Assembly: GCF_000526375.1 (NCBI RefSeq)
Contig: NZ_JAFY01000002.1
Location: 930,001-994,000 of the forward strand
Direction: 5' to 3'
Length of the DNA: 64,000 nt
DNA from: Aminiphilus circumscriptus DSM 16581
Lineage (GTDB): Bacteria > Synergistota > Synergistia > Synergistales > Aminiphilaceae
The stretch's first letter is position 1; each line of letters opens with the position of its first letter. A program made the translations under genes and the position numbers. This document shows, one piece after another, positions 1 to 64,000 of this stretch. The notes below the pieces were generated by a model that was given only the letters and a program-made list of their open reading frames with translations, did no database searches and was not told where the DNA came from.

Positions 1-1685
1 GGAAAAGCTTTCAGGGGAAGGCGCGGTTGTTCGAGGTCGCCGGCGGTGACGCTACGGTGATTCTCCAGGAGGGGGCGGACGTGGTGCCCTCTCCGCTCAA
101 CCGGACGGTCTACGTGAACCGTGTGCGGCGGCTCGAGGATGTGACTGAAGGCAATCTCCGCGTCATGGGTTACTACATGTCCACCGTGGGTCTTGCGGCG
201 CCGGAGGAGCGGCTGCAAAGTTCTCTGGAGGCCATGCTCGGTCTGGGCGTGCTCCGTTTCTGTCGTCCCGGCACGATGGGTCTCGGTGCCGATCCGTCCG
301 CGCCTCACGACGGCGTTTTCATTCCTCTGCAGCTCGTGCGCTTCGTGAACCGGGAGGACATCTCCCCGGATCTGCTCGGCCAGGATTTCCTCTTTCGGGA
401 GAGCCGGGACCGGGAGCTGCTCGCCCGGATCAACGCCATTCTGGAGACCGCCACGGCGAGTCCCTTCTATCGGGAGCGCTATGCTTCGCGTGCGCTTTCT
501 CTTCCTCTCGCATCACTCGACGACCTGAAAAACGTTCCCTTTCTCGAAAAGGCGGACCTGGCGGCCCATTGCCCTCCCTTCGACATGACCATGCTCACCC
601 GGGAGCCCCGGGGAGCCTATTTCTTCGCCTCCGGAGGAACTTCGGGAAAACCTCGCTATGTCGCATGGTCCGCTGAGGAGTTTGACCTTGCGGGACATCT
701 CACGGGGCGGGGATTTCGGATGCTTGGGATCGGCCCGGAGGACACGGTGGCGAATCTCCTCCGGGCGGGGGCGCTCTGGACGGGATTTCTCGCCTTCGAT
801 CGGGCGCTCGAGGAGACGGGGTGCCGCATTCTCTCCATGACCTACAACCAAAGTGACGAGGAAACCCTGGAGATGCTCGCCACGTTTCGCCCCACGGCGA
901 TCATGGCCATGTCCAGTGCCCTCGTCTCTCTCGCGGAGGCGGTGGAGCGAACGGGCTGGAGCGGTTCGGTGCCGAAGGTTTTCTTTACGGGAGAGCCTCT
1001 TCCCGAGTCGGCCCGGGAGTACGTGTCGCGGCTCTTCCGGAGCGAGTGCATCGCCTCGCCGCTCTATGGCGCCGTGGAGATCGGTCCCATGGGATACCAG
1101 TGTCCCCACTGCAGCCCCACGGAATTCCACGTCACCGATGAATGGTGTTACATGGAACTTATGGAGGACGGAGAAATCGTGGCCACCACACTAGAGAGGC
1201 ACCTTCACCCTCTGATCCGCTATCGTCTTGGAGACCGGGCGGAGTGGGTCGCGGGGGCATGTGCATGCGGCTCCCGGTCACCCCGGTTCCGCCTTCTCGG
1301 CAGGACCGACGACTACGTGCGGGTTCACTTCGGAAAACTGTATCTGGAGGAGGTCGCCCAGGCACTTCGCGCCTTTCCGGAGCTCTCCTCGGATTTTCAG
1401 ATCGTTGTGGACCCGTTGGGAGAGCGTGCTCGGGTGACCTTCACCGTGGAAAGCCTTCCGGGACGCCTTTCCGGGCTTCCCAGGACTCAGGAGTCCAGGG
1501 ATACGAGGGATACGGTGGAACTGGAGCGGCGCATCTGCGACGCCATCATTGCCAAGGCGAAGGTCTACGCGGATCCGCGCAATCTCAAGCTCGAGGAACT
1601 GGTAGCTCGGGTCGTTCCGCCCCAGTCCATTCCCCGGGTGGAGCGCACGGGGAAAATCCGTCGTATCGTGGACAGAAGGGTTTAA
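1..1685 (+). CDS. LuxC-type acyl-CoA reductase C-terminus fused to PaaK/LuxE-type adenylate-forming domain (5' truncated by window edge)
   Basis: The frame is open to the left edge, so the start is missing; a TTG at 27 is only the first start-like codon seen. Counting from that TTG, residues 1-110 resemble the C-terminal part of LuxC acyl-CoA reductases (NRTVYV, then a segment ending HDGVFIPLQLVRFV). Residues 125-552 resemble phenylacetate-CoA ligase/LuxE acyl-protein synthetase. The adenylation motifs are present: SGGTSGKPR, YGAVEIGP, YRLGD, GRTDDYV and a C-terminal RTGKIRR holding the expected lysine. CPHC and CACG pairs could bind a metal. In lux systems a LuxE-like enzyme activates a carboxylic acid and LuxC reduces it to an aldehyde, so one polypeptide could do both steps. 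The substrate is unknown. Confidence 0.8.
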   Translation, partial: KSFQGKARLFEVAGGDATVILQEGADVVPSPLNRTVYVNRVRRLEDVTEGNLRVMGYYMSTVGLAAPEERLQSSLEAMLGLGVLRFCRPGTMGLGADPSAPHDGVFIPLQLVRFVNREDISPDLLGQDFLFRESRDRELLARINAILETATASPFYRERYASRALSLPLASLDDLKNVPFLEKADLAAHCPPFDMTMLTREPRGAYFFASGGTSGKPRYVAWSAEEFDLAGHLTGRGFRMLGIGPEDTVANLLRAGALWTGFLAFDRALEETGCRILSMTYNQSDEETLEMLATFRPTAIMAMSSALVSLAEAVERTGWSGSVPKVFFTGEPLPESAREYVSRLFRSECIASPLYGAVEIGPMGYQCPHCSPTEFHVTDEWCYMELMEDGEIVATTLERHLHPLIRYRLGDRAEWVAGACACGSRSPRFRLLGRTDDYVRVHFGKLYLEEVAQALRAFPELSSDFQIVVDPLGERARVTFTVESLPGRLSGLPRTQESRDTRDTVELERRICDAIIAKAKVYADPRNLKLEELVARVVPPQSIPRVERTGKIRRIVDRRV

Positions 1686-1743
1686 GAGAAGCCTTTTGAC
1701 CTTCCTGTAAAAAATTAGTTTGGTGTGCCCAGGGGAAAATGGA

Positions 1744-1780
1744 TTGATGGAAAGAGAGGTGTCTGATATATTACGGGACA
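1744..1780 (+). promoter_or_regulatory. candidate promoter and operator for the DUF3798 ABC importer operon
   Basis: TTGATG (1744-1749), a 17-nt spacer and TATATT (1767-1772) form a plausible sigma-70 promoter. The -10 lies inside a 19-bp motif (1762-1780, beginning TCTGATATAT) that recurs over the -10 of the peptidase promoter at 7496-7514. A 9-bp inverted repeat (GGATTGATG 1741-1749, CATCAATCC 1785-1793) encloses the site. Inference only. Confidence 0.45.
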
Positions 1781-2289
1781 GAGGCATCAATCCAGGCGGT
1801 TTCTTCACGAGTGATCTCATGCGTGTGCTGTGGAAAACTCGTTGTTTCAGAGAGCATTTCCTTTCTTCCTCATGGTAAAGAGGATCGTTGTTGTTTCCCG
1901 CGAGGCGGAACGTTTCTTTTTCTCGTTTGGATTCCAAGATGCGGCCGTCTCCGGTTGCTCGCATCGCGGATGTTCTTTTCATGGAATCTTTGGTGGCATG
2001 GCGGCTGCTGTTCACAGGAGCCGGGGTCTTTTGACCCCTTTCGGGTAAAGAGTTGAGATTCCTGCTACAATGTTTTTCGTGGGGGCGTGTTTGTGCCCGA
2101 GTGTTCCGTAACCGTGAGGACAAGGCGCAGCGTCGATCCTTTGCGGAAATACGTGTGGATGGAAGCGAGGTGGTGCGGGGCATCGGAATCTGCAAGGCCG
2201 GAAAGAATCCTCTTGCGCGCGGAACGGTGCACTGAAAAAAGACGATCCGGCCGCACGGAGCCGGGTGAGTGAAAAGGAGGTCGTTGCGG
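1781..2289 (+). other. about 500-nt non-coding leader before the DUF3798 gene
   Basis: No convincing gene lies here; short open frames lack conserved features. If transcription starts near 1780 the leader is unusually long. An extended -10 (TG, one base, TACAAT; 2063-2071) without a clear -35 could be a second, nearer promoter. No known riboswitch was recognised by eye. Confidence 0.35.
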
Positions 2290-3414
2290 GTGTTCAAAAA
2301 AAGCATTTTGGGAGTCCTTGTACTTGCGCTTCTGGTGAGCCTCTGCGGCATGGCTTTCGCGGGCCAGCCCAAGGTGGGCATCATGACGGGGACCACGTCT
2401 CAGGGTGAGGAAGAGTATCGCGCCGCTCAGGAAATGATCAAGCAGTGGGGCGCGGACCGCGTCATTCACGTGACCTATCCCGACAAGTTCATGGACGAGC
2501 AGGAGACCACAATCCAGCAGATCCTCAGCATGGCCCAGGATCCCGATGTGAAGGCCATTGTCCTCGTTCAGGGCGTTCCCGGCACTGCCGCCGCCATCGA
2601 CAAGGTGAAGGAAATCCGCCCGGACATGTTCTTCATCAACATCGTGCCCCACGAAGATCCGCTCATGTCCGCCCAGAAGGCCGACATCTGTCTCGAGACG
2701 GACAACCCTGCCCGCGGCATCAGCATCATTGAGATGGCCAAGAAAATGGGCGCCAAGACGTTTATCCACTACTCCTTCCCCCGGCACATGTCCTATCCGC
2801 TTCTCGCCAACCGGCGGGATATCATGATCGAGGAATGCAAGAAGCAGGGCATCGAGTTTGTCTTCGTCAATGCCCCCGATCCCACGGGTGACGCAGGGAT
2901 CGCTGGTGCCCAGCAGTTCATTCTCGAGGACGTGCCTCGCCAGGTGGAGAAGTACGGCAAGGATACGGCCTTCTTCAGCACGAACTGCGGCATGCAGGAA
3001 CCCCTCATCAAGTCCGTGCTGAAGACCGGGGCGATCTATCCCGAGCAGTGCTGCCCCAGCCCCTATCACGCCTATCCCGGGGCCCTCGGCATTGAAATTC
3101 CCGCCGACAAGGCCGGCGATGTGGCCTTCATTCTCGAGGCTATCAGCGCGAAGGTGAAGGAGGGTGGCGGTGCGGGACGGTTCGCCACGTGGAAGATTCC
3201 CGCCACCATGGGCATGGCCTACGCCGCGACGGAATACGCCTTTGGCATTGGCGATGGCTCCATCAAGGGATATGACAACGGCAAGATGGTGGAACTGCTG
3301 AAGAAGTACTGCGGCGACGGCATCAAGACCAGCACCTACGTCGCTCCCGACGGCAAGGAGAAGGCGGACAATTTCATCCTCTTCGTCGGCGAGTCCATCA
3401 TCTTCGGTCTGTAA
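2290..3414 (+). CDS. DUF3798 periplasmic solute-binding-like protein of an ABC importer
   Basis: An upstream GTG at 2269 is in frame, but AAAAGGAGG (2272-2280) sits 9 nt before a GTG at 2290. Starting there gives 374 residues beginning MFKKSILGVLVLALL, a standard signal peptide with probable cleavage after MAFA. There is no good lipobox. The mature part looks like DUF3798, a family of type I periplasmic-binding-protein folds seen in Synergistota, Fusobacteria and Clostridia; its start KVGIMTGTTSQGEEE suits a ligand-binding loop. The gene heads an operon with an RbsA-like ATPase and two permeases, so it is probably the binding subunit. The ligand is unknown. Confidence 0.8.
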   Translation: MFKKSILGVLVLALLVSLCGMAFAGQPKVGIMTGTTSQGEEEYRAAQEMIKQWGADRVIHVTYPDKFMDEQETTIQQILSMAQDPDVKAIVLVQGVPGTAAAIDKVKEIRPDMFFINIVPHEDPLMSAQKADICLETDNPARGISIIEMAKKMGAKTFIHYSFPRHMSYPLLANRRDIMIEECKKQGIEFVFVNAPDPTGDAGIAGAQQFILEDVPRQVEKYGKDTAFFSTNCGMQEPLIKSVLKTGAIYPEQCCPSPYHAYPGALGIEIPADKAGDVAFILEAISAKVKEGGGAGRFATWKIPATMGMAYAATEYAFGIGDGSIKGYDNGKMVELLKKYCGDGIKTSTYVAPDGKEKADNFILFVGESIIFGL

Positions 3415-3441
3415 TCCACGGGAGCAATCGAAAGCAGGGTA

Positions 3442-3506
3442 ATTGAGGTAGTTATATTGAGGTAGTTATAATGCACGGGGCCGACCTGAGGGACGGCCCC
3501 GTGCAT
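3442..3506 (+). promoter_or_regulatory. 14-bp tandem repeat followed by a 13-bp hairpin between binding-protein and ATPase genes
   Basis: ATTGAGGTAGTTAT occurs twice head to tail (3442-3455 and 3456-3469). Directly after comes ATGCACGGGGCCG (3471-3483), a 10-nt loop and its exact complement (3494-3506). There is no T tract on this strand, so this is more likely an mRNA-stabilising or partial-terminator hairpin that lets the binding protein be made in excess than a full stop. Confidence 0.6.
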
Positions 3507-3543
3507 CGGCAAAAAAGCAGACGAGGGAAGGGGGAACCCCCTG

Positions 3544-5142
3544 GTGGCGGCATATCGGTTGGAAATGCGGGACATCCAGAAGGAATACTTCGGGAACCGG
3601 GTCCTCAAGGGAGTTTCGATCCGGGTCGAGCCGGGAAAGATCTATTCCATCGTGGGTGAGAACGGTGCGGGCAAATCAACCCTCATGAACATTCTCTTCG
3701 GCATGCCTGTCATCCACAATACGGGAGGATTTTCGGGGGAGATCTTCATGGACGGTAATCCCGTTCGCATCTCCTCTCCCCAGGATGCGGTGGATTTGGG
3801 GATCGGCATGGTGCATCAGGAATTCATGCTCCTTCCGGGTTTTTCCATCGCTGAAAACATCAAACTCAACCGTGAAATCACGTTCCCCAACATGGTGAGC
3901 CGTATTTTCGGGAAAAAACTCGAAAGTTTGGACATGCCAGCCATGCGGAGGGACTCGCGAAAGGCACTGGATCGCCTGGGGCTTTCGACACTGGACGAGA
4001 TGCTGCCCGTGGCGGGGCTTCCCGTGGGATACATGCAGTTCGTGGAGATCGCCCGGGAGATCGACAAGGAGAAGACAAAGATCCTCGTTCTCGATGAGCC
4101 CACGGCAGTGCTCACCGAATCCGAGGCGGAGGTGCTTCTCGCTACCATGCGTCGTCTTGCGGGAGAAGGAATCTCCATTCTCTTCATCACCCACCGCCTT
4201 GACGAGGTGCTTGCCGTCTCCCAGGACATCACGGTTCTCCGCGACGGCGAGCAGGTGGCGACGCTGAAGGCAGACGAGGCCTCGGTGAGCCGTCTGGCGG
4301 AACTCATGGTGGGACGCAAGCTCGAGGCAGTGGGGTGCGACGCCTGTGCACCCAGTCCCAAGAGGGACAAGGTGCTCCTGAAGATAGCGGACCTCCGTGT
4401 GGACATGCCGGGAGAGCGGGTCTGCGGACTTGACCTGGACGTGTATGAGGGTGAAATCCTCGGCATCGGCGGTCTTGCGGGACACGGAAAAATCGGCATC
4501 GCCAACGGCGTGGTGGGCATGTATCCTGCGGAGGGCAAGCTTGTCCTCGACGGGAAGGATCTTCCCCTGAACAATACCCTCGAGGCCCTGCGGAGCGGCA
4601 TGGCCTTCGTGTCCGAGGACCGGCGCGGCGTGGGCCTTCTTCTCGACGAATCCATCGAGATCAACATGACCGTCACGGCCATGCAGTGCCAGGGAAAATT
4701 CCTCCGACGGATGGGCATTCTCCTGGCCGACGGAGGTGCCATTCGCCGTCATGCCCTGAAGATGATTCGAGATCTGGACATTCGCTGCACCGGACCGGAG
4801 CAGATCGTGCGGCGCCTTTCCGGAGGAAACCAGCAGAAGGTGTGCATCGCCAAGGCGATTACGCTGGAGCCGCGGCTCATCTTCGTCTCCGAGCCCACCC
4901 GTGGCATCGATGTGGGGGCCAAGAAAATCGTGCTTGATCTTTTGGTCCGATTGAACCGAGAGATGGGCGTCACCGTGGTGATCACCTCTTCGGAACTGGC
5001 GGAGCTGCGCTCCATCTGCGACCGCATCGCCATCATCTACAACGGAAAACTCGAGGGCATTCTGCCCCCCGACGCGAGCGACGTCGATTTCGGCCTTCTC
5101 ATGGCGGGTGAAATGTCCCATTCGAGAAAGGAGGCATCGTGA
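3544..5142 (+). CDS. ABC transporter ATP-binding protein, double-domain RbsA/simple-sugar type
   Basis: 532 residues from a GTG start, the usual size for fused two-domain ATPases of the carbohydrate-uptake-2 class. Domain 1 has Walker A GENGAGKST (38-46), a diverged signature LPVGYMQFVEIAREI and Walker B ILVLDEPTAVL. Domain 2 has a degenerate Walker A (GLAGHGKIGIA), a good LSGGNQQKV signature and FVSEPTRGIDVGAK, where the usual Walker B aspartate is serine. Such asymmetry between halves is common in this class. The stop overlaps the next start (TGATG). Relatives import sugars, nucleosides or purines, but the DUF3798 partner leaves the substrate open. Confidence 0.9.
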   Translation: MAAYRLEMRDIQKEYFGNRVLKGVSIRVEPGKIYSIVGENGAGKSTLMNILFGMPVIHNTGGFSGEIFMDGNPVRISSPQDAVDLGIGMVHQEFMLLPGFSIAENIKLNREITFPNMVSRIFGKKLESLDMPAMRRDSRKALDRLGLSTLDEMLPVAGLPVGYMQFVEIAREIDKEKTKILVLDEPTAVLTESEAEVLLATMRRLAGEGISILFITHRLDEVLAVSQDITVLRDGEQVATLKADEASVSRLAELMVGRKLEAVGCDACAPSPKRDKVLLKIADLRVDMPGERVCGLDLDVYEGEILGIGGLAGHGKIGIANGVVGMYPAEGKLVLDGKDLPLNNTLEALRSGMAFVSEDRRGVGLLLDESIEINMTVTAMQCQGKFLRRMGILLADGGAIRRHALKMIRDLDIRCTGPEQIVRRLSGGNQQKVCIAKAITLEPRLIFVSEPTRGIDVGAKKIVLDLLVRLNREMGVTVVITSSELAELRSICDRIAIIYNGKLEGILPPDASDVDFGLLMAGEMSHSRKEAS

Positions 5143-6230
5143 TGGCGGATCTGGAGAACAACGGTCTGCCCCGGGAAAGTATGGGCGAACGGATCCGGGA
5201 GGCCGTCAAGGATTTCGGCATTCCCCGTTTCATCATCCTCGGATTTCTGATTCTGCTCATCGTTGCCGCGAAGGTCCTTGGGCTTTCCATGCCGCAGCTT
5301 CTGGGCAGCATCCTTACGCGTTTCGGCATGAACGGCATTCTCGTGCTGGCCATGATCCCCGCCATTCAGTCCGGAACCGGACCGAATTTCGTGCTTCCTC
5401 TGGGGATCACCTGCGGCATCGTGGCGATGACGTTGAGCATCGAACTGGACATGACAGGGCTCTCAGCCTTTCTCTTCTCGGCGGGTTTCGGAGCCCTTCT
5501 GGCGGGCATTGCGGGCTATTTCTACGGCGTTTTTCAGAACAAGGTGAAGGGACAGGAGATGACGGTTGGAACCTACGTGGGTTTTTCCGTGGTCTCCCTC
5601 ATGTGCATCTTCTGGACTCTCGTTCCCTTTAAGAGCCCGGAGATGATCTGGCCCTACGGTGGTTCAGGGCTTAGGGTCACCATCACCCTTGAAAAGCGTT
5701 TTGCCGGTGTTCTCGACAACCTCTTCTCCTTCGATATGATGGGTGTCACGGTTCCCACGGGGCTTCTCCTCTTCTTCGCTCTCTTCTGCGTGCTCACTTG
5801 GCTCTACATGCGCTCCAAATCGGGCATCGCCATGATGATGGTGGGGAGCAACCCCCGTTTCGCCGAATCAGCGGGGCTCAACGTGAATCGGCTCCGGGTG
5901 TTGGGTTCCGTGCTCTCCCAGATGCTTGCCGCGGTGGGCATCGTGGTTTACGCGGAGAGCTACGGATTTCTTCAGCTCTACATGGGGCCGCTCTTCATGG
6001 CCTTCTTCGCCGTGGCGTCCATTCTCATCGGAGGTGCCTCCCTGAAGCGGGCCACGGTGACCCACGCTGTCGTCGGTACCTTTCTCTTCCAATCCATCCT
6101 GGTGGTCTCCATGCCCGTGGCCAACCTGGTCGTGGCGGACAACCTGGCCGACGTGGTGCGGATCATCATCAGCAACGGCATTATTCTCTACGCGTTGACG
6201 CGGAAAGAAGCGGGGGTGGACGTGCGATGA
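5142..6230 (+). CDS. ABC transporter inner-membrane permease, first subunit (BPD_transp_2-like)
   Basis: AAAGGAGG (5127-5134) favours the ATG at 5142 over the adjacent GTG at 5139, giving 362 residues. It has eight to ten hydrophobic segments after a short charged N-terminus, and the conserved cytoplasmic loop near residue 235 (GSNPRFAESAGLNVNRLRVL) that docks the ATPase in RbsC-type permeases. It overlaps the second permease by 4 bp (ATGA). It is probably one half of a heterodimeric channel with the product of 6227..7366. Confidence 0.88.
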   Translation: MADLENNGLPRESMGERIREAVKDFGIPRFIILGFLILLIVAAKVLGLSMPQLLGSILTRFGMNGILVLAMIPAIQSGTGPNFVLPLGITCGIVAMTLSIELDMTGLSAFLFSAGFGALLAGIAGYFYGVFQNKVKGQEMTVGTYVGFSVVSLMCIFWTLVPFKSPEMIWPYGGSGLRVTITLEKRFAGVLDNLFSFDMMGVTVPTGLLLFFALFCVLTWLYMRSKSGIAMMMVGSNPRFAESAGLNVNRLRVLGSVLSQMLAAVGIVVYAESYGFLQLYMGPLFMAFFAVASILIGGASLKRATVTHAVVGTFLFQSILVVSMPVANLVVADNLADVVRIIISNGIILYALTRKEAGVDVR

Positions 6231-7366
6231 CGAGTGCACAGGAGACCAGGACGACACAAAACGCGGTTCCACCGATGCCTCCGGCGAAGAAGAAGTTCGA
6301 CCTCGCCTATGCACTTCGCAGCAACGTCGTGCCGCTCTTTTTTCTCGTCATCTGCGTGATCGGCGCTTACTACAGCGGACTTTCCCTGCCCTTCCTGCTC
6401 AACGAAATCGTGGTGCGCATGGCCCGGAATAGTTTTCTGGTCATCTCCTTGATCATTCCCATCCTCGCCGGAATGGGGTTGAACTTCGGTATCGTGCTCG
6501 GAGCCATGGCGGGACAATTCGCCTATTTCGCCACAGTGAACTGGCAGATCGCCGGACTCTGGGGGTTCACCCTCACCTGCATTCTCTCCTTCCCGTTGGC
6601 GGTCTTCTTCGGATGGCTCACGGGGAAACTTTTCAACAGCGCCAAGGGCAAGGAAATGATCACCGGGATCATCCTCGGATTCTTCGCGAACGGGGTCTAT
6701 CAGCTCATCAACCTTTACTTCATGGGCAACCTCATTCCCATCCGCGTTCCCGAGATGCTCATTCCGGGAGGCTATGGCCTGCGGAACACCGTGGACCTGA
6801 AAATCATGCACTACGCGCTGGACAATCTCTGGAAAGTGCGCATCCCCATTCCAGGGTCGGTCACGCCCATCGTCGTTCCCGTCGTGACCCTCGCGATTAT
6901 CGCGCTTCTCTGCGTGGGCATGCGTTTCCTCTTCAAGACCAAATTGGGGCAGGAATTCCGGGCCACCGGCCAGAACCGGCACATCGCCGAGGTCGCGGGC
7001 ATTCAGGTGGACAAGATCCGCGTCCTGGCCATCATCTTCTCCACGGTCCTCGCGGCGTGGGGGCAGATCATCTTTCTCCAGAACATCGGCAACATGAACA
7101 CCTATGGTGCTCACGTTCAGGTGGGAACCTTCGCCGTGGCGGCCATTCTCATCGGTGGTGCGTCGGTTTCCAAGGCCACAATTGGTCAGGCCTTGATGGG
7201 AACACTTCTTTTCCACACCATGTTCATCGTCTCGCCCCTGGCGGGGAAGAATCTGCTGGGGAACGTTCAGGTGGGAGAATACTTCCGGGTGTTCGTCACC
7301 TACGGGGTCATCGGGGTCGCCCTGGCGCTCCATGCCTGGCAGGGGAAGGCCAAGAGAAAGTCCTGA
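6227..7366 (+). CDS. ABC transporter inner-membrane permease, second subunit
   Basis: The ATG at 6227 overlaps the previous stop. The 379-residue product has a polar N-terminus of about 30 residues, then many hydrophobic helices. The EAA-like loop appears as GQNRHIAEVAGIQVDKIRVL, clearly paralogous to the loop in the first permease. The motif IGGASVSKATIGQAL resembles the C-terminal half of RbsC/YufQ permeases. It is the last gene of the importer operon and is followed by a terminator. Confidence 0.88.
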   Translation: MTSAQETRTTQNAVPPMPPAKKKFDLAYALRSNVVPLFFLVICVIGAYYSGLSLPFLLNEIVVRMARNSFLVISLIIPILAGMGLNFGIVLGAMAGQFAYFATVNWQIAGLWGFTLTCILSFPLAVFFGWLTGKLFNSAKGKEMITGIILGFFANGVYQLINLYFMGNLIPIRVPEMLIPGGYGLRNTVDLKIMHYALDNLWKVRIPIPGSVTPIVVPVVTLAIIALLCVGMRFLFKTKLGQEFRATGQNRHIAEVAGIQVDKIRVLAIIFSTVLAAWGQIIFLQNIGNMNTYGAHVQVGTFAVAAILIGGASVSKATIGQALMGTLLFHTMFIVSPLAGKNLLGNVQVGEYFRVFVTYGVIGVALALHAWQGKAKRKS

Positions 7367-7427
7367 CGTCTTTTCGTCGACATCCGAAGGGAATTCAGGA
7401 GCGTTTTGACTCGACGAAGTTCTTGAG

Positions 7428-7475
7428 CGCCCGGATTCGATGTTGAAGATCGGATCCGGGCGTTTCCTTTTCCCT
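7428..7475 (+). terminator. rho-independent terminator after the ABC operon
   Basis: CGCCCGGAT (7428-7436) pairs exactly with ATCCGGGCG (7454-7462) and is followed by a T/C-rich run starting TTTCCTTTTCCC. Confidence 0.7.
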
Positions 7476-7477
7476 CG

Positions 7478-7514
7478 TTGACCCATTTTCAGATATCTGA
7501 TATATCATAGGACA
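7478..7514 (+). promoter_or_regulatory. promoter and overlapping palindromic operator of the M24 peptidase gene
   Basis: TTGACC (7478-7483), a 17-nt spacer and TATATC (7501-7506). Two small palindromes overlap the -10 region: AGATATCT (7491-7498) and TGATATATCA (7498-7507). The block 7496-7514 matches 1762-1780 at 16 of 19 positions, suggesting a shared regulator with the ABC importer. Confidence 0.6.
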
Positions 7515-7611
7515 CGACAAAACCATTTCTTCCGGAGGCGGGACGCTCTTTTCGGTGTTGCCGGAGCGGAAGGCCCGACCTTCCGGAAAGGGCGCGAAGG
7601 GAGAACTGAAG

Positions 7612-8709
7612 ATGATCAACGGCAAAGGTTTGGCGAAGTTCACGACGCTGCTCGACAAGGCCGGTTATGACGCACTGCTTGTTGGCCCCTCGCCGGACAT
7701 GGAGTATCTGTCCGGGCTTGTTCTGCATCCCGATGAACGCTTCAAAGTCCTCGTGTGTTTCCGGGACGGGCGACTCTGCGCCGTTTCACCCAAGCTCTAC
7801 GTGGAGCAGATGCGGAATGCCTTGGGAGATGCAGTGGAGATGGTCGTCTGGGACGATGCGGAATGGTTCGAGAAGAAGACCGTGGCGGCCTTCGAAAAAT
7901 GGGGGTTGCGAAATGGCCGCATCGCCGTGAACGAGGGTATCCGCGCAGTGGACATGCTCAATCTCCAGGAGCGCTTTGCCGCGACGTTCGGAGACGGACA
8001 TTTTGTCGGCGAAGAGGCCCGTCTTCGCAAGGACGCCGAGGAGATTCATCGAATGCGTCGGGCGGGACAGATCGCCGATGCGGCCCTGGAAGCTCTGACG
8101 AAGGAGATCCGCCCGGGTGTGACCGAACGGACCCTGGCGAAGCGTCTGGAGGAGCTGCTCCTTGAAAAGGGCGCGACAGATCTTTCCTTCGGATGCATCG
8201 TTGCCTTCGGCGCCAATGGTGCATATCCTCATTACAACGGAGGCGGAGCGGTTCTTCGGGAGAAGGATTCGGTGCTCATCGACTTCGGGTGTAAGTTCGA
8301 GGGATACTGCTCCGACACGACACGCACGTTCTTTGTGGGAAATCCCACGGAAGAGGAACGGTACATCTACGAGACCGTTCTCGAGGCGAATCTCGCCGGG
8401 GAGGCTGCGGTGGCGGAAGGTGCCGCCGCTCAGGACATTGACCGAGCGGCGCGGGGAGTCATTGCCAAGGCCGGATTCGGGGAGTATTTCATCAGTCGTA
8501 CCGGCCACGGCATCGGTGTGGCCATTCATGAGAATCCGTATATTCGGGAGGGGAACACCCAGATGCTGGAGCGGGGCATGGCCTTCAGCGTGGAACCCGG
8601 TATCTATATCCCCGGAAAGATCGGTGTTCGCATCGAGGACGTGATGGTTCTCACCGATGAGGGCCCCGAGCCCATGAGTCGCTTCCCCAAGGAACTCACG
8701 GTTCTCTGA
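7612..8709 (+). CDS. M24 family aminopeptidase (Xaa-Pro peptidase/prolidase-like)
   Basis: An in-frame GTG at 7555 exists, but the ATG at 7612 is preceded by GGGAGAACTGAAG and gives 365 residues, the normal size for bacterial prolidase-like enzymes. It has an N-terminal creatinase-like domain (about 1-130), then a pita-bread domain. The five metal ligands are in place: the two aspartates of VLIDFGCKFEGYCSDTT, histidine in GHGIGVAIHENPY, and glutamates in FSVEPGIYIPG and GVRIEDVMV. Cytosolic, two-metal hydrolase of Xaa-Pro dipeptides or short peptides. The motif it shares with the importer promoter hints that the importer brings in peptides or their derivatives. Confidence 0.9.
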   Translation: MINGKGLAKFTTLLDKAGYDALLVGPSPDMEYLSGLVLHPDERFKVLVCFRDGRLCAVSPKLYVEQMRNALGDAVEMVVWDDAEWFEKKTVAAFEKWGLRNGRIAVNEGIRAVDMLNLQERFAATFGDGHFVGEEARLRKDAEEIHRMRRAGQIADAALEALTKEIRPGVTERTLAKRLEELLLEKGATDLSFGCIVAFGANGAYPHYNGGGAVLREKDSVLIDFGCKFEGYCSDTTRTFFVGNPTEEERYIYETVLEANLAGEAAVAEGAAAQDIDRAARGVIAKAGFGEYFISRTGHGIGVAIHENPYIREGNTQMLERGMAFSVEPGIYIPGKIGVRIEDVMVLTDEGPEPMSRFPKELTVL

Positions 8710-8762
8710 GCGGCTCTTGCCTGTCTCCGTGTCTTCCGGGTTTACTCCGAAAAACGGCAACG

Positions 8763-8840
8763 CGAAGTCCCATGGTGCTGAACCTACGGAGCTGCGTGGG
8801 GTGTAGGGCCTGCACGGGGGCGTGTTCCATGCCGGACTGA
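8763..8840 (+). pseudogene. relic of a membrane polyferredoxin gene (first CxxCxxC cluster only)
   Basis: 8763-8837 matches 10146-10219 inside the intact polyferredoxin gene at roughly 84% by eye. Read in frame it gives VLNLRSCVGCRACTGACSMP and then a stop, against VALDVRSCVGCRACTKACHM in the intact gene. It has no start, membrane part or second cluster, so it is a decayed duplicate. Confidence 0.75.
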
Positions 8841-8890
8841 GCACGCTTGGGAGAAGTGGAGTGAAAAGAGCATGGAACATATTGCGAAGT

Positions 8891-8935
8891 GAAAACCCGC
8901 TCGCCGAAGGAATTTGGCGAGCGGGTTTTCTTTCG
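8891..8935 (+). terminator. strong hairpin terminator, probably bidirectional
   Basis: GAAAACCCGCTCGCC (8891-8905) and its exact complement (8916-8930) enclose a 10-nt loop, followed by TTTC. The A-rich 5' arm makes it usable from both strands, between the peptidase/relic region and the opposing M20 relic. Confidence 0.75.
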
Positions 8936-9019
8936 GGTGGCGGGCTTTCGGAGCCCCGTCCGGAGGGTATCCACACGCTCGGAAGCGTGTATTTTCACGA
9001 GGGGGGTTTTCCCCTTCGC

Positions 9020-9465
9020 TCAAGCGGATTTCTCCAACGCGTTCCACGCGGCCAGAGCAAGAACGGAAGCCCCAAAGGGAAAGGATCGTCCGCTCGAAGG
9101 AGGGGGATGTGCCAGGGATGGATCGCGCCAAGATCCGGATTGCCCCACCCCGAGCCAGAAGAAACATCCTGGAATCTGTTCCTGAAAAAGAGCGAAATCT
9201 TCGCCGCCCATAGATGGCGTCGGTACCACGACTGCGTTCGGACCGAAAAAGACACGGGCTCTTTCCCGAACCAGACGTGTCGCTTCGGGGTGGTTCAACA
9301 CCGGGGGAAGATCGTGGCGAAGCGTGTTCACTGCCGCCATGAGGGGGCCTTTCTTGACGGCGATAGAACCTGCGGGGTATTCGGGATGGTTGTGGAGGCC
9401 GAAGACCATGTCCGGTTTCGGAGAGGCGAACGCGCCGTCCCGAATCATCGCTGCGGCGCCAGTGG
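9020..9465 (-). pseudogene. M20 family amidohydrolase (HipO-like) with a large internal deletion
   Basis: On the minus strand the reading begins inside the family (AAAMIRDGAF), runs through DMVFGLHNHPEYPAGSI and GPLMAA, then jumps directly to a C-terminal block (LNHPEATRLVRERA, TPSMGGEDFALFQEQIPG, LAAWNAL). The N-terminal metal-binding part and the whole lid or dimerisation domain, in total well over 200 residues, are missing, although the remaining frame is open. An open frame continues upstream to 9925 but has no family similarity and runs antisense into the polyferredoxin gene. Confidence 0.7.
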
Positions 9466-9569
9466 AGCGACGGAACATCTCTTTGTGACAGAGTTGCTTC
9501 TGTGAAGCTGGGAGTGGATGGACACGGGTTTGCGAGGGAGAGAACACGCGGCGTTCTTGAGTCTGGACG

Positions 9570-9592
9570 ATTATACCTATGATGGGTATAAT
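9570..9592 (+). promoter_or_regulatory. palindromic operator overlapping the -10 of the polyferredoxin gene
   Basis: ATTATACC (9570-9577), 7 nt, GGTATAAT (9585-9592) is a perfect 8+8 inverted repeat. Its right arm contains TATAAT, a consensus -10. The ATACC/GGGTAT core resembles operators described for CsoR-type copper sensors, but no such regulator gene is in view. No good -35 was found. Confidence 0.5.
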
Positions 9593-9632
9593 ATTTCCCC
9601 AAAAGATTGGAAGAAAGCGGGGAGGAAAGAAC

Positions 9633-10451
9633 ATGGCAAATCCTCTGGGAAGCGCCTGGCCGAAGGTACGGCGTATTCTGCAGGCGCAACTCGTCATTGC
9701 GTTTCTCGTAACCGTGATGATCATGAAACAATGGTGGTTCTGCGTGATGATGCTCGGGTTGGGAGCGATGCTCTCGGTGCTTCGGGGAAAAGTGTGGTGT
9801 GGCATGCTCTGTCCGAACGGAGGGCTCGCGGACCTCGTGTGGAGCCGCGTTTCTCTGCGGTTGTTTCCCTTTCCGAACTGGCTCGGAAAGGGAAACGTGC
9901 TCCGGGCGCTCTTCGTGGGAGGCATGATCGCCTGGTTCGCCGGAGTGGTCTGGTACGTAAACGTCCATTTGGGATTGCCCGTGGCCTTTGCATCCTACGA
10001 TGCACACGGTCGGCTTTTTTTGTGGTTCTGCCAGAGCATGATCCTGCTCGCGGCGGTCATGGGGATCGTCTTCGAGCCCCGGGCGTTCTGCCTTCACGTC
10101 TGCCCCGGTGGAACGCTGGGGACCCTTCTGGCGGGGGCAGCGAAACGAAGTCCCGTGGCGCTGGACGTACGCAGCTGCGTAGGGTGTCGTGCCTGCACGA
10201 AGGCGTGTCACATGCCGGATCGGCTTCTGGAACCACTTTTGAACGAGGCGGCGGCGAGAAAGGCAAGGGGCGAGGATTCCGGGACGCTTCCCGTGTCCTC
10301 TTCGTGTTTCGGCTGTCTCGGCTGCGTTGCCGCCTGCCCCCGCGGGGCAATAAGGCTCAACGAGCCGAGACGACGCGAAGAGCACGGAGACGGAGAGAAG
10401 AAAACTTTTTTCCCGACTTCGCCGTTTTTCCCGAGAAAACAAGGATTTTGA
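9633..10451 (+). CDS. membrane-bound 4Fe-4S polyferredoxin (NapH/YccM/NosR-C-like)
   Basis: GGAGGAAAGAAC precedes the ATG at 9633, preferred over an upstream in-frame ATG at 9579; the product is 272 residues. Several membrane helices come first, with the paired signatures CGMLCPNGG and CLHVCPGGT typical of NapH/NosR-type proteins. A C-terminal two-cluster ferredoxin domain follows (CVGCRACTKACHMP and CFGCLGCVAACPRG). Family members pass electrons across or along the membrane. The intact gene lies between a relic of its own first cluster (8763) and a copy of its own 3' end (12562), so this locus has been duplicated and broken. The last ~25 residues are low-complexity and may be non-native. Confidence 0.8.
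   Translation: MANPLGSAWPKVRRILQAQLVIAFLVTVMIMKQWWFCVMMLGLGAMLSVLRGKVWCGMLCPNGGLADLVWSRVSLRLFPFPNWLGKGNVLRALFVGGMIAWFAGVVWYVNVHLGLPVAFASYDAHGRLFLWFCQSMILLAAVMGIVFEPRAFCLHVCPGGTLGTLLAGAAKRSPVALDVRSCVGCRACTKACHMPDRLLEPLLNEAAARKARGEDSGTLPVSSSCFGCLGCVAACPRGAIRLNEPRRREEHGDGEKKTFFPTSPFFPRKQGF
10331..10411 (+). repeat. 81-bp direct repeat, upstream copy (3' end of the polyferredoxin gene)
   Basis: Matches 12562-12642 at 79 of 81 positions. It covers the final CxxxCP segment and the charged tail of the polyferredoxin, through to a T6 run. The two copies bracket the transposase gene. Confidence 0.9.
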
Positions 10452-10567
10452 AAAAAGGGATGCAGTGTTCATGGGGGTTCAGAAGATCGGGAAGCCGGAA
10501 ATCAAAATGTAGTGCCTAGTATATTTGCCCTATTGACATATTGTCTTTCTCCGGATATACTTCCTTT

Positions 10568-12366
10568 ATGTATATCCGGGTGAAATCCTCAAAGCTCAGT
10601 CCGCGAAAATCAGTCCAGATCGTCAAATCCGTCCGCACCGGGAAACGGGTCTCCCAGGTCATTCTCCAGCACGTGGGCATAGCCCACGACGAGAAGCAGC
10701 TCTCCGAGCTCCAGGAACTGGGGCGGAAGCTCATTCTGGAGATGGAGGAGAGAGAGCAGCCCTCTCTTCCGGGGTTCTCCCTCCTCGAGAACGAAGAGGC
10801 GTGGGAGCGGCCGGTCGGGGACGGGGAGCGGGTCAGCCTCCGGGGGATGAAGAACCTGGAACAGGTGACGGAAGGGCCGGGGGAAGTCGTGGAGAGCCTG
10901 TTCTCCTCCCTGGGCTTCGAGGCGATCTTCGGGGTATCCAGCCGTGGGAAGGGGAACACGGAAGTCCTGAAGAAATGCCTCGCCTGCGCCCTCGCCAATC
11001 CTTCGAGCAAGCGGGGGATGTCCCGTTGGCTGGAGGACGAGGGCGGGACGGACATGTCGCTGAACAGGATCTACCGAATGATGGACGCCCTGGCGAAGAA
11101 GACGGACCGGGTGAGGGAGATCGTGGCGCGGGAGACCGCGTCCCTCTTCGAGACGAAGGCGTCGCTGCTGCTCTTCGATGTGACCACCCTCTATTTCGAA
11201 AGCTTTGAGGCGGATGCCCTGAGGGTGTCGGGGTACAGCAAGGACAACAGGATACAGGAGACCCAGGTGGTGCTCGCCCTGGCGGTGACGCCGGAAGGAT
11301 TTCCCCTCTGGTACGACCTTTTCCCGGGAAACACCTTTGAAGGGCATACTCTTGTGCCTGTGCTCAGGAGATGCATGGAGACCTTCTCCCCCCGGCAGGC
11401 GGTGGTGGTGGCGGACCGGGCCATGTTCACGGAAGAGAACCTGCACGAAGTGGAGAAGGCGGGATGCTCCTTCGTCGTGGGAGCGAAACTCCGGGGTCTC
11501 AGCCGGACCATGAGGGAGAAAATCCTGGACGCCGGGAACTACTCCCCCTGCCCGGAGGTTCGCCTGTCTTCCCGGAGAGTGAGAGAGAAACGTGCAGCCC
11601 TTCCCGTTGGTACTCCGTCCCCCTCGAAAACGGGAGAAATTTGCTCGTCACCTGGAGTGAACAACGAGCCCGGAAGGACGCCTCCGACCGGGAACGGCTT
11701 CTGGCCCGACTGCGGAAAAAACTGCAGGGGAAGAAGACTCTTCCGGGAAAAAGCCTTGTCACCAACCGGGGGACGAACAAATACCTCTCCCTTGAAAATG
11801 CAAACGGACAGGACCGCTACATCCTGGACGAAGAGAAGATCCTCCGGGACAGCCGGTGGGACGGCCTTCACGGAGTCATCACCGACCTGCCCGTGGAAAG
11901 TGCCGCGGAAGCGCAGGACATCCTCGCCCATTACGGGAGCCTGTGGCGCATCGAAGAATCCTTCCGGGTGAACAAGCACGACCTCTCCATCCGCCCTGTC
12001 TATCACTGGGTACCCCGCAGGATCGAGGCCCACATAGCCCTCACCTACCTCGCCTTCGCCCTCCTCCGGCATCTCCAGCACCGAGTGGCGGTCCGGCAGA
12101 ACGCGGTGATGAGCGCCCGGGCCATCCGGACCGCCCTGCTGGATGTCCAGTCCACCCTCATGAAGGACGAAGAGACGGGGAAACTCTACCGGTTTCCGAA
12201 GGCCATGAGCGAGAGCGCCCGGAAGATCTACCGTTCCCTGGGCCTCGTCCGGGGACTGGGGAACACGGAGATCCTGTCGGTGAGGAAATACAGGAACCGG
12301 AAAGGGATCCGGAGCGCCGGGACGGACGGAGACGGAACAGCGGGGGAAGGGACGGGCAGGAACTGA
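10568..12366 (+). pseudogene. IS1634-family transposase, split by a frameshift
   Basis: The N-terminal frame (from ATG 10568, MYIRVKSSKLSPRKSVQIV) carries IS1634-type blocks: YFESFEADALRVSGYSKDN, GNTFEGHTLVPVL and the DDE-fold segment VVVADRAMFT. Family similarity then continues in the -1 frame (LLVTWSEQRARKD, YGSLWRIEESFRVNKHDL, RPVYHWVPRRIEAHI) to a stop at 12366. The switch lies between about 11545 and 11610. I see no strong slippery heptamer there, so a plain frameshift mutation is more likely than programmed slippage. Combined length is about 600 residues, normal for the family. Start context is poor, as is common for transposases. Confidence 0.85.
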
Positions 12367-12455
12367 ACGAGCCGGGAGCAGATCTCCTGTTTCCCTTTCG
12401 AAATACCTTTCGGAGCCCCGAGACACGGTGAGACCGAAAAATCCGCCTCAAACGA

Positions 12456-12491
12456 CAGCCCCTCTTTTCACAGAATTGAAAAGAGGGGCTG
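12456..12491 (+). terminator. 15-bp hairpin at the downstream end of the transposase element
   Basis: CAGCCCCTCTTTTCA (12456-12470) pairs exactly with 12477-12491 around a 6-nt loop. It follows the transposase stop by about 90 bp and may belong to the IS end. Confidence 0.55.
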
Positions 12492-12561
12492 TGTAGTGCC
12501 CACCCAAGATGCACTTTCCGGTGTTTGCAAGGCTTCCCGTTTCAAACCCGGCGAAGTCGGG

Positions 12562-12642
12562 CGCCTGCCCCCGCGGGGCAATACGGCTCAACGAGCCGAA
12601 ACGACGCGAAGAGCACGGAGACGGAGAGAAGAAAACTTTTTT
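12562..12642 (+). repeat. 81-bp direct repeat, downstream copy (stray 3' end of a polyferredoxin gene)
   Basis: Near-identical to 10331-10411 with two mismatches. The sequence before it (12500-12561) does not match the polyferredoxin, so this is a detached gene end. Confidence 0.9.
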
Positions 12643-12709
12643 GCCTGGGGCGTGAGCCGGTGTCCCCGATGTTTCGTTGAGGGCCTGAAGTGCCGGCCCT
12701 TTCCGTACC

Positions 12710-14725
12710 TTACCTGGGAAGTTCCTTCTCTTCTCCGATCTGGTGAAGGAGAGAAAGAGCGTCGATGATCTCTCGAAGCGCCTCGTCGAGACGGTGGCGG
12801 AGGGTTTCTTTCGCCGGGAGGAGTTCCTCGGCGATGCGGGAGGAGAGGGCGGTGCGGAAGGTCCGTTTTGCGTCGTCGAGGCACGTGTCGATGGCTTTTT
12901 CCGAAAGGAGATGTCGGGTGAGCAGTCCCGGGAGCGGAAGATTTTTCCCCGCCTTCTTTCCTGCCATGGCGAGGAAAATGCCGAACATCGCGCCGAGAAG
13001 GAGGCCGAGGGGCCCGGAGAGCAACAGGGCGGTGCCGCCGCCTCCGCAGATCGTTGCGGTGAGCATCACCGTGGCGAGGGTGGCGAATTCCACGTAGCCG
13101 CTGCCGAGTTTTCCCACATTCATCTGTGTGTGAATTCCGGCGACGCGCTCGGAGGAGAGTTCCTCCGTGTCGAGCAGCTCTTCCGGCACGTAGGCGACTC
13201 CTTCCCGGCGGAACCAGTCCCGGGACGCATCGCGAACGGCCGTGTCGAGTCCGAAGAACACCTCTTCGATGGCCTCCTCGACGATGTTCCGGAGCGATGG
13301 GGCGAATTCCTCCGCCGTCCTTTTCAGGCGTTTCTCCAGGTTCGCCACGGAACCGCCCTCGATGCGGAACTCCTCCAGGAGAGGGCGAAGTCGCTTTGCA
13401 AAGAGGCGCTCCTCCGTGTGACGGCAGATGCGCGTTTCCAATTCTCGTATCCGTTCCGCGAGGAGCGTTTTCTCCAGCGTCTCCAGGAACGCGGGAAGGC
13501 CGCGATACAGGCGCTCTTTTGTGCCTTTGCTCCGCCGTCGCAGCGCGGGATAGAGGGAGAGCCCCTCCGCCACGTTAGAATAGGGGCGTTCGCTGGTCAC
13601 TACCCGCTCCGGAGGAAGCGCGAGCGTCTCGGCCACCATGGAGGGCAGGAATGGCCAGAGGCTGCTTCCTCCCGTGAGAATCACCTTGTCCACAGCGGTG
13701 ATGCCTGCGCTGCCTCCGAGTCCTTCCAGAAGAGCCTCGCGGAAGCGGGCGAAAAGGTCTGTACTGCATCGGTCGGTCAGCGCGGGTCCTTGCGGTTCTT
13801 TCGAAGCGCGAAGACGTTCGAGGAATTCCCGTGACGGTGTGTAGGAGGCCGAGCGCTCCAGAAATTCCGCCTCGCTGATGTCTTCGAGACGTCCGTAGAG
13901 GCCTCCCGGTCCCACTGGAGCGTTCCAGGGAACGGAATCGCGCCCCTGTTCCCTCCGTGATGCCAAGAAGGTGGAGAACCGCTCCTTGCACTCCCGGCAC
14001 CAGTGCCAGTGCACGATATATTCGTCGCCGGAGGCTTCGAGTTCCTCCCGCTTGTTCGGCTGCTGTTCCAGGTACCACTGGAAGAAGAGATCGTCGAACA
14101 GGCGTCCCCCCAGGAGCATGTCCCCCCAAGAAGAGACGAGTTTTCCCCGGAGAAGGAGGGCGAAATCGCAGGTTCCACCACCGAAATCCACAACGAGAAC
14201 GCTCCGCGTCGCCTCCCGAAGCGTCAGGGAGAGGTCCTTTCGGTTCAGATGGTAGAGAATGGCCCCCCAGGGTTCCGCAAGAAGAGAGACCTCCGGGAAA
14301 CCACCTTCCGAGGCGATTCGCCGGAGCGCGGCCCGATACCCCGGCGAGGCCTCGCCGGGGACTCCGAAGAGTGTTGCCGTCTTTTCCGGCGTGCGCAGAA
14401 ACGTGGCGGCACATCGGGAACGAAGGGCGCCGAGAAAGAGGCGGGCGTCCTCTTCGCACTGCGGGTCACCAAGGAGATCCGGCTTGAAATGTACTCGGAG
14501 CTGCAGATCACGCCGCAAGGAAAGTGGTGTCTCACCCCATTCCTCCAGTGCCTCGTGACCGATGAGGATCGTTCCGTCCGGGCGGCGGAGGAGTGCCGTG
14601 GGAATGCCCGGTCGGCCGTTCCGGTCCAGGGAGACCGGAGAGGGGAGTGGTTCGTCGGCGCTGCAGCGGCAGAGATGGGTATTGCTCGTGCCGAAGTCCA
14701 CGGCCAGAATGTCCGGGCGTGTCAC
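12710..14725 (-). CDS. Hsp70-family (DnaK-like) ATPase with a C-terminal hydrophobic region
   Basis: GTG start at 14725 with AGGAG upstream, overlapping the end of the upstream gene by 4 bp; 671 residues. The actin/Hsp70 ATPase motifs are clear: DFGTSNTHL near the start, VVDFGGGTCDFAL about residue 205 and LTGGSSLWPFLP about residue 370. A CRECK pair lies in the insert near 260-270. The C-terminal half lacks a recognisable DnaK substrate-binding beta-sandwich. It is helical and charged, and carries a glycine/leucine-rich hydrophobic stretch near residue 570 that could insert in or lie on the membrane. Partnered with a multi-helix membrane protein, it is probably not the housekeeping chaperone. 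Role unknown. Confidence 0.8.
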   Translation of the reverse strand: MTRPDILAVDFGTSNTHLCRCSADEPLPSPVSLDRNGRPGIPTALLRRPDGTILIGHEALEEWGETPLSLRRDLQLRVHFKPDLLGDPQCEEDARLFLGALRSRCAATFLRTPEKTATLFGVPGEASPGYRAALRRIASEGGFPEVSLLAEPWGAILYHLNRKDLSLTLREATRSVLVVDFGGGTCDFALLLRGKLVSSWGDMLLGGRLFDDLFFQWYLEQQPNKREELEASGDEYIVHWHWCRECKERFSTFLASRREQGRDSVPWNAPVGPGGLYGRLEDISEAEFLERSASYTPSREFLERLRASKEPQGPALTDRCSTDLFARFREALLEGLGGSAGITAVDKVILTGGSSLWPFLPSMVAETLALPPERVVTSERPYSNVAEGLSLYPALRRRSKGTKERLYRGLPAFLETLEKTLLAERIRELETRICRHTEERLFAKRLRPLLEEFRIEGGSVANLEKRLKRTAEEFAPSLRNIVEEAIEEVFFGLDTAVRDASRDWFRREGVAYVPEELLDTEELSSERVAGIHTQMNVGKLGSGYVEFATLATVMLTATICGGGGTALLLSGPLGLLLGAMFGIFLAMAGKKAGKNLPLPGLLTRHLLSEKAIDTCLDDAKRTFRTALSSRIAEELLPAKETLRHRLDEALREIIDALSLLHQIGEEKELPR

Positions 14726-15834
14726 GGAACTCTCCTTTTCCGGAGCAATCCCTTGGAGAGGACCTGTCCGTTCCAGAGAACCGGCTTGCGTTCCACCCGA
14801 ACGGGATCTCCGGGAAGAATGTGTCCGAAGGTCTCGAAACGCGCCGCGAGGTCGTCGCTCCAGACGAGAGGCGTTTCCGGGTCGCTCTCCGCACCGGGAT
14901 CGGGAGAAAAAGGCTCCAGGGAATATCCGGCGAGGGATGCCTCTTGCAAAAGGTACATCGCGGCGGCTCGAAGTGTTCCGTCTTGTTCCGTTCCTTCCGG
15001 AAGGGACTGTGCAGCAGCGGCAAGATCCTCCAGCGGACCGGCGAGACGGGAGAGAGCATCCAGAGCAGTTGGGGAGTTGGATTTTCCCGGAGAGGTTGGT
15101 GGAGGAGGAAGCGCTTGAAGGGCTCTCTCTTCCGCATTGAGAGCGGCGCGGACGCTGTTTTTGAGGGCCGCCGCCGCTTCGTGCCGTCGGAAGATCTTGC
15201 GGGGACGGCAGAGAAAGAGCAGAAAGAGAGCGCCTCCGTAGAGGAGGAGACGCCGCGTTTTCCCTCCTCCGAAGGGAGCGCCGAAAAGCCGTTTTGCCAA
15301 GGTGATCGGGCCGAATCCCGCCAGGTCGGCGAGAGTCGCTACTCCCAGCGCCGCGAAGAGTCCGCGCCACAGGCCAGGATTCTCTCCGAGGAAAAGGCAC
15401 AGTTTCAAAAGGAGCCACGCTCCGAGGGGGGCGCCGAGAAAGAGTCCCATTTTGGGAATGTGCAACAGGTATGTGGCGAGTGGCTCGAGGAGAAGCATGC
15501 CGCCGAGGCTGCCCGCGGCGGCGATGGCAGCGAGACGCCCTGAAGGGATTTCATCGGCGAAGAAAGGGGCGAAAAAGTTCTCCCTTTCGCCCGCGACGGA
15601 AAAGAAATTCTCCATGACCATGGCGACGGGTTCGGAAAGACAGGTCAGGGCGGCGTTTCGGGCTTCCCGGAGCATGTCGGCCGTGGGGGGCGTTTTCTTC
15701 GCCAGGGAGTTCTCTTTCTCGGCAAGGGCCTGGAGAAACGCCTCCTCCACTCTGTCAGCGAGTTCCTTTGCCTCCTCGGGGGAGGGCAGGGCGACGTGCT
15801 TTTGGGGGATGCCTGAATCGGAAAAAGGAAACAT
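14722..15834 (-). CDS. hypothetical membrane protein partner of the Hsp70-like protein
   Basis: 370 residues, not recognised. A soluble N-terminal part of about 100 residues is followed by roughly four hydrophobic segments (around 100-125, 127-150, 152-175, 190-208), then a cytoplasmic-looking basic stretch (RPRKIFRRHEAAAALK) and a helical, proline-rich C-terminal domain. It sits upstream of the Hsp70-like gene with a 4-bp overlap, so the two are surely co-translated. A membrane anchor or co-chaperone role is a guess from context. Confidence 0.65.
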   Translation of the reverse strand: MFPFSDSGIPQKHVALPSPEEAKELADRVEEAFLQALAEKENSLAKKTPPTADMLREARNAALTCLSEPVAMVMENFFSVAGERENFFAPFFADEIPSGRLAAIAAAGSLGGMLLLEPLATYLLHIPKMGLFLGAPLGAWLLLKLCLFLGENPGLWRGLFAALGVATLADLAGFGPITLAKRLFGAPFGGGKTRRLLLYGGALFLLFLCRPRKIFRRHEAAAALKNSVRAALNAEERALQALPPPPTSPGKSNSPTALDALSRLAGPLEDLAAAAQSLPEGTEQDGTLRAAAMYLLQEASLAGYSLEPFSPDPGAESDPETPLVWSDDLAARFETFGHILPGDPVRVERKPVLWNGQVLSKGLLRKRRVP

Positions 15835-15864
15835 GGAAACCTCCTTGCGAGGGATAGGGATGTT

Positions 15865-16551
15865 TCAGCGGAGCAAGTCCGATTTCAAGTGCTCCGTCAG
15901 TGTGGTTAAAGGAATGGAGAAGGTTGGTGTTCCATCGCAGTGGGGAGTGTAGTCTCCGTCTTCCCAGAAAAGAACCAGTGCGTCGTCGGTGAGATAAAAC
16001 TGATCCGCCGTGGCCTCCACGCCCCGAAAATCCTCCAGCATTGCGGTGATCTCTCCCTTTTCCTGTTTCTGTCGGATCATGGAGGACATGCGCTCATCCA
16101 GCGCCTTTTCCCAGCCGCTGTCCGGAAGAAAGAGATCCTTCAGATCAAGGACTGCGCCGTCCTTTTCCGAGAAGGTGCGGGCGTAGAGCCACGTGCTGGG
16201 GTGGGCGGCTCCCTGAAAATAGGTGAATTGTGTGAAGAGAAGGCTCACCAGGCCCTTGTCGTTTCGTGTCGCCTCCCAGGAGAGTTCGCCAGTGAATTCC
16301 GCGGGATCCTCCTTGCCGAATTCGACGAGGACAGATTCCACAAGCTTCTGGATCTCCTCGTTGATGGCGGTTGTTGCGCCGGCATTCTTGGGGAGCAGGA
16401 CGTCCGGATAGGAGAGGGTGATGCCCGGAGACGTTATGGTCTTCGAGTGCAGTGATGCTGTTTGGGCAAGGGTCATTGCAGCGAAACAGAAAAGCATCAA
16501 ACCTGCCAGGAGTGAAATCAGGAACGGGAAGGCAAGGGATCTCCTCGCCAT
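15865..16551 (-). CDS. exported RsiV-like protein (DUF4163/DUF3298)
   Basis: 228 residues with an N-terminal hydrophobic segment ending FAAMTLAQ, a signal peptide or anchor. The body matches the DUF4163-DUF3298 arrangement: a beta-rich half with LLFTQFTYFQGAAHPSTW, then LDLKDLFLPDSGWEKAL and a C-terminal strand set (FYLTDDALVLFWEDGDY). In Bacillus this fold forms the lysozyme-binding part of the anti-sigma factor RsiV. No sigma-binding domain is present, so a stand-alone cell-envelope protein is likely. The gap to the next gene downstream is only 30 bp, so it may be co-transcribed with the Hsp70 pair. Confidence 0.72.
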   Translation of the reverse strand: MARRSLAFPFLISLLAGLMLFCFAAMTLAQTASLHSKTITSPGITLSYPDVLLPKNAGATTAINEEIQKLVESVLVEFGKEDPAEFTGELSWEATRNDKGLVSLLFTQFTYFQGAAHPSTWLYARTFSEKDGAVLDLKDLFLPDSGWEKALDERMSSMIRQKQEKGEITAMLEDFRGVEATADQFYLTDDALVLFWEDGDYTPHCDGTPTFSIPLTTLTEHLKSDLLR

Positions 16552-16586
16552 GACGTCTCATCGTCCTTTCGAAAGATGTGCTCAGT

Positions 16587-16634
16587 GGCAAGCCACCCCC
16601 TGCACTATATATATAATGCAGGGGGTGGCTTGCC
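16587..16634 (-). terminator. 18-bp perfect hairpin downstream of the pyruvate:ferredoxin oxidoreductase gene
   Basis: GGCAAGCCACCCCCTGCA (16587-16604) and its exact complement (16617-16634) flank a 12-nt loop that is almost entirely alternating T and A. It lies just after the stop of the minus-strand oxidoreductase gene. No T tract follows on the minus strand, so it may act as an mRNA 3'-end protector rather than a textbook terminator. Confidence 0.7.
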
Positions 16635-16727
16635 TTTCGGAATTTCAAGGAAATGCTCTCGCCTCATGCCCCATGGAATGCCCTGGAGAGCGACGTTGCC
16701 GTGGCGGGGCGGAGGAATCGCTCCCTT

Positions 16728-19700
16728 CTATGCCTCCGTTGCGGGCATGGAAGCTATGTGCTTGTAGAGCTTCCACCGGGAGAGGAGGTTCTTCTGAGAT
16801 GCCTCGATGAGCGCCTCCGATTCCGCCGGATGCGCCCGATGGAGCATGGCGTACCGCGTCTCTCCGTAGACGTAGTCCTTGAGGGGCAGCGTGGGGTCCT
16901 TGCTGTCCAGCTGAAGAGGGTTCTTTCCCGCCTCGGAGAGGCGCGGGTCGTACCGAAGGAGCGGCCAGTGTCCGGACTCTACGGCCTTCTTTTGCTGGCT
17001 CATGCCCGTCTTCAGATCGAAGCCGTGGGCGATGCAGTGGGAGTAGGCGAGAATGAGAGAGGTTCCCTTGTAGGATTCGGCCTCACGGAAGGCTTTCACC
17101 ACATGGTTGTCGTTGGCGCCGAAGGCCACTCGCGCCACGTAGACGGAGCCGTAGCTCATGGCCATCATGGCCAGATCCTTTTTGAAGGCCTGCTTGCCTC
17201 CCGCAGCGAACTTGGCCACTGCGCCCATGGGCGTGGACTTGGACATCTGTCCTCCCGTGTTGGAGTAGACCTCGGTGTCCAGGACGAGAACGTTCACGTC
17301 GCGGCCCGAGGCGAGCACGTGGTCCAGTCCGCCGTAGCCGATGTCGTAGGCCCATCCGTCGCCGCCGACGATCCAGACGCTCCGCTTCACGAGGACGTCC
17401 GCCACGGGCAGCAAGAGCTTCGCCTCGGTTACAGTGCTCCCGGCGAGCTTGGTCTTGAGAGTCGCCACACGGTCGCGCTGGAGAGCGATGCCCTCCTCAG
17501 TGCTCTGATCCGCCTCGAGGATTCCCTTCACGAGGTCGTCGCCCACGGTACCGCCGAGCTTCGCAAGCAGTTCCCGGGCGAACTCGTTCTGTTTGTCCAC
17601 GGCGAGGCGCATGCCCATGCCGAACTCCGCGTTGTCCTCGAAGAGAGAGTTTGCCCAGGCAGGTCCCCGTCCGTCGGCGTTCACCGCCCATGGGGTAGTG
17701 GGAAGATTGCCGCCGTAGATGGAGGAGCACCCAGTGGCGTTCGCCACGAGCGCCCGATCGCCGAAGAGGGCCGAGAGAAGCTTCACGTAGGGTGTCTCGC
17801 CGCATCCCGCGCAGGCTCCGGAGAATTCAAAGAGAGGACGGAGGAGCTGCACGTCCTTGACGACGTTGAGGTTCAGATCCTTGCGGGCCACGTCGGGGAT
17901 GGAGAGGAAGAAGGCGAAGTTTTCCCGTTCTTGTTCCCGAAGGGGCGGCTGCGGCGCCATGTTGATGGCTTTTCGCTCCGGATTCGTCTTGTTCTTGGCG
18001 GGGCAGTTCTGCACGCAGAGACCGCACCCCGTGCAGTCTTCGGGAGCTACTTGGACGGTGAATTTCTTCCCGGGGAAATTCTTCCAGTTGGCGTTCGCGG
18101 ACTTGAAAGTTGCGGGCGCTTTATCGAGGAGCGCCGGATCATAGACCTTGGACCGGATCACCGCATGGGGGCACATGACGACGCACTTGCCGCACTGGAT
18201 ACAGACTTCGGGATCCCATACGGGGATCTCCAAAGCAATGTTCCGTTTCTCCCACTGGGTTGTGGCGGGAGGGAAGGTCCCGTCAACGGGCATGGCGCTC
18301 ACGGGGAGTTCGTCACCCTCGTTGGCGATGATGGGCCCCAGGACGTTCTTCACGAAATCCGGTGCCTCCGCGGGGACCGCGGGACGCATGTCGAACTCGG
18401 CGGACACGGAAAATCCGTCGGTCTTTACCTCGTGGAGGTGTGCCAAGGCTGCGTCCACGGCGGCGAAATTCTGCTGTACCACCGCTTCGCCCCGCTTGCC
18501 GTAGGTCTTCTCGATGGCCTTCTTGATGGCGGCGATGGCCTCGTCCTTGGGAAGAACGCCGCTGATGGCGAAGAAGCAGGTTTGCATGATGGTGTTGATG
18601 CGCCCGCCCATGCCGGTCTTTTCCGCGACCTCATAGCCGTTGATGACGTAGAAGCGTATCTTCTTGTCCAGGATCTGTTTCTGCACCTTTGCCGGCAGAT
18701 GGTTCCAGACCTCGTCGGGGCCGTAGATGCTGTTCAGGAGGAAGACTCCGCCTGGCTTGAGGTTTTTCAGCATGTCGTACCGTTCGAGGAAGGAAAACTG
18801 GTGGCAGGCCAGGAAGTCCGCCCGGGTCACCAGATAAGGCGCATGGATTGGATCGGGGCCGAAGCGGAGATGGGAGATGGTGATTCCTCCGGATTTCTTC
18901 GAGTCGTAGACGAAGTAGCCCTGGGCGAAGTTGTCCGTGTCCTCTCCGATAATCTTGATGGAGTTCTTGTTGGCGCCCACAGTGCCGTCGGAGCCGAGGC
19001 CGTAGAAGAGGCAGCACTTTGTCTTGGGGTTTTCCGTGGAGAAGGAGGCGTCCACGGGAAGGCTCAGATGCGTCACGTCATCCTCGATGCCCACCGTGAA
19101 ATGCTTCTTGGGCGTCGCTTTGGCGAGTTCGTCGAAGACGGCCTTCACCATGGCGGGGGTGAATTCCTTGGAGGAAAGGCCATACCGGCCTCCGATGACC
19201 GAGACAGCAGGCCTGGATTCCTTGATGACCGCCGCGACATCGAGGAAGAGCGGTTCACCTTCCGCACCTGGTTCCTTGGTGCGGTCAAGGACGGCGATGT
19301 GCTTCACCGTAGCGGGAAGGGCCTTGAGGAAATGCTCCGCCGAGAAGGGGCGATAGAGGCGCACCTTGATAACGCCCACCTTTTCGCCCGAGGCGACGAG
19401 GTAATCCACGGTTTCCTGGGCGGTCTCCGCGCCGGAGCCCATGACGATCACCACGCGTTCCGCGTCGGGGGCACCCACGTAGTCGAAGAGGTGGTACTGA
19501 CGGCCGACGACCTTGGCGAAGGCGTCCATGGCCTTCTGGACGATCCGGGGACAGTCGGCGTAGAAGGGATTGCAGGCCTCTCTGGCCTGGAAGAAGACAT
19601 CCGGGTTCTGGGCGGTGCCGCGGATGACCGGATGCTCCGGATTGAGTGCCCGCTTCCGGTGGGCTGCCACGAGTTCGTCGTCGATGAGGGCACGCACGTC

Positions 19701-20267
19701 CTCACGGGTGAGCTGTTCCACCTTCTGCACCTCGTGGGAGGTGCGGAAGCCGTCGAAGAAATGGATGAAGGGGACTCTCGCCTCCAGGGTCGCCGCTTGT
19801 GCGATGAGCGCCGTGTCCATGATTTCCTGCACCGAGTTGGATGCCAGAAGGGCGAATCCCGTGCTGCGGGCGGCCATGACGTCGCTGTGGTCGCCGAAGA
19901 TGGAGAGGGCATGGGTCGCCACGGTGCGGGCCGAGACATGAAAGACTGTGGGTGTGAGTTCTCCCGCGATCTTGAAGAGGTTGGGAACCATGAGGAGGAG
20001 TCCCTGGGAGGCGGTGAAGGTAGTGGTGAGCGCTCCTGCCTGGAGTGCGCCGTGTACTGCGCCGGCGGCTCCGCCTTCGCTCTGCATTTCCGTCACCTGG
20101 GGAACGGTGTTCCAGATGTTGGTCATGTTTTTCGAGGACCATTCGTCGGCCCATTCGCCCATGGGGGACGAGGGCGTGATGGGATAGATGGCGATGACCT
20201 CGTTGGTGAGGTGCGCTACATATGCCGCCGCTTCGTTGCCGTCGAGCGTTACCTTGGGTCGTACCAT
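16728..20267 (-). CDS. nifJ: pyruvate:ferredoxin (flavodoxin) oxidoreductase, single-chain
   Basis: 1179 residues, the usual length of the homodimeric enzyme, with a strong AAGGAGG before the ATG. It has an N-terminal pyrimidine-binding domain (YPITPSSPMGEWADEW), a CoA/transketolase-C domain, and a two-cluster ferredoxin insert with CIQCGKCVVMCPHA and CTGCGLCVQNCPAK around residues 690-760. The C-terminal TPP domain has ACAGCGETPYVKLL, ATGCSSIYGGN and GDGWAYDIGYGG with NTGGQMSKSTP. It converts pyruvate plus CoA to acetyl-CoA, CO2 and reduced ferredoxin in the cytosol, the central energy step when amino acids are fermented. Monocistronic. Confidence 0.98.
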   Translation of the reverse strand: MVRPKVTLDGNEAAAYVAHLTNEVIAIYPITPSSPMGEWADEWSSKNMTNIWNTVPQVTEMQSEGGAAGAVHGALQAGALTTTFTASQGLLLMVPNLFKIAGELTPTVFHVSARTVATHALSIFGDHSDVMAARSTGFALLASNSVQEIMDTALIAQAATLEARVPFIHFFDGFRTSHEVQKVEQLTREDVRALIDDELVAAHRKRALNPEHPVIRGTAQNPDVFFQAREACNPFYADCPRIVQKAMDAFAKVVGRQYHLFDYVGAPDAERVVIVMGSGAETAQETVDYLVASGEKVGVIKVRLYRPFSAEHFLKALPATVKHIAVLDRTKEPGAEGEPLFLDVAAVIKESRPAVSVIGGRYGLSSKEFTPAMVKAVFDELAKATPKKHFTVGIEDDVTHLSLPVDASFSTENPKTKCCLFYGLGSDGTVGANKNSIKIIGEDTDNFAQGYFVYDSKKSGGITISHLRFGPDPIHAPYLVTRADFLACHQFSFLERYDMLKNLKPGGVFLLNSIYGPDEVWNHLPAKVQKQILDKKIRFYVINGYEVAEKTGMGGRINTIMQTCFFAISGVLPKDEAIAAIKKAIEKTYGKRGEAVVQQNFAAVDAALAHLHEVKTDGFSVSAEFDMRPAVPAEAPDFVKNVLGPIIANEGDELPVSAMPVDGTFPPATTQWEKRNIALEIPVWDPEVCIQCGKCVVMCPHAVIRSKVYDPALLDKAPATFKSANANWKNFPGKKFTVQVAPEDCTGCGLCVQNCPAKNKTNPERKAINMAPQPPLREQERENFAFFLSIPDVARKDLNLNVVKDVQLLRPLFEFSGACAGCGETPYVKLLSALFGDRALVANATGCSSIYGGNLPTTPWAVNADGRGPAWANSLFEDNAEFGMGMRLAVDKQNEFARELLAKLGGTVGDDLVKGILEADQSTEEGIALQRDRVATLKTKLAGSTVTEAKLLLPVADVLVKRSVWIVGGDGWAYDIGYGGLDHVLASGRDVNVLVLDTEVYSNTGGQMSKSTPMGAVAKFAAGGKQAFKKDLAMMAMSYGSVYVARVAFGANDNHVVKAFREAESYKGTSLILAYSHCIAHGFDLKTGMSQQKKAVESGHWPLLRYDPRLSEAGKNPLQLDSKDPTLPLKDYVYGETRYAMLHRAHPAESEALIEASQKNLLSRWKLYKHIASMPATEA

Positions 20268-20555
20268 TGCGAGACCTCCTTAAAAACGTTCGTAGGATCG
20301 TTCGGGAAAGCGGCGGTGGGGTGGAAGCGCTCGCGTTGGTTGTGTTTGAGGAAGGAGCCGCTTTCCTGAAAAATCCTGAAATGTGAAAACCCTCTCGGCG
20401 CCCCTCCGGGAACGCCGCCTGACACGGAAAATGCTCGTGTATCCGACCTCCGGTGCTTCTTCTTCCCCGCCCCTCTCGCTCCTGCCCGAACGAAAAAGGC
20501 GAGGAAAACCGATCATCACAAAGAGACACCTCTCCTTCCGGAGAGATGCGACCTC

Positions 20556-20584
20556 ATGATACGCCAAAAACGTCTCTTTCACAA
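20556..20584 (-). promoter_or_regulatory. candidate promoter of the pyruvate:ferredoxin oxidoreductase gene
   Basis: On the minus strand TTGTGA (20584-20579), 17 nt, TATCAT (20561-20556). This implies a leader of about 280 nt, holding a short CTCTCC/GGAGAG hairpin just past the -10. Confidence 0.5.
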
Positions 20585-20659
20585 CAATATTCCGAAAAAC
20601 GCAAGGACCAAAACGTGCATGAGGGAACAACATAGAAAGAAATAGAAAGAAAAAGCGGC

Positions 20660-20688
20660 GTGACGTCCCGCGGCGAATAGCGTAGAAT
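20660..20688 (+). promoter_or_regulatory. weak candidate promoter of the CheY-like/CheX-like pair
   Basis: GTGACG (20660-20665), 17 nt, TAGAAT (20683-20688). Four of six matches at -35 and five of six at -10. The rest of 20268-20847 shows no gene. Confidence 0.35.
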
Positions 20689-20847
20689 GCAAGGGACCTC
20701 CCCCGGATTGTCTGCGGGAGTTGTTGTTGTTATTTTGTAGCAAATTGCTGCATCGTTCCGGCGGCGCGTCGTCGTTTCTCCTGTTCGGCGATTCTGTTGC
20801 CGCGCTTTTCGGCGAGGGGCTGTCTGTCTGCAATGATCTGGAGGTGC

Positions 20848-21237
20848 ATGGATGTGAAGAAAAAGCTCACCGTGCTCGTGTGCGACGATTCGATGCTGGT
20901 GCGAAAGAAACTGCGGAATCAACTGCTTGCCCTCGCAGAAATGGACGTTCTCGAGGCGGAGGATGGCGCCACGGCGGTGGAACTCTACCGGGAGAACAAG
21001 CCGGATCTGGTCTTCATGGATATCGTCATGCCCGTCAAGGATGGCATTGTCGCGCTGGAGGAGATTCGTGAGCTCGATCCGGGTGCGCGGGTCGTCATGG
21101 CATCCTCGGTGGGTACATCCCAAAACCTGAGGCGGGCCATCGATGCAGGAGCCTTCGATTTCGTCCAAAAGCCGAGCACGGATGCACGCATCGCGAACAT
21201 CGTGCGTCGCATCCTGGAGGAGGGAGACCATGCTTAG
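20848..21237 (+). CDS. CheY-like single-domain response regulator
   Basis: 129 residues from the ATG at 20848; a GTG at 20854 is better spaced from GGAGG (20840-20844) and may be the true start. It is a receiver domain only. Acidic pocket DD in VLVCDDSMLVRKKL, phospho-acceptor aspartate in DLVFMDIVMPVKDG, switch residues in VVMASSVG and lysine in FVQKPS are all present. The stop overlaps the next gene by 8 bp, which ties it to the CheX-like protein. No histidine kinase is adjacent. Confidence 0.9.
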   Translation: MDVKKKLTVLVCDDSMLVRKKLRNQLLALAEMDVLEAEDGATAVELYRENKPDLVFMDIVMPVKDGIVALEEIRELDPGARVVMASSVGTSQNLRRAIDAGAFDFVQKPSTDARIANIVRRILEEGDHA

Positions 21238-22150
21238 CCGACTTCTGGGAGAGTACCTTCTCGAAGAGCGTCTCGTCACGCCCGAGCAGTTTCGAAGAGT
21301 ACTCGACCGTGCCGCTTCCGCCAAGGTCAAGATCGGAACCCTTGCCATCAACGCGGGCTACATGGCTGCTGCGCAGGTCGAGGAGATTCACGAGCTGCAG
21401 AAGACGCGGGATCTTCGTTTCGGCGATCTCGCCGTGGAGAAGGGATATCTGACGGACGCGCAGCTTCAGGAGCTTCTGCGCACTCAGCCCAAGGAAGATC
21501 TGCTTCTCGGACAGAGTCTCGTCGAAGAGGGACTTTTTTCCTGGGGGCGCTTCGAAACCATTCTCAGGGATTACCGGGAGAAGAATGCCATCGACGAAAA
21601 GCAGTTCGAGGCGATCCGGAGGGGTGATGTGGAAGCGCTGGTGTGGATTCTCTTCCGGGGGCGGAATGTTCTGAAACAGCAGTTTTTCGTGAAGTATATC
21701 TCTCTTTTTCTCCGGAACGTGATCCGCTTTCTCGATGCGGGCGCCTCTCTCGTGCCGGAGACGGCGGATACCTATGGAGATTTTCCCCATGTGACCATAC
21801 AACTGTTCAAGGGAAAAGTCTCCTTTTTCTCGGCTGTTGCGGCAAAGGAGGACGTGCTTCTTTCCCTTGCGTCCCGCTTCGCAGGAGAGAAGCTGGAGCG
21901 TTTCGACGAGTTCGCCCAGGCATCCATCGCCGAGTTCTTAAATCTCGTGAACGGTCTCTTTGCCGTGAATTGCTCTCACGAGGGCGTGGAGATGGACCTG
22001 CTTCCTCCCCTCATTGAACGGAACGTCGGATTCGGTGGAGATCTGGAGGTCGTGCGCGTTCCCGTGGGCACGAACTCGGGAGTCTTTACCCTCTTTGTCG
22101 CTCCGGAAACGCCGAGGAGCCTGCTGCGCAAGCTTGAGGGAGGGCATTGA
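21230..22150 (+). CDS. CheX-like protein with N-terminal GspE_N/MshEN-like repeats
   Basis: 306 residues from the ATG at 21230, overlapping the regulator gene. The N-terminus shows three imperfect repeats of the type LGxxLLEExLVTPEQF, KIGTLAINAGYMAAAQV and RFGDLAVEKGYLTDAQL, like the N-terminal modules of type II secretion/pilus ATPases, some of which bind c-di-GMP. The last ~140 residues resemble CheX/CheC phosphatase-family domains (FAQASIAEFLNLVNGLFAVN). CheX relatives dephosphorylate CheY, so this may reset the regulator encoded just upstream. The combined architecture is unusual. Confidence 0.65.
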   Translation: MLSRLLGEYLLEERLVTPEQFRRVLDRAASAKVKIGTLAINAGYMAAAQVEEIHELQKTRDLRFGDLAVEKGYLTDAQLQELLRTQPKEDLLLGQSLVEEGLFSWGRFETILRDYREKNAIDEKQFEAIRRGDVEALVWILFRGRNVLKQQFFVKYISLFLRNVIRFLDAGASLVPETADTYGDFPHVTIQLFKGKVSFFSAVAAKEDVLLSLASRFAGEKLERFDEFAQASIAEFLNLVNGLFAVNCSHEGVEMDLLPPLIERNVGFGGDLEVVRVPVGTNSGVFTLFVAPETPRSLLRKLEGGH

Positions 22151-22220
22151 CGGGAAGTGTTCCGCTGCCGCTTTCCATTTCGGCCCGACCCTCTGGAGGA
22201 GGATCGCTTCCTTCTCCCCA

Positions 22221-22262
22221 CAGCGCCGCTTCCGTATTTTTACGGAAGCGGCGCTGGTTCTT
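22221..22262 (+). terminator. 16-bp perfect hairpin after the CheX-like gene
   Basis: CAGCGCCGCTTCCGTA (22221-22236), loop TTTT, exact complement (22241-22256), then GTTCTTCC. Likely terminator of the two-gene operon. Confidence 0.8.
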
Positions 22263-22350
22263 CCGGAGGATGCGGGAGCACGATGCGGCGGATATACTGA
22301 AACGGAACAAATCGAGGTACCCCACGCTCGCCCGGAGGAGGTTTTCGTTC

Positions 22351-22845
22351 ATGATGCGACCGTTCCTGCTTGGCGCAATGGCGTTGGTCCTGTTGACCGG
22401 AGGCGGTCATTTTCTTGCGGCCGGTCTCGATATGGTTCTCAAGGGCATTCCCGCAGGGAAGGAGTTCTCCGTTTCTCTCTCCGAGGAGAGAGGAGGCGGC
22501 GAAAAATCCTCAAAAGCCGGTGAGGGGAGGACGAAACCCCTCTTTCAGACCTCCGCCGCGTTTGCCCGGGGGATTTACGCCGTCAGCTCCGTGCAGACCG
22601 CTGACGAGTCTCTGTCACTTATGGCGGACTGGCCTGCCGAAGCCCGTTTTGCCAGGGAGAGGGCGCTTGAACTTCGGCAGGCCGAACACGCCCTTAAAGT
22701 GGCGCTTTCCGAGCGCCCCCTGGATATCCGCACTGTGGAAGACCTGTGGCAAAAGATCGTGTTCCTCCGGAACGATCTGGGTGTTCTCTGCGCCGCGTCC
22801 ACTCCGCGGACGTCCTCCCGCTCGGAACGTTCCGTCACGAATTGA
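22351..22845 (+). CDS. hypothetical membrane-anchored or exported protein
   Basis: GGAGGAGG at 22334-22341 precedes two adjacent ATGs (22351, 22354). The product is 164 residues and not recognised. A hydrophobic N-terminus (FLLGAMALVLLTGGGHFLAAG) is a likely anchor or signal peptide. A charged linker rich in Ser/Gly/Lys follows, then a helical segment with regular Glu/Arg/Leu (residues about 95-150) that may form a coiled coil. The gene stands alone after a terminator and before MITE copy 1. Confidence 0.55.
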   Translation: MMRPFLLGAMALVLLTGGGHFLAAGLDMVLKGIPAGKEFSVSLSEERGGGEKSSKAGEGRTKPLFQTSAAFARGIYAVSSVQTADESLSLMADWPAEARFARERALELRQAEHALKVALSERPLDIRTVEDLWQKIVFLRNDLGVLCAASTPRTSSRSERSVTN

Positions 22846-22892
22846 ATTTTTGCCGCATTGTGTCGTCGTGCGGAAAAAATGAATAATGTTTC

Positions 22893-22992
22893 GGAAGCTC
22901 TGAATAAAAGACCTTTGGCTTTTCCTTGACTCGGGTCGCATCAGGTTCTGCGAGGCGCCCTGCGGGCTGGCGTAGCCTTATTCAGAGATTTC
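22893..22992 (+). mobile_element. MITE copy 1
   Basis: 100 bp, starting GGAAGCTCTGAATAA and ending TTATTCAGAGATTTC (inverted repeats), with TTTC directly repeated on both flanks (22889-22892 and 22993-22996). Same orientation as copies 2 and 4. No coding capacity. Confidence 0.9.
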
Positions 22993-23010
22993 TTTCATTT
23001 CACCTTCTTG

Positions 23011-23044
23011 CCCCGAGCGCCCAGGCTTTCGGGGTTTTGTTTTT
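23011..23044 (+). terminator. candidate terminator
   Basis: CCCCGA (23011-23016) pairs with TCGGGG (23029-23034), followed by TTTTGTTTTT. The stem is short but the T tract is good. Confidence 0.5.
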
Positions 23045-23108
23045 CCGGAGGGCGACGGAGCGTACTCCACCATTGAAGAAAGCCTGTTGTTCCAGTTGAT
23101 TTTCCCCG

Positions 23109-23136
23109 TTGCGTTCTTTCGCTTTTCTGCTACAAT
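23109..23136 (+). promoter_or_regulatory. promoter of the ATP-grasp/GNAT operon
   Basis: TTGCGT (23109-23114), 16 nt, TACAAT (23131-23136) with an extended -10 TG one base upstream. Start would be near 23143, giving a leader of about 360 nt. Confidence 0.5.
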
Positions 23137-23251
23137 TCGCGTCAGAAGGGCACTTCTTTGCCCTTTGCATCAGGAGACGATGACAGTTCTCCCATATGTT
23201 CCGAGGTTTGCCTGCGGGAGTGTATGCGCGGGAGACCGCCAGAGTCAGTGG

Positions 23252-23337
23252 GCCGAATCGCCCTTCTCCGACAGTCGAGAAATGGACCGTATGCAGTACG
23301 TCCGAAACTGTCGGGGAAGGGCGTTGTTCGTTTCGGC
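23252..23337 (+). ncRNA. nested long hairpin in the leader of the ATP-grasp operon (possible regulatory RNA)
   Basis: Three coaxial stems are visible. The outer is GCCGAA (23252-23257) with TTCGGC (23332-23337). The middle is 17 bp, 23259-23275 with 23307-23323, with a single G-T pair. The inner is GGACCGTA (23284-23291) with TACGTCC (23297-23303), one base bulged. It matches no riboswitch class I recognise. It could be an attenuator or a processed small RNA. Confidence 0.4.
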
Positions 23338-23505
23338 AGCAAGGTAACGAGAACAGTATATCTTCACTGATGGAGGCGAGGAGGAAGGGCGAGGAGGGGT
23401 TACATGCACTGCAGAATGCATTTGCGGAGAGCGTTGCTGTTGCGTTATTTCTCATCCTCCCGAAAACGGGAGCCCGATCAATGACCCGAGGGGGCGACAC
23501 CTATA

Positions 23506-24567
23506 ATGAATGAGGGCATTCCCAAAGCGGAAGAGCCGCAACCTGCACTTACCGTGGGCATCACCTACAATCTCCGGCAATGGACCGACGACGGAGATGA
23601 CCGGTACGAAGAGTACGATTCCATCGAGACCATCTCCTCTCTGGAGACGGAAATCCGCAAGATCGGTTTTTCTCCCCTGCGCCTTGAGCAGGACGAGCAT
23701 TTCCTCGAAACCCTCAGCAGAGTCCGCCCGGATTTCGTGTTGAACATCGCCGAAGGGCGAGGCGGCGGACGCGGCAGGGAATCCCAGGTCCCCTGTATTC
23801 TGGAGAGTCTTGATATTCCCTTCACTGGATCCGATCCCGTGGCACTGGCGCTGACCCTCGACAAGCATCTCACGCGCACCGTTCTCGCGGCGGGACATCT
23901 GCCGGTTCCCGAGGGGTGCATGATTTCCCCGGGCGGAGAACTTTCGGAGGCGGAAATGCTTCTGAAACGGCACGGAAAGGTGATTGTGAAACCCCGCTGG
24001 GAGGGTTCCTCCAAGGGCGTTTTCGCCGATTCCACGACCACCGATGCGGAACGACTGCCCTTTCTCGTCTCCCGCATCTGGGAGCGTTACGCCCAGGCGG
24101 CTCTCGTGGAGGAATATCTTCCGGGAGACGAATACACGGTCTCCCTTCTGGGAAATCCCCCCGAGGTGGTTGGGCTCATGCGCATCCGCTCCGACAGGTA
24201 TCGGGAGAATTTTCTCTATTCCCTCGAGAACAAGCGGGATCCCGACTGGATGGACCACATGGTCTACGAAGGACGGAGCGCGCTTGATCCTTCCGTGACG
24301 GCCTTTCTCGAAAACGGGGCTGTTCGGGCCTTCGAGGTCTTGGAGCTTCGTGATCTGGCGCGGATCGACTTCCGTACCGATGTGCAGGGTGTGCCCCGTA
24401 TCATCGACGTAAACCCCCTTCCGGGTCTTCGCCCAGGTTACAGCGATTTCCCCATTTCCTGTCAGGTGAACGGTGTCTCCTACGAGGACGTCATTCGGGG
24501 CCTTTTCGACGCTGCGCTTCGTCGGTGTGGTCTTCTCGAACCTTTTCGTCTGCGGGTGGCGTCATGA
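23506..24567 (+). CDS. ATP-grasp ligase, D-alanine-D-alanine ligase-like (first of pair)
   Basis: 353 residues. Begins with a Rossmann-like preATP-grasp part (VGITYNLRQW) and DFVLNIAEGRGG, matching the Ddl N-domain. Then the substrate/ATP region: LDIPFTGSDP, LTLDKHLTRTVLAAG, VIVKPRWEGSSKGVF (ATP-binding lysine and glycine loop), VEEYLPGDEYTVSLLG, and the metal-binding end IIDVNPLPGL. The usual Ddl block before the C-terminal Asn/Glu is altered, and the EGRGGGRGRE loop is not the standard LHGxxGEDG. It probably joins amino acids, but not necessarily D-Ala. The next gene overlaps by 4 bp. The ATG at 23506 has only a weak ribosome-binding site. Confidence 0.85.
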   Translation: MNEGIPKAEEPQPALTVGITYNLRQWTDDGDDRYEEYDSIETISSLETEIRKIGFSPLRLEQDEHFLETLSRVRPDFVLNIAEGRGGGRGRESQVPCILESLDIPFTGSDPVALALTLDKHLTRTVLAAGHLPVPEGCMISPGGELSEAEMLLKRHGKVIVKPRWEGSSKGVFADSTTTDAERLPFLVSRIWERYAQAALVEEYLPGDEYTVSLLGNPPEVVGLMRIRSDRYRENFLYSLENKRDPDWMDHMVYEGRSALDPSVTAFLENGAVRAFEVLELRDLARIDFRTDVQGVPRIIDVNPLPGLRPGYSDFPISCQVNGVSYEDVIRGLFDAALRRCGLLEPFRLRVAS

Positions 24568-25658
24568 GGCGTGCTTCGCAAAGCGACAGTCCCGTGGTGG
24601 TGGTTACCGGCCGGGAGGCGACCGAGCGGGAAGACGTGCTTGACTCGCTCCGGTGCCGCGAATCCGTGGCGGCGGCCCTCCGGGAGGAGGGGCACGAAGT
24701 CCGGCTTTTCGATGTCACCCCGGAACACCTCACGGAGGAAGGGTACACGTCGCTCCGGTCGGAACTGCTCTCGCTCCGTCCGAAGTGCGTCTTCAATCTC
24801 TTCGAGGGCTTCAGTGCCGATTCCGCCGCGGAGATTCGTTTCTGCACCGTTCTTGAGGAGCTGGGACTTGCCTTCACGGGAAATCCCCCGGAAACGCTTG
24901 CTCGCTGCCTTGACAAGGCGGAGGCGAAGGATCGCCTCCGAAAGGCAGGACTTCCCGTCGCTCCCGGTTTTTGTGTCCGAAACGACTGGAACGGTGCCAT
25001 GCCCTCCCTGAAGTATCCCCTTTTCTGTAAACCCTGCTGTGAGGACGGCAGCGTGGGAATCGGTGACGATGCCCTCGTCCGAACGCCGGAACAGCTCGTG
25101 GACGTGCTGTCGTCCATGCTCGCCTCTTTTCCCGGAGGAGTTCTCGTGGAGGAATTTCTTCCCGGAAGGGAATTCAACGTGGGATTTCTCGGCAATGTCC
25201 GCTACGAGCTGCTCGGCGTTTCGGTCATCGACTACGAAGGGTACGGAGACGTGCCTCCTTTTCTCAACTATGCCTCCAAGTGGGATCCGGAAAATCCCTC
25301 GTACGCAATCGAAGTCCGCGTCGAGGAAGGAATTCCCCCCTCGCTTCGGAAGCGCATTCACTCCATTGCGGCAAAGGCGGGGAGGGTGCTCGGCTGTCGG
25401 GGATATTTCCGGGTGGATCTCCGTGAGCGGGACGGGAGACTCCATGTGCTCGAAGTGAACCCGAATCCGGACCTCAGTCCGGAAAGCGGCCTCGCCCGTC
25501 AAGGTGCCTTTCGGGGATATTCCTACCCGGAAGTGGTGTCGCGTCTTGTCCGTCTTGCCGGAAAGAGTGCTCCAAGGAGGGAAGAGCGTGAACGAAGAAA
25601 TCGATGTTCTGCTGGAGATGGCCGCCCGAACTGGGGCCTTTACACCCCAGGAACTTGA
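24564..25658 (+). CDS. ATP-grasp ligase, D-alanine-D-alanine ligase-like (second of pair)
   Basis: 364 residues, starting at the ATG overlapping the previous stop. Related to but clearly different from its neighbour. The N-domain has CVFNLFEGFSADSAAEI in place of the Ddl loop; then LAFTGNPPETLARCLDKAEAK, YPLFCKPCCEDGSVGI (ATP-binding lysine), VEEFLPGREFNVGFLG and the metal-binding end LEVNPNPDLSP. The last ~25 residues are Arg-rich and overlap the start of the acetyltransferase gene, so the C-terminus may be poorly conserved. Two consecutive ligases plus an acetyltransferase suggest stepwise building of a short, acylated peptide-like metabolite. Confidence 0.85.
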   Translation: MRRASQSDSPVVVVTGREATEREDVLDSLRCRESVAAALREEGHEVRLFDVTPEHLTEEGYTSLRSELLSLRPKCVFNLFEGFSADSAAEIRFCTVLEELGLAFTGNPPETLARCLDKAEAKDRLRKAGLPVAPGFCVRNDWNGAMPSLKYPLFCKPCCEDGSVGIGDDALVRTPEQLVDVLSSMLASFPGGVLVEEFLPGREFNVGFLGNVRYELLGVSVIDYEGYGDVPPFLNYASKWDPENPSYAIEVRVEEGIPPSLRKRIHSIAAKAGRVLGCRGYFRVDLRERDGRLHVLEVNPNPDLSPESGLARQGAFRGYSYPEVVSRLVRLAGKSAPRREERERRNRCSAGDGRPNWGLYTPGT

Positions 25659-26058
25659 GGTTCTGGAGGAAGTGTTGCGGGATGCTCTTCGAGGTGATGG
25701 GGACGCTCAGGATGAGACGGCCTACCGGCTTTGCACACTCCGAGAGCAGGATCGTCCTGCCGGTTTCCTGATCTACGGAAGGACACCCATGACCGCATTT
25801 GCCTACGATCTCTACTGGATCGTCGTGGAGCCCGCCTTGCACGGTACCGGCGTGGGACGTCGTCTCGTGGCGGTCATGGAGGATGCACTCCGGGCTTCGA
25901 CGGGGCGAGGTATCGTCCGGGTGGAGACCTCCGGCAAAGAGGAGTATGCGGGACAGCGTGTCTTCTATGAACGCTGCGGATTCTCTCTTGCGGGGAGAAT
26001 CGCTGATTTCTATCGCTCCGGGGATGACCTGCTCACCTACGTGAAGGTCGTGTCCTGA
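25588..26058 (+). CDS. GNAT family N-acetyltransferase
   Basis: 156 residues from a GTG at 25588, chosen because AAGGAGG lies 7 nt upstream; it overlaps the ligase gene by 71 bp. Core GNAT motifs: strand beta-4 in YDLYWIVVEPALHGTGVGRR (the acetyl-CoA pyrophosphate loop is HGTGVGRR), then a helix and VETSGKEEYAGQRVFYERCGF. The N-terminal helix DVLLEMAARTGAFTPQELEVL is typical of one GNAT subgroup found beside paired Ddl-like ligases. It likely acetylates an amino group of the ligases' product or substrate. Inference from linkage. Confidence 0.85.
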   Translation: MNEEIDVLLEMAARTGAFTPQELEVLEEVLRDALRGDGDAQDETAYRLCTLREQDRPAGFLIYGRTPMTAFAYDLYWIVVEPALHGTGVGRRLVAVMEDALRASTGRGIVRVETSGKEEYAGQRVFYERCGFSLAGRIADFYRSGDDLLTYVKVVS

Positions 26059-26169
26059 GAGCGAAAAAACCGGGGTGTGTCCTCTCTTTTTTGGAAGACG
26101 CTCTCTTGTTTCTGTCCATTTTGTAAAACCCTTCCGAAGACTGTTACGAGATCGGTTTGAAACAGACAC

Positions 26170-26206
26170 GCCCTGTGGCGTCTCTTTGCAAGAGGCGTCG
26201 CAGGGC
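26170..26206 (+). terminator. candidate hairpin terminator after the ATP-grasp operon
   Basis: GCCCTGTGGCGTCTC (26170-26184) pairs with GAGGCGTCGCAGGGC (26192-26206) using some G-U pairs. A weak T run (AATTCATTTTG) follows. Confidence 0.45.
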
Positions 26207-26226
26207 AATTCATTTTGAACGCATAA

Positions 26227-26323
26227 GGAAGCTCTGAAGAAAGACCTTTCGCTTTCCCTTGACTCGGCGTCAGGCTCTGCGAGACACCCTGCGGGGGCTG
26301 ACGCAGCCTTATTCAGAGACTCC
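26227..26323 (+). mobile_element. MITE copy 2
   Basis: 97 bp, GGAAGCTCTGAAGAAAG to CTTATTCAGAGACTCC, flanked by ATAA on each side (26223-26226 and 26324-26327). Slightly diverged and a few bases shorter than the others. Confidence 0.9.
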
Positions 26324-26553
26324 ATAAAATTTTTCCCCACTCCTCATCCTCCGAGCTTTCTCTCGCCCGTCTGTTTCTTTTCGACATGCCTCTTCTGGCT
26401 GTCATGACAAAGCGTTACGTGTTTCCGGGACTCTCGATTTTTCCAGACACATCTTCCCCTTTGGGCTCGCTGCGTTGTGTGGTGTCAAGGCGTGCAAAAA
26501 AGTTTTCATGGTGTTCGGCGGCTGGTCACGGCCGTCTGCGGCGATGAGCCACA

Positions 26554-26685
26554 CTTTCCCAGGAGTGCCTTTTTGTGTTCGATCAACAGGTCCATGTTGA
26601 GGTAGCGACTGGACTCCAGCCACGCCTCGGAGGTTTCGACGCACAGTACCCGCATCAGGCGCTGACATGAGTCGGCGTTGCCGAA
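26554..26685 (-). pseudogene. remnant of an IS256 (mutator)-type transposase C-terminus
   Basis: On the minus strand the text NADSCQRLMRVLCVETSEAW then LESSRYLNMDLL looks like the conserved C-terminal end of IS256-family transposases (small-residue/Cys-x-RL, then E-x-x-E-x-W and RYL). Nothing upstream in any frame continues the match, so only about 44 codons survive. The 26324-26553 and 26686-26879 flanks hold no gene I can support. Confidence 0.4.
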
Positions 26686-26879
26686 AAAGTTTTCTATAGC
26701 CTCCAAAGGCCGACGTGAAGTGTATTTTGTATGTGTTTGTCCTTTTTGGTGAATTTTCAGGGAGAAATCACGACATCCTGGCACATTGACCGAACGAGGG
26801 CTTCTGTGTAACGTACAGAAAATATCGCGGGTGCTTTAACGAAAAAAGACCTTTGTAAAGGGAGGAGGAACACTGCGTC

Positions 26880-28067
26880 ATGGAAGAACGAATGCAACGA
26901 CTCATCGACTTTCTCCGCACGAGAAATGCTCCCTTCCTCGCTGCAAGCGACTGGATTGCCGCGCATCCGGAACTGGGACACCAGGAACATGAAGCGAGCC
27001 GCCTGTGGGAGGGTATTTTGCGGGAACATGGATTTACCGTAACGTCCTCCTACGGGGGATATGCGACGGCCTTCTGTGCCGAAGCGGGATCCGCCTCGTC
27101 ACCCCTCGTGGTCTTCCTCGCCGAATACGATGCGCTTCCCGAGATCGGCCACGGCTGCGGGCACAATTGGAGCGGTGCCGCATCCGCCCTTGCCGGAGCG
27201 GCATTGGCATCTCTCTTCCCAGAGCTTCCCGGATCTGTGCGGGTGGTGGGAACACCTGCAGAGGAGACCGACGGCGCAAAGATCGGCATGGCGGAAGCCG
27301 GGCTTTTTGACGGAGTCGATCTGGCGATGATGATCCACGCCGAATCGGCACGAACGCAGGTCGTCTGCAAATGTCTGGCCATGGAGGGAGTGGAGTTCCG
27401 CTTTCAAGGCAAATCCGCCCATGCTGCGGCATCTCCCTGGGAGGGGAAAAATGCTCTCAATGGTGTGCAGCTTTTCTTTCACGCCCTGGATATGCTCCGT
27501 CAGCACGTTCGTCCCGAAATCCGCATGCACGGCATCGTCGTTTCCGGCGGAGCGGCGCCGAACATCGTTCCGGAGATCGCGGAGGCACGCTTCTACTTTC
27601 GCGCTCCCCGGAGAAAAGAGCTTGATGCGCTCCTCGAGCAGGTGTGGAATTGCGCCCGCGGCGCAGCCCTCGCCACGGACACGACCGTCACCTGGCGCAC
27701 CTATGAAAAAGCCATGGACGACATGGTCCGCAACCCCACGGCGGAGCGGCTCATGACGGAGATCATCGAAGGACTGGGCTATCCCTGTTCGCTCCCGGAG
27801 GAGGCGTCGGGGTCCAGCGACGTGGGCAACGTGAGCTATCGATGTCCTACACTGCATGTCGAAATGGCCACCGTTCCGGAACGGCTCGTTATTCACTCTC
27901 GGGAATTTGCCCAGGCTATGACCTCGCCGGCGGCACACGCGTCACTTCTTGACGCCGCCCAGGCTCTTGCGACGTGTGGGTATCGTGTTCTCACGGATGC
28001 GACATTACGGGAGCGCATCCGCGCAGATTTTCGCATCTATCGAGACAAGGAGAGTGAAGGCAGATGA
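26880..28067 (+). CDS. M20 family amidohydrolase (AbgB/PM20D2-like)
   Basis: 395 residues; GGAGGAGG lies 12-20 nt before the ATG. It has the peptidase M20D layout: catalytic domain with VVFLAEYDALPEIGHGCGHN (metal-binding D and HxCGH), GTPAEETDGAKIGM (catalytic E-E), and a lid domain with GKSAHAAASPWEGKNALNGV, then a C-terminal segment with SSDVGNVSYRCP. Relatives cleave p-aminobenzoyl-glutamate or other N-acyl amino acids and odd dipeptides. It overlaps the YfcC carrier gene by 4 bp, so the carrier probably brings in its substrate. Two zinc or manganese ions expected, cytosolic. Confidence 0.9.
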   Translation: MEERMQRLIDFLRTRNAPFLAASDWIAAHPELGHQEHEASRLWEGILREHGFTVTSSYGGYATAFCAEAGSASSPLVVFLAEYDALPEIGHGCGHNWSGAASALAGAALASLFPELPGSVRVVGTPAEETDGAKIGMAEAGLFDGVDLAMMIHAESARTQVVCKCLAMEGVEFRFQGKSAHAAASPWEGKNALNGVQLFFHALDMLRQHVRPEIRMHGIVVSGGAAPNIVPEIAEARFYFRAPRRKELDALLEQVWNCARGAALATDTTVTWRTYEKAMDDMVRNPTAERLMTEIIEGLGYPCSLPEEASGSSDVGNVSYRCPTLHVEMATVPERLVIHSREFAQAMTSPAAHASLLDAAQALATCGYRVLTDATLRERIRADFRIYRDKESEGR

Positions 28068-29503
28068 GCAACGAAGGCAAGGAACCAGCGGGTGTCCTTG
28101 AAAGGAAAGCGCGCAAATCCTTCTTCCAGAATCTCCATGTGTACGTGCTCCTTGTGGGTGTTCTTGTACTGCTCACGGCCCTCACGCACATTATCCCGGC
28201 GGGAGAGTTCGAGACCTACGAGGATCCCGTCACGGAGAGGACCCTCATTGTTCCCGGATCGTATCATCCCGTGGATCCCTCGCCGGTGGGGTTTTTTCAG
28301 ATGGTGATGAGCATTCAGCAGGGCATGATTGATGCTGCGGATATCATTTTCTTCATCTTCTTCGCCTACGGTTTCGTCAATGTCCTCGTCGAGTCGGGCA
28401 CGCTCTTCGGCGCGGTGGGTGCTTTATTGCGTCATTTCAAGGGTGTGGGTACTCTCATCATCCCATCGTTTATGTTCCTCTTCGGTGTCCTCGGTTCCAC
28501 CGTGGGCATTTTTGAGGAGGTCTACGGTTTGATACCCGCCTTCATGGGCATCTTCCTCGCCCTGGGCTATGACGGTCTCGTGGGCGGCGCTGTGGTTGTC
28601 GTGGGCGTCGCCACCGGTTTTGCCGCGGCGACGCTGAACCCCTTCACCATCGGTGTAGCCCAGAAGATCGCCGAGCTGCCCTTCGGTTCGGGATGGCAGT
28701 TTCGGATCGTGGTCTTTCTCGCCTTCCAGCTTCTCGCCATTTTTTACGTGATGCGCTATGCCGCAAGAGTGAAAAGCAATCCGGAACTGAGTGTCGTCAA
28801 GGGTGTGCACTTTCCCATGGGCGAGGGGGTAAATGAGGCGCTCATTCGGGATCATCCTTTCACGGGACGGCATCAGCTGAGCGCGCTCTGCCTTGTTCTT
28901 ACTGTCCTCTTCGTCATAGTGGGAACCACTCAGTGGGGATGGTACTTGGACGAGCTGGCGGCGCTCTTCATCGTTATGATGGTGGTGGTGGGGTTGATTA
29001 ACGGTTATTCCCTGAACCGCATCGCCGAACTCTTCGTCGAGGCGGTAGGACGGGTGGCATTAGGTGCCCTTGTTGTGGGGGTTGCTCGGTCCCTGACGCT
29101 GGTCATGACGGAGGGGAAGATCATTCACACCGTCATCTACTGGGCCTCGGGCGTGGTGGCCGATCTCTCCCACAGCCTTGCCGCAGTGGGAATGCTGGTG
29201 GTGCAGAATCTTCTGAATTTTTTCATTCCCTCTGGGAGCGGTCAGGCCGCCGCGTCCATGCCGATCATGGTTCCCCTGGCGGACACGCTGGAGATCAAAC
29301 GGCAGGTGGCGGTTTTGGCCTTCCAGTTCGGTGATGGTTTCTCGAACATGATCTGGCCCACCGCCGTAGCCACGGAATGCGGACTCATGGGAATACCCAT
29401 TCAGCGTTGGTACCGCTTCATGGTGCCGCTCTTCCTGCTCATGTTCGTGCTTCAGGTGATCTTCATTCTCGTCGCCGTGGCCATCAACCTTGGCCCCATG
29501 TAA
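28064..29503 (+). CDS. YfcC-family membrane carrier (C4-dicarboxylate/basic amino acid antiporter type), first copy
   Basis: 479 residues with about 12 membrane segments. Signature regions include HIIPAGEFETYEDP in the first loop, FGVLGSTVGIFEEVYGLIP, ATLNPFTIGVAQKIAELPFG and the re-entrant-like NFFIPSGSGQAAASMPIM. The family contains arginine/ornithine-type antiporters and uncharacterised carriers. It is the second gene of the operon with the M20 amidohydrolase, and has a close paralogue at 42809..44230. Substrate is likely an acylated amino acid or peptide, by linkage. Confidence 0.88.
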   Translation: MSNEGKEPAGVLERKARKSFFQNLHVYVLLVGVLVLLTALTHIIPAGEFETYEDPVTERTLIVPGSYHPVDPSPVGFFQMVMSIQQGMIDAADIIFFIFFAYGFVNVLVESGTLFGAVGALLRHFKGVGTLIIPSFMFLFGVLGSTVGIFEEVYGLIPAFMGIFLALGYDGLVGGAVVVVGVATGFAAATLNPFTIGVAQKIAELPFGSGWQFRIVVFLAFQLLAIFYVMRYAARVKSNPELSVVKGVHFPMGEGVNEALIRDHPFTGRHQLSALCLVLTVLFVIVGTTQWGWYLDELAALFIVMMVVVGLINGYSLNRIAELFVEAVGRVALGALVVGVARSLTLVMTEGKIIHTVIYWASGVVADLSHSLAAVGMLVVQNLLNFFIPSGSGQAAASMPIMVPLADTLEIKRQVAVLAFQFGDGFSNMIWPTAVATECGLMGIPIQRWYRFMVPLFLLMFVLQVIFILVAVAINLGPM

Positions 29504-29537
29504 TCAGTCGGACGGGAGCGGACGGAGTTTTCTTCAG

Positions 29538-29637
29538 GGAATCTCTGAATAAGGCTACGTCAGCCCCGCAGGGCGCCTCGCAGAGCCTGATGCGACCCGA
29601 GTCAAGGGAAAGCGAAAGGTCTTTATTCGGAGCTTCC
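29538..29637 (-). mobile_element. MITE copy 3 (inverted)
   Basis: 100 bp, GGAATCTCTGAATAAG to the complement of GGAAGCTCCGAATAAAG, flanked by TCAG on both sides (29534-29537, 29638-29641). It lies between two converging genes, 13 bp past the PucR stop. Confidence 0.9.
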
Positions 29638-29649
29638 TCAGGAAATTCC

Positions 29650-30915
29650 TCAGTCGATTTTCGGTGGGTGTCTCGCCGCCTCGCCCTGGCGGGGCGGGGC
29701 GGCGAGAAGGGATTCCGCAGCGAGGCCAAGTTCCAGAATGAGTCGGTCGTCTGGATTCTCCAGTGCTCTGCCGGTGATCTCCTCGATCTTGTGCAATCTG
29801 TAGACGAGGGTTTGGCGGTGGATAAAAAGTTCCTGGGAGGCACGGATCTTGTTGAGGCTTCGAAGATAGATTTTCAACGTTTCCCGAAGAGTCGTCCTGT
29901 TAGCCCTGTCGTAGTCAGCGAGAGGCGAGATGGTTCTGTCGCAAAAGCGACGCAGTTCTTCCCGGTTACGACAGGCCCGGAGAAGGTGCAATGCCTCCAC
30001 GTCACGGAAGGCCGTGACGATGTCGGGGCGGCAGAGGTGCTTCCCCAGGTCCGCGGCGATGCGGGCTTCTTCGTAGCTTCTGGGGATGTCCTCGAGTTTC
30101 GCCGAGGGGTAGCCGAGGCCCATGAGACACTCCGGTGCCGAGCCGGAAAACAGGCGGGAGAACCTCTCGGCGAAAAGTTTCTTCGCGTCCTTCACGGTGG
30201 TGGAGAAGAGAACGGCAAAACAGGAGTTCCGCAAGCGCCAATGGGCGGCTTGAAAGAGGGAGGCGTCCTCCGTGAGCGATTCCAGGAGCGGAGCCTTTTT
30301 TTCAAGAAAATGAGGAATCCCCTCGGCGGAAGGGAAACGGACCACGCCGACCTGGTAAGGTAAGTCCAGCCGGAAACCGAGGGAGCTGGCGCGAACGCAC
30401 ATGTCGGAATAGCTCGCGGTGTCTTTCCGGTCGAGAAGATCGTCGATGAAGTTCTCCAGGAGAATTCTTGTAAGGTGTCGGGTGCTCTGCCTGCGGAGAA
30501 GGGGGGCTTCTCCCTCCTCTTCGGAGGGAAGGGCGCCGATGGCGTTGAAGAGAGCCTTGGTGATCTTGCCGAAGGTGAGCTTCGCGGGAAGACGGATGAG
30601 GGGCAACCCGTAGTGCTCTGCCGCCTCCACGAAGGCCGGAGGAATTTCGTCGATGTAGTATCCGGGTTGAAGGGCCAGTCCGGCAATGCGGTGGGAGACG
30701 AGCTGGGAGAGGATTTCCCGCGCCGAGACCGGGTCGTCCTTCAGGCCGTAGCCGGTGGAGATGAGAAATTCTCCGGGCTGGAGCTGCTCGAAGGAATCGA
30801 GAATCTCCATGAGATTGATCCAGGCGACCTGGTTGTCCACGTGTTTCTTTCCCGCGACGACTTCGACCCCCGAAACAGATCGAGGGTGAGCATGGTCGAG
30901 AGTTTCAACGCGCAT
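29650..30915 (-). CDS. PucR-family transcriptional regulator
   Basis: 421 residues from the ATG at 30915 (AAAGGTGG upstream); the longer open frame to 31032 has no family match. N-terminal PucR ligand domain (VSGVEVVAGKKHVDNQVAWINLMEI, EFLISTGYG), a middle GGDEF-like region, and a C-terminal helix-turn-helix (LFIHRQTLVYRLHKIEEITG). PucR proteins control purine, amino-acid or amine catabolic genes, usually near their own gene. Here it converges on the M20/YfcC operon, its most likely target. Confidence 0.92.
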   Translation of the reverse strand: MRVETLDHAHPRSVSGVEVVAGKKHVDNQVAWINLMEILDSFEQLQPGEFLISTGYGLKDDPVSAREILSQLVSHRIAGLALQPGYYIDEIPPAFVEAAEHYGLPLIRLPAKLTFGKITKALFNAIGALPSEEEGEAPLLRRQSTRHLTRILLENFIDDLLDRKDTASYSDMCVRASSLGFRLDLPYQVGVVRFPSAEGIPHFLEKKAPLLESLTEDASLFQAAHWRLRNSCFAVLFSTTVKDAKKLFAERFSRLFSGSAPECLMGLGYPSAKLEDIPRSYEEARIAADLGKHLCRPDIVTAFRDVEALHLLRACRNREELRRFCDRTISPLADYDRANRTTLRETLKIYLRSLNKIRASQELFIHRQTLVYRLHKIEEITGRALENPDDRLILELGLAAESLLAAPPRQGEAARHPPKID

Positions 30916-31069
30916 CACCACCTTTCGCCTTCTCTGCGTGGCGGCCGTGGCCGATTCGCCCCGAAGGGGGGACCGTACAAAACTGTTGTACGCCCCAAGA
31001 AAAACTCGTTGGCGGAGAAGATGCCGTTCCAATGCCGCTGAAAGCGTGTTTCACTTCCGTTTTTCATAA

Positions 31070-31170
31070 GGAAGCTCTGAATAAAGGCCTTTCGCTTTCC
31101 CTTGACCTCGAGTCGCATCAGGCTCTGCGAGGCGCCCTGCGGGGCTGACGCAGCCTTATTCAGAGATTCC
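31070..31170 (+). mobile_element. MITE copy 4
   Basis: 101 bp, GGAAGCTCTGAATAAAG to CTTATTCAGAGATTCC, flanked by ATAA (31066-31069, 31171-31174). It carries the full internal inverted repeat CGTCAG/CTGATG around a GC-rich core. Confidence 0.92.
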
Positions 31171-31346
31171 ATAAAACGTCAAACGTCTCGCGGCATTGTG
31201 CCAAAAATCTTGCTCTTCATACTACGCCTTGAGCGGGGGCTTCCGCAAGCGGTGTTTCCCGCCGGGGTGTCCCTGTTGCTGTTTGCGGTGGCTTTCTCCC
31301 GATCTCGAAATACGTCGAATGAAAGTGTCTGAGAGGAGATGAGGAT

Positions 31347-33929
31347 ATGACGCGTGGAGGAAAAAAGGCAGGGTGGCTTGGCGCCGTTCTTCTCGCCCTG
31401 GTGTTTCTCTGTGGCGTTACGCCTCTTTTGGGAGGGGCGGAGGGTGGTCGTGCGGAACTTCTTCCGAGTTCTTCCCGAAGCGTTCGAGGTCCCGTTGATT
31501 TCGGGACCTTGAATTGGAATGCTTTTTTCACTGCCTCATCCGCACGGGAAAAAATGTTCGGAACGAAGGACGCGCTTCCTTCCCGCTTCGATCTTCGGGA
31601 GACGGGAAGGGTGAATCCCGTTGACCTTCAGACTCCCTCTGGGCTTTGTTGGGCCTTTGTCACGCTGGGCTCCTTTGAGTCCAATCTGCTTCCCGAGGAA
31701 AACCGAGATTTTTCCGAATGGCATCTCGCCTTCGCCGCCTTTTCCGCCACGGTCTTCGAGACCTTCGATCTCCCCGAAGACTACGACTATCCCGGAGGAT
31801 TCGCCGACCACGGAGGGGACACGCTGGTGAGCGTGGCAGTCCTTGCCCGCGGGGACAGTCCCGTGGATATTGTGGATCTTCCCTTCGGAACGGATGTGGA
31901 GGGAAAGGTTCCCGAGGACTATGTGTCGCCTTCGGGCAAGAAAATCCTCAAGGAGGCCGCGTGGGTGCACGTTCTCTCGGCGAAACCCTACCCGGAATCT
32001 CTCGACGTTCCTCCTGCGGATCCGTCCCGCTTTTCCCGGGACGCCCTGAAGCGGATTCTCTCCGAGGACGGCGCGGTGTCCATCTGTTTCTATGAGGATC
32101 TTTTCTCCTATTACAACCCGAAGACCTTTGCGTACTATTGCAATGCTGCGGACGGTCCGGAGCTGGTCAATCACCTGGTGATGCTCGTGGGCTGGGACGA
32201 TACCTTCCCCCGGGAGCGTTTTGTCGAAGTGCCTCCCGGGGACGGGGCCTGGCTCGCCAAGAACAGCTATTCCAGCAACTGGGGAGACGGTGGCTACTTC
32301 TGGATCTCTTACCACGACACGAGTCTCGTGGAGGGAACGGCCTTCCGTGCGGCACCCGACACCTACGCCGCCATCCACCAGTACGATCCGCTGGGGATGA
32401 CCGCCAACGTCAGTCTCGACGGAGGGAAGGACGTGTGGCTTGCCAACGTCTTTGTTGCCGCGAGAGAGGAAGAGATCACCGCGGTGAGTTTTTACACGAC
32501 AGACCTCGAAACGGACTATACGGTGTATGTGCTTCCAGCCTTCGGAGGATTCCCCGTTTCGGGAGGGCTCGCCCCCTATGAGGCGGCTCGGGGCACGAAA
32601 ACCTACCCGGGCTACTACCTGGTGGAACTCGATCATGGTGTGACGGTTTCCGCCGGGACATTTGCCGTCGTCGTGGAACTCCACAATCCGGACTATGCCT
32701 ATCCTGCAGCGGTGGAGATGCCCATCGGGGACGAGTGGTACCGGAACAATGCCACGGCAGCCGCTGGACAAAGCTACTGGAGCACCGACGGGGTGCTCTT
32801 TTCGGACCTCACCACCGCGTCCTTCGAGGGGGCGGAACGAACGAACGCCTGCATCAAGGCCTTCGCCGGAGGAGAACCGGAACCCTCGTCCGACCTGAAA
32901 GTCGACAGGCTGTACACCGACCGCACTCCCTTCGCAGAGGAGCAGGTGACGTTCGCCGCGGTTGTTGCGGGGGGAATGCCCCCCTACACGTACTGGTTCG
33001 ATTTCGGTGACCGTACGGTGGTGCGCACCGGTTCCGTCCCCCAGGCCACGCATTCCTACGCCTTCGCCAAGGCATACACGGCCCGGGTCACCGTGGAGGA
33101 TGCAACGGGGGCACGCGCCGTGAAGACGCTTCCCGTGCAGGTGCTCCCCTTCGCGTCTCCGGAACGTCCCGAGGAGACGCCTGACGGCGAGGCGGAACTG
33201 CCGCTCTTCTTCCGGCGGTGGAGCGGCGCCTCCAAGGCGGAGGGACGAATTGGCACCGCGGTGGAGCCGGAGGAACCACCTGAAGCGGAAGTGACCTTCT
33301 CCCTCGTGGCAGGACATCGCAATCTTCCGAACAGCGGCCCGACGGAGATCCGCATTCGTCCCGACGATTTCGACGAAGAGGACGAACGATACGGATGGGT
33401 GGACTACTACGGAAGCATCGAGGGCGCGTATTTCTACCAGGCCGCGCGCCTTCGCCTCGAGATCATTCCCAAGGAGGAATCCTACCGGGGGCCCCTCGTT
33501 CTGGAAGACCTACGTTTCGTTCTCCGGGCGGAGGCTCTCGGAAACGACTCCTCCCATCGGGGTATCGAGGAGCTGGAGAGCCATTTCGCTCTCTTTGCAG
33601 GGAAGAGCACCGCTCCCGAGGCGTTTCTCTGTCACGACTATCTGCCCGACCGCTTTGCCCAGGCGGATTCCTCCGGAACGGTGGCGCTTTTTCTGCAGAA
33701 ACTCCGCGTCGTTCTTCCCGATGATCCCGAGGCGTTGGATCCGCCCTACGGCGTGCTGGTGAGCGAGGAGGCGGACCGCTATGTGGTGACCTTCACGGTG
33801 TGGGAGAAATGCGAGAGTGTTCTCCCCGCGGATGGAGGAGGATGTTCCCTGGGTATTTCGACTGGCGAGCTGCTGCTCTTTCTGTTACCCTTGACAATAA
33901 CGCTGCTCTGCAGGAAAAAACGGTTTTAG
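31347..33929 (+). CDS. secreted C1-family (papain-like) cysteine peptidase with PKD domain and Synergist-CTERM-like anchor
   Basis: 860 residues. Signal peptide at 1-30 (LLALVFLCGVTPLLGGA). Peptidase domain at about 80-340: oxyanion Gln and catalytic Cys in LQTPSGLCWAFVTLGS, His in VNHLVMLVGWDD, Asn in WLAKNSYSSNWGDGGYFWIS. A lectin-like/C1A-associated domain follows (GKDVWLANVFVAA to about 505). A PKD-type repeat at about 515-600 contains YTYWFDFGDRT. A linker and unknown beta-domain come next, then the C-terminus: a Gly-rich stretch with a Cys (GGGCSLG), a hydrophobic helix and CRKKRF. That ending resembles the Synergist-CTERM sorting signal, so the enzyme is probably cell-surface anchored and feeds peptides to the importers nearby. 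Monocistronic. Confidence 0.9.
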   Translation: MTRGGKKAGWLGAVLLALVFLCGVTPLLGGAEGGRAELLPSSSRSVRGPVDFGTLNWNAFFTASSAREKMFGTKDALPSRFDLRETGRVNPVDLQTPSGLCWAFVTLGSFESNLLPEENRDFSEWHLAFAAFSATVFETFDLPEDYDYPGGFADHGGDTLVSVAVLARGDSPVDIVDLPFGTDVEGKVPEDYVSPSGKKILKEAAWVHVLSAKPYPESLDVPPADPSRFSRDALKRILSEDGAVSICFYEDLFSYYNPKTFAYYCNAADGPELVNHLVMLVGWDDTFPRERFVEVPPGDGAWLAKNSYSSNWGDGGYFWISYHDTSLVEGTAFRAAPDTYAAIHQYDPLGMTANVSLDGGKDVWLANVFVAAREEEITAVSFYTTDLETDYTVYVLPAFGGFPVSGGLAPYEAARGTKTYPGYYLVELDHGVTVSAGTFAVVVELHNPDYAYPAAVEMPIGDEWYRNNATAAAGQSYWSTDGVLFSDLTTASFEGAERTNACIKAFAGGEPEPSSDLKVDRLYTDRTPFAEEQVTFAAVVAGGMPPYTYWFDFGDRTVVRTGSVPQATHSYAFAKAYTARVTVEDATGARAVKTLPVQVLPFASPERPEETPDGEAELPLFFRRWSGASKAEGRIGTAVEPEEPPEAEVTFSLVAGHRNLPNSGPTEIRIRPDDFDEEDERYGWVDYYGSIEGAYFYQAARLRLEIIPKEESYRGPLVLEDLRFVLRAEALGNDSSHRGIEELESHFALFAGKSTAPEAFLCHDYLPDRFAQADSSGTVALFLQKLRVVLPDDPEALDPPYGVLVSEEADRYVVTFTVWEKCESVLPADGGGCSLGISTGELLLFLLPLTITLLCRKKRF

Positions 33930-34038
33930 GAGTGTTCCTCGAAGGGCTCACTCTCGTCTGAGAGCGTTCTCGCGGAGCGGAAGCGCATCTTCATGCGGTG
34001 GCGCGGCGAAACCGCTTTCGCTCCGCGAACGAAAGGCG

Positions 34039-34887
34039 ATGAGATGCATCGTGGACGACGGGCATCGGCGGGGAATTTTTTCCTGGTACGGATATCTGAA
34101 GCCCCTTGAAGAACGACTGGAAAGCGTTCGCAGTGCCGGATTCGATTCTCTCATGCTCTGGTGGGGGGATGCTCTGGCCTTTTCCGAACACGGCAAGGCC
34201 GACCTGGTTCGGCTTGTGAGAAACAAGGGGCTCCGCATCGAGAACATCCACGTCCCGTATCTCGACGCCAACGACATCTGGTCCGACGACGGTGCACAGC
34301 GTCGCCGTCTTGTCGGAAATGTCACGGAATGGATCCGCGACTGCGCGGAGTTTGGCATTTCCACCCTGGTCATGCACATCTCCTATTATCTGGATCTCCC
34401 GGCGCCCACCGAGGCAGGACTCGACGCCATGATGGCGCTCGCCCTGGAGGCCCGCCGCCGCGGTGTCCGTATCGCCCTGGAGAACACGGATCGACTGGAA
34501 TTTCTGGAGTACCTTCTCGACAGCGTTGACAGCCCCTGGCTTGGACTGTGTTACGACACGTCCCACGGGCGACTCCGGGAGGAGCGACCTTTTTCTCTGC
34601 TGCGGAAATACGGCGACAGGCTTTTCGCGCTCCATCTCTCCGATAACGACGGTCTCGACGACCGACACTGGGAACTCGGAAAGGGTGTGGTTGATTGGTC
34701 CGCCTTCGCCGATGCCCTTGCCGCCGGAGAACGTCCGCCGGTGCTCTGTCTGGAGGTCATTCAGGACGATCCCGAAGAGGACGAGACGACCTTTCTGCGG
34801 AGGAGCCTGGCCTTCCTCGACAGACTCGCCGGAGACGTCACGGACGTGCGGAAGGGGCGGCTCGCCGGGTGTAACGCGATGGAGTAG
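34039..34887 (+). CDS. sugar phosphate isomerase/epimerase-like TIM-barrel protein (AP endonuclease 2 family)
   Basis: 282 residues; AAAGG precedes the ATG. Barrel motifs: FDSLMLWWGD, IENIHVPYLDAND, ISTLVMHISYY, IALENTDRLEFLEYLL, LGLCYDTSHGR (metal ligands D/H), LFALHLSDNDG (HxxD) and LCLEVIQD. These give the usual Glu-Asp-His-Glu metal site of the xylose-isomerase-like superfamily. Members include inosose, hydroxypyruvate and tagatose epimerases; I cannot pick a substrate. Neighbours give no clue. Confidence 0.82.
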   Translation: MRCIVDDGHRRGIFSWYGYLKPLEERLESVRSAGFDSLMLWWGDALAFSEHGKADLVRLVRNKGLRIENIHVPYLDANDIWSDDGAQRRRLVGNVTEWIRDCAEFGISTLVMHISYYLDLPAPTEAGLDAMMALALEARRRGVRIALENTDRLEFLEYLLDSVDSPWLGLCYDTSHGRLREERPFSLLRKYGDRLFALHLSDNDGLDDRHWELGKGVVDWSAFADALAAGERPPVLCLEVIQDDPEEDETTFLRRSLAFLDRLAGDVTDVRKGRLAGCNAME

Positions 34888-34970
34888 AGTGCGTGGAAGA
34901 CGACGGGGAAAGATCTGCCTTTTTCGGGAACGTCTTTTCGGGAGCGTTGCAGTGTGGGAAGGAAGGTCTT

Positions 34971-35069
34971 ATGGCGGTGCTCTCCGTGGATATCCAGTTC
35001 AAGGGGGCGGGAGACGTGTCCGCGGCGGTTGTCGTGCTTCTCGGAATGCGTCAGGGAACGCGGCAGTAG
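34971..35069 (+). CDS. possible 32-residue small protein or gene fragment
   Basis: GGAAGGAAGG lies just before an ATG at 34971, opening a 32-codon frame (MAVLSVDIQFKGAGDVSAAV...). The start context is good, but the frame runs 19 bp into the 3' end of the opposing response-regulator gene. I do not recognise it; it may be a truncated gene start. Confidence 0.25.
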   Translation: MAVLSVDIQFKGAGDVSAAVVVLLGMRQGTRQ

Positions 35070-35671
35070 CGGAAGCGGGGGCGTCCCGGCTTGCCCTCCG
35101 GATCCTCCTGGATGCGGAGGGCGCTTCCCCGCTCGACCAGATATTCCAGATAGCGGTGGGCCGTGGGGTAGGCGAGACCGAGCGCGGTTGCGACGGCGCG
35201 TACGTCGAAAGGACCTTCCTCCTCCAGAAGGAGATCCTGCACACGGCGGAGCGTGGCTTCGCTGATGCCCTTTCGCGGGGTGTCTTTTCGCATGTCCCGT
35301 CGATAGCGCGCAAGTTCCCCGTGAAGGCGGATTCGGGAGGCGAAGTCCGCGAGACGGACGGGTTTGCTCACGAAGTCATCGGCGCCAGCCAGAAGAAGCT
35401 CCTTCGCCACCGTTGTCGATTCCTCCACGGTGAGCACGAGTAACACCACCGATCCCGACATCTCCCGCGCACGCCGGATGACCTCTGCACCGCTCAGCAC
35501 AGGCATGTGGTAGTCCACGAGGAGGATGTCGAGACGATCCTCCCGGATCCAGGAGAGGGCTTCCTCGGGATCTGTGGTGGTGCGCATCTCCCATCCCTGG
35601 GAGACCGCCATGGCCTCCAGGGTGTAGAGGATACTCCGATCGTCGTCCAGAGCGCCGAGATAGAGGCTCAA
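35051..35671 (-). CDS. CitB/DcuR-like response regulator with DNA-binding domain
   Basis: 206 residues. Receiver at 1-120: DDD near residue 9-11, phospho-acceptor in LDILLVDYHMPVLSGAEV, Thr in LLVLTVEES, Lys in FVSKPVRL. The C-terminal ~70 residues hold a winged-helix-like segment (FDVRAVATALGLAYPTAHRYLEYLVERG), as in CitB/DcuR regulators of dicarboxylate or citrate use. The gene starts 4 bp inside the kinase gene (ATGA), so the two form one unit. Confidence 0.9.
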   Translation of the reverse strand: MSLYLGALDDDRSILYTLEAMAVSQGWEMRTTTDPEEALSWIREDRLDILLVDYHMPVLSGAEVIRRAREMSGSVVLLVLTVEESTTVAKELLLAGADDFVSKPVRLADFASRIRLHGELARYRRDMRKDTPRKGISEATLRRVQDLLLEEEGPFDVRAVATALGLAYPTAHRYLEYLVERGSALRIQEDPEGKPGRPRFRYCRVP

Positions 35672-37056
35672 GGTGTCTCTTTCCCGCTTTTTCCGAAGGA
35701 TACAAGGGGCAGCTCCACCACAACGGCCGCTCCACCGAGCGCATCGCTCCTGCCGTATTCGAGGATTCCTCCATGTTCCCGCACGACTTCCTCAACAAAG
35801 GAAAGACCGAGTCCCGTGGAGCCCCATCCGGAGCGTCGCGGCCGTGGTGGAGTTTCCATGCCCGAGCCGTTGTCCTCCACGAAGAATTGCACCCGCCCCC
35901 GTTCCGGATCGAGGGCACTCCCCAGGAGAATCCTTGGCGTGGGATGGTTTTCCGTTGCCCGGTGGGCGTTGTCCAGGAGGTTCACCAGTGCCCTGGAGAG
36001 GCGGACCATATTTGCCGAAATCCACGCTTTTCCGGCGCTTTCGGTGTCGAGCGCGATGGCGTTGCTCCAGGGGTGGGGGCGGATCTGGCTCAGAGCGTAA
36101 TCCAGAAGCCCGCTCATCTGTACCGGGCGTTGGACCCTGGGATCGAGGATCTCCGAGATCATCTGGTTCATCGTCGTGGATGCCCGGAGGATCTCTCCCA
36201 CGTGATGGGCCTCCTTTCCCGGAGGAAGGGACGTGGCAAGCACGTCCGCAAGCCCTGTGACGGTGGTGAGAGGGCGTTTCAGATCATGGACGAGGCGTTG
36301 CATCTCCTCTGTGGCCCGGGCCTGCAGCTCCGCTTCGCGGAGACGGGAGAGCTCGCGTTCCTGGTTCCGAATTCGCCGGAGCTGGGCCAGCTGCTTTTCG
36401 TAGCTCGCCAAAAGTTCCGTGGTGACGAGCGCTCCCGCGAAGACGCCGAGAAAGGAGACGAGGGCCATGCCGTTCAGCACGTTTTCCTTTTCAAGAAGAA
36501 GCGCTAGGTGTTTGAGGGCCAGCGACAGTTCTCCCCAGCCGAATCCCCAGGGCGTGAGAAGAGGGATCACGTCCAGCCACTGGAAGGAGAAAAGGAGGAT
36601 GCCCAGAGGGAGGGCCTGATTTACCAAGCCGGACACGTCCCTGGTGAGGATCTGGATGAGAAGCACGCTCACCAGACTCAGAATGGCGGGAATGCCGAAG
36701 TGGGGGACGCTCGGAAAGTCGAGGAAGACCACGAGCTGATAGGAGAGAGGTACGGCAAGCAGTGGAAGAAGGCGCTTCAGGATAGGACGGCGGAATGTCG
36801 ATGCGGAGGCGTCGGCGAGAAGAAACCACCCTTCGTAGAGGAGAAGAGCCCGGGCCGCGTTGGTCAGCACGAGAATACCCGCCGCGGCGAAGAGAAAACC
36901 ACTGTCGTCCCGCTCCGCGGCGAGTTCGAAAAAGGAAAGCACGTGGCGGACCGGCTGGTCGAAGAACTGGGAGAGGAGCCAGAGAAAAAGAAGGAGTGCC
37001 CCGACCGGGCCGGAGGAAAGGGCGGCGTGCGACGGTCTTTCGCGTTCGCGTTTCAT
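35668..37056 (-). CDS. membrane histidine kinase
   Basis: 462 residues from the ATG at 37056; an open frame reaching 37338 has no family signal. Six to seven hydrophobic segments fill residues 15-240 with short loops, so there is no large periplasmic sensor domain. A coiled-coil linker (QLAQLRRIRNQERELSRLREAEL) comes next, then the H-box RLVHDLKRPLTTVTGLADVL. The ATPase domain has the N-box VNLLDNAHRA, G1 VEDNGSGM and G2 GSTGLGLSFVEEVVREHGG. It is likely to sense a ligand in or near the membrane and phosphorylate the DcuR-like regulator. Nearby targets could be the NhaC antiporter or the minus-strand genes beyond. Confidence 0.9.
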   Translation of the reverse strand: MKRERERPSHAALSSGPVGALLLFLWLLSQFFDQPVRHVLSFFELAAERDDSGFLFAAAGILVLTNAARALLLYEGWFLLADASASTFRRPILKRLLPLLAVPLSYQLVVFLDFPSVPHFGIPAILSLVSVLLIQILTRDVSGLVNQALPLGILLFSFQWLDVIPLLTPWGFGWGELSLALKHLALLLEKENVLNGMALVSFLGVFAGALVTTELLASYEKQLAQLRRIRNQERELSRLREAELQARATEEMQRLVHDLKRPLTTVTGLADVLATSLPPGKEAHHVGEILRASTTMNQMISEILDPRVQRPVQMSGLLDYALSQIRPHPWSNAIALDTESAGKAWISANMVRLSRALVNLLDNAHRATENHPTPRILLGSALDPERGRVQFFVEDNGSGMETPPRPRRSGWGSTGLGLSFVEEVVREHGGILEYGRSDALGGAAVVVELPLVSFGKSGKETP

Positions 37057-37107
37057 TGTCCTGGGGACCTCCCTGGGAGACGGTGTCCATTTCAGAGTTT
37101 CAGGGGC

Positions 37108-37156
37108 ATTATAGACGAGAGTGAGCTGAGATGGCCAATGTGTGTATGGTGTGTAT
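37108..37156 (-). promoter_or_regulatory. candidate promoter of the two-component operon with a 9-bp direct repeat
   Basis: On the minus strand a consensus TATAAT lies at 37113-37108. A -35 is weak (TTGGCC, 19-nt spacer). Just upstream, TGTGTATGG is repeated in tandem (about 37139-37156, plus strand reading), a possible regulator site. Confidence 0.35.
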
Positions 37157-37254
37157 GGACGGAAGTGATGGCTGTGTGAGGGTGCATGGGCGCGGGATGC
37201 CGCCCCGGGTGGATTTCGATCCGGTTTTTCGGGGAATGGCTGTGTTGGCTGCGG

Positions 37255-37293
37255 AAAAAGGCCGTCCCTCCGGAGTGCAACTCCAGAGGGACG
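37255..37293 (-). terminator. rho-independent terminator downstream of nhaC
   Basis: CGTCCCTCCGGAGT (37263-37276) pairs with ACTCCAGAGGGACG (37280-37293), one mismatch, and the minus strand continues into GCCTTTTTTCC. Confidence 0.75.
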
Positions 37294-37414
37294 AGCGCAG
37301 TGTGGCCTGTCGAATGACCGCTGTCGAAAGCACTTCACGCGTTCTTCGACGGAAAGGAACCAAGGGCCGCTGTCGCCGCCGGTTCCCCCGATTCTTGCGA
37401 TGGAGAGAAAAGGG

Positions 37415-38932
37415 TTAGAAGTCCGCTTTTCGTGCGATCACGTCCTCGCCCTTCTCGTTGCGCCAGTAAATGCCGATGCCAAGGTAGCTCATCAGGATGG
37501 CCACGAAGGGATTGATGTAGTTGAGGAACGCATAGGGTGCGTAGGCGAGGGTGGCGACGCCGAGCACGGAGGACTGGTAGGCGCCGCAGGTATTCCAGGG
37601 GACGAGTGCGGAGGTGAGGGTTCCCGCGTCCTCCAGAGTCCGGGAGAGCATGCGCGGTGCGAGCCCCGTCTTCTCGAAGGTGGTCTTGAACATGCGTCCC
37701 GGAATGACCAGGGAGAGGTACTGATCGCCGAGGAAGATGTTGGAGATCACCGAGCTGGCCACGACTGCCGCCACGAGGGTTCCCACCTTTCGGATGTTCT
37801 TCGTGACGGTTCCGATGATGACCTCCAGGAAGCCGCAGGCTTCCATGATGCCCCCCAGGGAGAGGGCCACGAAGATGAGGGAGATGGACCACATCATGGA
37901 GTCCATGCCGCCCCGGTTGACCAGCTTGGAGATCATCTCTCCCACTTCCTTGGCTAGGTCGGGAGCGATGGTGATGCCCTTTTCCGCGAGGAGAGCCATC
38001 ACGGCCGCCTCGTCCGCCGCGCCGGCCACCTCGGCGGCGAAGGTGGATTCGTAGCCGTAGTGGGCCGCGCCCAGAATGTCCGCGATGCCGAAACCGCTTG
38101 CCGCGGCCATGAGACATCCCGCGACCACACCGACGAACAATCCGGGAATGGCGGGGACCTTCAGGACCGCCGAGGCGATGACAAGGATGGGAGGAACGAG
38201 GCAGAGCAGGGAGATGGAGAACTCCCCTCCGAGCAGGGCCTGAATGGCGGCGACGCGGCTCGTGTCCACCGTGCCGCTTCCGTATTTCGTTCCGATCACG
38301 GCGAGGATGGCGAGGACGATCAGGTAGGACGGTCCGGTGGTCCAGCACATGGCCCGGATGTGGTCGAAGAGGGTCGATCCTGCCACGGCGGGTGCCAGGT
38401 TCGTCGTGTCGGAGAGCGGGGACATCTTGTCGCCGAAGTAGGCACCGGAGATGATGACGCCCGCGGCAAGGGGAGCGGGAATGCCGAGGCCGTTGGCGAT
38501 GCCGAGCATGGCGATGCCCACCGTTCCGGAGGTGGTCCAGGAGGATCCCGTCGCGAGAGAGACGATGGAGCAGATGAGAAGCGTCGCCACAAGGAATATG
38601 GAGGGGTTGAGGATCGCCAGGCCGTAGGAGATCAGGCCCGGAACGACGCCTCCCAGAATCCAGGTCCCGATGAGGATGCCCACGATCATGAGGATCACCG
38701 TCGCCTGAAGGGCAACGGTGATGCTCGTGAGCATGCCTTCCTCGATGGCGGTCCAGGGTACGCGGAGGAAGAAGAAACCGACGCAGGCGGCGAAGAGGGC
38801 CGCCACGAGAATGGGCATATGGGCGTCCAGGCCAAGACCCAAGATGCCGTAGCCGATGCAGGCGGCGATGACGACGAAGACAAGGATGGAAAGGCCGAGA
38901 CTCGGGGTTTTGCGGGAATCCGTGGTATTCAC
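37415..38932 (-). CDS. nhaC: NhaC-family Na+/H+ antiporter
   Basis: The GTG at 38932 is preceded by AAGGGAGG and gives 505 residues; a longer frame to 39043 lacks such a site. About 11-12 membrane segments. Family blocks: LQATVILMIVGILIGTWILGG, SLATGSSWTTSGTVGIAMLGI, AGVIISGAYFGDKMSPLSDTTNLAPA (the conserved GAYFGDKMSPLSDTT core) and LVPWNTCGAYQSSVLGV. Members exchange sodium for protons or, in some, malate for lactate. In a sodium-dependent fermenter this would help keep pH and sodium balance for TRAP uptake. Confidence 0.93.
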   Translation of the reverse strand: MNTTDSRKTPSLGLSILVFVVIAACIGYGILGLGLDAHMPILVAALFAACVGFFFLRVPWTAIEEGMLTSITVALQATVILMIVGILIGTWILGGVVPGLISYGLAILNPSIFLVATLLICSIVSLATGSSWTTSGTVGIAMLGIANGLGIPAPLAAGVIISGAYFGDKMSPLSDTTNLAPAVAGSTLFDHIRAMCWTTGPSYLIVLAILAVIGTKYGSGTVDTSRVAAIQALLGGEFSISLLCLVPPILVIASAVLKVPAIPGLFVGVVAGCLMAAASGFGIADILGAAHYGYESTFAAEVAGAADEAAVMALLAEKGITIAPDLAKEVGEMISKLVNRGGMDSMMWSISLIFVALSLGGIMEACGFLEVIIGTVTKNIRKVGTLVAAVVASSVISNIFLGDQYLSLVIPGRMFKTTFEKTGLAPRMLSRTLEDAGTLTSALVPWNTCGAYQSSVLGVATLAYAPYAFLNYINPFVAILMSYLGIGIYWRNEKGEDVIARKADF

Positions 38933-39105
38933 CGAAATGCCTCCCTTCGAGATCGAGATGGGACGTTTCGTTTCGAAGCGGTACACGGAAACATGGTGGT
39001 TTGCGGTGCGATTCCCTGCTTTTCTTTTCTTGCGCCTTCGCATCCCTCCCCTCTTTGTTTTGCGGCGCTCTTTTGGGAAATGCTCACAAATTTTTGTTTG
39101 CGCAC

Positions 39106-39135
39106 AATGTAGCGATGTTGCACATCTTTCGTCAA
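39106..39135 (-). promoter_or_regulatory. candidate promoter of nhaC
   Basis: Minus strand: TTGACG (39135-39130), 18 nt, TACATT (39111-39106), leaving a leader of about 165 nt. The spacer holds TGCAAC and the flank TGTGCGCA, a loose dyad. Confidence 0.5.
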
Positions 39136-39252
39136 CGCCGCAGACATGTTTCTCCGTTGCCTCGCCCTAGGACGGTGTTTCGGAAGGATGTCTGGGCGCC
39201 GTGATTTCGCCCTGTCCAGGACGTCCTGTCTCTGGCCCGTGCCCGCTCCGCG

Positions 39253-40146
39253 TCAGAGGTGGAACGTTCCGGAGAGCACGATCACCGCCTCGCCGGAGAT
39301 GGTCATGCGGGATTCCGTTTCCTCCGGTGCGTTTTCTCCGGGGAGCCGCAGGTGGAGCTCTCCCCCGCGTTGTGACGCCTGAAAGGCGAGAAGGCGGCGC
39401 TTACCGAGCCGTTTTGCCCAGTAGGGGCCGAGAACGGTGTGTGCGGACCCCGTTACGGGATCCTCGTCGATTCCCTCCCAAGGGCCGAAGTAACGGGAGA
39501 CGAAGTCGAAGGAGGTCTGTCCCGAGCGGCTGTTCCCGCTCTTCTCCGGAGCTGTGACGATCACTCCCGTGGCGCCGTAGGGAAGGCGGATCTTCGAGAG
39601 ACGCGCGAAGTCCGGAGAGAGCACTTTGACCTCCTCCGGGGAACGGAGGCGGAGGAGGAGCATAAGCACTTCTCGCCCGAGGAGGATCTCCTCCGCGGGC
39701 GAGGCGAGGCCCAGAGCGCTCGTCACCTCCTCCGGAACGTCCGCGGGAACGGGTGGGTCCTGGGGGAAGTCCAGAACGATGTGTGTGCCCTCTCTGCGTG
39801 CGGAGAGAATACCGCTCCTGGTGGCGAAACGGACGATCTCTCCCGAAGCGAGTCCCTTTTCGAAAAGGACCTTTGCCGTGGCAAGTGTGGCGTGACCGCA
39901 GAGAGGGACTTCCACAAGCGGGGTGAACCATCGGAGGTGGTAATCCTCTCCGGAGGCGGGGGTGGAACGGACGGGAGAGACGAAGGCTGTCTCGGAGAGG
40001 TTCATCTCCGCAGCAATGGCCTTCATCGTCGCCTCGGGGAGCGGGTTTTCGGAAAGGCACACGGCGGCTGGGTTACCTCGAAAAGGCGTTGCCGTGAAGG
40101 CGTCCACTTGAAAAAGCGCAAGATCAGATCCGGCTGTGCCTGGCAT
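39253..40146 (-). CDS. PhzF-family isomerase-like protein
   Basis: 297 residues from the ATG at 40146 (AAGGAG 9 nt upstream). Typical beginning LFQVDAFTATPFRGNPAAVC with the conserved glutamate region AAEMNLSETAFV, the second block DYHLRWFTPLVEVPLCGHATLATA and the C-terminal half EDPVTGSAHTVLGPYWAKRLGK. These are the hallmarks of PhzF/diaminopimelate-epimerase-fold proteins. PhzF itself isomerises a phenazine precursor; most homologues have unknown substrates. Divergent from the IclR-type regulator, which may control it. Confidence 0.92.
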   Translation of the reverse strand: MPGTAGSDLALFQVDAFTATPFRGNPAAVCLSENPLPEATMKAIAAEMNLSETAFVSPVRSTPASGEDYHLRWFTPLVEVPLCGHATLATAKVLFEKGLASGEIVRFATRSGILSARREGTHIVLDFPQDPPVPADVPEEVTSALGLASPAEEILLGREVLMLLLRLRSPEEVKVLSPDFARLSKIRLPYGATGVIVTAPEKSGNSRSGQTSFDFVSRYFGPWEGIDEDPVTGSAHTVLGPYWAKRLGKRRLLAFQASQRGGELHLRLPGENAPEETESRMTISGEAVIVLSGTFHL

Positions 40147-40311
40147 GGGCGGCGCTCCTTTGCGTTCCGACGTCGTTTTCTTGATCCGCTTCGGTTCGGG
40201 CGGGAGGACGAAAATGGTAACTCCGGTTGCGAAAAACAACGCTCTTTCGCTGCCGCATGCGTTCATCCCGACCGGGAAACGGATTCACGAAAGCGGTTGA
40301 ATATGTTCTGA

Positions 40312-40340
40312 AGTATACACCCAACGTTCCCACTTTTCGA
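40312..40340 (-). promoter_or_regulatory. candidate promoter of the PhzF-like gene
   Basis: Minus strand: TCGAAA (40340-40335), 17 nt, TATACT (40317-40312). Confidence 0.4.
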
Positions 40341-40396
40341 TGTTGCACCGCAAAATGAGACGGAAATATGTCCGGTAGGACGCATATGTCCTTTTT

Positions 40397-40446
40397 TGCA
40401 CGACAGTGCACACTCTGTTGACATGGTTTTGTCTCCATGTTACAAA
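40397..40446 (+). promoter_or_regulatory. IclR-gene promoter with upstream palindrome
   Basis: Consensus TTGACA (40418-40423), 17 nt, TACAAA (40441-40446). Just upstream is the palindrome TGCAC-GACA-GTGCA (40397-40410), well placed as an autoregulatory or divergent operator. Confidence 0.6.
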
Positions 40447-40500
40447 CTGAGTAGATCCTGTTCGTTGTCAATAAACAATGTTCTCCTGGAGGGAACAAGC

Positions 40501-41259
40501 GTGGGGAACCTGTCCAGTCCGGAAAAAGTACTCTTTCTTTTGAAGCGTCTCGGTGAGCCGCCCTACGAGATGGGGGTGACGGAGCTCGCCCGGGAGATGT
40601 GCGCGGCCAAAAGCGGCGTGCACAAGCTTCTGGCGTTGCTTGTCCGGGAGAGTTTTCTCGTGCAGAACGGAGCGACGAGGCGCTATTCCCTTGGCCCCGC
40701 GGTCTTCCGTCTCGGAAATGTCTACAGCGACATGAAGGGCATCGGTGAAGTCGCCCGGGGGGTCATGGAGGCCATTGCCAAGATCACTGGCACCAGCGTC
40801 TTCGTCGGCATTCGGGAGGGAGACGAAGCGTATCTTGCCTACAAGGTGGATAGCCCCGAGGGCTTCATCTACCAGGGGCAGGTGGGGAGACGTTTCCCCA
40901 TTCACGCCGGCGCATTGGGAAAACTCCTCACGGCCTACCGTGATCCCGAAAAGGTCCGCGTTCTTCTCGCGGGCCGAACGCTCGAGAGGCGTGCCCCCCG
41001 GACCATCACCGATCCGGAGCGCATGCTTGAGGAATACGCCCGGATTCGGGAACAGGGATATGCGGTGAGCGACGAGGAAAACAGCCCTGGAGCCTATGGT
41101 TTGGCCGCTCCCATCCGGGATCGCAACGGAGAAGTTTGGGCCTGTCTCTGCATCGCCGGCCCCAAACGGCAGTTTCACGAGGAGAAGCGTTCCAACTGGC
41201 TCCGTCTCGTCATAAACGGCGCGGAGGAGATTTCCTATCGATTGGGATTTCGCTCATGA
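40501..41259 (+). CDS. IclR-family transcriptional regulator
   Basis: GGAGGG 8-9 nt before the GTG at 40501 sets the start; 252 residues. N-terminal winged helix (MGVTELAREMCAAKSGVHKLLALLVRESFL), then the IclR effector domain with VGIREGDEAYLAYKVDSPEG, FPIHAGALGKLLTAY and YAVSDEENSPGAYGLAAPIRDRNGEVWACLCIAG. IclR proteins bind small acids or aromatic compounds and control catabolic genes. Possible targets are the divergent PhzF-like gene or the downstream AspT-like and YfcC carriers on the same strand. Confidence 0.93.
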   Translation: MGNLSSPEKVLFLLKRLGEPPYEMGVTELAREMCAAKSGVHKLLALLVRESFLVQNGATRRYSLGPAVFRLGNVYSDMKGIGEVARGVMEAIAKITGTSVFVGIREGDEAYLAYKVDSPEGFIYQGQVGRRFPIHAGALGKLLTAYRDPEKVRVLLAGRTLERRAPRTITDPERMLEEYARIREQGYAVSDEENSPGAYGLAAPIRDRNGEVWACLCIAGPKRQFHEEKRSNWLRLVINGAEEISYRLGFRS

Positions 41260-41440
41260 GAAACCGGGGCGCGGCTGTTTGGGTCCGTTTCCCGAAATGC
41301 CACGCTCTTTCGGGGAGGATCGGTCTTCGGCGGCTTCTCCATGCCAGATGTCGAAAGATGGATGTCGGCGAATTTTTCCACTCCGGCGTCGTGTTGTGCA
41401 GTGAGCCGCTCCTTGCGGATCGTGAAGGAGGTCGCCTGTT

Positions 41441-42601
41441 GTGACGGCATGGATGCAATCGCTTGTCGCCAATCCCGTTCTCGTTTTGGGTGCGGCGGTG
41501 ATGTCGGGGCTTCTCGTGGGACGGATCCGTTTCTCCGGGATGACCCTCGGCGCGTCGGGAGCGCTCTTTACAGGACTACTCCTCGGTTTTGCGGGATGTT
41601 CCGTTCCGGAGACCTACTTCACCTGGAACCTGGTGCTCTTTGTCGCCGCGGTGGGACTCCTCTCCGCGGAGGACATCGTTCCGGTGGTGCGGCGCTACGG
41701 ATTCCGTTTCGTCGGCCTCGGCGCGATTGTTCCCGCTGTGGGCGCGCTGGTCACCTACATCCTCGCCCGGCTTTACTCGGGGTCCGTGCCGCCTCATCTC
41801 CTCGCAGGAACCTACACGGGGGCACTCACCAGCTCCCCAGGGCTCGGAGCCGCCCTGGAAGCGACCTCCGGCAATCCCTTGGTCACCGTGGGGTATACCG
41901 TGGCCTATCCCTTCGGTGTCCTCGCGGTGGTGCTCTTCGTGCAGCTCGCCCCCAGGCTCTTCCGCATGGATCTGGAAAAGGAGCGGGCCGAACTTGCGTC
42001 AGTGCTCGCCTCGTTTTCCACATCGGCTGACCGGATCTCCCAGGAAAAGAGCTCCGTCCCCTTCACGACGCTCTCCTTTATGTTCTGCATCGTGGGGGGT
42101 GTTCTCCTCGGGAGCGTGCCGCTTCCGCTCTTCGGCTTCGGAAGCGTCTCCCTGGGTAGCACGGGAGGGGTGCTGCTCTTCGCGCTCTGCTGTGGTGCCC
42201 TTGGACGCATCGGTTCCTTGCCAATGCGCATGGACACGAAAAGCCTTGTGGCGCTCCGCGCGCTTTCCCTCGCCTGCTTTCTCGCCGCCGTGGGCATTTC
42301 GGCGGGACCGAAGGTGATCAGCGCCGTGTTGGAGCACGGAGTGCTCCTCATCGCCATCGGCACCTTCTCCGCCGTGATCGCGGAACTCGTCGGCTTTTTC
42401 CTCGGGCGGTACGTGTGGAAGCTGAACTGGATTCTCCTCGCGGGTGCCATCTGCGGTGCCATGACGAGCACACCGGGGCTCGGTGCCGCCATAGAAGCTA
42501 CGGAGCGGGAGGAGTGCTCCGCTGGCTACGGAGCGGCCTATCCCATGGCCATCGTGGGCATGGTGATTTTCACCAAGCTGTTACATCATGCGTTCGACTG
42601 A
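41441..42601 (+). CDS. AspT/YidE-like membrane protein lacking RCK domains
   Basis: 386 residues, GTG start with AAGGAGGT 8 nt upstream. Two homologous membrane halves, each of about five helices and each ending in the same block: TGALTSSPGLGAALEAT (about 130) and GAMTSTPGLGAAIEAT (about 350). That duplication is the hallmark of aspartate:alanine-exchanger-type proteins. In AspT and YidE two TrkA_C/RCK domains sit between the halves; here the linker is only a short charged segment. It may export or exchange an amino acid. The 180-bp gap after the IclR gene holds no gene. Confidence 0.8.
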   Translation: MTAWMQSLVANPVLVLGAAVMSGLLVGRIRFSGMTLGASGALFTGLLLGFAGCSVPETYFTWNLVLFVAAVGLLSAEDIVPVVRRYGFRFVGLGAIVPAVGALVTYILARLYSGSVPPHLLAGTYTGALTSSPGLGAALEATSGNPLVTVGYTVAYPFGVLAVVLFVQLAPRLFRMDLEKERAELASVLASFSTSADRISQEKSSVPFTTLSFMFCIVGGVLLGSVPLPLFGFGSVSLGSTGGVLLFALCCGALGRIGSLPMRMDTKSLVALRALSLACFLAAVGISAGPKVISAVLEHGVLLIAIGTFSAVIAELVGFFLGRYVWKLNWILLAGAICGAMTSTPGLGAAIEATEREECSAGYGAAYPMAIVGMVIFTKLLHHAFD

Positions 42602-42808
42602 CGGAAATGGGGTGGCATGACGTCGTCTCGTTGCCGTCGGCATGTGAGACAAAGGGGCGTTTCGCTCTGAAGGAGGTGATGCGTCGCGGAAGACGACGCG
42701 AAGCAAGAGAGACAGCCCAGCAGCGGTAGAAAGTAGAAAGCAGGAGGAGAAAGACGCAAGAGGCAGGCGTACTCTCCGCGCCGTGTCCGAAAGAAGGGAG
42801 TGTCGGTC

Positions 42809-44230
42809 ATGACGGAAGAGCCCCGTGTTCCCGAACAGAAGCCCCGGCGTTTCAAGGTCCCCCATACCTACGTAATTCTCTTTTCCGTGGTGATTCTCGC
42901 GGTTATCGGAACCTATGTGCTTCCCGCAGGAGTCTACGACAGAGTGAAGGATGAAAAGACGGGACGGACCGTGGTCGCCCCCGAGTCGTATCACCACGTG
43001 GAGCAGACCCCCGTGTCTCTCTTCAAACTTTTTGAATCCGTGCCCAAGGGAATGAAACAGGCGGCGGAGATCATTTTCTTCATCTTCATCTGCGGCGGCG
43101 CCTTTGCCATCATCCAGACGACGGGAGCCATCGACGCGAGCATTTCCAGGGCCGTCCTAAAGCTCAAAGGCAAGGAGAAACTGCTCATCCCCGTGACGAT
43201 GGCCATCTTCTCCATCGGGGGCTTCACCTACGGCATGGCCGAGGAGGTGATCGTCTTCATTCCCATCGGTGTTGCCCTTGCCAGAGCTGTGGGGTACGAC
43301 GACGTGGTGGGCGTGGCCATGATGTCCACCGGGGCCGCCGTGGGGTTCAGCGGCGGTATGCTCAATCCCTTCACGGTCGGCGTGGCCCAGGGCATCGCCG
43401 AACTCCCGCTCTTTTCCGGAATGGCTCTGCGCTGGGCGGGATATGTAGTGCTCTACATCGTGGCCTGCTGGTGGGTCATGCGCTATGCGGCGCGCGTCAA
43501 GGCCGATCCCACCCAGAGTCTCGTCTACGACTTCATGAAGGAAGATACGAAGGGACATGTCATTGACGAGAACATCCAGGTCACGGGAACACACAAGTTG
43601 GTACTCCTCGCGGTGGTGCTGAGCTTCGCCTACATGATCTACGGTGTCATCGAGGAAGGCTTCTACATCATGGAACTCTCGGCGGTCTTCCTCGCCATGG
43701 GGATCGTGGCAGGACTCATGGGCAAACTCTCCCCGAGCCACATCGCCCGCTCCTTCGTGGAGGGATGCCAGGGTATCGCCTTCGGAGCCCTCGTGGTGGG
43801 CATCGCTCGGGCGATTCTCGTGGTCATGACGGACGGACAGATCGTGGACACGGTGATCAACTCCCTGGCGAACTGGGTTGCTCAGCTTCCCGGAGGCTTT
43901 ACTGCCGTGGGCATGTTCTGGGTGCAGTCCTTCATCAACTTCTTCATTCCATCGGGCAGCGGACAGGCCGCGACGACCATGCCGATCATGACGCCCCTCG
44001 CGGATCTCGTGGGCGTCACGCGGCAGACGGCGGTTCTCGCCTATCAGTACGGAGATGGCTTTTCCAACCAGATCATTCCCACCTCCGCGGCACTCATGGG
44101 CGTGCTTGGCATGGCCAAGCTGCCCTACGAGAAGTGGTTCAAGTTCATCTGGCCCCTCATGGTCTTCTGGACACTGGCGGGCTCCGTGATGGTCTACATC
44201 GCCGCCGTGACCGGCTACGGTCCCTTCTAG
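42809..44230 (+). CDS. YfcC-family membrane carrier, second copy
   Basis: 473 residues from the ATG at 42809 (AAGGGAG upstream); an in-frame GTG at 42800 is less likely. It shares the family blocks with the carrier at 28064: YVLPAGVYDRVKDEKTG, GFTYGMAEEVIVFIPIGVAL, MLNPFTVGVAQGIAELPLF and NFFIPSGSGQAATTMPIM. No metabolic gene is fused to it operon-wise, but it follows the AspT-like gene and ends in a strong terminator. Likely imports or exchanges an amino acid or dicarboxylate. Confidence 0.9.
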   Translation: MTEEPRVPEQKPRRFKVPHTYVILFSVVILAVIGTYVLPAGVYDRVKDEKTGRTVVAPESYHHVEQTPVSLFKLFESVPKGMKQAAEIIFFIFICGGAFAIIQTTGAIDASISRAVLKLKGKEKLLIPVTMAIFSIGGFTYGMAEEVIVFIPIGVALARAVGYDDVVGVAMMSTGAAVGFSGGMLNPFTVGVAQGIAELPLFSGMALRWAGYVVLYIVACWWVMRYAARVKADPTQSLVYDFMKEDTKGHVIDENIQVTGTHKLVLLAVVLSFAYMIYGVIEEGFYIMELSAVFLAMGIVAGLMGKLSPSHIARSFVEGCQGIAFGALVVGIARAILVVMTDGQIVDTVINSLANWVAQLPGGFTAVGMFWVQSFINFFIPSGSGQAATTMPIMTPLADLVGVTRQTAVLAYQYGDGFSNQIIPTSAALMGVLGMAKLPYEKWFKFIWPLMVFWTLAGSVMVYIAAVTGYGPF

Positions 44231-44309
44231 AAGCGCGACGATACGAAATTCCGGCGTGCTTTTTGAAAAAGGCGCGTTTTCTCAGTGGGTGTTTGTCCGG
44301 AAAGGCGAG

Positions 44310-44347
44310 GCGAGGGGGGAAGGAATGCTTCCCCCCTCGCGGTTTTT
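44310..44347 (+). terminator. strong rho-independent terminator after the second YfcC gene
   Basis: GCGAGGGGGGAAG (44310-44322), 5-nt loop, exact complement (44328-44340), then GGTTTTTTC. Confidence 0.92.
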
Positions 44348-44428
44348 TCGGCGGTTTTTGGAAAAAGTGCAGCGTGGGATGGTTAGGGTGATCCATCCTG
44401 CACCTTGACTGGAAGGGGGCGGTGTCTC

Positions 44429-45733
44429 ATGACGAGATCCTCGGAAACGGGGAACGTGTCCAAAGAGGCTGTCCGAAATCACGGCTCCATTTTTTCGGAA
44501 AGCGGATCGCGTTCCGTTTCCGAAACGGAGGGAGAGGATAAACGGGATCCGCTCTTTCTCCTCGAGGAGTTGTCGCATTTCGGGGAGCTGTTGGAACGAT
44601 TCTCCAGAGCGGGAAACATTCCTCTCGCGTTGTGCGCGCCCTCGGGAGCTTCCGTGGTTAAACCCGTTACGCTTCCGCCTTTTTGCGCACGGGTTCGGGA
44701 AATTTCGTCGGGAAAGCTTCTCTGCGCGGAGAATTTCGCACGGATCGGCGGAGAGCTCTTCGCCTCCCGGAGAACCCGATTGAGCCGATGTTCCTGCGGC
44801 CTGGTTCTTGTGGGACACCCTCTCTTTTTTCAGGAGAGGCCCTTAGGTTTTCTCCTCTCCGGGCATGTCCTCTTTCGTCGTTACCGGAGGGACGAGCTGC
44901 TCGGGTTCTGCCGGCGGCGCTGGAGTTTTTCCGAGACGCCCGAGGCATTCCTCGAGGTGTTTCTGAAGACTCCTGTCGTGGACGAGCGACTCATCGGAGG
45001 GATGCGGGAATGCCTCGATTTGGTGGGGGGGCAGATTCTGGACATGGCCGGCCAGTACTCTGGACCCGGAATCTCCATACTCGGCCAGGCCAGGGTCACG
45101 CCTGCCGGAGGCGTCGCGGAAGAGCTTTCTCGTGAAGTGCGCCGGGAGATCGTCTCGCTTCGCTCTGCTGTAATTAACAGTCAACTGAATCCACATTTTC
45201 TCTTCAATACGCTAAACACCATTTATCGTTTTGCCCAGGCCGAGGAGGCCCGAAAGACCCAGGAACTGACACTGCATCTGGCGGAATACCTGCGTTACAT
45301 TCTTCGTGCCCAGGCGCGGGAGGAGCTTGTTCCCCTCAAGCTGGAACTGGCTTGTGCCAGGCGCTATCTTGCGATTTACGCCACGCGCTTCGAGGAAAAA
45401 ATTTCCTTTCGCATCGCGTTGGAGCCCGAGACGGAGCAGATTCTCATTCCCTTCATGCTTGTCCAGCCGTTGGTGGAAAACGCCATCCGGCACGGCCTGG
45501 AGCCCTCTCGGAATCCGGGATGTATCTCCCTCCGGGCGAGCCTCGTTGCAAAATGCTTGCTTCTCGTTATCGAGGATGATGGCGTGGGGTGCGATCTTCA
45601 GGAAATCCAGGAAGGGATCGGTTTGACGGGGGTACGTGCACGATTGAGACTTCATTACGGAGAAAAGGGACTCTTGGAATTTCTCAGCGCTCCCGGCAAG
45701 GGAACAAAAGTGTCCCTCCATGTCCCTTTCTGA
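44429..45733 (+). CDS. PocR-domain sensor histidine kinase (LytS/YesM type)
   Basis: 434 residues from the ATG at 44429 (GGAAGGGGGC upstream). Residues about 50-190 resemble the PocR ligand domain: FCARVREISSGKLLC, then CSCGLVLVGHPLFFQERPLG. No membrane segment is evident, so it is probably a cytosolic sensor of a small metabolite. A linker leads to the His_kinase/LytS domain: QLNPHFLFNTLNTIYRFAQ (phospho-His), then an HATPase domain with VQPLVENAIRHGLEPS and VIEDDGVGCD. It pairs with the AraC-type regulator 40 bp downstream and probably controls the catabolic block that follows. Confidence 0.9.
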   Translation: MTRSSETGNVSKEAVRNHGSIFSESGSRSVSETEGEDKRDPLFLLEELSHFGELLERFSRAGNIPLALCAPSGASVVKPVTLPPFCARVREISSGKLLCAENFARIGGELFASRRTRLSRCSCGLVLVGHPLFFQERPLGFLLSGHVLFRRYRRDELLGFCRRRWSFSETPEAFLEVFLKTPVVDERLIGGMRECLDLVGGQILDMAGQYSGPGISILGQARVTPAGGVAEELSREVRREIVSLRSAVINSQLNPHFLFNTLNTIYRFAQAEEARKTQELTLHLAEYLRYILRAQAREELVPLKLELACARRYLAIYATRFEEKISFRIALEPETEQILIPFMLVQPLVENAIRHGLEPSRNPGCISLRASLVAKCLLLVIEDDGVGCDLQEIQEGIGLTGVRARLRLHYGEKGLLEFLSAPGKGTKVSLHVPF

Positions 45734-45773
45734 CGTGTGTTGTGGAAGCCCTGAGGAAAGAGAAAAGGCGGTG

Positions 45774-47354
45774 ATGTCCTTGTCTTTCAAGGTTTTGCTG
45801 GTCGAAGACGAAGTCCACGAGCGTAAAGCGCTGCTGCGGACTCTTCAGAAGGCCTTCGAAGATTTGAAGACGGCCGAGGCGAAGGACGCGGTGGAATTTG
45901 AGGAAGCAGTGGGATCCTTTCAGCCCGATCTTGTTCTCCTGGATATCCGGATGCCTGGAGGAGACGGCCTTTCCAGCCTTGAAAAACTGCGCAAGGAAGG
46001 GTTCGATGGGGAAGTGGTTATCCTCACCGCCTTCGACATCTTCGACTACGCACGGACGGCCATGCAGCTTGGTGTGACGGCCTTTCTGGTGAAGCCCGTG
46101 ACGCCCCAGGCGTTGACGGAAGCCGTAGTAAATGCCCTCGGGCACGTGAAGAACCGGAGGAATCACGAGCGGAACGTGGAGATCATGAGGGGCATGGTCC
46201 GGGAGAACCGGAGCGCTATCGCCGCCAACCTGATCCATTTCCTTCTCAGCGGCGAGGACACAGAAGGCGCCATGATGACGGTTGCCAGGGAGATCGGGCT
46301 TCTCCGGGACGACGGAGGGACGGTCTTCGGGGTGCTCGCCTTTCCCAACCATTCCGAGACGCCGCTCTGGGAACAGTTGCTCCTGTGGCACGGGCTGGAG
46401 CAGTCCCTCGGTCACGAGACGTTGGTAGTGCAGTGGAAACAGCACGCCTGTTTCGTCTTCTCCGGAGGAATGGGTGCTGCGGAGGAAAGAGAGGCGATGG
46501 CGGGAAGAATTTTCGGCCATCTCTCAGAGAAGGAAATGCAGGGAAATGTCGTCTACGGAGGAACCTGGGGTACGCTGGCGGAATTGCCGGACCTGCTTCG
46601 GGCGGTGGACACCGGGCTGGACGAGAGCGTTCTTGAAGGTTTCGGAAAAGTACTTGACCGGACGAGGGAATCACCATCGGAGATGGCTCCGTTTCCCGGT
46701 GACGAACTGGGCATCGACGAATTTCGGGCGTTGGTGTTGGAAAGCATTCGAGACGGACGCTCTTCGCTTCTCGAGGTGGTTCAGGGGCGCCTCTCGGAAT
46801 CATTGAACGCCCTGGTCCGATCGGATGTGGAAATTCTCAAGGTTCTCTTCGTAGGACTTCTGGGGGGCATTGCCCAAGTGCTTCTCGATCTGAGCTGCGA
46901 TCTTTCGGAAGTGCGCATCTGGTCCAGGAGAGAGCTGCTCAGTCTCTTCGCCGCCAATTCCGTTGCCGACCTGAAGAACCGGCTCTTCTTCTCCGTCTCG
47001 GGGGCACTGGAATTGCGTTCTCGCCTCCAGACGCCGGGAAATCTGGCTATCCAGGGGGCTCTCGCTTTCATTCATTCTCATTTCGAGGACGTGACGCTCG
47101 AGAAAGCTGCCGCGGCGGTACACGTGACGCCGGCCCATCTGAGCAGGCTTTTCCAAAAGGCTCTGCGGAAGCGGTTCATCGACGTGGTGAAGGAAATCCG
47201 CATCAACCGTGCCGCAGCCTACCTTGAGGCGGGCATGAGCGTCCGGGACGCCGCCATTGCCGTGGGGATGGACAATCTCTCCTACTTCAGCACTTTCTTC
47301 AAGCAGGTCATGGGAGTCAGTCCCAGGGACTACAAAAAACGAGGTGAGGTCTGA
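45774..47354 (+). CDS. AraC-type response regulator (YesN-like)
   Basis: 526 residues from the ATG at 45774. Receiver domain at 1-125: acidic pair in VLLVEDEVHERKALL, acceptor in LVLLDIRMPGGDGL, Thr in VILTAFD, Lys in FLVKPVTPQ. A long middle region of about 270 residues has no clear match. The C-terminal AraC helix-turn-helix pair has FEDVTLEKAAAAVHVTPAHLSRLF and RDAAIAVGMDNLSYFSTFFKQVMGVSPRDYK. Partner of the PocR kinase. Expected to activate nearby promoters such as that of the AlaDH-like/hyuAB genes. Confidence 0.93.
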   Translation: MSLSFKVLLVEDEVHERKALLRTLQKAFEDLKTAEAKDAVEFEEAVGSFQPDLVLLDIRMPGGDGLSSLEKLRKEGFDGEVVILTAFDIFDYARTAMQLGVTAFLVKPVTPQALTEAVVNALGHVKNRRNHERNVEIMRGMVRENRSAIAANLIHFLLSGEDTEGAMMTVAREIGLLRDDGGTVFGVLAFPNHSETPLWEQLLLWHGLEQSLGHETLVVQWKQHACFVFSGGMGAAEEREAMAGRIFGHLSEKEMQGNVVYGGTWGTLAELPDLLRAVDTGLDESVLEGFGKVLDRTRESPSEMAPFPGDELGIDEFRALVLESIRDGRSSLLEVVQGRLSESLNALVRSDVEILKVLFVGLLGGIAQVLLDLSCDLSEVRIWSRRELLSLFAANSVADLKNRLFFSVSGALELRSRLQTPGNLAIQGALAFIHSHFEDVTLEKAAAAVHVTPAHLSRLFQKALRKRFIDVVKEIRINRAAAYLEAGMSVRDAAIAVGMDNLSYFSTFFKQVMGVSPRDYKKRGEV

Positions 47355-47820
47355 GGGATGTTTCCGCCGGAAATTTCCCGAGGGTGCCCGGGGCAAGCTT
47401 GTGGTTTTTTCTTCTTTTACTTGTAGTGCTCTCGAAAGAGTGGTCCTGGACATATCAAAAATTTGAAACTTCGAAGTGAAAACAGCGGATACGCGATACG
47501 CAACAAAAGATCCCAGGAGGACGTCACTGTTTGGAGTGCTTTCCGGAGAAACCCTTGTGAAGACGGCACGTGCCTTTTTCATAAGGAGCATGTGCGCATG
47601 GGAGAGAACAGGGGTTTGTCAGAAGGTTCATGAATGTATTTCCCGGAATGGACCGGGAAAACTCTGTGTTCTGCATGTGGTCGGAAGAATTCTCCGAAGA
47701 CAAGAGGCCAATTTTTTGAAACTTTCTGAAGATGCGTTGTTCTGCATTCTTTCTACAATGGCATCAGGGAACTCGTTTGGCCAAACGAATCTTTCCCGTC
47801 CTTGATGGGAGGCGAATACC
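47355..47820. other. 466-bp non-coding gap before the catabolic operon
   Basis: No gene supported. It is AT-richer than its surroundings and is the natural place for the promoter and AraC-type sites of the operon at 47821. A TACAAT at 47754-47759 could be a -10, but no -35 at a proper distance was found, as is common for activator-dependent promoters. Confidence 0.4.
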
Positions 47821-49008
47821 GTGCCGTTGCAAACGATCGGATTCCCGAGAATGCACAAGGAAGCTCAGGAGCGGCGGGATTTTCTTCCCGGCCTTTTCGG
47901 TCGCCTCGGAAGGCTTCAAGAAGCAGAGAGGTCGGAGATTCTTCTGGAAAAAGGATACGGCTCTGGGATGGGTCTGACGGAGGCGGACTATTTGGCGGAG
48001 AATCCGTTCCTTCGTTTCGTCTCCTACGGTGACGTTCTGAAATGTGACGGTATCGTCGTCGTCCGCTGTCCCGAGGAGGATGTCCTTCGCACACTCTCTC
48101 CGGGAAGTGTCCTTTTTTCCATGCTTCATTACGAGACGAGAGCCCGGCGGAACGCCCTTCTGAAGGAGCTCGGCGTCGTCTGTTTTTCCATGGATGGGCT
48201 CGTGGACGAGCGGAACAACCGGCTTCTCGTGAACTACGCAGGCACATCCATGGCGGGAGTTCGGGTTGCCTTTCGAGAATTGAAGACCCTCGCTCCGGAC
48301 AAGTTCTTTCGGGGCGGCGCACCCCTCATGGTCACCGTGATCGGTATGGGAGAGGTGGGGCAAAAGGCGGCAAAGGCTCTTGAAATCTGCAGTGATGAGA
48401 CCTTCGGCCCCGCGGCGGAAGAGGGTGCAGGGCTGGTGGTGGAGATGCTTCCTCGAAGCATCACGGAGTACCCAGAGCGGCTTGTGGCGCTTTTGGAGAG
48501 GACGGACCTCCTGGTGGATGCCACCAGGCGTCCGGATACCTCGAAAATCATTGTCCCGAACGTTCTCCTGGGCAGACTGCCCAAGCACGCGGTCATTCTG
48601 GACCTCGCGGCGGATCCCTACGACCCCGGCGCAGTCCCGCCGCAGGTGAAGGGAATCGAGGGCATACCCACGGGTACGCTGGAACGGATGGTGATAGGCC
48701 CGAACGATCCTTTGTACGAGACCATCCCCGAGGGTGTAGATTCCAGGAATCGCCGGCTTGTGGTGAGCTGCAACGCCTGGCCTGCCGTGGATGCGAAGGA
48801 ATGCATGGAACTCTACGGGACGCAGATCTTCCCCTTTTTGCGGCTTCTCGTTTCCCGGGATCACGGGGATCTCGACCCCGAGAGCGACGATCTCCACGAA
48901 AGAGCGCTGGCAAGGGCAACTCTTTCCTTTTTCCTTTCCCGGAACGACGCTGCGGCCGGTCTGGAATGCGGTGGTGCGTCCTCCGGGTGCCGGCGGAAGT
49001 GTGGCTGA
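47821..49008 (+). CDS. alanine dehydrogenase/PNT-like NAD-binding protein
   Basis: 395 residues, GTG start with GGGAGG 8-13 nt upstream. The beginning TIGFPRMHKEAQERRDFLP and the block VVRCPEEDVLRTLSPGSVLFSMLHYETRARRN echo the N-domain of alanine dehydrogenase, transhydrogenase-alpha and lysine-ketoglutarate reductase. A Rossmann segment VTVIGMGEVGQKAAKALEI and DLLVDATRRPDTSKIIVPN follow. The C-terminus (after about 375) is Cys/Gly-rich and unlike the family. It likely oxidises or reduces an amino or imino acid. It is 26 bp upstream of hyuA and surely co-transcribed. Exact reaction unknown. Confidence 0.75.
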   Translation: MPLQTIGFPRMHKEAQERRDFLPGLFGRLGRLQEAERSEILLEKGYGSGMGLTEADYLAENPFLRFVSYGDVLKCDGIVVVRCPEEDVLRTLSPGSVLFSMLHYETRARRNALLKELGVVCFSMDGLVDERNNRLLVNYAGTSMAGVRVAFRELKTLAPDKFFRGGAPLMVTVIGMGEVGQKAAKALEICSDETFGPAAEEGAGLVVEMLPRSITEYPERLVALLERTDLLVDATRRPDTSKIIVPNVLLGRLPKHAVILDLAADPYDPGAVPPQVKGIEGIPTGTLERMVIGPNDPLYETIPEGVDSRNRRLVVSCNAWPAVDAKECMELYGTQIFPFLRLLVSRDHGDLDPESDDLHERALARATLSFFLSRNDAAAGLECGGASSGCRRKCG

Positions 49009-49034
49009 GTTTTCGGAGGGGGGGCGAAGAAGGT

Positions 49035-51083
49035 ATGTACCGCATCGGCATCGATACGGGAGGCACGAATACGGACATCGTTCTGGTCGATCTTGACACG
49101 GGGGAACTCTATTCCACCAAGACGCCCACGACGACAGGCGCACTTCTCGACGGTATCAAGAAGGGTATCCGGAAGGCATCGGACATAGCGGGCATCGACT
49201 CCGGAGAGATCGGGGAACTTGTTTATGGGACCACTATTGTGGTGAACATGATTGCCCAGAAGGAGTCGGAAGCGACCGGACTGGTGACAACCAAAGGGTT
49301 CCGGGATGTACTGGAGATAGGTCGGGCGTTCCGGGACAGGAACATCTACGATTTTTTCCTGGACAAGCCGGAACCGTTGGTTCCGAGGGATCTTCGCTTC
49401 GAGGTGACCGAACGTATCGATTTTCAGGGCAATGTCCTTACTCCCCTGGACCCGGAGGAGGTACGGCGGGTGTTGCACGAACTCGTGTCCCGGAACGTGA
49501 CGTCCCTCGGGGTCTGCCTCCTGCACGCCTACGCGAACCCTGTCCACGAGCAGATCATCGGCAGAATAGCCCAGGAAGAATTTCCCCATCTCTTCGTGAC
49601 GCTTTCCTCGGAGATCAATCCGCAATTCCGGGAGTACGAGAGGACGTCCACCACGGTCATCAATGCCTACATGATGCCCAATATGGTGTCGCATCTGATG
49701 GAGTTCGAGAAGAAGACCGCCGTGGAGAAAATGACTCCCCGGCTCTTCATCATGCAGGGAAACGCCGGCGTTATGACCTTTCAGGCCGCTCACAAGAAGC
49801 CGGTTCACGTGGCCAACTCGGGGCCCATCGCGGGCATCATTGCGGCGAACCATCTGGGGAAGCTCACGGGGCTGGCGAACCTCATCACCCTCGACATGGG
49901 CGGAACGAGCTGCGACGTGTCGCTCATCCAGGACAATACCCTGAAATTCGCCATGAACAGTGACGTGGAGGGCTATCCCATCAGCGTCCCCACCGTGGAT
50001 CTGAGCTATATCGGTGCGGGAGGGGGGAGCCTCGCCTGGATCGACGGCGGAGGCGCCCTCAAGGTCGGGCCGAAGAGCGCCGGTGCCTATCCCGGCCCGG
50101 TCTGTTACCGTCGGGGCGGCACTCTTCCCACGGTGACGGACGCGAATTTCATCACCGGAAGAATCCGCCCCGAAGTGTTCCTGGAGGACCTGACGGAAGT
50201 GCACGAGGAAACACAACAGGCCATCGGACGGCACATTGCCGGTCCTCTCGGCATGGAGATTCGAGAGGCTGCCGAGGGCATCCTTCAGGTGGTGAACTCC
50301 AACATGATTCGGGCGATCAAGCTTGTCTCGGTGGAGCGGGGACATGATCCCAGGGATTTCACTCTTGTTGCCTTCGGAGGTGCGGGAGGGCTGCATGGGG
50401 GCAAGCTGGCGGAGGAGTTGGAGATTCCCCGGGTGCTCGTGCCCTATTCGCCCGGAACCTTTTCGGCCCTCGGTCTCACTTTGGCGGACCTGAAGCACGA
50501 CTACGTCCACACCCGGTTGGCGACGGAGGACATGATCGACCTGGAGAGCCTCACGGAAATCTACCGTACCCTCGAGTGCGAGGGCATGGCGGAACTCGAA
50601 CGGGAGGGCATCGCTTTGGAGGATCGGGTACTCCTCCGCACCTGCGACATCCGCTATTTTGGTCAGGCCTACGAATTGAGCATTTCCGTCCCCTCGGGGG
50701 TGCTCGGCCGGAAGGAATTCGGGAATGTGGTGGAGCACTTCCATGCCCTCCACGAGCGGATCTACGGTCACAGCATGAGGGAAGATCCGCTCGAGTTCGT
50801 GAATTATCGGGTGAGTGCTCTGGGGATCACTCGGAAGCCGCTGCTGGGAGAGATGCGTTCCTGGAAAACGGGAGTTCCTTCGTTCGCTCCTTTTGCCGCA
50901 AAGGCATTTTTCGACGGCAGGGAACGGGATGTGACCGTCTTCAACCGCAACACACTCGAGCCAGGCACGATTGTCGAGGGGCCCGCCGTGATCGGCGAAA
51001 TGGGGGGGACCATCGTGGTCTATCCAAACCAGAAGGCCTCCGTGGACCGGCTGAGGAACGTCCTGATCCACACGAACTGCTGA
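49035..51083 (+). CDS. hyuA: hydantoinase/oxoprolinase subunit A
   Basis: 682 residues from the ATG at 49035. Begins with the ASKHA-type phosphate loop IGIDTGGTNTDIVLVDLDTG; then GTTIVVNMIAQKE, YERTSTTVINAYM, NSGPIAGIIAANHLG, LDMGGTSCDVSLI and VAFGGAGGLHGGKLAEEL. The family uses ATP to open cyclic amides (5-oxoproline, N-methylhydantoin) or, with related subunits, carboxylates acetone or acetophenone. The partner HyuB is 66 bp downstream. Cytosolic heteromer. Longer upstream reading in this frame overlaps the previous gene and is not real. Confidence 0.95.
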   Translation: MYRIGIDTGGTNTDIVLVDLDTGELYSTKTPTTTGALLDGIKKGIRKASDIAGIDSGEIGELVYGTTIVVNMIAQKESEATGLVTTKGFRDVLEIGRAFRDRNIYDFFLDKPEPLVPRDLRFEVTERIDFQGNVLTPLDPEEVRRVLHELVSRNVTSLGVCLLHAYANPVHEQIIGRIAQEEFPHLFVTLSSEINPQFREYERTSTTVINAYMMPNMVSHLMEFEKKTAVEKMTPRLFIMQGNAGVMTFQAAHKKPVHVANSGPIAGIIAANHLGKLTGLANLITLDMGGTSCDVSLIQDNTLKFAMNSDVEGYPISVPTVDLSYIGAGGGSLAWIDGGGALKVGPKSAGAYPGPVCYRRGGTLPTVTDANFITGRIRPEVFLEDLTEVHEETQQAIGRHIAGPLGMEIREAAEGILQVVNSNMIRAIKLVSVERGHDPRDFTLVAFGGAGGLHGGKLAEELEIPRVLVPYSPGTFSALGLTLADLKHDYVHTRLATEDMIDLESLTEIYRTLECEGMAELEREGIALEDRVLLRTCDIRYFGQAYELSISVPSGVLGRKEFGNVVEHFHALHERIYGHSMREDPLEFVNYRVSALGITRKPLLGEMRSWKTGVPSFAPFAAKAFFDGRERDVTVFNRNTLEPGTIVEGPAVIGEMGGTIVVYPNQKASVDRLRNVLIHTNC

Positions 51084-51149
51084 CCGGCGAGGCCGGGAAG
51101 CGCATCGCGCACAACGGAGCGAAGACGGGCACGAAGGAGGGAACAGAAC

Positions 51150-52964
51150 GTGGCCAACGCGATTCTTCTGGAAGTGATGAACAACGCATTTCGCTCCATC
51201 GCAGAACAGATGTCCGCCGCCATGATCCGGAGCAGCTATTCCACGATCGTGAAGGAAATGCGGGACTGTTCGTCCTCAATCTTCGACAGGGATGGCCGAT
51301 TGCTTGCGGAGGGGGCGAATATCCCGATTCACCTGAATTGCCTCGGCCCTGCCCTGAACACGGTGCTGACGAAGTTCTTTCCGAAGGAGACGCTCAGTCC
51401 CGGTGACCTGATCGTCACCAATCATCCCTACGCGGGCGGTGCCTCCCTGGGAAGTCACCATACCAAGGATCTCATCATGGTGGCGCCCATTTTCTTCAAG
51501 GGACTCGAACTCGTCGGCTTTTCCGTCACCATGCTGCATCATCGGGACATTGGTGGCACCTGGACCGGGGACTCCTGGACCGTTGAGATCTGGCAGGAAG
51601 GGCTCCTCCTCGAACCGGTGAAGCTCTTCGAAAAGGGGAAAAGAAACGAGGCGGTGTGGAACATCATCCTCAACAACACGCGAGTTCCCCGGGATATGAA
51701 GGGAGATCTTCTCGCCCAGGTCTCGGGATGCCAGATGGGCATCCAGGGTTTCAACGATCTTGTGGAGAAGTATGGCCTTCTGGTGGTGCAGGAGACGGTC
51801 GAGGAGCTGCTGGACTATTCGGAGCGGCTGACGAGAAAGGCGATCGAAGGGATTCCCGACGGGGTCTACACCCACGAAGAGCTGCTCCTCGACGACGGCT
51901 ACAAGGGCGGTCCCTATCGACTGAAGGTCGCGGCCCGTGTCGAAGGGAGCAACATTACCCTGGACTTCACAGGGACGGATCCCCAGGTCAGGGGGCCCAT
52001 CAATTCGCCTCTTTCCGCCACCATTTCCGCTGCCTACTACACCATGCGAGGACTGACGGACCCGTCGATCCCGACGAATCAGGGATGTCAGCGTCCGATT
52101 CGGGTCGTCGCGCCTGAGGGGACGCTGGTGAACTGCACCATGCCCAACGGCTGCTTTCAGCGGATGGTAACGGCTCACGTGCTGGTGGATCTCATCATTG
52201 GTGCCCTTGGCAACGCGATTCCCCGGAAGGTCATGGCCGACTCCTGCGGTTGTCTCTACGATTTTTGCTCCGCCGTCAACATGGAGACTCACCCCAGGGG
52301 TGGGGAGGTAGGGCATCGCCAGTACTGGGGCGAGATCGTTCCCGGCGGACTGGGGGCACGGCCGGGAAAAGACGGCATCTCCGTCATGTCCTGCCACGTG
52401 ACGAACTGCCCTGTTCCTCCCGTGGAAGCCCAGGAGATCGAAGCTCCGGTGCTTTTTCTGGAACGTTCCCTCCTGCCCGATTCAGGAGGAGCGGGGCAGT
52501 ATCGGGGTGGCCTGGCTCAACGAAGGCGATGGAAGGTGCTTGGTCACGAGGCACAATTCTTTCACACCTCCCAGAAGTCCAAAGTCCCTCCCCAGGGCAT
52601 GGCGGGGGGAATGCCCGGCAAACCCGGAAAATGGATCGTCAACGAGGGCACGGAGAAGGAGCACGTCCTTGAGTATGCCATGGGTGACGTGACCTTTCTG
52701 GACTACGGGGATACCGTGACCTGCGTCACCCCGGGCGGCGGCGGATACGGCGATCCCCTGGATCGGGATCTTGCGGCTCTGCGGAAAGACTTGAAGGGTG
52801 GTTACCTCTCTTCCGAAGAGGCGAGGGAACAGTACGGAGTCGTTTTCGGACCGAAGGGCGATCTGGACGAGGAAGCCACGGAGAAACGGCGGCGGATCCT
52901 GCGGAAGCAACGGAGGAGAGACACGGCGGTGGAAGGCTCTGCGGGTGTGGTTCCGGTCCGGTAG
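51150..52964 (+). CDS. hyuB: hydantoinase/oxoprolinase subunit B
   Basis: 604 residues from a GTG with AAGGAGG about 10 nt upstream. Family landmarks: RSSYSTIVKEMRDCSSSIFD, HLNCLGPALNTVL, DLIVTNHPYAGGASLGSHHTKD, LDFTGTDPQVRGPINSP, and a C-terminal GDVTFLDYGDTVTCVTPGGGGYGDP. The B subunit completes the ATP-dependent amidohydrolase with HyuA. The ending is basic and low-complexity. Together with the TRAP transporter and two M20 deacylases, this suggests breakdown of a cyclic or N-carbamoyl/N-acyl amino acid. Confidence 0.95.
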   Translation: MANAILLEVMNNAFRSIAEQMSAAMIRSSYSTIVKEMRDCSSSIFDRDGRLLAEGANIPIHLNCLGPALNTVLTKFFPKETLSPGDLIVTNHPYAGGASLGSHHTKDLIMVAPIFFKGLELVGFSVTMLHHRDIGGTWTGDSWTVEIWQEGLLLEPVKLFEKGKRNEAVWNIILNNTRVPRDMKGDLLAQVSGCQMGIQGFNDLVEKYGLLVVQETVEELLDYSERLTRKAIEGIPDGVYTHEELLLDDGYKGGPYRLKVAARVEGSNITLDFTGTDPQVRGPINSPLSATISAAYYTMRGLTDPSIPTNQGCQRPIRVVAPEGTLVNCTMPNGCFQRMVTAHVLVDLIIGALGNAIPRKVMADSCGCLYDFCSAVNMETHPRGGEVGHRQYWGEIVPGGLGARPGKDGISVMSCHVTNCPVPPVEAQEIEAPVLFLERSLLPDSGGAGQYRGGLAQRRRWKVLGHEAQFFHTSQKSKVPPQGMAGGMPGKPGKWIVNEGTEKEHVLEYAMGDVTFLDYGDTVTCVTPGGGGYGDPLDRDLAALRKDLKGGYLSSEEAREQYGVVFGPKGDLDEEATEKRRRILRKQRRRDTAVEGSAGVVPVR

Positions 52965-52969
52965 GAACG

Positions 52970-53000
52970 AATGGCTCCAGGGGAGTCCCCTGGAGCCATT
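52970..53000 (+). terminator. 14-bp perfect hairpin between hyuB and the TRAP genes
   Basis: AATGGCTCCAGGGG (52970-52983), loop AGT, exact complement (52987-53000), with no T tract. Probably an intra-operon attenuator or mRNA-stability stem separating enzyme and transporter expression. Confidence 0.7.
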
Positions 53001-53035
53001 CCGACGCTTCCGAACAAGGAAAGAAGGTGTCAGCC

Positions 53036-54322
53036 ATGATCGGTCTTTTCTCCATCGCCCTCTTTCTCGTTCTCATTCTGCTGCGGGCACCCGTGGCCTC
53101 GTCCTTGGGATTCACCGCCTTCGTCAGCGTCTTCCTGGCGGGATATCCCGTGGAAGTCCTGATCATGACGCTGCAGAATACCGTGGAGAACGTGAACTAT
53201 CTGGCCATCGTTCTCTTCATCCTGGTCGGAAACGTGGCCAACGCCACGAAACTGAGCGAGCGGATCTTCGGATTCGCCACGGACATGGTGGGACATATTC
53301 GGGGAGGACTTGCCCAGGCGAACATCCTGGCGAGCATGGTCTTCGCGGGCATGTCCGGCTCGGGCATCGCCGACTGCGCCGGTCTGGGCATCATTGAAAT
53401 GAAGGCCATGACGGAGTACGGCTACAAGAGGGATTTCAGCGCCGCCGTCACCGCCGCCTCCGCCGTGGTCGGTCCCATCATTCCCCCGAGCATCAGCCTG
53501 GTCATCTATGGAGTGCTCGCCAATCAATCCATTTCGAAGATCCTTCTCGGGGGGTTGGTGCCGGGTATTTTCATCGGTGTCTCCCTCATGGCTGTGGTTT
53601 ACTACCTGAGCGTGACGGGAAAGGTCCATTCTCCCCTCGTGCCGCGCCTTACCTACAGGGAGAAGGCGCGCTCCTTCGGGCGCAATCTCTCCGCGCTCTT
53701 CGCCCCGGTCATCCTTCTCAGCGGTTTTGCCTTTGGCGTCATCAGCCCGAGCGAGGCGGGCGCTCTGGCGCTGCTTTACATCGTCCTCCTCGCTCTCGTG
53801 CGACGGGAGGCGACTCTGAAGGAACTGTGGCACGAGGGATTCGCCAAGAGTCTCGTCTCCATCGCCCAGGTCATGTTCATTCTGGCCGCCGCGTCCGCCT
53901 TCACCTGGGTGTTGAGCAGGGAACGGGTCTACGTGGACCTGGCGAACTGGATCATCGCGTTTTGCGGAGGGAATAAATATTTCTTCTGGATCTTCGTGAA
54001 CGTGTTCTATCTCCTCAACGGTTGTTTCATTCCGAGCATCGCCACGTTGATCATCACCATTCCCATCTTCCTGCCCCTGTTGCCCGTCTTCGGCATCGAT
54101 CCGATTCATTTCGGAGTGGTCATTGTCTTCAACGACATGATTGGCATGGTCACGCCTCCGGTGGGATCGGGCATCTTCGTCATGCTCAGCGTGGGCAAGG
54201 TGAAATACAACGAACTGGTCCGTTCGCTCGTCCCTTTCGTCGTCACGCTTTTCGTCGCTCTTGTCGTACTGGTTCTCGTTCCTTCCATCACCACGTTCCT
54301 GCCGAACCTGATTTTCCGATAG
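53036..54322 (+). CDS. dctM: TRAP transporter large permease (DctM)
   Basis: 428 residues from the ATG at 53036 (AGAAGG 8 nt upstream), preferred over a GTG at 53027. About 12 hydrophobic segments. Family blocks: LAIVLFILVGNVANATKLSERIF, SMVFAGMSGSGIADCAGLG, VTAASAVVGPIIPPSISLVIYG and VVIVFNDMIGMVTPPVGSGIFVM. Sodium-coupled transport channel. Gene order here is M, Q, P; the usual order is P, Q, M. Confidence 0.96.
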   Translation: MIGLFSIALFLVLILLRAPVASSLGFTAFVSVFLAGYPVEVLIMTLQNTVENVNYLAIVLFILVGNVANATKLSERIFGFATDMVGHIRGGLAQANILASMVFAGMSGSGIADCAGLGIIEMKAMTEYGYKRDFSAAVTAASAVVGPIIPPSISLVIYGVLANQSISKILLGGLVPGIFIGVSLMAVVYYLSVTGKVHSPLVPRLTYREKARSFGRNLSALFAPVILLSGFAFGVISPSEAGALALLYIVLLALVRREATLKELWHEGFAKSLVSIAQVMFILAAASAFTWVLSRERVYVDLANWIIAFCGGNKYFFWIFVNVFYLLNGCFIPSIATLIITIPIFLPLLPVFGIDPIHFGVVIVFNDMIGMVTPPVGSGIFVMLSVGKVKYNELVRSLVPFVVTLFVALVVLVLVPSITTFLPNLIFR

Positions 54323-54420
54323 GGAGGCCCGGAGCGTTTCCCGGAGGAGGTCGCGTACGCCGATTGCGCCCGAGACGGAGCAGAGAGGTATTCTGAACCG
54401 AAGGAGGTGGACGAAAGAGC

Positions 54421-54909
54421 ATGAAAGGATTTTTCCGGATTACCGATCACCTTGCTCGCGGCGCCTTCGTCGTTGCCGTCGCAGCCCTGGCGGGAGTGTT
54501 CGTTCTCGACTGCTTCCGCATCGTGAGCAGGTACTTTTTCGGCATGCCCCAGAACTGGGTTCCGGGCATGCTTGCACTCCTGACCAACTGGGCGGTCTTT
54601 CTGGGAGTCGGATGGTATCTCTACGTTCGGGAGACCATTGTCATCGATTATTTCTACGAGAAGTGGCTGTCGCCTTCGTGGCGCCGACGGGTGGATGTTC
54701 TCACGTCCCTGGTTGTGGTCGCCTTTGCGGTGTTGGCGATTCGCTACGGATGGAACGTCTATCTCCGGGGCGATCACCAGAGTTCTCTTTCCACGCTACC
54801 CCTGGCATACAAGTGGTATACGCTCCCCTTTGTGCTAGGGATGCTCCTGGGGCTGATCGGAACGATCAAGTTTCTGGTGTTGAAACCGGAAAGAGAAGGG
54901 ACGGCGTAA
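54421..54909 (+). CDS. dctQ: TRAP transporter small permease (DctQ)
   Basis: 162 residues, four membrane helices as expected (VVAVAALAGVFVLDCFRI, LTNWAVFLGVGWYLYV, LTSLVVVAFAVLAIRY, FVLGMLLGLIGTIKFLV), with AAGGAGGT upstream. The family mark RYFFGMPQNW follows helix 1. It forms the membrane complex with DctM. Confidence 0.92.
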   Translation: MKGFFRITDHLARGAFVVAVAALAGVFVLDCFRIVSRYFFGMPQNWVPGMLALLTNWAVFLGVGWYLYVRETIVIDYFYEKWLSPSWRRRVDVLTSLVVVAFAVLAIRYGWNVYLRGDHQSSLSTLPLAYKWYTLPFVLGMLLGLIGTIKFLVLKPEREGTA

Positions 54910-55070
54910 GGAGGTTTTCCCGGAGAGGCGCGGGAATATGCGCGCCTTTTCCCCGATGGTGCGGGGAGGCGACGGAGCGGAACGAGAGGACATGTTTCCG
55001 CTTTGCGATGTTCCACCGGTGCTCGTGGGTCGTTGGAAGGTCTTTCGGAACGGGACAAGGAGGGAAAAAC

Positions 55071-56102
55071 ATGAAGAGGAGCGGTTCGTTTTTGTTTTTC
55101 GGCGTTCTGATACTGTCGTTGGTTTTGACGCTGCCTTTCTCGGGTGTGGCCTGGGCCAAGGCAGAGTTCGAGATCAGTATGGCGACGAAGATGGGTCCTC
55201 AGAGCCCGGAGTTCAAGGCATTCGAGCGATTCGTCGAGCTTGTGAAAGAGAAGAGCGAAGGCAAGGCCGAGGTGAAGATCTTCGGTTCCGAAATTCTCGG
55301 CACGGATGAGACCGTATTTAAAAGCATGAACATGGGTGCCGTGGATCTCATCGCCGACACGCTTGTTCTGGGCGCTCGGGTGTACGTTCCCCGCATCGAC
55401 TATTTCACACCTCCCTTCGTCTACGACGATTTCGAACATTTCGTTCGTTTCCTGAAGAGCGAGTACGCTCAGGAAGTCTTCAAAGAACTGGAGGAGAAGG
55501 CCGGTGTCATCTATCTCAACACGGAGTGGACCTGGCGAAGAGGACCCTTCCGGGTCATTTGCACTAAGAAACCCCTCGAGTCCTGGAATGATCTGAAGGG
55601 GCTGAAACTTCGCTTCTATCCCTCGGATCTCGAAATCAAGGTGTGGGAGTACCTCGGAACGGTCCCCACGGTGATCGCCTGGTCCGAAACCTATCTTGCC
55701 CTGCAGCAGGGACTCGTGGAGTCCGTCACGGCTCCGGTCACGCTCGTGAACGACACGAAGTTCGCGGAAGTGGCACCCTACATCACAAAAACCGACGAAT
55801 ATCCCCAGACTATCGCGTTTTACATGAACAAGAACAAGTTCTTTACGCTTCCCGAGGCAATTCGCAATGCTCTTGTGGAGGCCTGCAACGAAGCGGGTGC
55901 GGAATACGTCCGAGGTCTCGACGCCACGGCGGCGGCGATTCTCAAGGAGGCCGAAACGGAATACAAGGCGACCTTCGTTGACATGGACAGAAAACCGCTT
56001 ATCGAGAAAGCGCAAGGTTTCTACGAAAAAGCGGAAAAAGAAGGATTGATGCCGAAGGAGTTCTGGGACGTCATTGCCGCCATCGAGGCCGCCAGAAAAT
56101 AG
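55071..56102 (+). CDS. dctP: TRAP transporter substrate-binding protein (DctP)
   Basis: 343 residues from the ATG at 55071 with AAGGAGG 8 nt before it; longer readings overlap dctQ. A signal peptide ends around GVAWA. Typical body: ATKMGPQSPEFKAFERFVEL, GSEILGTDETVFKSMNMGAVDL, then WNDLKGLKLRFYPSDLEI holding the ligand-carboxylate arginine, and VPTVIAWSETYLALQQGLVE. TRAP proteins bind organic acids by a salt bridge with that arginine, so the cargo carries a carboxylate. Followed by a terminator. Confidence 0.95.
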   Translation: MKRSGSFLFFGVLILSLVLTLPFSGVAWAKAEFEISMATKMGPQSPEFKAFERFVELVKEKSEGKAEVKIFGSEILGTDETVFKSMNMGAVDLIADTLVLGARVYVPRIDYFTPPFVYDDFEHFVRFLKSEYAQEVFKELEEKAGVIYLNTEWTWRRGPFRVICTKKPLESWNDLKGLKLRFYPSDLEIKVWEYLGTVPTVIAWSETYLALQQGLVESVTAPVTLVNDTKFAEVAPYITKTDEYPQTIAFYMNKNKFFTLPEAIRNALVEACNEAGAEYVRGLDATAAAILKEAETEYKATFVDMDRKPLIEKAQGFYEKAEKEGLMPKEFWDVIAAIEAARK

Positions 56103-56190
56103 AATTGTTGCGTTGCATTGCCAAAAGACTCCCCGCATACTAGGATGGATAAAAGTGCATTGTATCTAAGTCGCTTTTGAAAGGTGTGCA

Positions 56191-56222
56191 CCGAGGGGGG
56201 GAGCCTCCCCCCTCGGTTTCTT
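56191..56222 (+). terminator. hairpin terminator after the TRAP genes
   Basis: CCGAGGGGGGGAG (56191-56203) against CTCCCCCCTCGG (56205-56216), one G bulged, then TTTCTTCTGG. Confidence 0.75.
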
Positions 56223-56244
56223 CTGGAAGAAAGGAGGAGTGCAG

Positions 56245-57462
56245 GTGAAAGAACGAGAGGAGCGCATGTCGGAGCGGCTGTTTGCCGCGACCGGTACCGA
56301 CGAGGCGATGGAATTGACCGCCCGGCTCATTCGTATCCCCAGTCACTGGGAAGTTCCGGAGAAAGAAGTCGAGGTGGTGCGGGCCATTGTCGCCTTTCTC
56401 GAGGCAGAGCGGATTCCCTACGAACTTCAGAGGGTCGAGGGTGAGCGGTACAACGTGATCGCCCGCATTCACGGAGCGGGATCAGGGAGAAGCCTTGCCC
56501 TGGTGGGACATCTCGACACGGTTCCTCCCTTCGACATGACCGTGCCCCCCTTCGACGGTCTCAGGCAGGAGAATCGCCTCTACGGACGGGGCGCGGTGGA
56601 CATGAAGGGTCCCGTAGCGACCATGCTTCTCACTCTTGCCGCCTTCGCCCGCACCGGTATTGTGCCCGAGGGAGATCTCTGCTTCGCCGGAGTCCTCGCG
56701 GAGGAGACCAACAGTGACGGGTGCGAGACCCTCGTCGCCTCGGGATTTCGCACGGACGGGGCCATTGTGGGAGAGCCTTCGGCGGGGGAGTACTCCATCG
56801 GCCACCGGGGTCTGGAGTGGATCGAGGTGGAGTTTTTCGGGAAACGGGCGCATGGGGCCATTCCCGAAGCCGGGGTGAACGCCATCGTTCATGCCGCATC
56901 CTTCGTGAAGTGTGTCCAGGAAAGAATCGTTCCCGAACTGCGCCGGCGGACGCACCCCGCCATGGGGCAGTCGGTGATGAACTTTGGCACCATCAACGGC
57001 GGAACGCAGCCGAGCACCGTGGCGGATCGCTGTCTGATCCGGCTGGATCGGCGTTATCTTCCCGATGAGAGCGTTGAGAGCATCCTCGCCGAATATCAGG
57101 CGATTCTCGACGACCTTGCCCGGGAGGATCCTACTTTCAAGGCGGAACTGCGGAGAATGCCCGAGAACCTCATGCGCATCTATGATCATGTTCCTCTGGA
57201 GACGTCGCCGGAGGATCCTCTGGTGACGACCCTGCTCTCGGTCCTGGAGGATGTGAGGGGCATGCCTCCCTCTCTGTCGACGCGGCGCGGTTGGACCGAT
57301 GCGGCCCTTCTGAGTCGGTACGGACGTATTCCCACCGTGGTTTACGGACCGGGGAATATCTCCCGCTCGCACACGGCGGAGGAATACATCACCGCCGAGG
57401 AACTCGCGGAAGGACTTCGCGCTTACCTGCTGCTCGCTCTCCGGTACTGCGGGGCGCGTTGA
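56245..57462 (+). CDS. M20 family deacylase (ArgE/DapE-like), first of pair
   Basis: GTG at 56245 lies 7 nt after AAGGAGG (a GTG at 56239 is too close); 405 residues. Metal and catalytic residues: LVGHLDTVPPFD (H, D), YGRGAVDMKGP (bridging D), GVLAEETNSDG (E-E), VGEPSAGEYSIGHRG and the late histidine in SRSHTAEEY. The lid domain carries GKRAHGAIPEAGVNAI. It hydrolyses N-acyl amino acids or peptides in the cytosol. A second M20 gene follows within 320 bp. Confidence 0.92.
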   Translation: MKEREERMSERLFAATGTDEAMELTARLIRIPSHWEVPEKEVEVVRAIVAFLEAERIPYELQRVEGERYNVIARIHGAGSGRSLALVGHLDTVPPFDMTVPPFDGLRQENRLYGRGAVDMKGPVATMLLTLAAFARTGIVPEGDLCFAGVLAEETNSDGCETLVASGFRTDGAIVGEPSAGEYSIGHRGLEWIEVEFFGKRAHGAIPEAGVNAIVHAASFVKCVQERIVPELRRRTHPAMGQSVMNFGTINGGTQPSTVADRCLIRLDRRYLPDESVESILAEYQAILDDLAREDPTFKAELRRMPENLMRIYDHVPLETSPEDPLVTTLLSVLEDVRGMPPSLSTRRGWTDAALLSRYGRIPTVVYGPGNISRSHTAEEYITAEELAEGLRAYLLLALRYCGAR

Positions 57463-57779
57463 CAAGGCGGAGTGGAAGTGGCAAGATGTATGCAATTCGT
57501 GCTTGCCGTGCGGCTTGTTCCCCGAGGGGTGTCTTTGTTTGTTCGGGAGCGTTTCTTCGCTGGTGAAATCTGTCGCGGCATCGTGAGAAATCGGCAAAAA
57601 TCCTGGGGCTTGACGCGACGGAAAGGTTTTGGCTCGTGTGGAGAAGGAAGCGGAACGAAAGAAGATTCTTCCGCAGGAAACGCGCTTCCGACACATGGAA
57701 GAATGCGGAGCCTTTTGAAGGACCTGATGGTTTTCGAGGCCGGGATCCGTCCGAAGACGTGAAAGGATCTGAGACGACG
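57463..57779. other. 317-bp gap between the two M20 genes
   Basis: No gene, promoter or terminator that I can support. An open frame continues upstream of 57780, but its product is Arg-rich and unlike the family. Confidence 0.4.
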
Positions 57780-59024
57780 ATGGGTGCTTTGAGAAGATCT
57801 TTCGCCGAAGAGGTTCGGGCCTGTGCGGACGATGGAGAAATCGTGGCTCTCGCGGGGAAGCTGGTGTCGATTCCGAGTTGCCATGGCTTGCCGAAGCCAG
57901 AGGAGGAAATTGCTTCCTTTCTGCACGGATTCCTGCGTGAAAACGGAGTGGAAAGCTGTCTCGTTCCCCTGGGCGAAGGACACTGGAACGTTCTCGCCTC
58001 CATCGGAGGCAAGGGCGGAGGAACGGACCCCTGGAACGGCGGCGAGGCGGGACTCCTCCTGAACGGACATCTCGACACGGTGGGCGTGGACGGCATGGAG
58101 GGCGATCCCTTCAGCGGTGCCGTGGTGAACGGTATGCTCTCCGGAAGAGGTTCCGTGGACATGAAGGGGGCTGTGGCAGCCATGGTCATGGCGCTTGTGG
58201 CGTTGCGCCGCTCCGGTGTGCGTTTGTCGAAGCCGCTCCTTTTTTCCGCGGTGGCCGACGAGGAGTGGTGGAGCACGGGAACGCGGGCGCTTCTGGAGAG
58301 CGGTGTCCGGGCGCGCTACGCTATCGTTGGGGAGCCCACGCAGCTTGAGATTCACCACGGACATCGAGGGCTCGAATGGCTCGAAATCCGCGTACAGGGA
58401 CGCTATGCCCACGGCGGTGCGCCCGAACGGGGCATCAATGCCATCGTGAAAATGAACGCCGTCGTGACGGCCCTGACGGAGAGGCTTCTTCCCCAAATCG
58501 CGCAGCGGGTGCATCCCATCGCGGGACCGGCGACGCTCAACCTCGGGCGTATCGAGGGAGGGCTCCAGCCGAGCACCGTGGCGGGAAGCTGTCTTCTTCA
58601 GCTTGACCGGAGATGGATCCCCGGAGAGTCCTCGAAGGGTGTCACGGCGGAGATCGCGGAACTGCTGGAGGACCTTTCCGGAAAGGATCCGGACTTTTTT
58701 GCCCAAGTGGTTCCCATGCGGGATCGGGAGGTCCATCCCGGTGACAACCCGCCTCTCTGTACGGACCCGTCGTCTCCGCTTGTGCAGTCCCTTGTGGCGT
58801 TCATGACCGAGCGTCGCGGCGGATCCCGGCTCGGACTGTTTCCCGCCTGGAGCGACGGGGGACTTCTCAGCGAGGCGGGAATCGAGACGGTGGTGTTCGG
58901 GCCGGGAGATCTCGCCCTGGCGCATTCCATGAACGAGGTCTGTCCTGTTGCGGATATCCTCGATGCCTGCGACGGCTACATCGCTGCGGCAGTGGAGCTT
59001 TGTGGCGCGCGAGGTGCCGCATGA
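57780..59024 (+). CDS. M20 family deacylase (ArgE/DapE-like), second of pair
   Basis: 414 residues from the ATG at 57780 (AAAGGAT upstream, loosely spaced). Catalytic blocks mirror the first: LLNGHLDTVGVDG, SGRGSVDMKGAVAA, FSAVADEEWWSTG, VGEPTQLEIHHGHRGLEWLE, GRYAHGGAPERGINAI and LAHSMNEVCPV. The insertions and C-terminus differ, so the two enzymes likely have different acyl or amino acid preferences. Acts with the hydantoinase and the TRAP system. Confidence 0.92.
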   Translation: MGALRRSFAEEVRACADDGEIVALAGKLVSIPSCHGLPKPEEEIASFLHGFLRENGVESCLVPLGEGHWNVLASIGGKGGGTDPWNGGEAGLLLNGHLDTVGVDGMEGDPFSGAVVNGMLSGRGSVDMKGAVAAMVMALVALRRSGVRLSKPLLFSAVADEEWWSTGTRALLESGVRARYAIVGEPTQLEIHHGHRGLEWLEIRVQGRYAHGGAPERGINAIVKMNAVVTALTERLLPQIAQRVHPIAGPATLNLGRIEGGLQPSTVAGSCLLQLDRRWIPGESSKGVTAEIAELLEDLSGKDPDFFAQVVPMRDREVHPGDNPPLCTDPSSPLVQSLVAFMTERRGGSRLGLFPAWSDGGLLSEAGIETVVFGPGDLALAHSMNEVCPVADILDACDGYIAAAVELCGARGAA

Positions 59025-59142
59025 TCCGTTGTTGTGCACATGCGTGGGGTAGAAAAGGAACGGAGCACGCCCGTGCGGGGGACGTTCCATGGAGTGGTCG
59101 GACAGTGCGGAGAGACGGTCCGACCGGAAGGGGGTAATTCGC

Positions 59143-60423
59143 ATGAGGGAGTATCGAAGCGTCGAACTGTGGAAGGATGTCGCTCCGGAACAGTGGAACG
59201 ACTGGAAGTGGCAGGTTGCCAACCGGATCACCACGGTGGAACAGCTCCGGAAGGTGCTGCCCCTCACGGATGACGAGGCGAAGGTCATCGAGCAGAGCCT
59301 GAACAAGCTCCGCATGGCCATCACGCCCTATTACGCCTCGCTCATCGATCCGGCAAACCCCGAGGACCCCATCCGGAAACAGGCGGTGCCCACGCTCAAG
59401 GAGACGCACATTGCCGCCACGGATTTGGAGGATCCTCTCCACGAGGACATCGATTCTCCCGCGCCCGGGCTGACGCACCGCTATCCCGACCGGGGCATTC
59501 TCATGCTCACGGATCAGTGCTCCATGTACTGTCGTCACTGCACACGGCGGCGCAAGGCGGGGGAGACGGACAAGGCCTACACGAAGGAGTATCTCAAGCC
59601 CGCCATCGACTATCTTCGAAAGACTCCTACATTCCGGGACATCCTCTTCACCGGCGGCGATCCTTTCCTCGTGAGCGACGAGCTGATCGACTGGGTGCTC
59701 GGTGAAGTGCGCCGGATTCCCCATATCGAGATCGTCCGCTTCGGCTCCCGGACGCCGGTGGTCATGCCGCAGCGCATCACCGACGATCTCTGCTCGATTC
59801 TCAGGAAATATCACCCGCTCTGGGTGAACACCCATTTCAATCACCCTCATGAAATCACGCCGGAATCACGGAAAGCCTGCGAAAAACTCGCCGACGCGGG
59901 TATTCCCCTGGGAAACCAGTCCGTGCTCCTCAAGGGCGTCAACGACTGCCCCTACACGTTCCGGGAACTGAACCAGAAACTGCTCACCCTGCGGGTCCGC
60001 CCCTACTACATCTACCAGTGCGACCTCTCCACGGGGATCGAGCATTTCCGCACCTCCGTGGCGAAGGGTATCGAGATCATGGAATACCTTCGGGGACACA
60101 CCTCCGGTCTGGCCGTTCCCTACTTCATCGTGGACGCGCCGGGTGGCGGCGGCAAGATCCCCGTTCTTCCCAACTATGTCGTCTCCATGTCGGACAAACG
60201 GGTGGTCCTGCGCAACTACGAGGGCGTGATCTGCACCTACACGGAACCGGAGGACAAGATCAGCCATTGTCCCGAGGGGTGTGAGGCCTACTGCGAGCGG
60301 CAGAAGAAATATTCCCGGGAAGGGCTCATCCAGCTTTTGGAGGGGGAGAAGATCTCCATCGAACCGTCTCACCTGGCCCGGAGGGACCGGGCGGCACACC
60401 GGGGGTGCGATGGCAAGCACTGA
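59143..60423 (+). CDS. kamA: lysine 2,3-aminomutase
   Basis: 426 residues from the ATG at 59143 (AAGGGGG upstream). Radical-SAM cluster CSMYCRHCTRRR, PLP lysine in VDAPGGGGKIPVLPNY, and C-terminal cysteines CPEGCEAYC that bind zinc in the known enzyme. The two aspartates that grip the side-chain amine of lysine are present, in YIYQCDLSTGIEHFR and VDAPGGGGK. Glutamate 2,3-aminomutases have other residues there, so lysine is favoured. It forms beta-lysine, either to feed lysine fermentation or as an osmolyte precursor; the other fermentation genes (kamDE, kdd, kce) are not in this window. Confidence 0.93.
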   Translation: MREYRSVELWKDVAPEQWNDWKWQVANRITTVEQLRKVLPLTDDEAKVIEQSLNKLRMAITPYYASLIDPANPEDPIRKQAVPTLKETHIAATDLEDPLHEDIDSPAPGLTHRYPDRGILMLTDQCSMYCRHCTRRRKAGETDKAYTKEYLKPAIDYLRKTPTFRDILFTGGDPFLVSDELIDWVLGEVRRIPHIEIVRFGSRTPVVMPQRITDDLCSILRKYHPLWVNTHFNHPHEITPESRKACEKLADAGIPLGNQSVLLKGVNDCPYTFRELNQKLLTLRVRPYYIYQCDLSTGIEHFRTSVAKGIEIMEYLRGHTSGLAVPYFIVDAPGGGGKIPVLPNYVVSMSDKRVVLRNYEGVICTYTEPEDKISHCPEGCEAYCERQKKYSREGLIQLLEGEKISIEPSHLARRDRAAHRGCDGKH

Positions 60424-60510
60424 GAATGGTAGTGTCTGCGACGTCCCCTTTTTGACTCTGGAGAGGGTTTGAGGGAAACGGGCGGATGTGACGTTGAAGC
60501 AAAAACAGCA

Positions 60511-60550
60511 CGGAAGGCCGCGCTCAAGGGCGCGGCCTTCCGCATTTCCG
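60511..60550 (+). terminator. hairpin terminator after kamA
   Basis: CGGAAGGCCGCGC (60511-60523), 6-nt loop, exact complement (60530-60542), then CATTTCC. It lies between converging genes and may serve both. Confidence 0.75.
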
Positions 60551-60707
60551 AATAAGCCCGGCTTACGACACGAAGGCGGGAACGAGAACGTGAACACTTG
60601 TGGCGGCGGAGGGGGCTGCGTTCTCCCATTCGCTCCCTGAGCCGAAGATTTGTCCTTCGACGGAAAAGGACCGCTCGGCCCGGCGAAAAGGCTCCGTCCC
60701 CGTTCGG

Positions 60708-61904
60708 TCAGCGTGCGAAAAGGTTCCGGATTGCCTCGATCAGCGCGTCCGCGTCCTCTTCCGTGTTGTAGCCCTGAACGGAGAGGCGGACGAAGAGACG
60801 ATTTCCGTGGGAGGTCACGGGGACTTCGATGCGGAAACGGTCGAACAACGTCTCTTTCAGTCGGTCCGGGTCCGTCGGTGGAACGGGAAGGACGACCATC
60901 TGGCCGAAATCGTTTTCTCCGCAGACCGGGGACAGGCCCGTCAGGTCGCAGACGCGCCGGAGTGTTTCCGCCGCGAGCGCGTGACACGTCCGGCGCACTG
61001 TCTCCCAGCCGTGCTGTTCCTGGAAGGAAATGGCCGCGGGAACGGAGAGAAAGGGCGCGATGTCGCGCGTGCCCTGCCATTGAAGGCGGCGCTCCAGCAC
61101 GGTGGAGCCCGTGTAGGCGTCGAAGCCTGTGTGCCCTGAAACATGGTCGCTGTAGCCCCAGCTCACCACGGTGGCGTCGATCGTTTCGTGGTGTTCGGGA
61201 CGAACGTAGAGGAAGGCCGAACCCTTGGGAGCGCAGAGCCATTTGTGGCAGTTGCCCGTGTAGAAATCAGCGCCGAGGGTGTCGAGATCCAGCGGGATGT
61301 GGCCGGGAGCGTGGGCGCCGTCGATGAGGGTGAGGATGCCCGCTTCCCGCGCACGGTGGCAGAGTTCCGCCAGGGGAAAGATCAGGGCCGTGGTGGAGGT
61401 GATGTGGCTCAGGTAGAGCATCCGTGTCCGGGGAGTGACCTCAGCCCAGATGCGTTCGGCGAACTCCTCCGCCCGAAAGGGCAGGGGGATCGTCACGGGG
61501 AGATAGCGGGCGCCGGTGCGGCGGCAGACGTGACGCCACGTGTTGTCGCAGGCGCCGTACTCGTGATCGGTGGTGAGAATCTCGTCCCCCGGCATCAGAG
61601 CGAGCGACCGGGCCACGGTGTTGACGCCGCTGGTGGCGTTTGTGACGTAGACCAGATTTTCGGGCCGGGTTCCGACGTAGCGGGTGAGCACCTCTCGCGA
61701 TTGTCGGAGCAGCTCGGCGGAGCGGCGCCCCAGAAACTCCACGGGGTTTTTTTCCATCGTTCGCTGCCATTCCTGGAAGACGGCGAAAACCTCCTTCGGA
61801 CAGGCGCCGAAGGAGCCGTGGTTCAGAAAGATCAGTGAAGGATCGAGGTGAAAAAGCTCCTTCATTGCAGGTGTGTTGCTGCAGGAGTCGCCGAGAACGG
61901 TCAT
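60708..61904 (-). CDS. class V aminotransferase (isopenicillin-N-epimerase/cysteine-desulfurase-like)
   Basis: 398 residues, AAAAGGAGC 9 nt before the ATG. PLP fold: FLNHGSFGACPKEVF, NATSGVNTVARSL, DHEYGACDNTWRHVC, SHITSTTALIFPL, IDGAHAPGHIPLDL (the D contacting the ring), then the Schiff-base lysine in GNCHKWLCAPKGSAFLYV. The CefD-like subgroup includes epimerases, C-S lyases and hydrolases; substrate unknown. Transcribed away from the acetyltransferase gene. Confidence 0.88.
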   Translation of the reverse strand: MTVLGDSCSNTPAMKELFHLDPSLIFLNHGSFGACPKEVFAVFQEWQRTMEKNPVEFLGRRSAELLRQSREVLTRYVGTRPENLVYVTNATSGVNTVARSLALMPGDEILTTDHEYGACDNTWRHVCRRTGARYLPVTIPLPFRAEEFAERIWAEVTPRTRMLYLSHITSTTALIFPLAELCHRAREAGILTLIDGAHAPGHIPLDLDTLGADFYTGNCHKWLCAPKGSAFLYVRPEHHETIDATVVSWGYSDHVSGHTGFDAYTGSTVLERRLQWQGTRDIAPFLSVPAAISFQEQHGWETVRRTCHALAAETLRRVCDLTGLSPVCGENDFGQMVVLPVPPTDPDRLKETLFDRFRIEVPVTSHGNRLFVRLSVQGYNTEEDADALIEAIRNLFAR

Positions 61905-62111
61905 GTCGTTTCTGCTCCTTTTCGTGGAGTATGTCCGGGCGGAACGCCCGGCCCGTACAAGAACTCTTTTCGCCGTTGGAAGCGTGCAAATGGTACGTGC
62001 TTCATGCTCATGCGACGGATCGCCTTCCCGAAATAGCTTCCGGTTGCGTGCGGCGCGGAGAACAAGGGCGTGTTTTTCACACTGTCCGGCGCTTTCCAGA
62101 GGTCCGTTGTG

Positions 62112-62645
62112 TCAGGATCGCATGCTCTGTGACGGGAGGCTCCCCGGAACGTAGAGCAGGATTTCCGCGCCCTCGGGCGTGGGCGGAAGTGCTTTTTCGA
62201 AACGGAGTCCCAGCTTTTCGAGCAGGTGAATGGACGTGGCGTTGTCCTTCGAAACGATGGCCACGATTTTTTCGAGACCGAGCGTCCCATAGCCGTAGCC
62301 CAGGGTGGCGTCGGCGGCTTCGAAGCCGAACCCCTTTCCCTCGAATTCGGGGAGGAAGGCGAGACCGAGATCCACATCTTCCAGCGTGTCCCGCTTCAGC
62401 AAACCACAGATGCCGATGGGAGTACACGCCTCTCGAAGCTCCACCAGAAAGAGGCCGAAGCCGTGACGTCCGTAACTCGCGAGAGGCCCTTCCTCGATGT
62501 AGCGGCGGGCGTCCTCTTCCGTGCGGACTCCCTTGTCTCCGATGAAGCGGAGAAACGACGGCTGATTGAGCAGTCGGACGATGAACGCCGCGTCGTCGGT
62601 CGTCATGCGGCGAAGTGCGAGCCGTGCCGTTTCGATGAGAAACAT
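62112..62645 (-). CDS. GNAT N-acetyltransferase of the RimJ/RimL type
   Basis: 177 residues. Starts FLIETARLALRRMTTDDAAF, typical of the RimJ/RimL group. Core: GICGLLKRDTLEDVDLGLAFLPEFEGKGFGFEAADATLGYG (with the acetyl-CoA loop FEGKGFGFEAA) and IVSKDNATSIHLLEKLGLRFE. Usually acetylates protein N-termini, amino acids or antibiotics; not an obvious partner of kamA, since it is not an AblB type. Confidence 0.9.
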   Translation of the reverse strand: MFLIETARLALRRMTTDDAAFIVRLLNQPSFLRFIGDKGVRTEEDARRYIEEGPLASYGRHGFGLFLVELREACTPIGICGLLKRDTLEDVDLGLAFLPEFEGKGFGFEAADATLGYGYGTLGLEKIVAIVSKDNATSIHLLEKLGLRFEKALPPTPEGAEILLYVPGSLPSQSMRS

Positions 62646-62894
62646 GAAGGATCATCCTTTCGACATGTCGGTTTCTGTCCGGTCCATGCCTGCGTTCTTT
62701 CCGGCCTGGTCGGAGACATCCATCTCCGGTCGTGCCGCCCGCTCCCCACCGCGGTGCCCTCGCGGGGATCGCGTTCCGCATCGGGCGGAATCCTGGGATG
62801 TGCTCATAGTTTACATCCTCGTGACAAGCTTCTGACATGGCCATGACACATCCTCCCGTTCTCGGGCGTACCCTTTTCCCGGGAGGTGAGGGGT
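62646..62894. other. 249-bp divergent non-coding region
   Basis: Between the acetyltransferase and the VWA gene. No convincing promoter pair was seen. Confidence 0.4.
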
Positions 62895-64000
62895 ATGAAG
62901 GGAAAAGGTTTTCTGCGGTTCGGGTTGGGTTTGGGGGTGGCGGCGGTGCTGGCGGTCTTTGCCGGAAATCCCGGCGCGGTTTTTGCGGAAGAGACTGTTC
63001 CGGTTTGTTTTGAGGTACAGCCGGACACGCCGGTGGTGGAGAGTGGAAGCGGGCGGCGGGTGATCGTGCGGGCCCTGGTGCGGTCCGATGGAAGCGTGAA
63101 AAGCAGGCGGGCGCCGCTGGCGGTGGCGCTCGTGCTGGACAAGTCGGGGTCTATGGCGTCGGACCGCAAGATGGAAAACGCCAAGATCGGAGCGATGGAG
63201 GTGCTTCGGATGCTCCTGCCGAGCGATGCGGTGACCGTGGTGGCCTACGACGACGAAGCCCGGGTCCTGTTCCCCGGAAGGGAAGTCGGCAGGGGAGCGG
63301 AGGACACACGGCTGTCCCGGTCGATCCGTCGTCTGCAGCCCGGCGGCTCCACGGCCTTGTACGATGGCGTGCTCACCGGGGCAGAGGAGCTGCGATCCTT
63401 CGTGGAGGAGGGGTTTCTTCCCCGGATTCTTCTTCTGTCGGACGGCATCGCCAACGTAGGCCCCTCGTCTGCGGAGGAACTGGCCCGGCTCGGAAGAAAA
63501 CTTGCCCGGGAGGAGATGACCATCACCACCATCGGGCTCGGGCTGGATTACAATGAAGACCTGATGACCGCCCTTGCGGCGGCGAGTGGAGGCAATGCCT
63601 ACTTTGCCCGGCACGCGGAGATGCTTCCGGATATCTTCGCCCGGGACATGCAGGACGCGGTGACCGTGACGGCGAGGAAGGTGAGGCTTCGGCTCCGGTG
63701 CGCCGACGGTGTGCGTCCGCTGGGGATTCTCGGACGGGAGGGGACGCGGGATGCGGTGAGCATGGAAACGGTCATCGACAACTTGTACGCCACGGGCGAG
63801 AAATACGCCCTCTTCGAGCTTGAGCTGCCCCGGGGCGAGGCAGGAACGGTCCTTGACGCCGCGACGGTGGAGCTTGAGTATGTGGATGCGACCACGGGCG
63901 CTTCCCGCCGGATGACGCTGCCTGTGAAAGTGACCTTCACGAAGGACGCGAAAGAAGTGGCAGCGAACCTGGACCGCAACATTCTGGCCCAGGCGGAACT
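62895..64000 (+). CDS. exported von Willebrand A-domain protein (3' truncated by window edge)
   Basis: ATG at 62895 with GGAGG 8 nt upstream; 368 codons are visible with no stop. Signal peptide ends near GAVFA. A beta-rich N-segment (PVCFEVQPDTPVVESGSGRR) is followed by the VWA fold: MIDAS motif VLDKSGSMAS near residue 80, then the T/S loop GGSTALYDG and LLLSDGIANVG, with TIGLGLDYNEDLMTALA. After about residue 250 comes a beta domain (VTARKVRLRLRC). Such proteins bind a partner through the metal in the MIDAS site. Function unknown. Confidence 0.85.
   Translation, partial: MKGKGFLRFGLGLGVAAVLAVFAGNPGAVFAEETVPVCFEVQPDTPVVESGSGRRVIVRALVRSDGSVKSRRAPLAVALVLDKSGSMASDRKMENAKIGAMEVLRMLLPSDAVTVVAYDDEARVLFPGREVGRGAEDTRLSRSIRRLQPGGSTALYDGVLTGAEELRSFVEEGFLPRILLLSDGIANVGPSSAEELARLGRKLAREEMTITTIGLGLDYNEDLMTALAAASGGNAYFARHAEMLPDIFARDMQDAVTVTARKVRLRLRCADGVRPLGILGREGTRDAVSMETVIDNLYATGEKYALFELELPRGEAGTVLDAATVELEYVDATTGASRRMTLPVKVTFTKDAKEVAANLDRNILAQAE

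Follow-up and report, generated by a model that had tools for sequence, protein, structure and literature searches.

The window, by which we mean the whole stretch of 64,000 nucleotides of Aminiphilus circumscriptus DNA analysed here, comes from a 3.2-Mb genome (7 contigs, 99.9% complete) and contains an operon of three overlapping genes, two of which encode Ddl-like ATP-grasp ligases (L1 and L2) and the third a GNAT N-acetyltransferase. The features of the operon and its flanks are:

22896-22999, 26240-26319, 29540-29624 and 31073-31168, and locus L197 10111-10202: repeat of about 100 bp, copies on both strands
23252-23331, plus strand: hairpin in the L1 leader, long and stable, z-score -3.6 against shuffles
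23506-24567, plus strand: L1, Ddl-like ATP-grasp ligase, first of the pair; ATG start, 353 aa, PF07478
24564-25658, plus strand: L2, Ddl-like ATP-grasp ligase, second of the pair; ATG start, 364 aa, PF07478
25588-26058, plus strand: GNAT N-acetyltransferase; GTG start after an AAGGAGG Shine-Dalgarno sequence, 156 aa

The L1 stop and the L2 start share 4 bp (ATGA), and the 5' end of the GNAT gene overlaps L2 by 71 bp, both lengths being exactly those given in the original prediction. Its left edge, at 23109, was drawn about 400 bp too far out, as coding starts at 23506 and codon-position GC is flat over 23109-23505. The hairpin in this leader might be a regulatory element; a riboswitch or other known RNA was considered and rejected, there being no Rfam match of use. 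The repeat, whose copies are 83-94% identical, is dispersed, flanks the operon, occurs on another contig as well, and resembles a palindromic element of the REP or MITE kind. The neighbours of the triad encode a response regulator, a CheX-like protein, an M20 peptidase, a DcuC-family carrier and PucR, so that the earlier remark that no cell-wall gene lies around holds for the immediate neighbours, the range over which we looked.

Both ligases match PF07478 well above its cut-off of 24 bits (L1 80.7 bits, L2 83.1 bits), and because they share only 30% identity over their aligned positions they are distinct proteins, which bears out the claim of two different Ddl-like ligases together with a GNAT enzyme. 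Alignments show that the ATP-grasp catalytic Lys, Arg, Asp/Glu and Asn are conserved in both, and the AlphaFold models adopt the Ddl fold (L1: pLDDT 87, best PDB match Ddl 1iow at 23% identity; L2: pLDDT 89, best PDB match Ddl 6u1d at 28% identity); by score, residues and modelled fold, L1 and L2 are ATP-grasp (PF07478) carboxylate-amine ligases. On the Ddl model TIGR01205 (cut-off 245.65) both fail, with 107.5 bits for L1 and 103.6 bits for L2, whereas the cell's own Ddl, which is encoded on contig 7 and not on the contig of the window, passes with 268.5 bits. Furthermore, the own Ddl carries the N-terminal Ddl loop with its S-x-E-R-E-V-S motif (GGDSPEREVSL), and alignments of L1 and L2 confirm that, as had been proposed, neither has it; L1 instead has an invariant EEYD and L2 two invariant aspartates, D24 and D27. 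The idea that L1 or L2 is the genome's only Ddl, against which the original prediction had been staked, is ruled out by this separate Ddl above the model cut-off, and judged by sequence neither ligase is the cell's Ddl. In a maximum-likelihood tree L1 forms one group across Synergistota, Omnitrophota and Planctomycetota with moderate support (85/76), and L2 likewise forms one group across the same three phyla (94/98). The third protein matches PF13508 and PF00583; the solved structure nearest to its family profile is 2r7h (E 1e-31), named by its depositors a putative D-alanine N-acetyltransferase, and a scan of 18 GNAT members against NCBIfam (E 0.001) gave no match to the AblB model.

The search for conserved triads in other genomes that the original prediction had proposed was successful. 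The triad is carried by 38 of 188 Synergistota genomes, Acetomicrobium being one cultured example, and most named genomes with the closest relatives of L1 belong to this phylum. The order L1-L2-GNAT, usually with overlaps, is identical in all 35 Synergistota loci read and therefore not a matter of chance; L2 and GNAT are a single protein in genome G140, from one Synergistota genus, and the length of the ORF suggests the same fusion in G139. This kept order, the overlaps and the fusion together support the view that the three genes belong together. A few operon copies contain a stop, as does L1 of genome G027 (internal stop, locus L100 7576-8400), and in genome G012 a 410-aa ORF has inserted into L2 and splits it (locus L077 8942-11392), indicating that the operon is lost now and then and is decaying in some lineages. 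That the triad is missing from the sister genome G001 carries no weight, as this assembly, 81% complete, has no match to the flanking DNA either. Another Synergistota family has a protein of 641-644 aa with a methyltransferase-like N-terminal half and a Ddl-like ATP-grasp half, adjoined in locus L085 by an MFS-like transporter gene:

L085 7398-9332: methyltransferase-like/ATP-grasp protein
L090 7877-9811: methyltransferase-like/ATP-grasp protein
L091 2721-4646: methyltransferase-like/ATP-grasp protein

It is improbable, although the Ddl fold of both ligase models would fit, that the ligases modify the cell wall by building an alternative peptidoglycan stem or cross-bridge. Such a reading has been given, in a paper on lichen Nostoc that also has LAM among its abbreviations, to a related ligase, described as MXAN_4097-like and encoded in an operon (PMC5987646). 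MXAN_4097 itself is a tandem PF07478 protein of Myxococcus with no assigned function, and its insertion mutants are not obviously impaired in growth or morphology (PMC9108774). A cell-wall role is further opposed by the presence of a standard Ddl, by the fact that most Synergistota genomes lack the triad, and by the gene neighbourhoods, in which no cell-wall gene is found immediately beside the triad and none is prominent in the conserved neighbourhoods.

A fourth gene, encoding KamA, lies in the window 33 kb from the triad and thus not adjacent to it:

59143-60423 (ORF opens at 59089), plus strand: KamA, predicted lysine 2,3-aminomutase; TIGR03820 609 bits, cut-off 525.4

The original account of the operon was correct as to the triad and missed KamA as a partner, though it is in the same window. 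In many Synergistota loci clustering of the neighbouring genes placed KamA directly 3' of GNAT. An L1 alignment scan of named genomes gave 80 loci, of which 72 were informative in that their contigs were long enough; 61 of these 72, and 47 of the 49 from outside Synergistota, have KamA no more than 500 bp from the ligases. Omnitrophota and Planctomycetota place KamA first (KamA-L1-L2-GNAT), and five Omnitrophota loci have it in a single ORF with L1; a second Omnitrophota arrangement has two L1-type ligases followed by KamA and no GNAT. The end of the operon at which KamA stands thus differs between phyla, as does the type of KamA, and this points to a functional link more than to mere inheritance of neighbours. 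The same association is seen between genomes: among the 188 Synergistota genomes, 35 of the 38 with the triad have KamA, and when only those with a completeness of 90% or more and a contamination of 5% or less are counted, KamA occurs in 26 of 26 with the triad compared to 5 of 90 without it (Fisher test, with genomes counted as independent and kinship ignored).

Some Omnitrophota loci hold additional genes. A PIG-L type deacetylase gene lies between L1 and L2 in locus L133 (6995-8293), with matching genes in L132 and L156, and in two of these three loci no GNAT was found. In six loci the genes beside KamA-L1-L2 include one for a LysW-like zinc-ribbon protein whose acidic tail is long:

L113 8643-8993: LysW-like zinc-ribbon gene
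L130 1655-1858: LysW-like zinc-ribbon gene
L132 2100-2312: LysW-like zinc-ribbon gene
L133 3759-3977: LysW-like zinc-ribbon gene
L153 4067-4285: LysW-like zinc-ribbon gene
L156 3274-3537: LysW-like zinc-ribbon gene

These genes raise the idea that the ligases act on a LysW-type carrier protein, the peptide being built while attached, which we consider very improbable, since the EDWGE end is missing from most of the Omnitrophota proteins, no such gene occurs in the Synergistota loci read, and the LysW of the window's genome, which has the usual EDWGE end, is encoded at another place on the chromosome, beside a separate ATP-grasp gene of its own.

Outside these phyla, rhizobial plasmid homologues of the ATP-grasp ligases were rejected as relatives of the operon, three such loci being without KamA, and plasmid GNAT matches were rejected because no ligase lies alongside. 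In Bradyrhizobium and Thioflavicoccus KamA does adjoin one such ATP-grasp homologue. The Bradyrhizobium plasmid cluster combines KamA and a Ddl-like ATP-grasp ligase with a gamma-glutamyltransferase and a 7TM protein, and that of Thioflavicoccus combines KamA and a Ddl-like ATP-grasp ligase with diaminopropionate synthesis genes:

L192 2264-7029 and L190 2488-7969: plasmid KamA/ATP-grasp clusters (Bradyrhizobium, Thioflavicoccus)

In a literature search of partial coverage we found no paper that brings KamA and an ATP-grasp enzyme together; subscription journals may hold an earlier description.

In order to predict the substrate of KamA we compared it with the models for the different aminomutases. 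The window KamA, which is the sole TIGR00238 match in its genome and aligns with the solved enzyme 2a5h over its full length, scores above the lysine model and below the glutamate, arginine and EF-P aminomutase models (231 bits on EpmB, cut-off 369.3). The residues Asp293 and Asp330 of 2a5h, which bind the lysine side chain, are kept in every operon KamA long enough to show them, and in having both residues as well as a TIGR03820 score over the cut-off the window KamA is a predicted lysine 2,3-aminomutase (AblA). The Synergistota operon KamAs tested likewise score high enough for the lysine 2,3-aminomutase equivalog model; those of Omnitrophota and Planctomycetota score under it, and their substrate is therefore less certain. 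Two known uses of such an enzyme were rejected for this genome: EF-P beta-lysylation, because KamA is not of the EpmB type and no EpmA/GenX match over the cut-off is present, and classical lysine fermentation, because its markers lysine 5,6-aminomutase and BKACE were not found in the genome.

Synergistota also have a second conserved context of KamA, beside M20 peptidase genes (window 56239-60423; loci L201, L203, L206 and L210), joined by an SSS symporter gene in loci outside the window only. The window KamA adjoins two M20 peptidases, and this context occurs in genomes without the triad too, so KamA may serve in breakdown as well as in the triad pathway. It is conceivable, if fairly unlikely, that ordinary amino acids, L or D, are what the triad builds into its acetylated di- or tripeptide and that KamA is linked to it in some other way, for example through lysine breakdown or balance. 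Such a reading would account for the several triad genomes in which KamA stands apart from the triad beside an M20 peptidase, sometimes with an SSS transporter, and for the near-complete genomes G003, G010, G053 and G063, which have KamA and lack the triad. It does not sit well with the adjacency of KamA to the ligases across phyla, its occurrence in one ORF with L1, or the missing markers of classical beta-lysine breakdown in this genome.

Taken together, our analysis favours, at a probability of roughly 55%, an operon for a small N-acetylated, beta-lysine-containing, peptide-like metabolite, a reading made from sequence comparisons. We infer beta-lysine as a building block from the KamA linkage, which moves the comparison from Ddl to the AblA/AblB pathway. 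KamA would convert L-lysine to beta-lysine; L1 would use ATP to activate a carboxylate and join beta-lysine to an amino acid; L2 would form a second amide bond; and GNAT would acetylate a remaining amino group. The order KamA, L1, L2, GNAT is suggested by the KamA-L1 and L2-GNAT fusions and by the way in which the genes are lined up in Omnitrophota and Planctomycetota. The most likely product would then be an N-acetylated beta-lysine di- or tripeptide, with the identity of the other amino acids, one or two partners, being a guess. The acetylated small peptide that the original prediction proposed thus appears the most reasonable product, yet was incomplete in leaving out beta-lysine made via KamA.

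As to the use of the product, our guess by analogy is that an intracellular stress or osmotic solute would be likeliest. The reasons are that N-epsilon-acetyl-beta-lysine is a known solute of methanogens (PMC12776343, PMC1224877), that the conserved neighbourhoods contain no recurrent exporter gene, and that genes for HSP20, encapsulin and encapsulated ferritin occur nearby. In about eleven loci of one Synergistota family these genes precede L1 on its own strand, for example:

L070 11544-14516, same strand as L1: HSP20, encapsulated ferritin and encapsulin genes and a baeRF gene

HSP20 genes also occur in one Omnitrophota locus. All of these could equally be plain neighbours. That undescribed N-acetylated beta-lysine di- or tripeptides are made by four enzymes common to Synergistota, Omnitrophota and Planctomycetota and serve as a stress or osmotic solute is possible, and we put it forward only tentatively. 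If true, these phyla, which are anaerobic and little studied, would have a non-ribosomal pathway dedicated to acetylated peptides of beta-amino acids, going beyond the single-amino-acid acetyl-beta-lysine solute of methanogens. Because the families that its ligases match bear the label D-alanine-D-alanine ligase, such a pathway is easily taken for cell-wall metabolism. Thanks to the KamA-L1 and L2-GNAT fusions, the order of its steps could be tested directly with a few purified proteins.

Among known systems, the AblA/AblB pathway of methanogens and some bacteria is similar in combining a lysine 2,3-aminomutase with a GNAT enzyme, in the predicted acetylation of beta-lysine and in a possible role as stress or osmotic solute. 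It differs in that the triad adds two ATP-grasp ligases, so that the product would be a peptide and not one amino acid, and in that the GNAT of the triad has no match to the AblB model. The synthesis of N-acetylglutaminylglutamine amide (NAGGN), in which ATP-grasp ligation and acetylation give a small peptide solute, works similarly in outline to the proposed pathway; unlike it, the triad in the window has no asparagine-synthase-like partner, and among the matches listed the NAGGN models gave none to L1, L2 or GNAT at E 0.001. The MXAN_4097-like amidoligases, likened here by description, are also PF07478 ligases additional to the cell's Ddl, two of them in tandem in MXAN_4097, but that is one protein as opposed to two separate genes and a GNAT here. 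Finally, L1 and L2 share with Ddl the fold and the ATP-grasp catalytic residues, and differ from it in their scores of about 105 bits on TIGR01205 (cut-off 245.65), in their N-terminal loop and in existing beside a separate Ddl.
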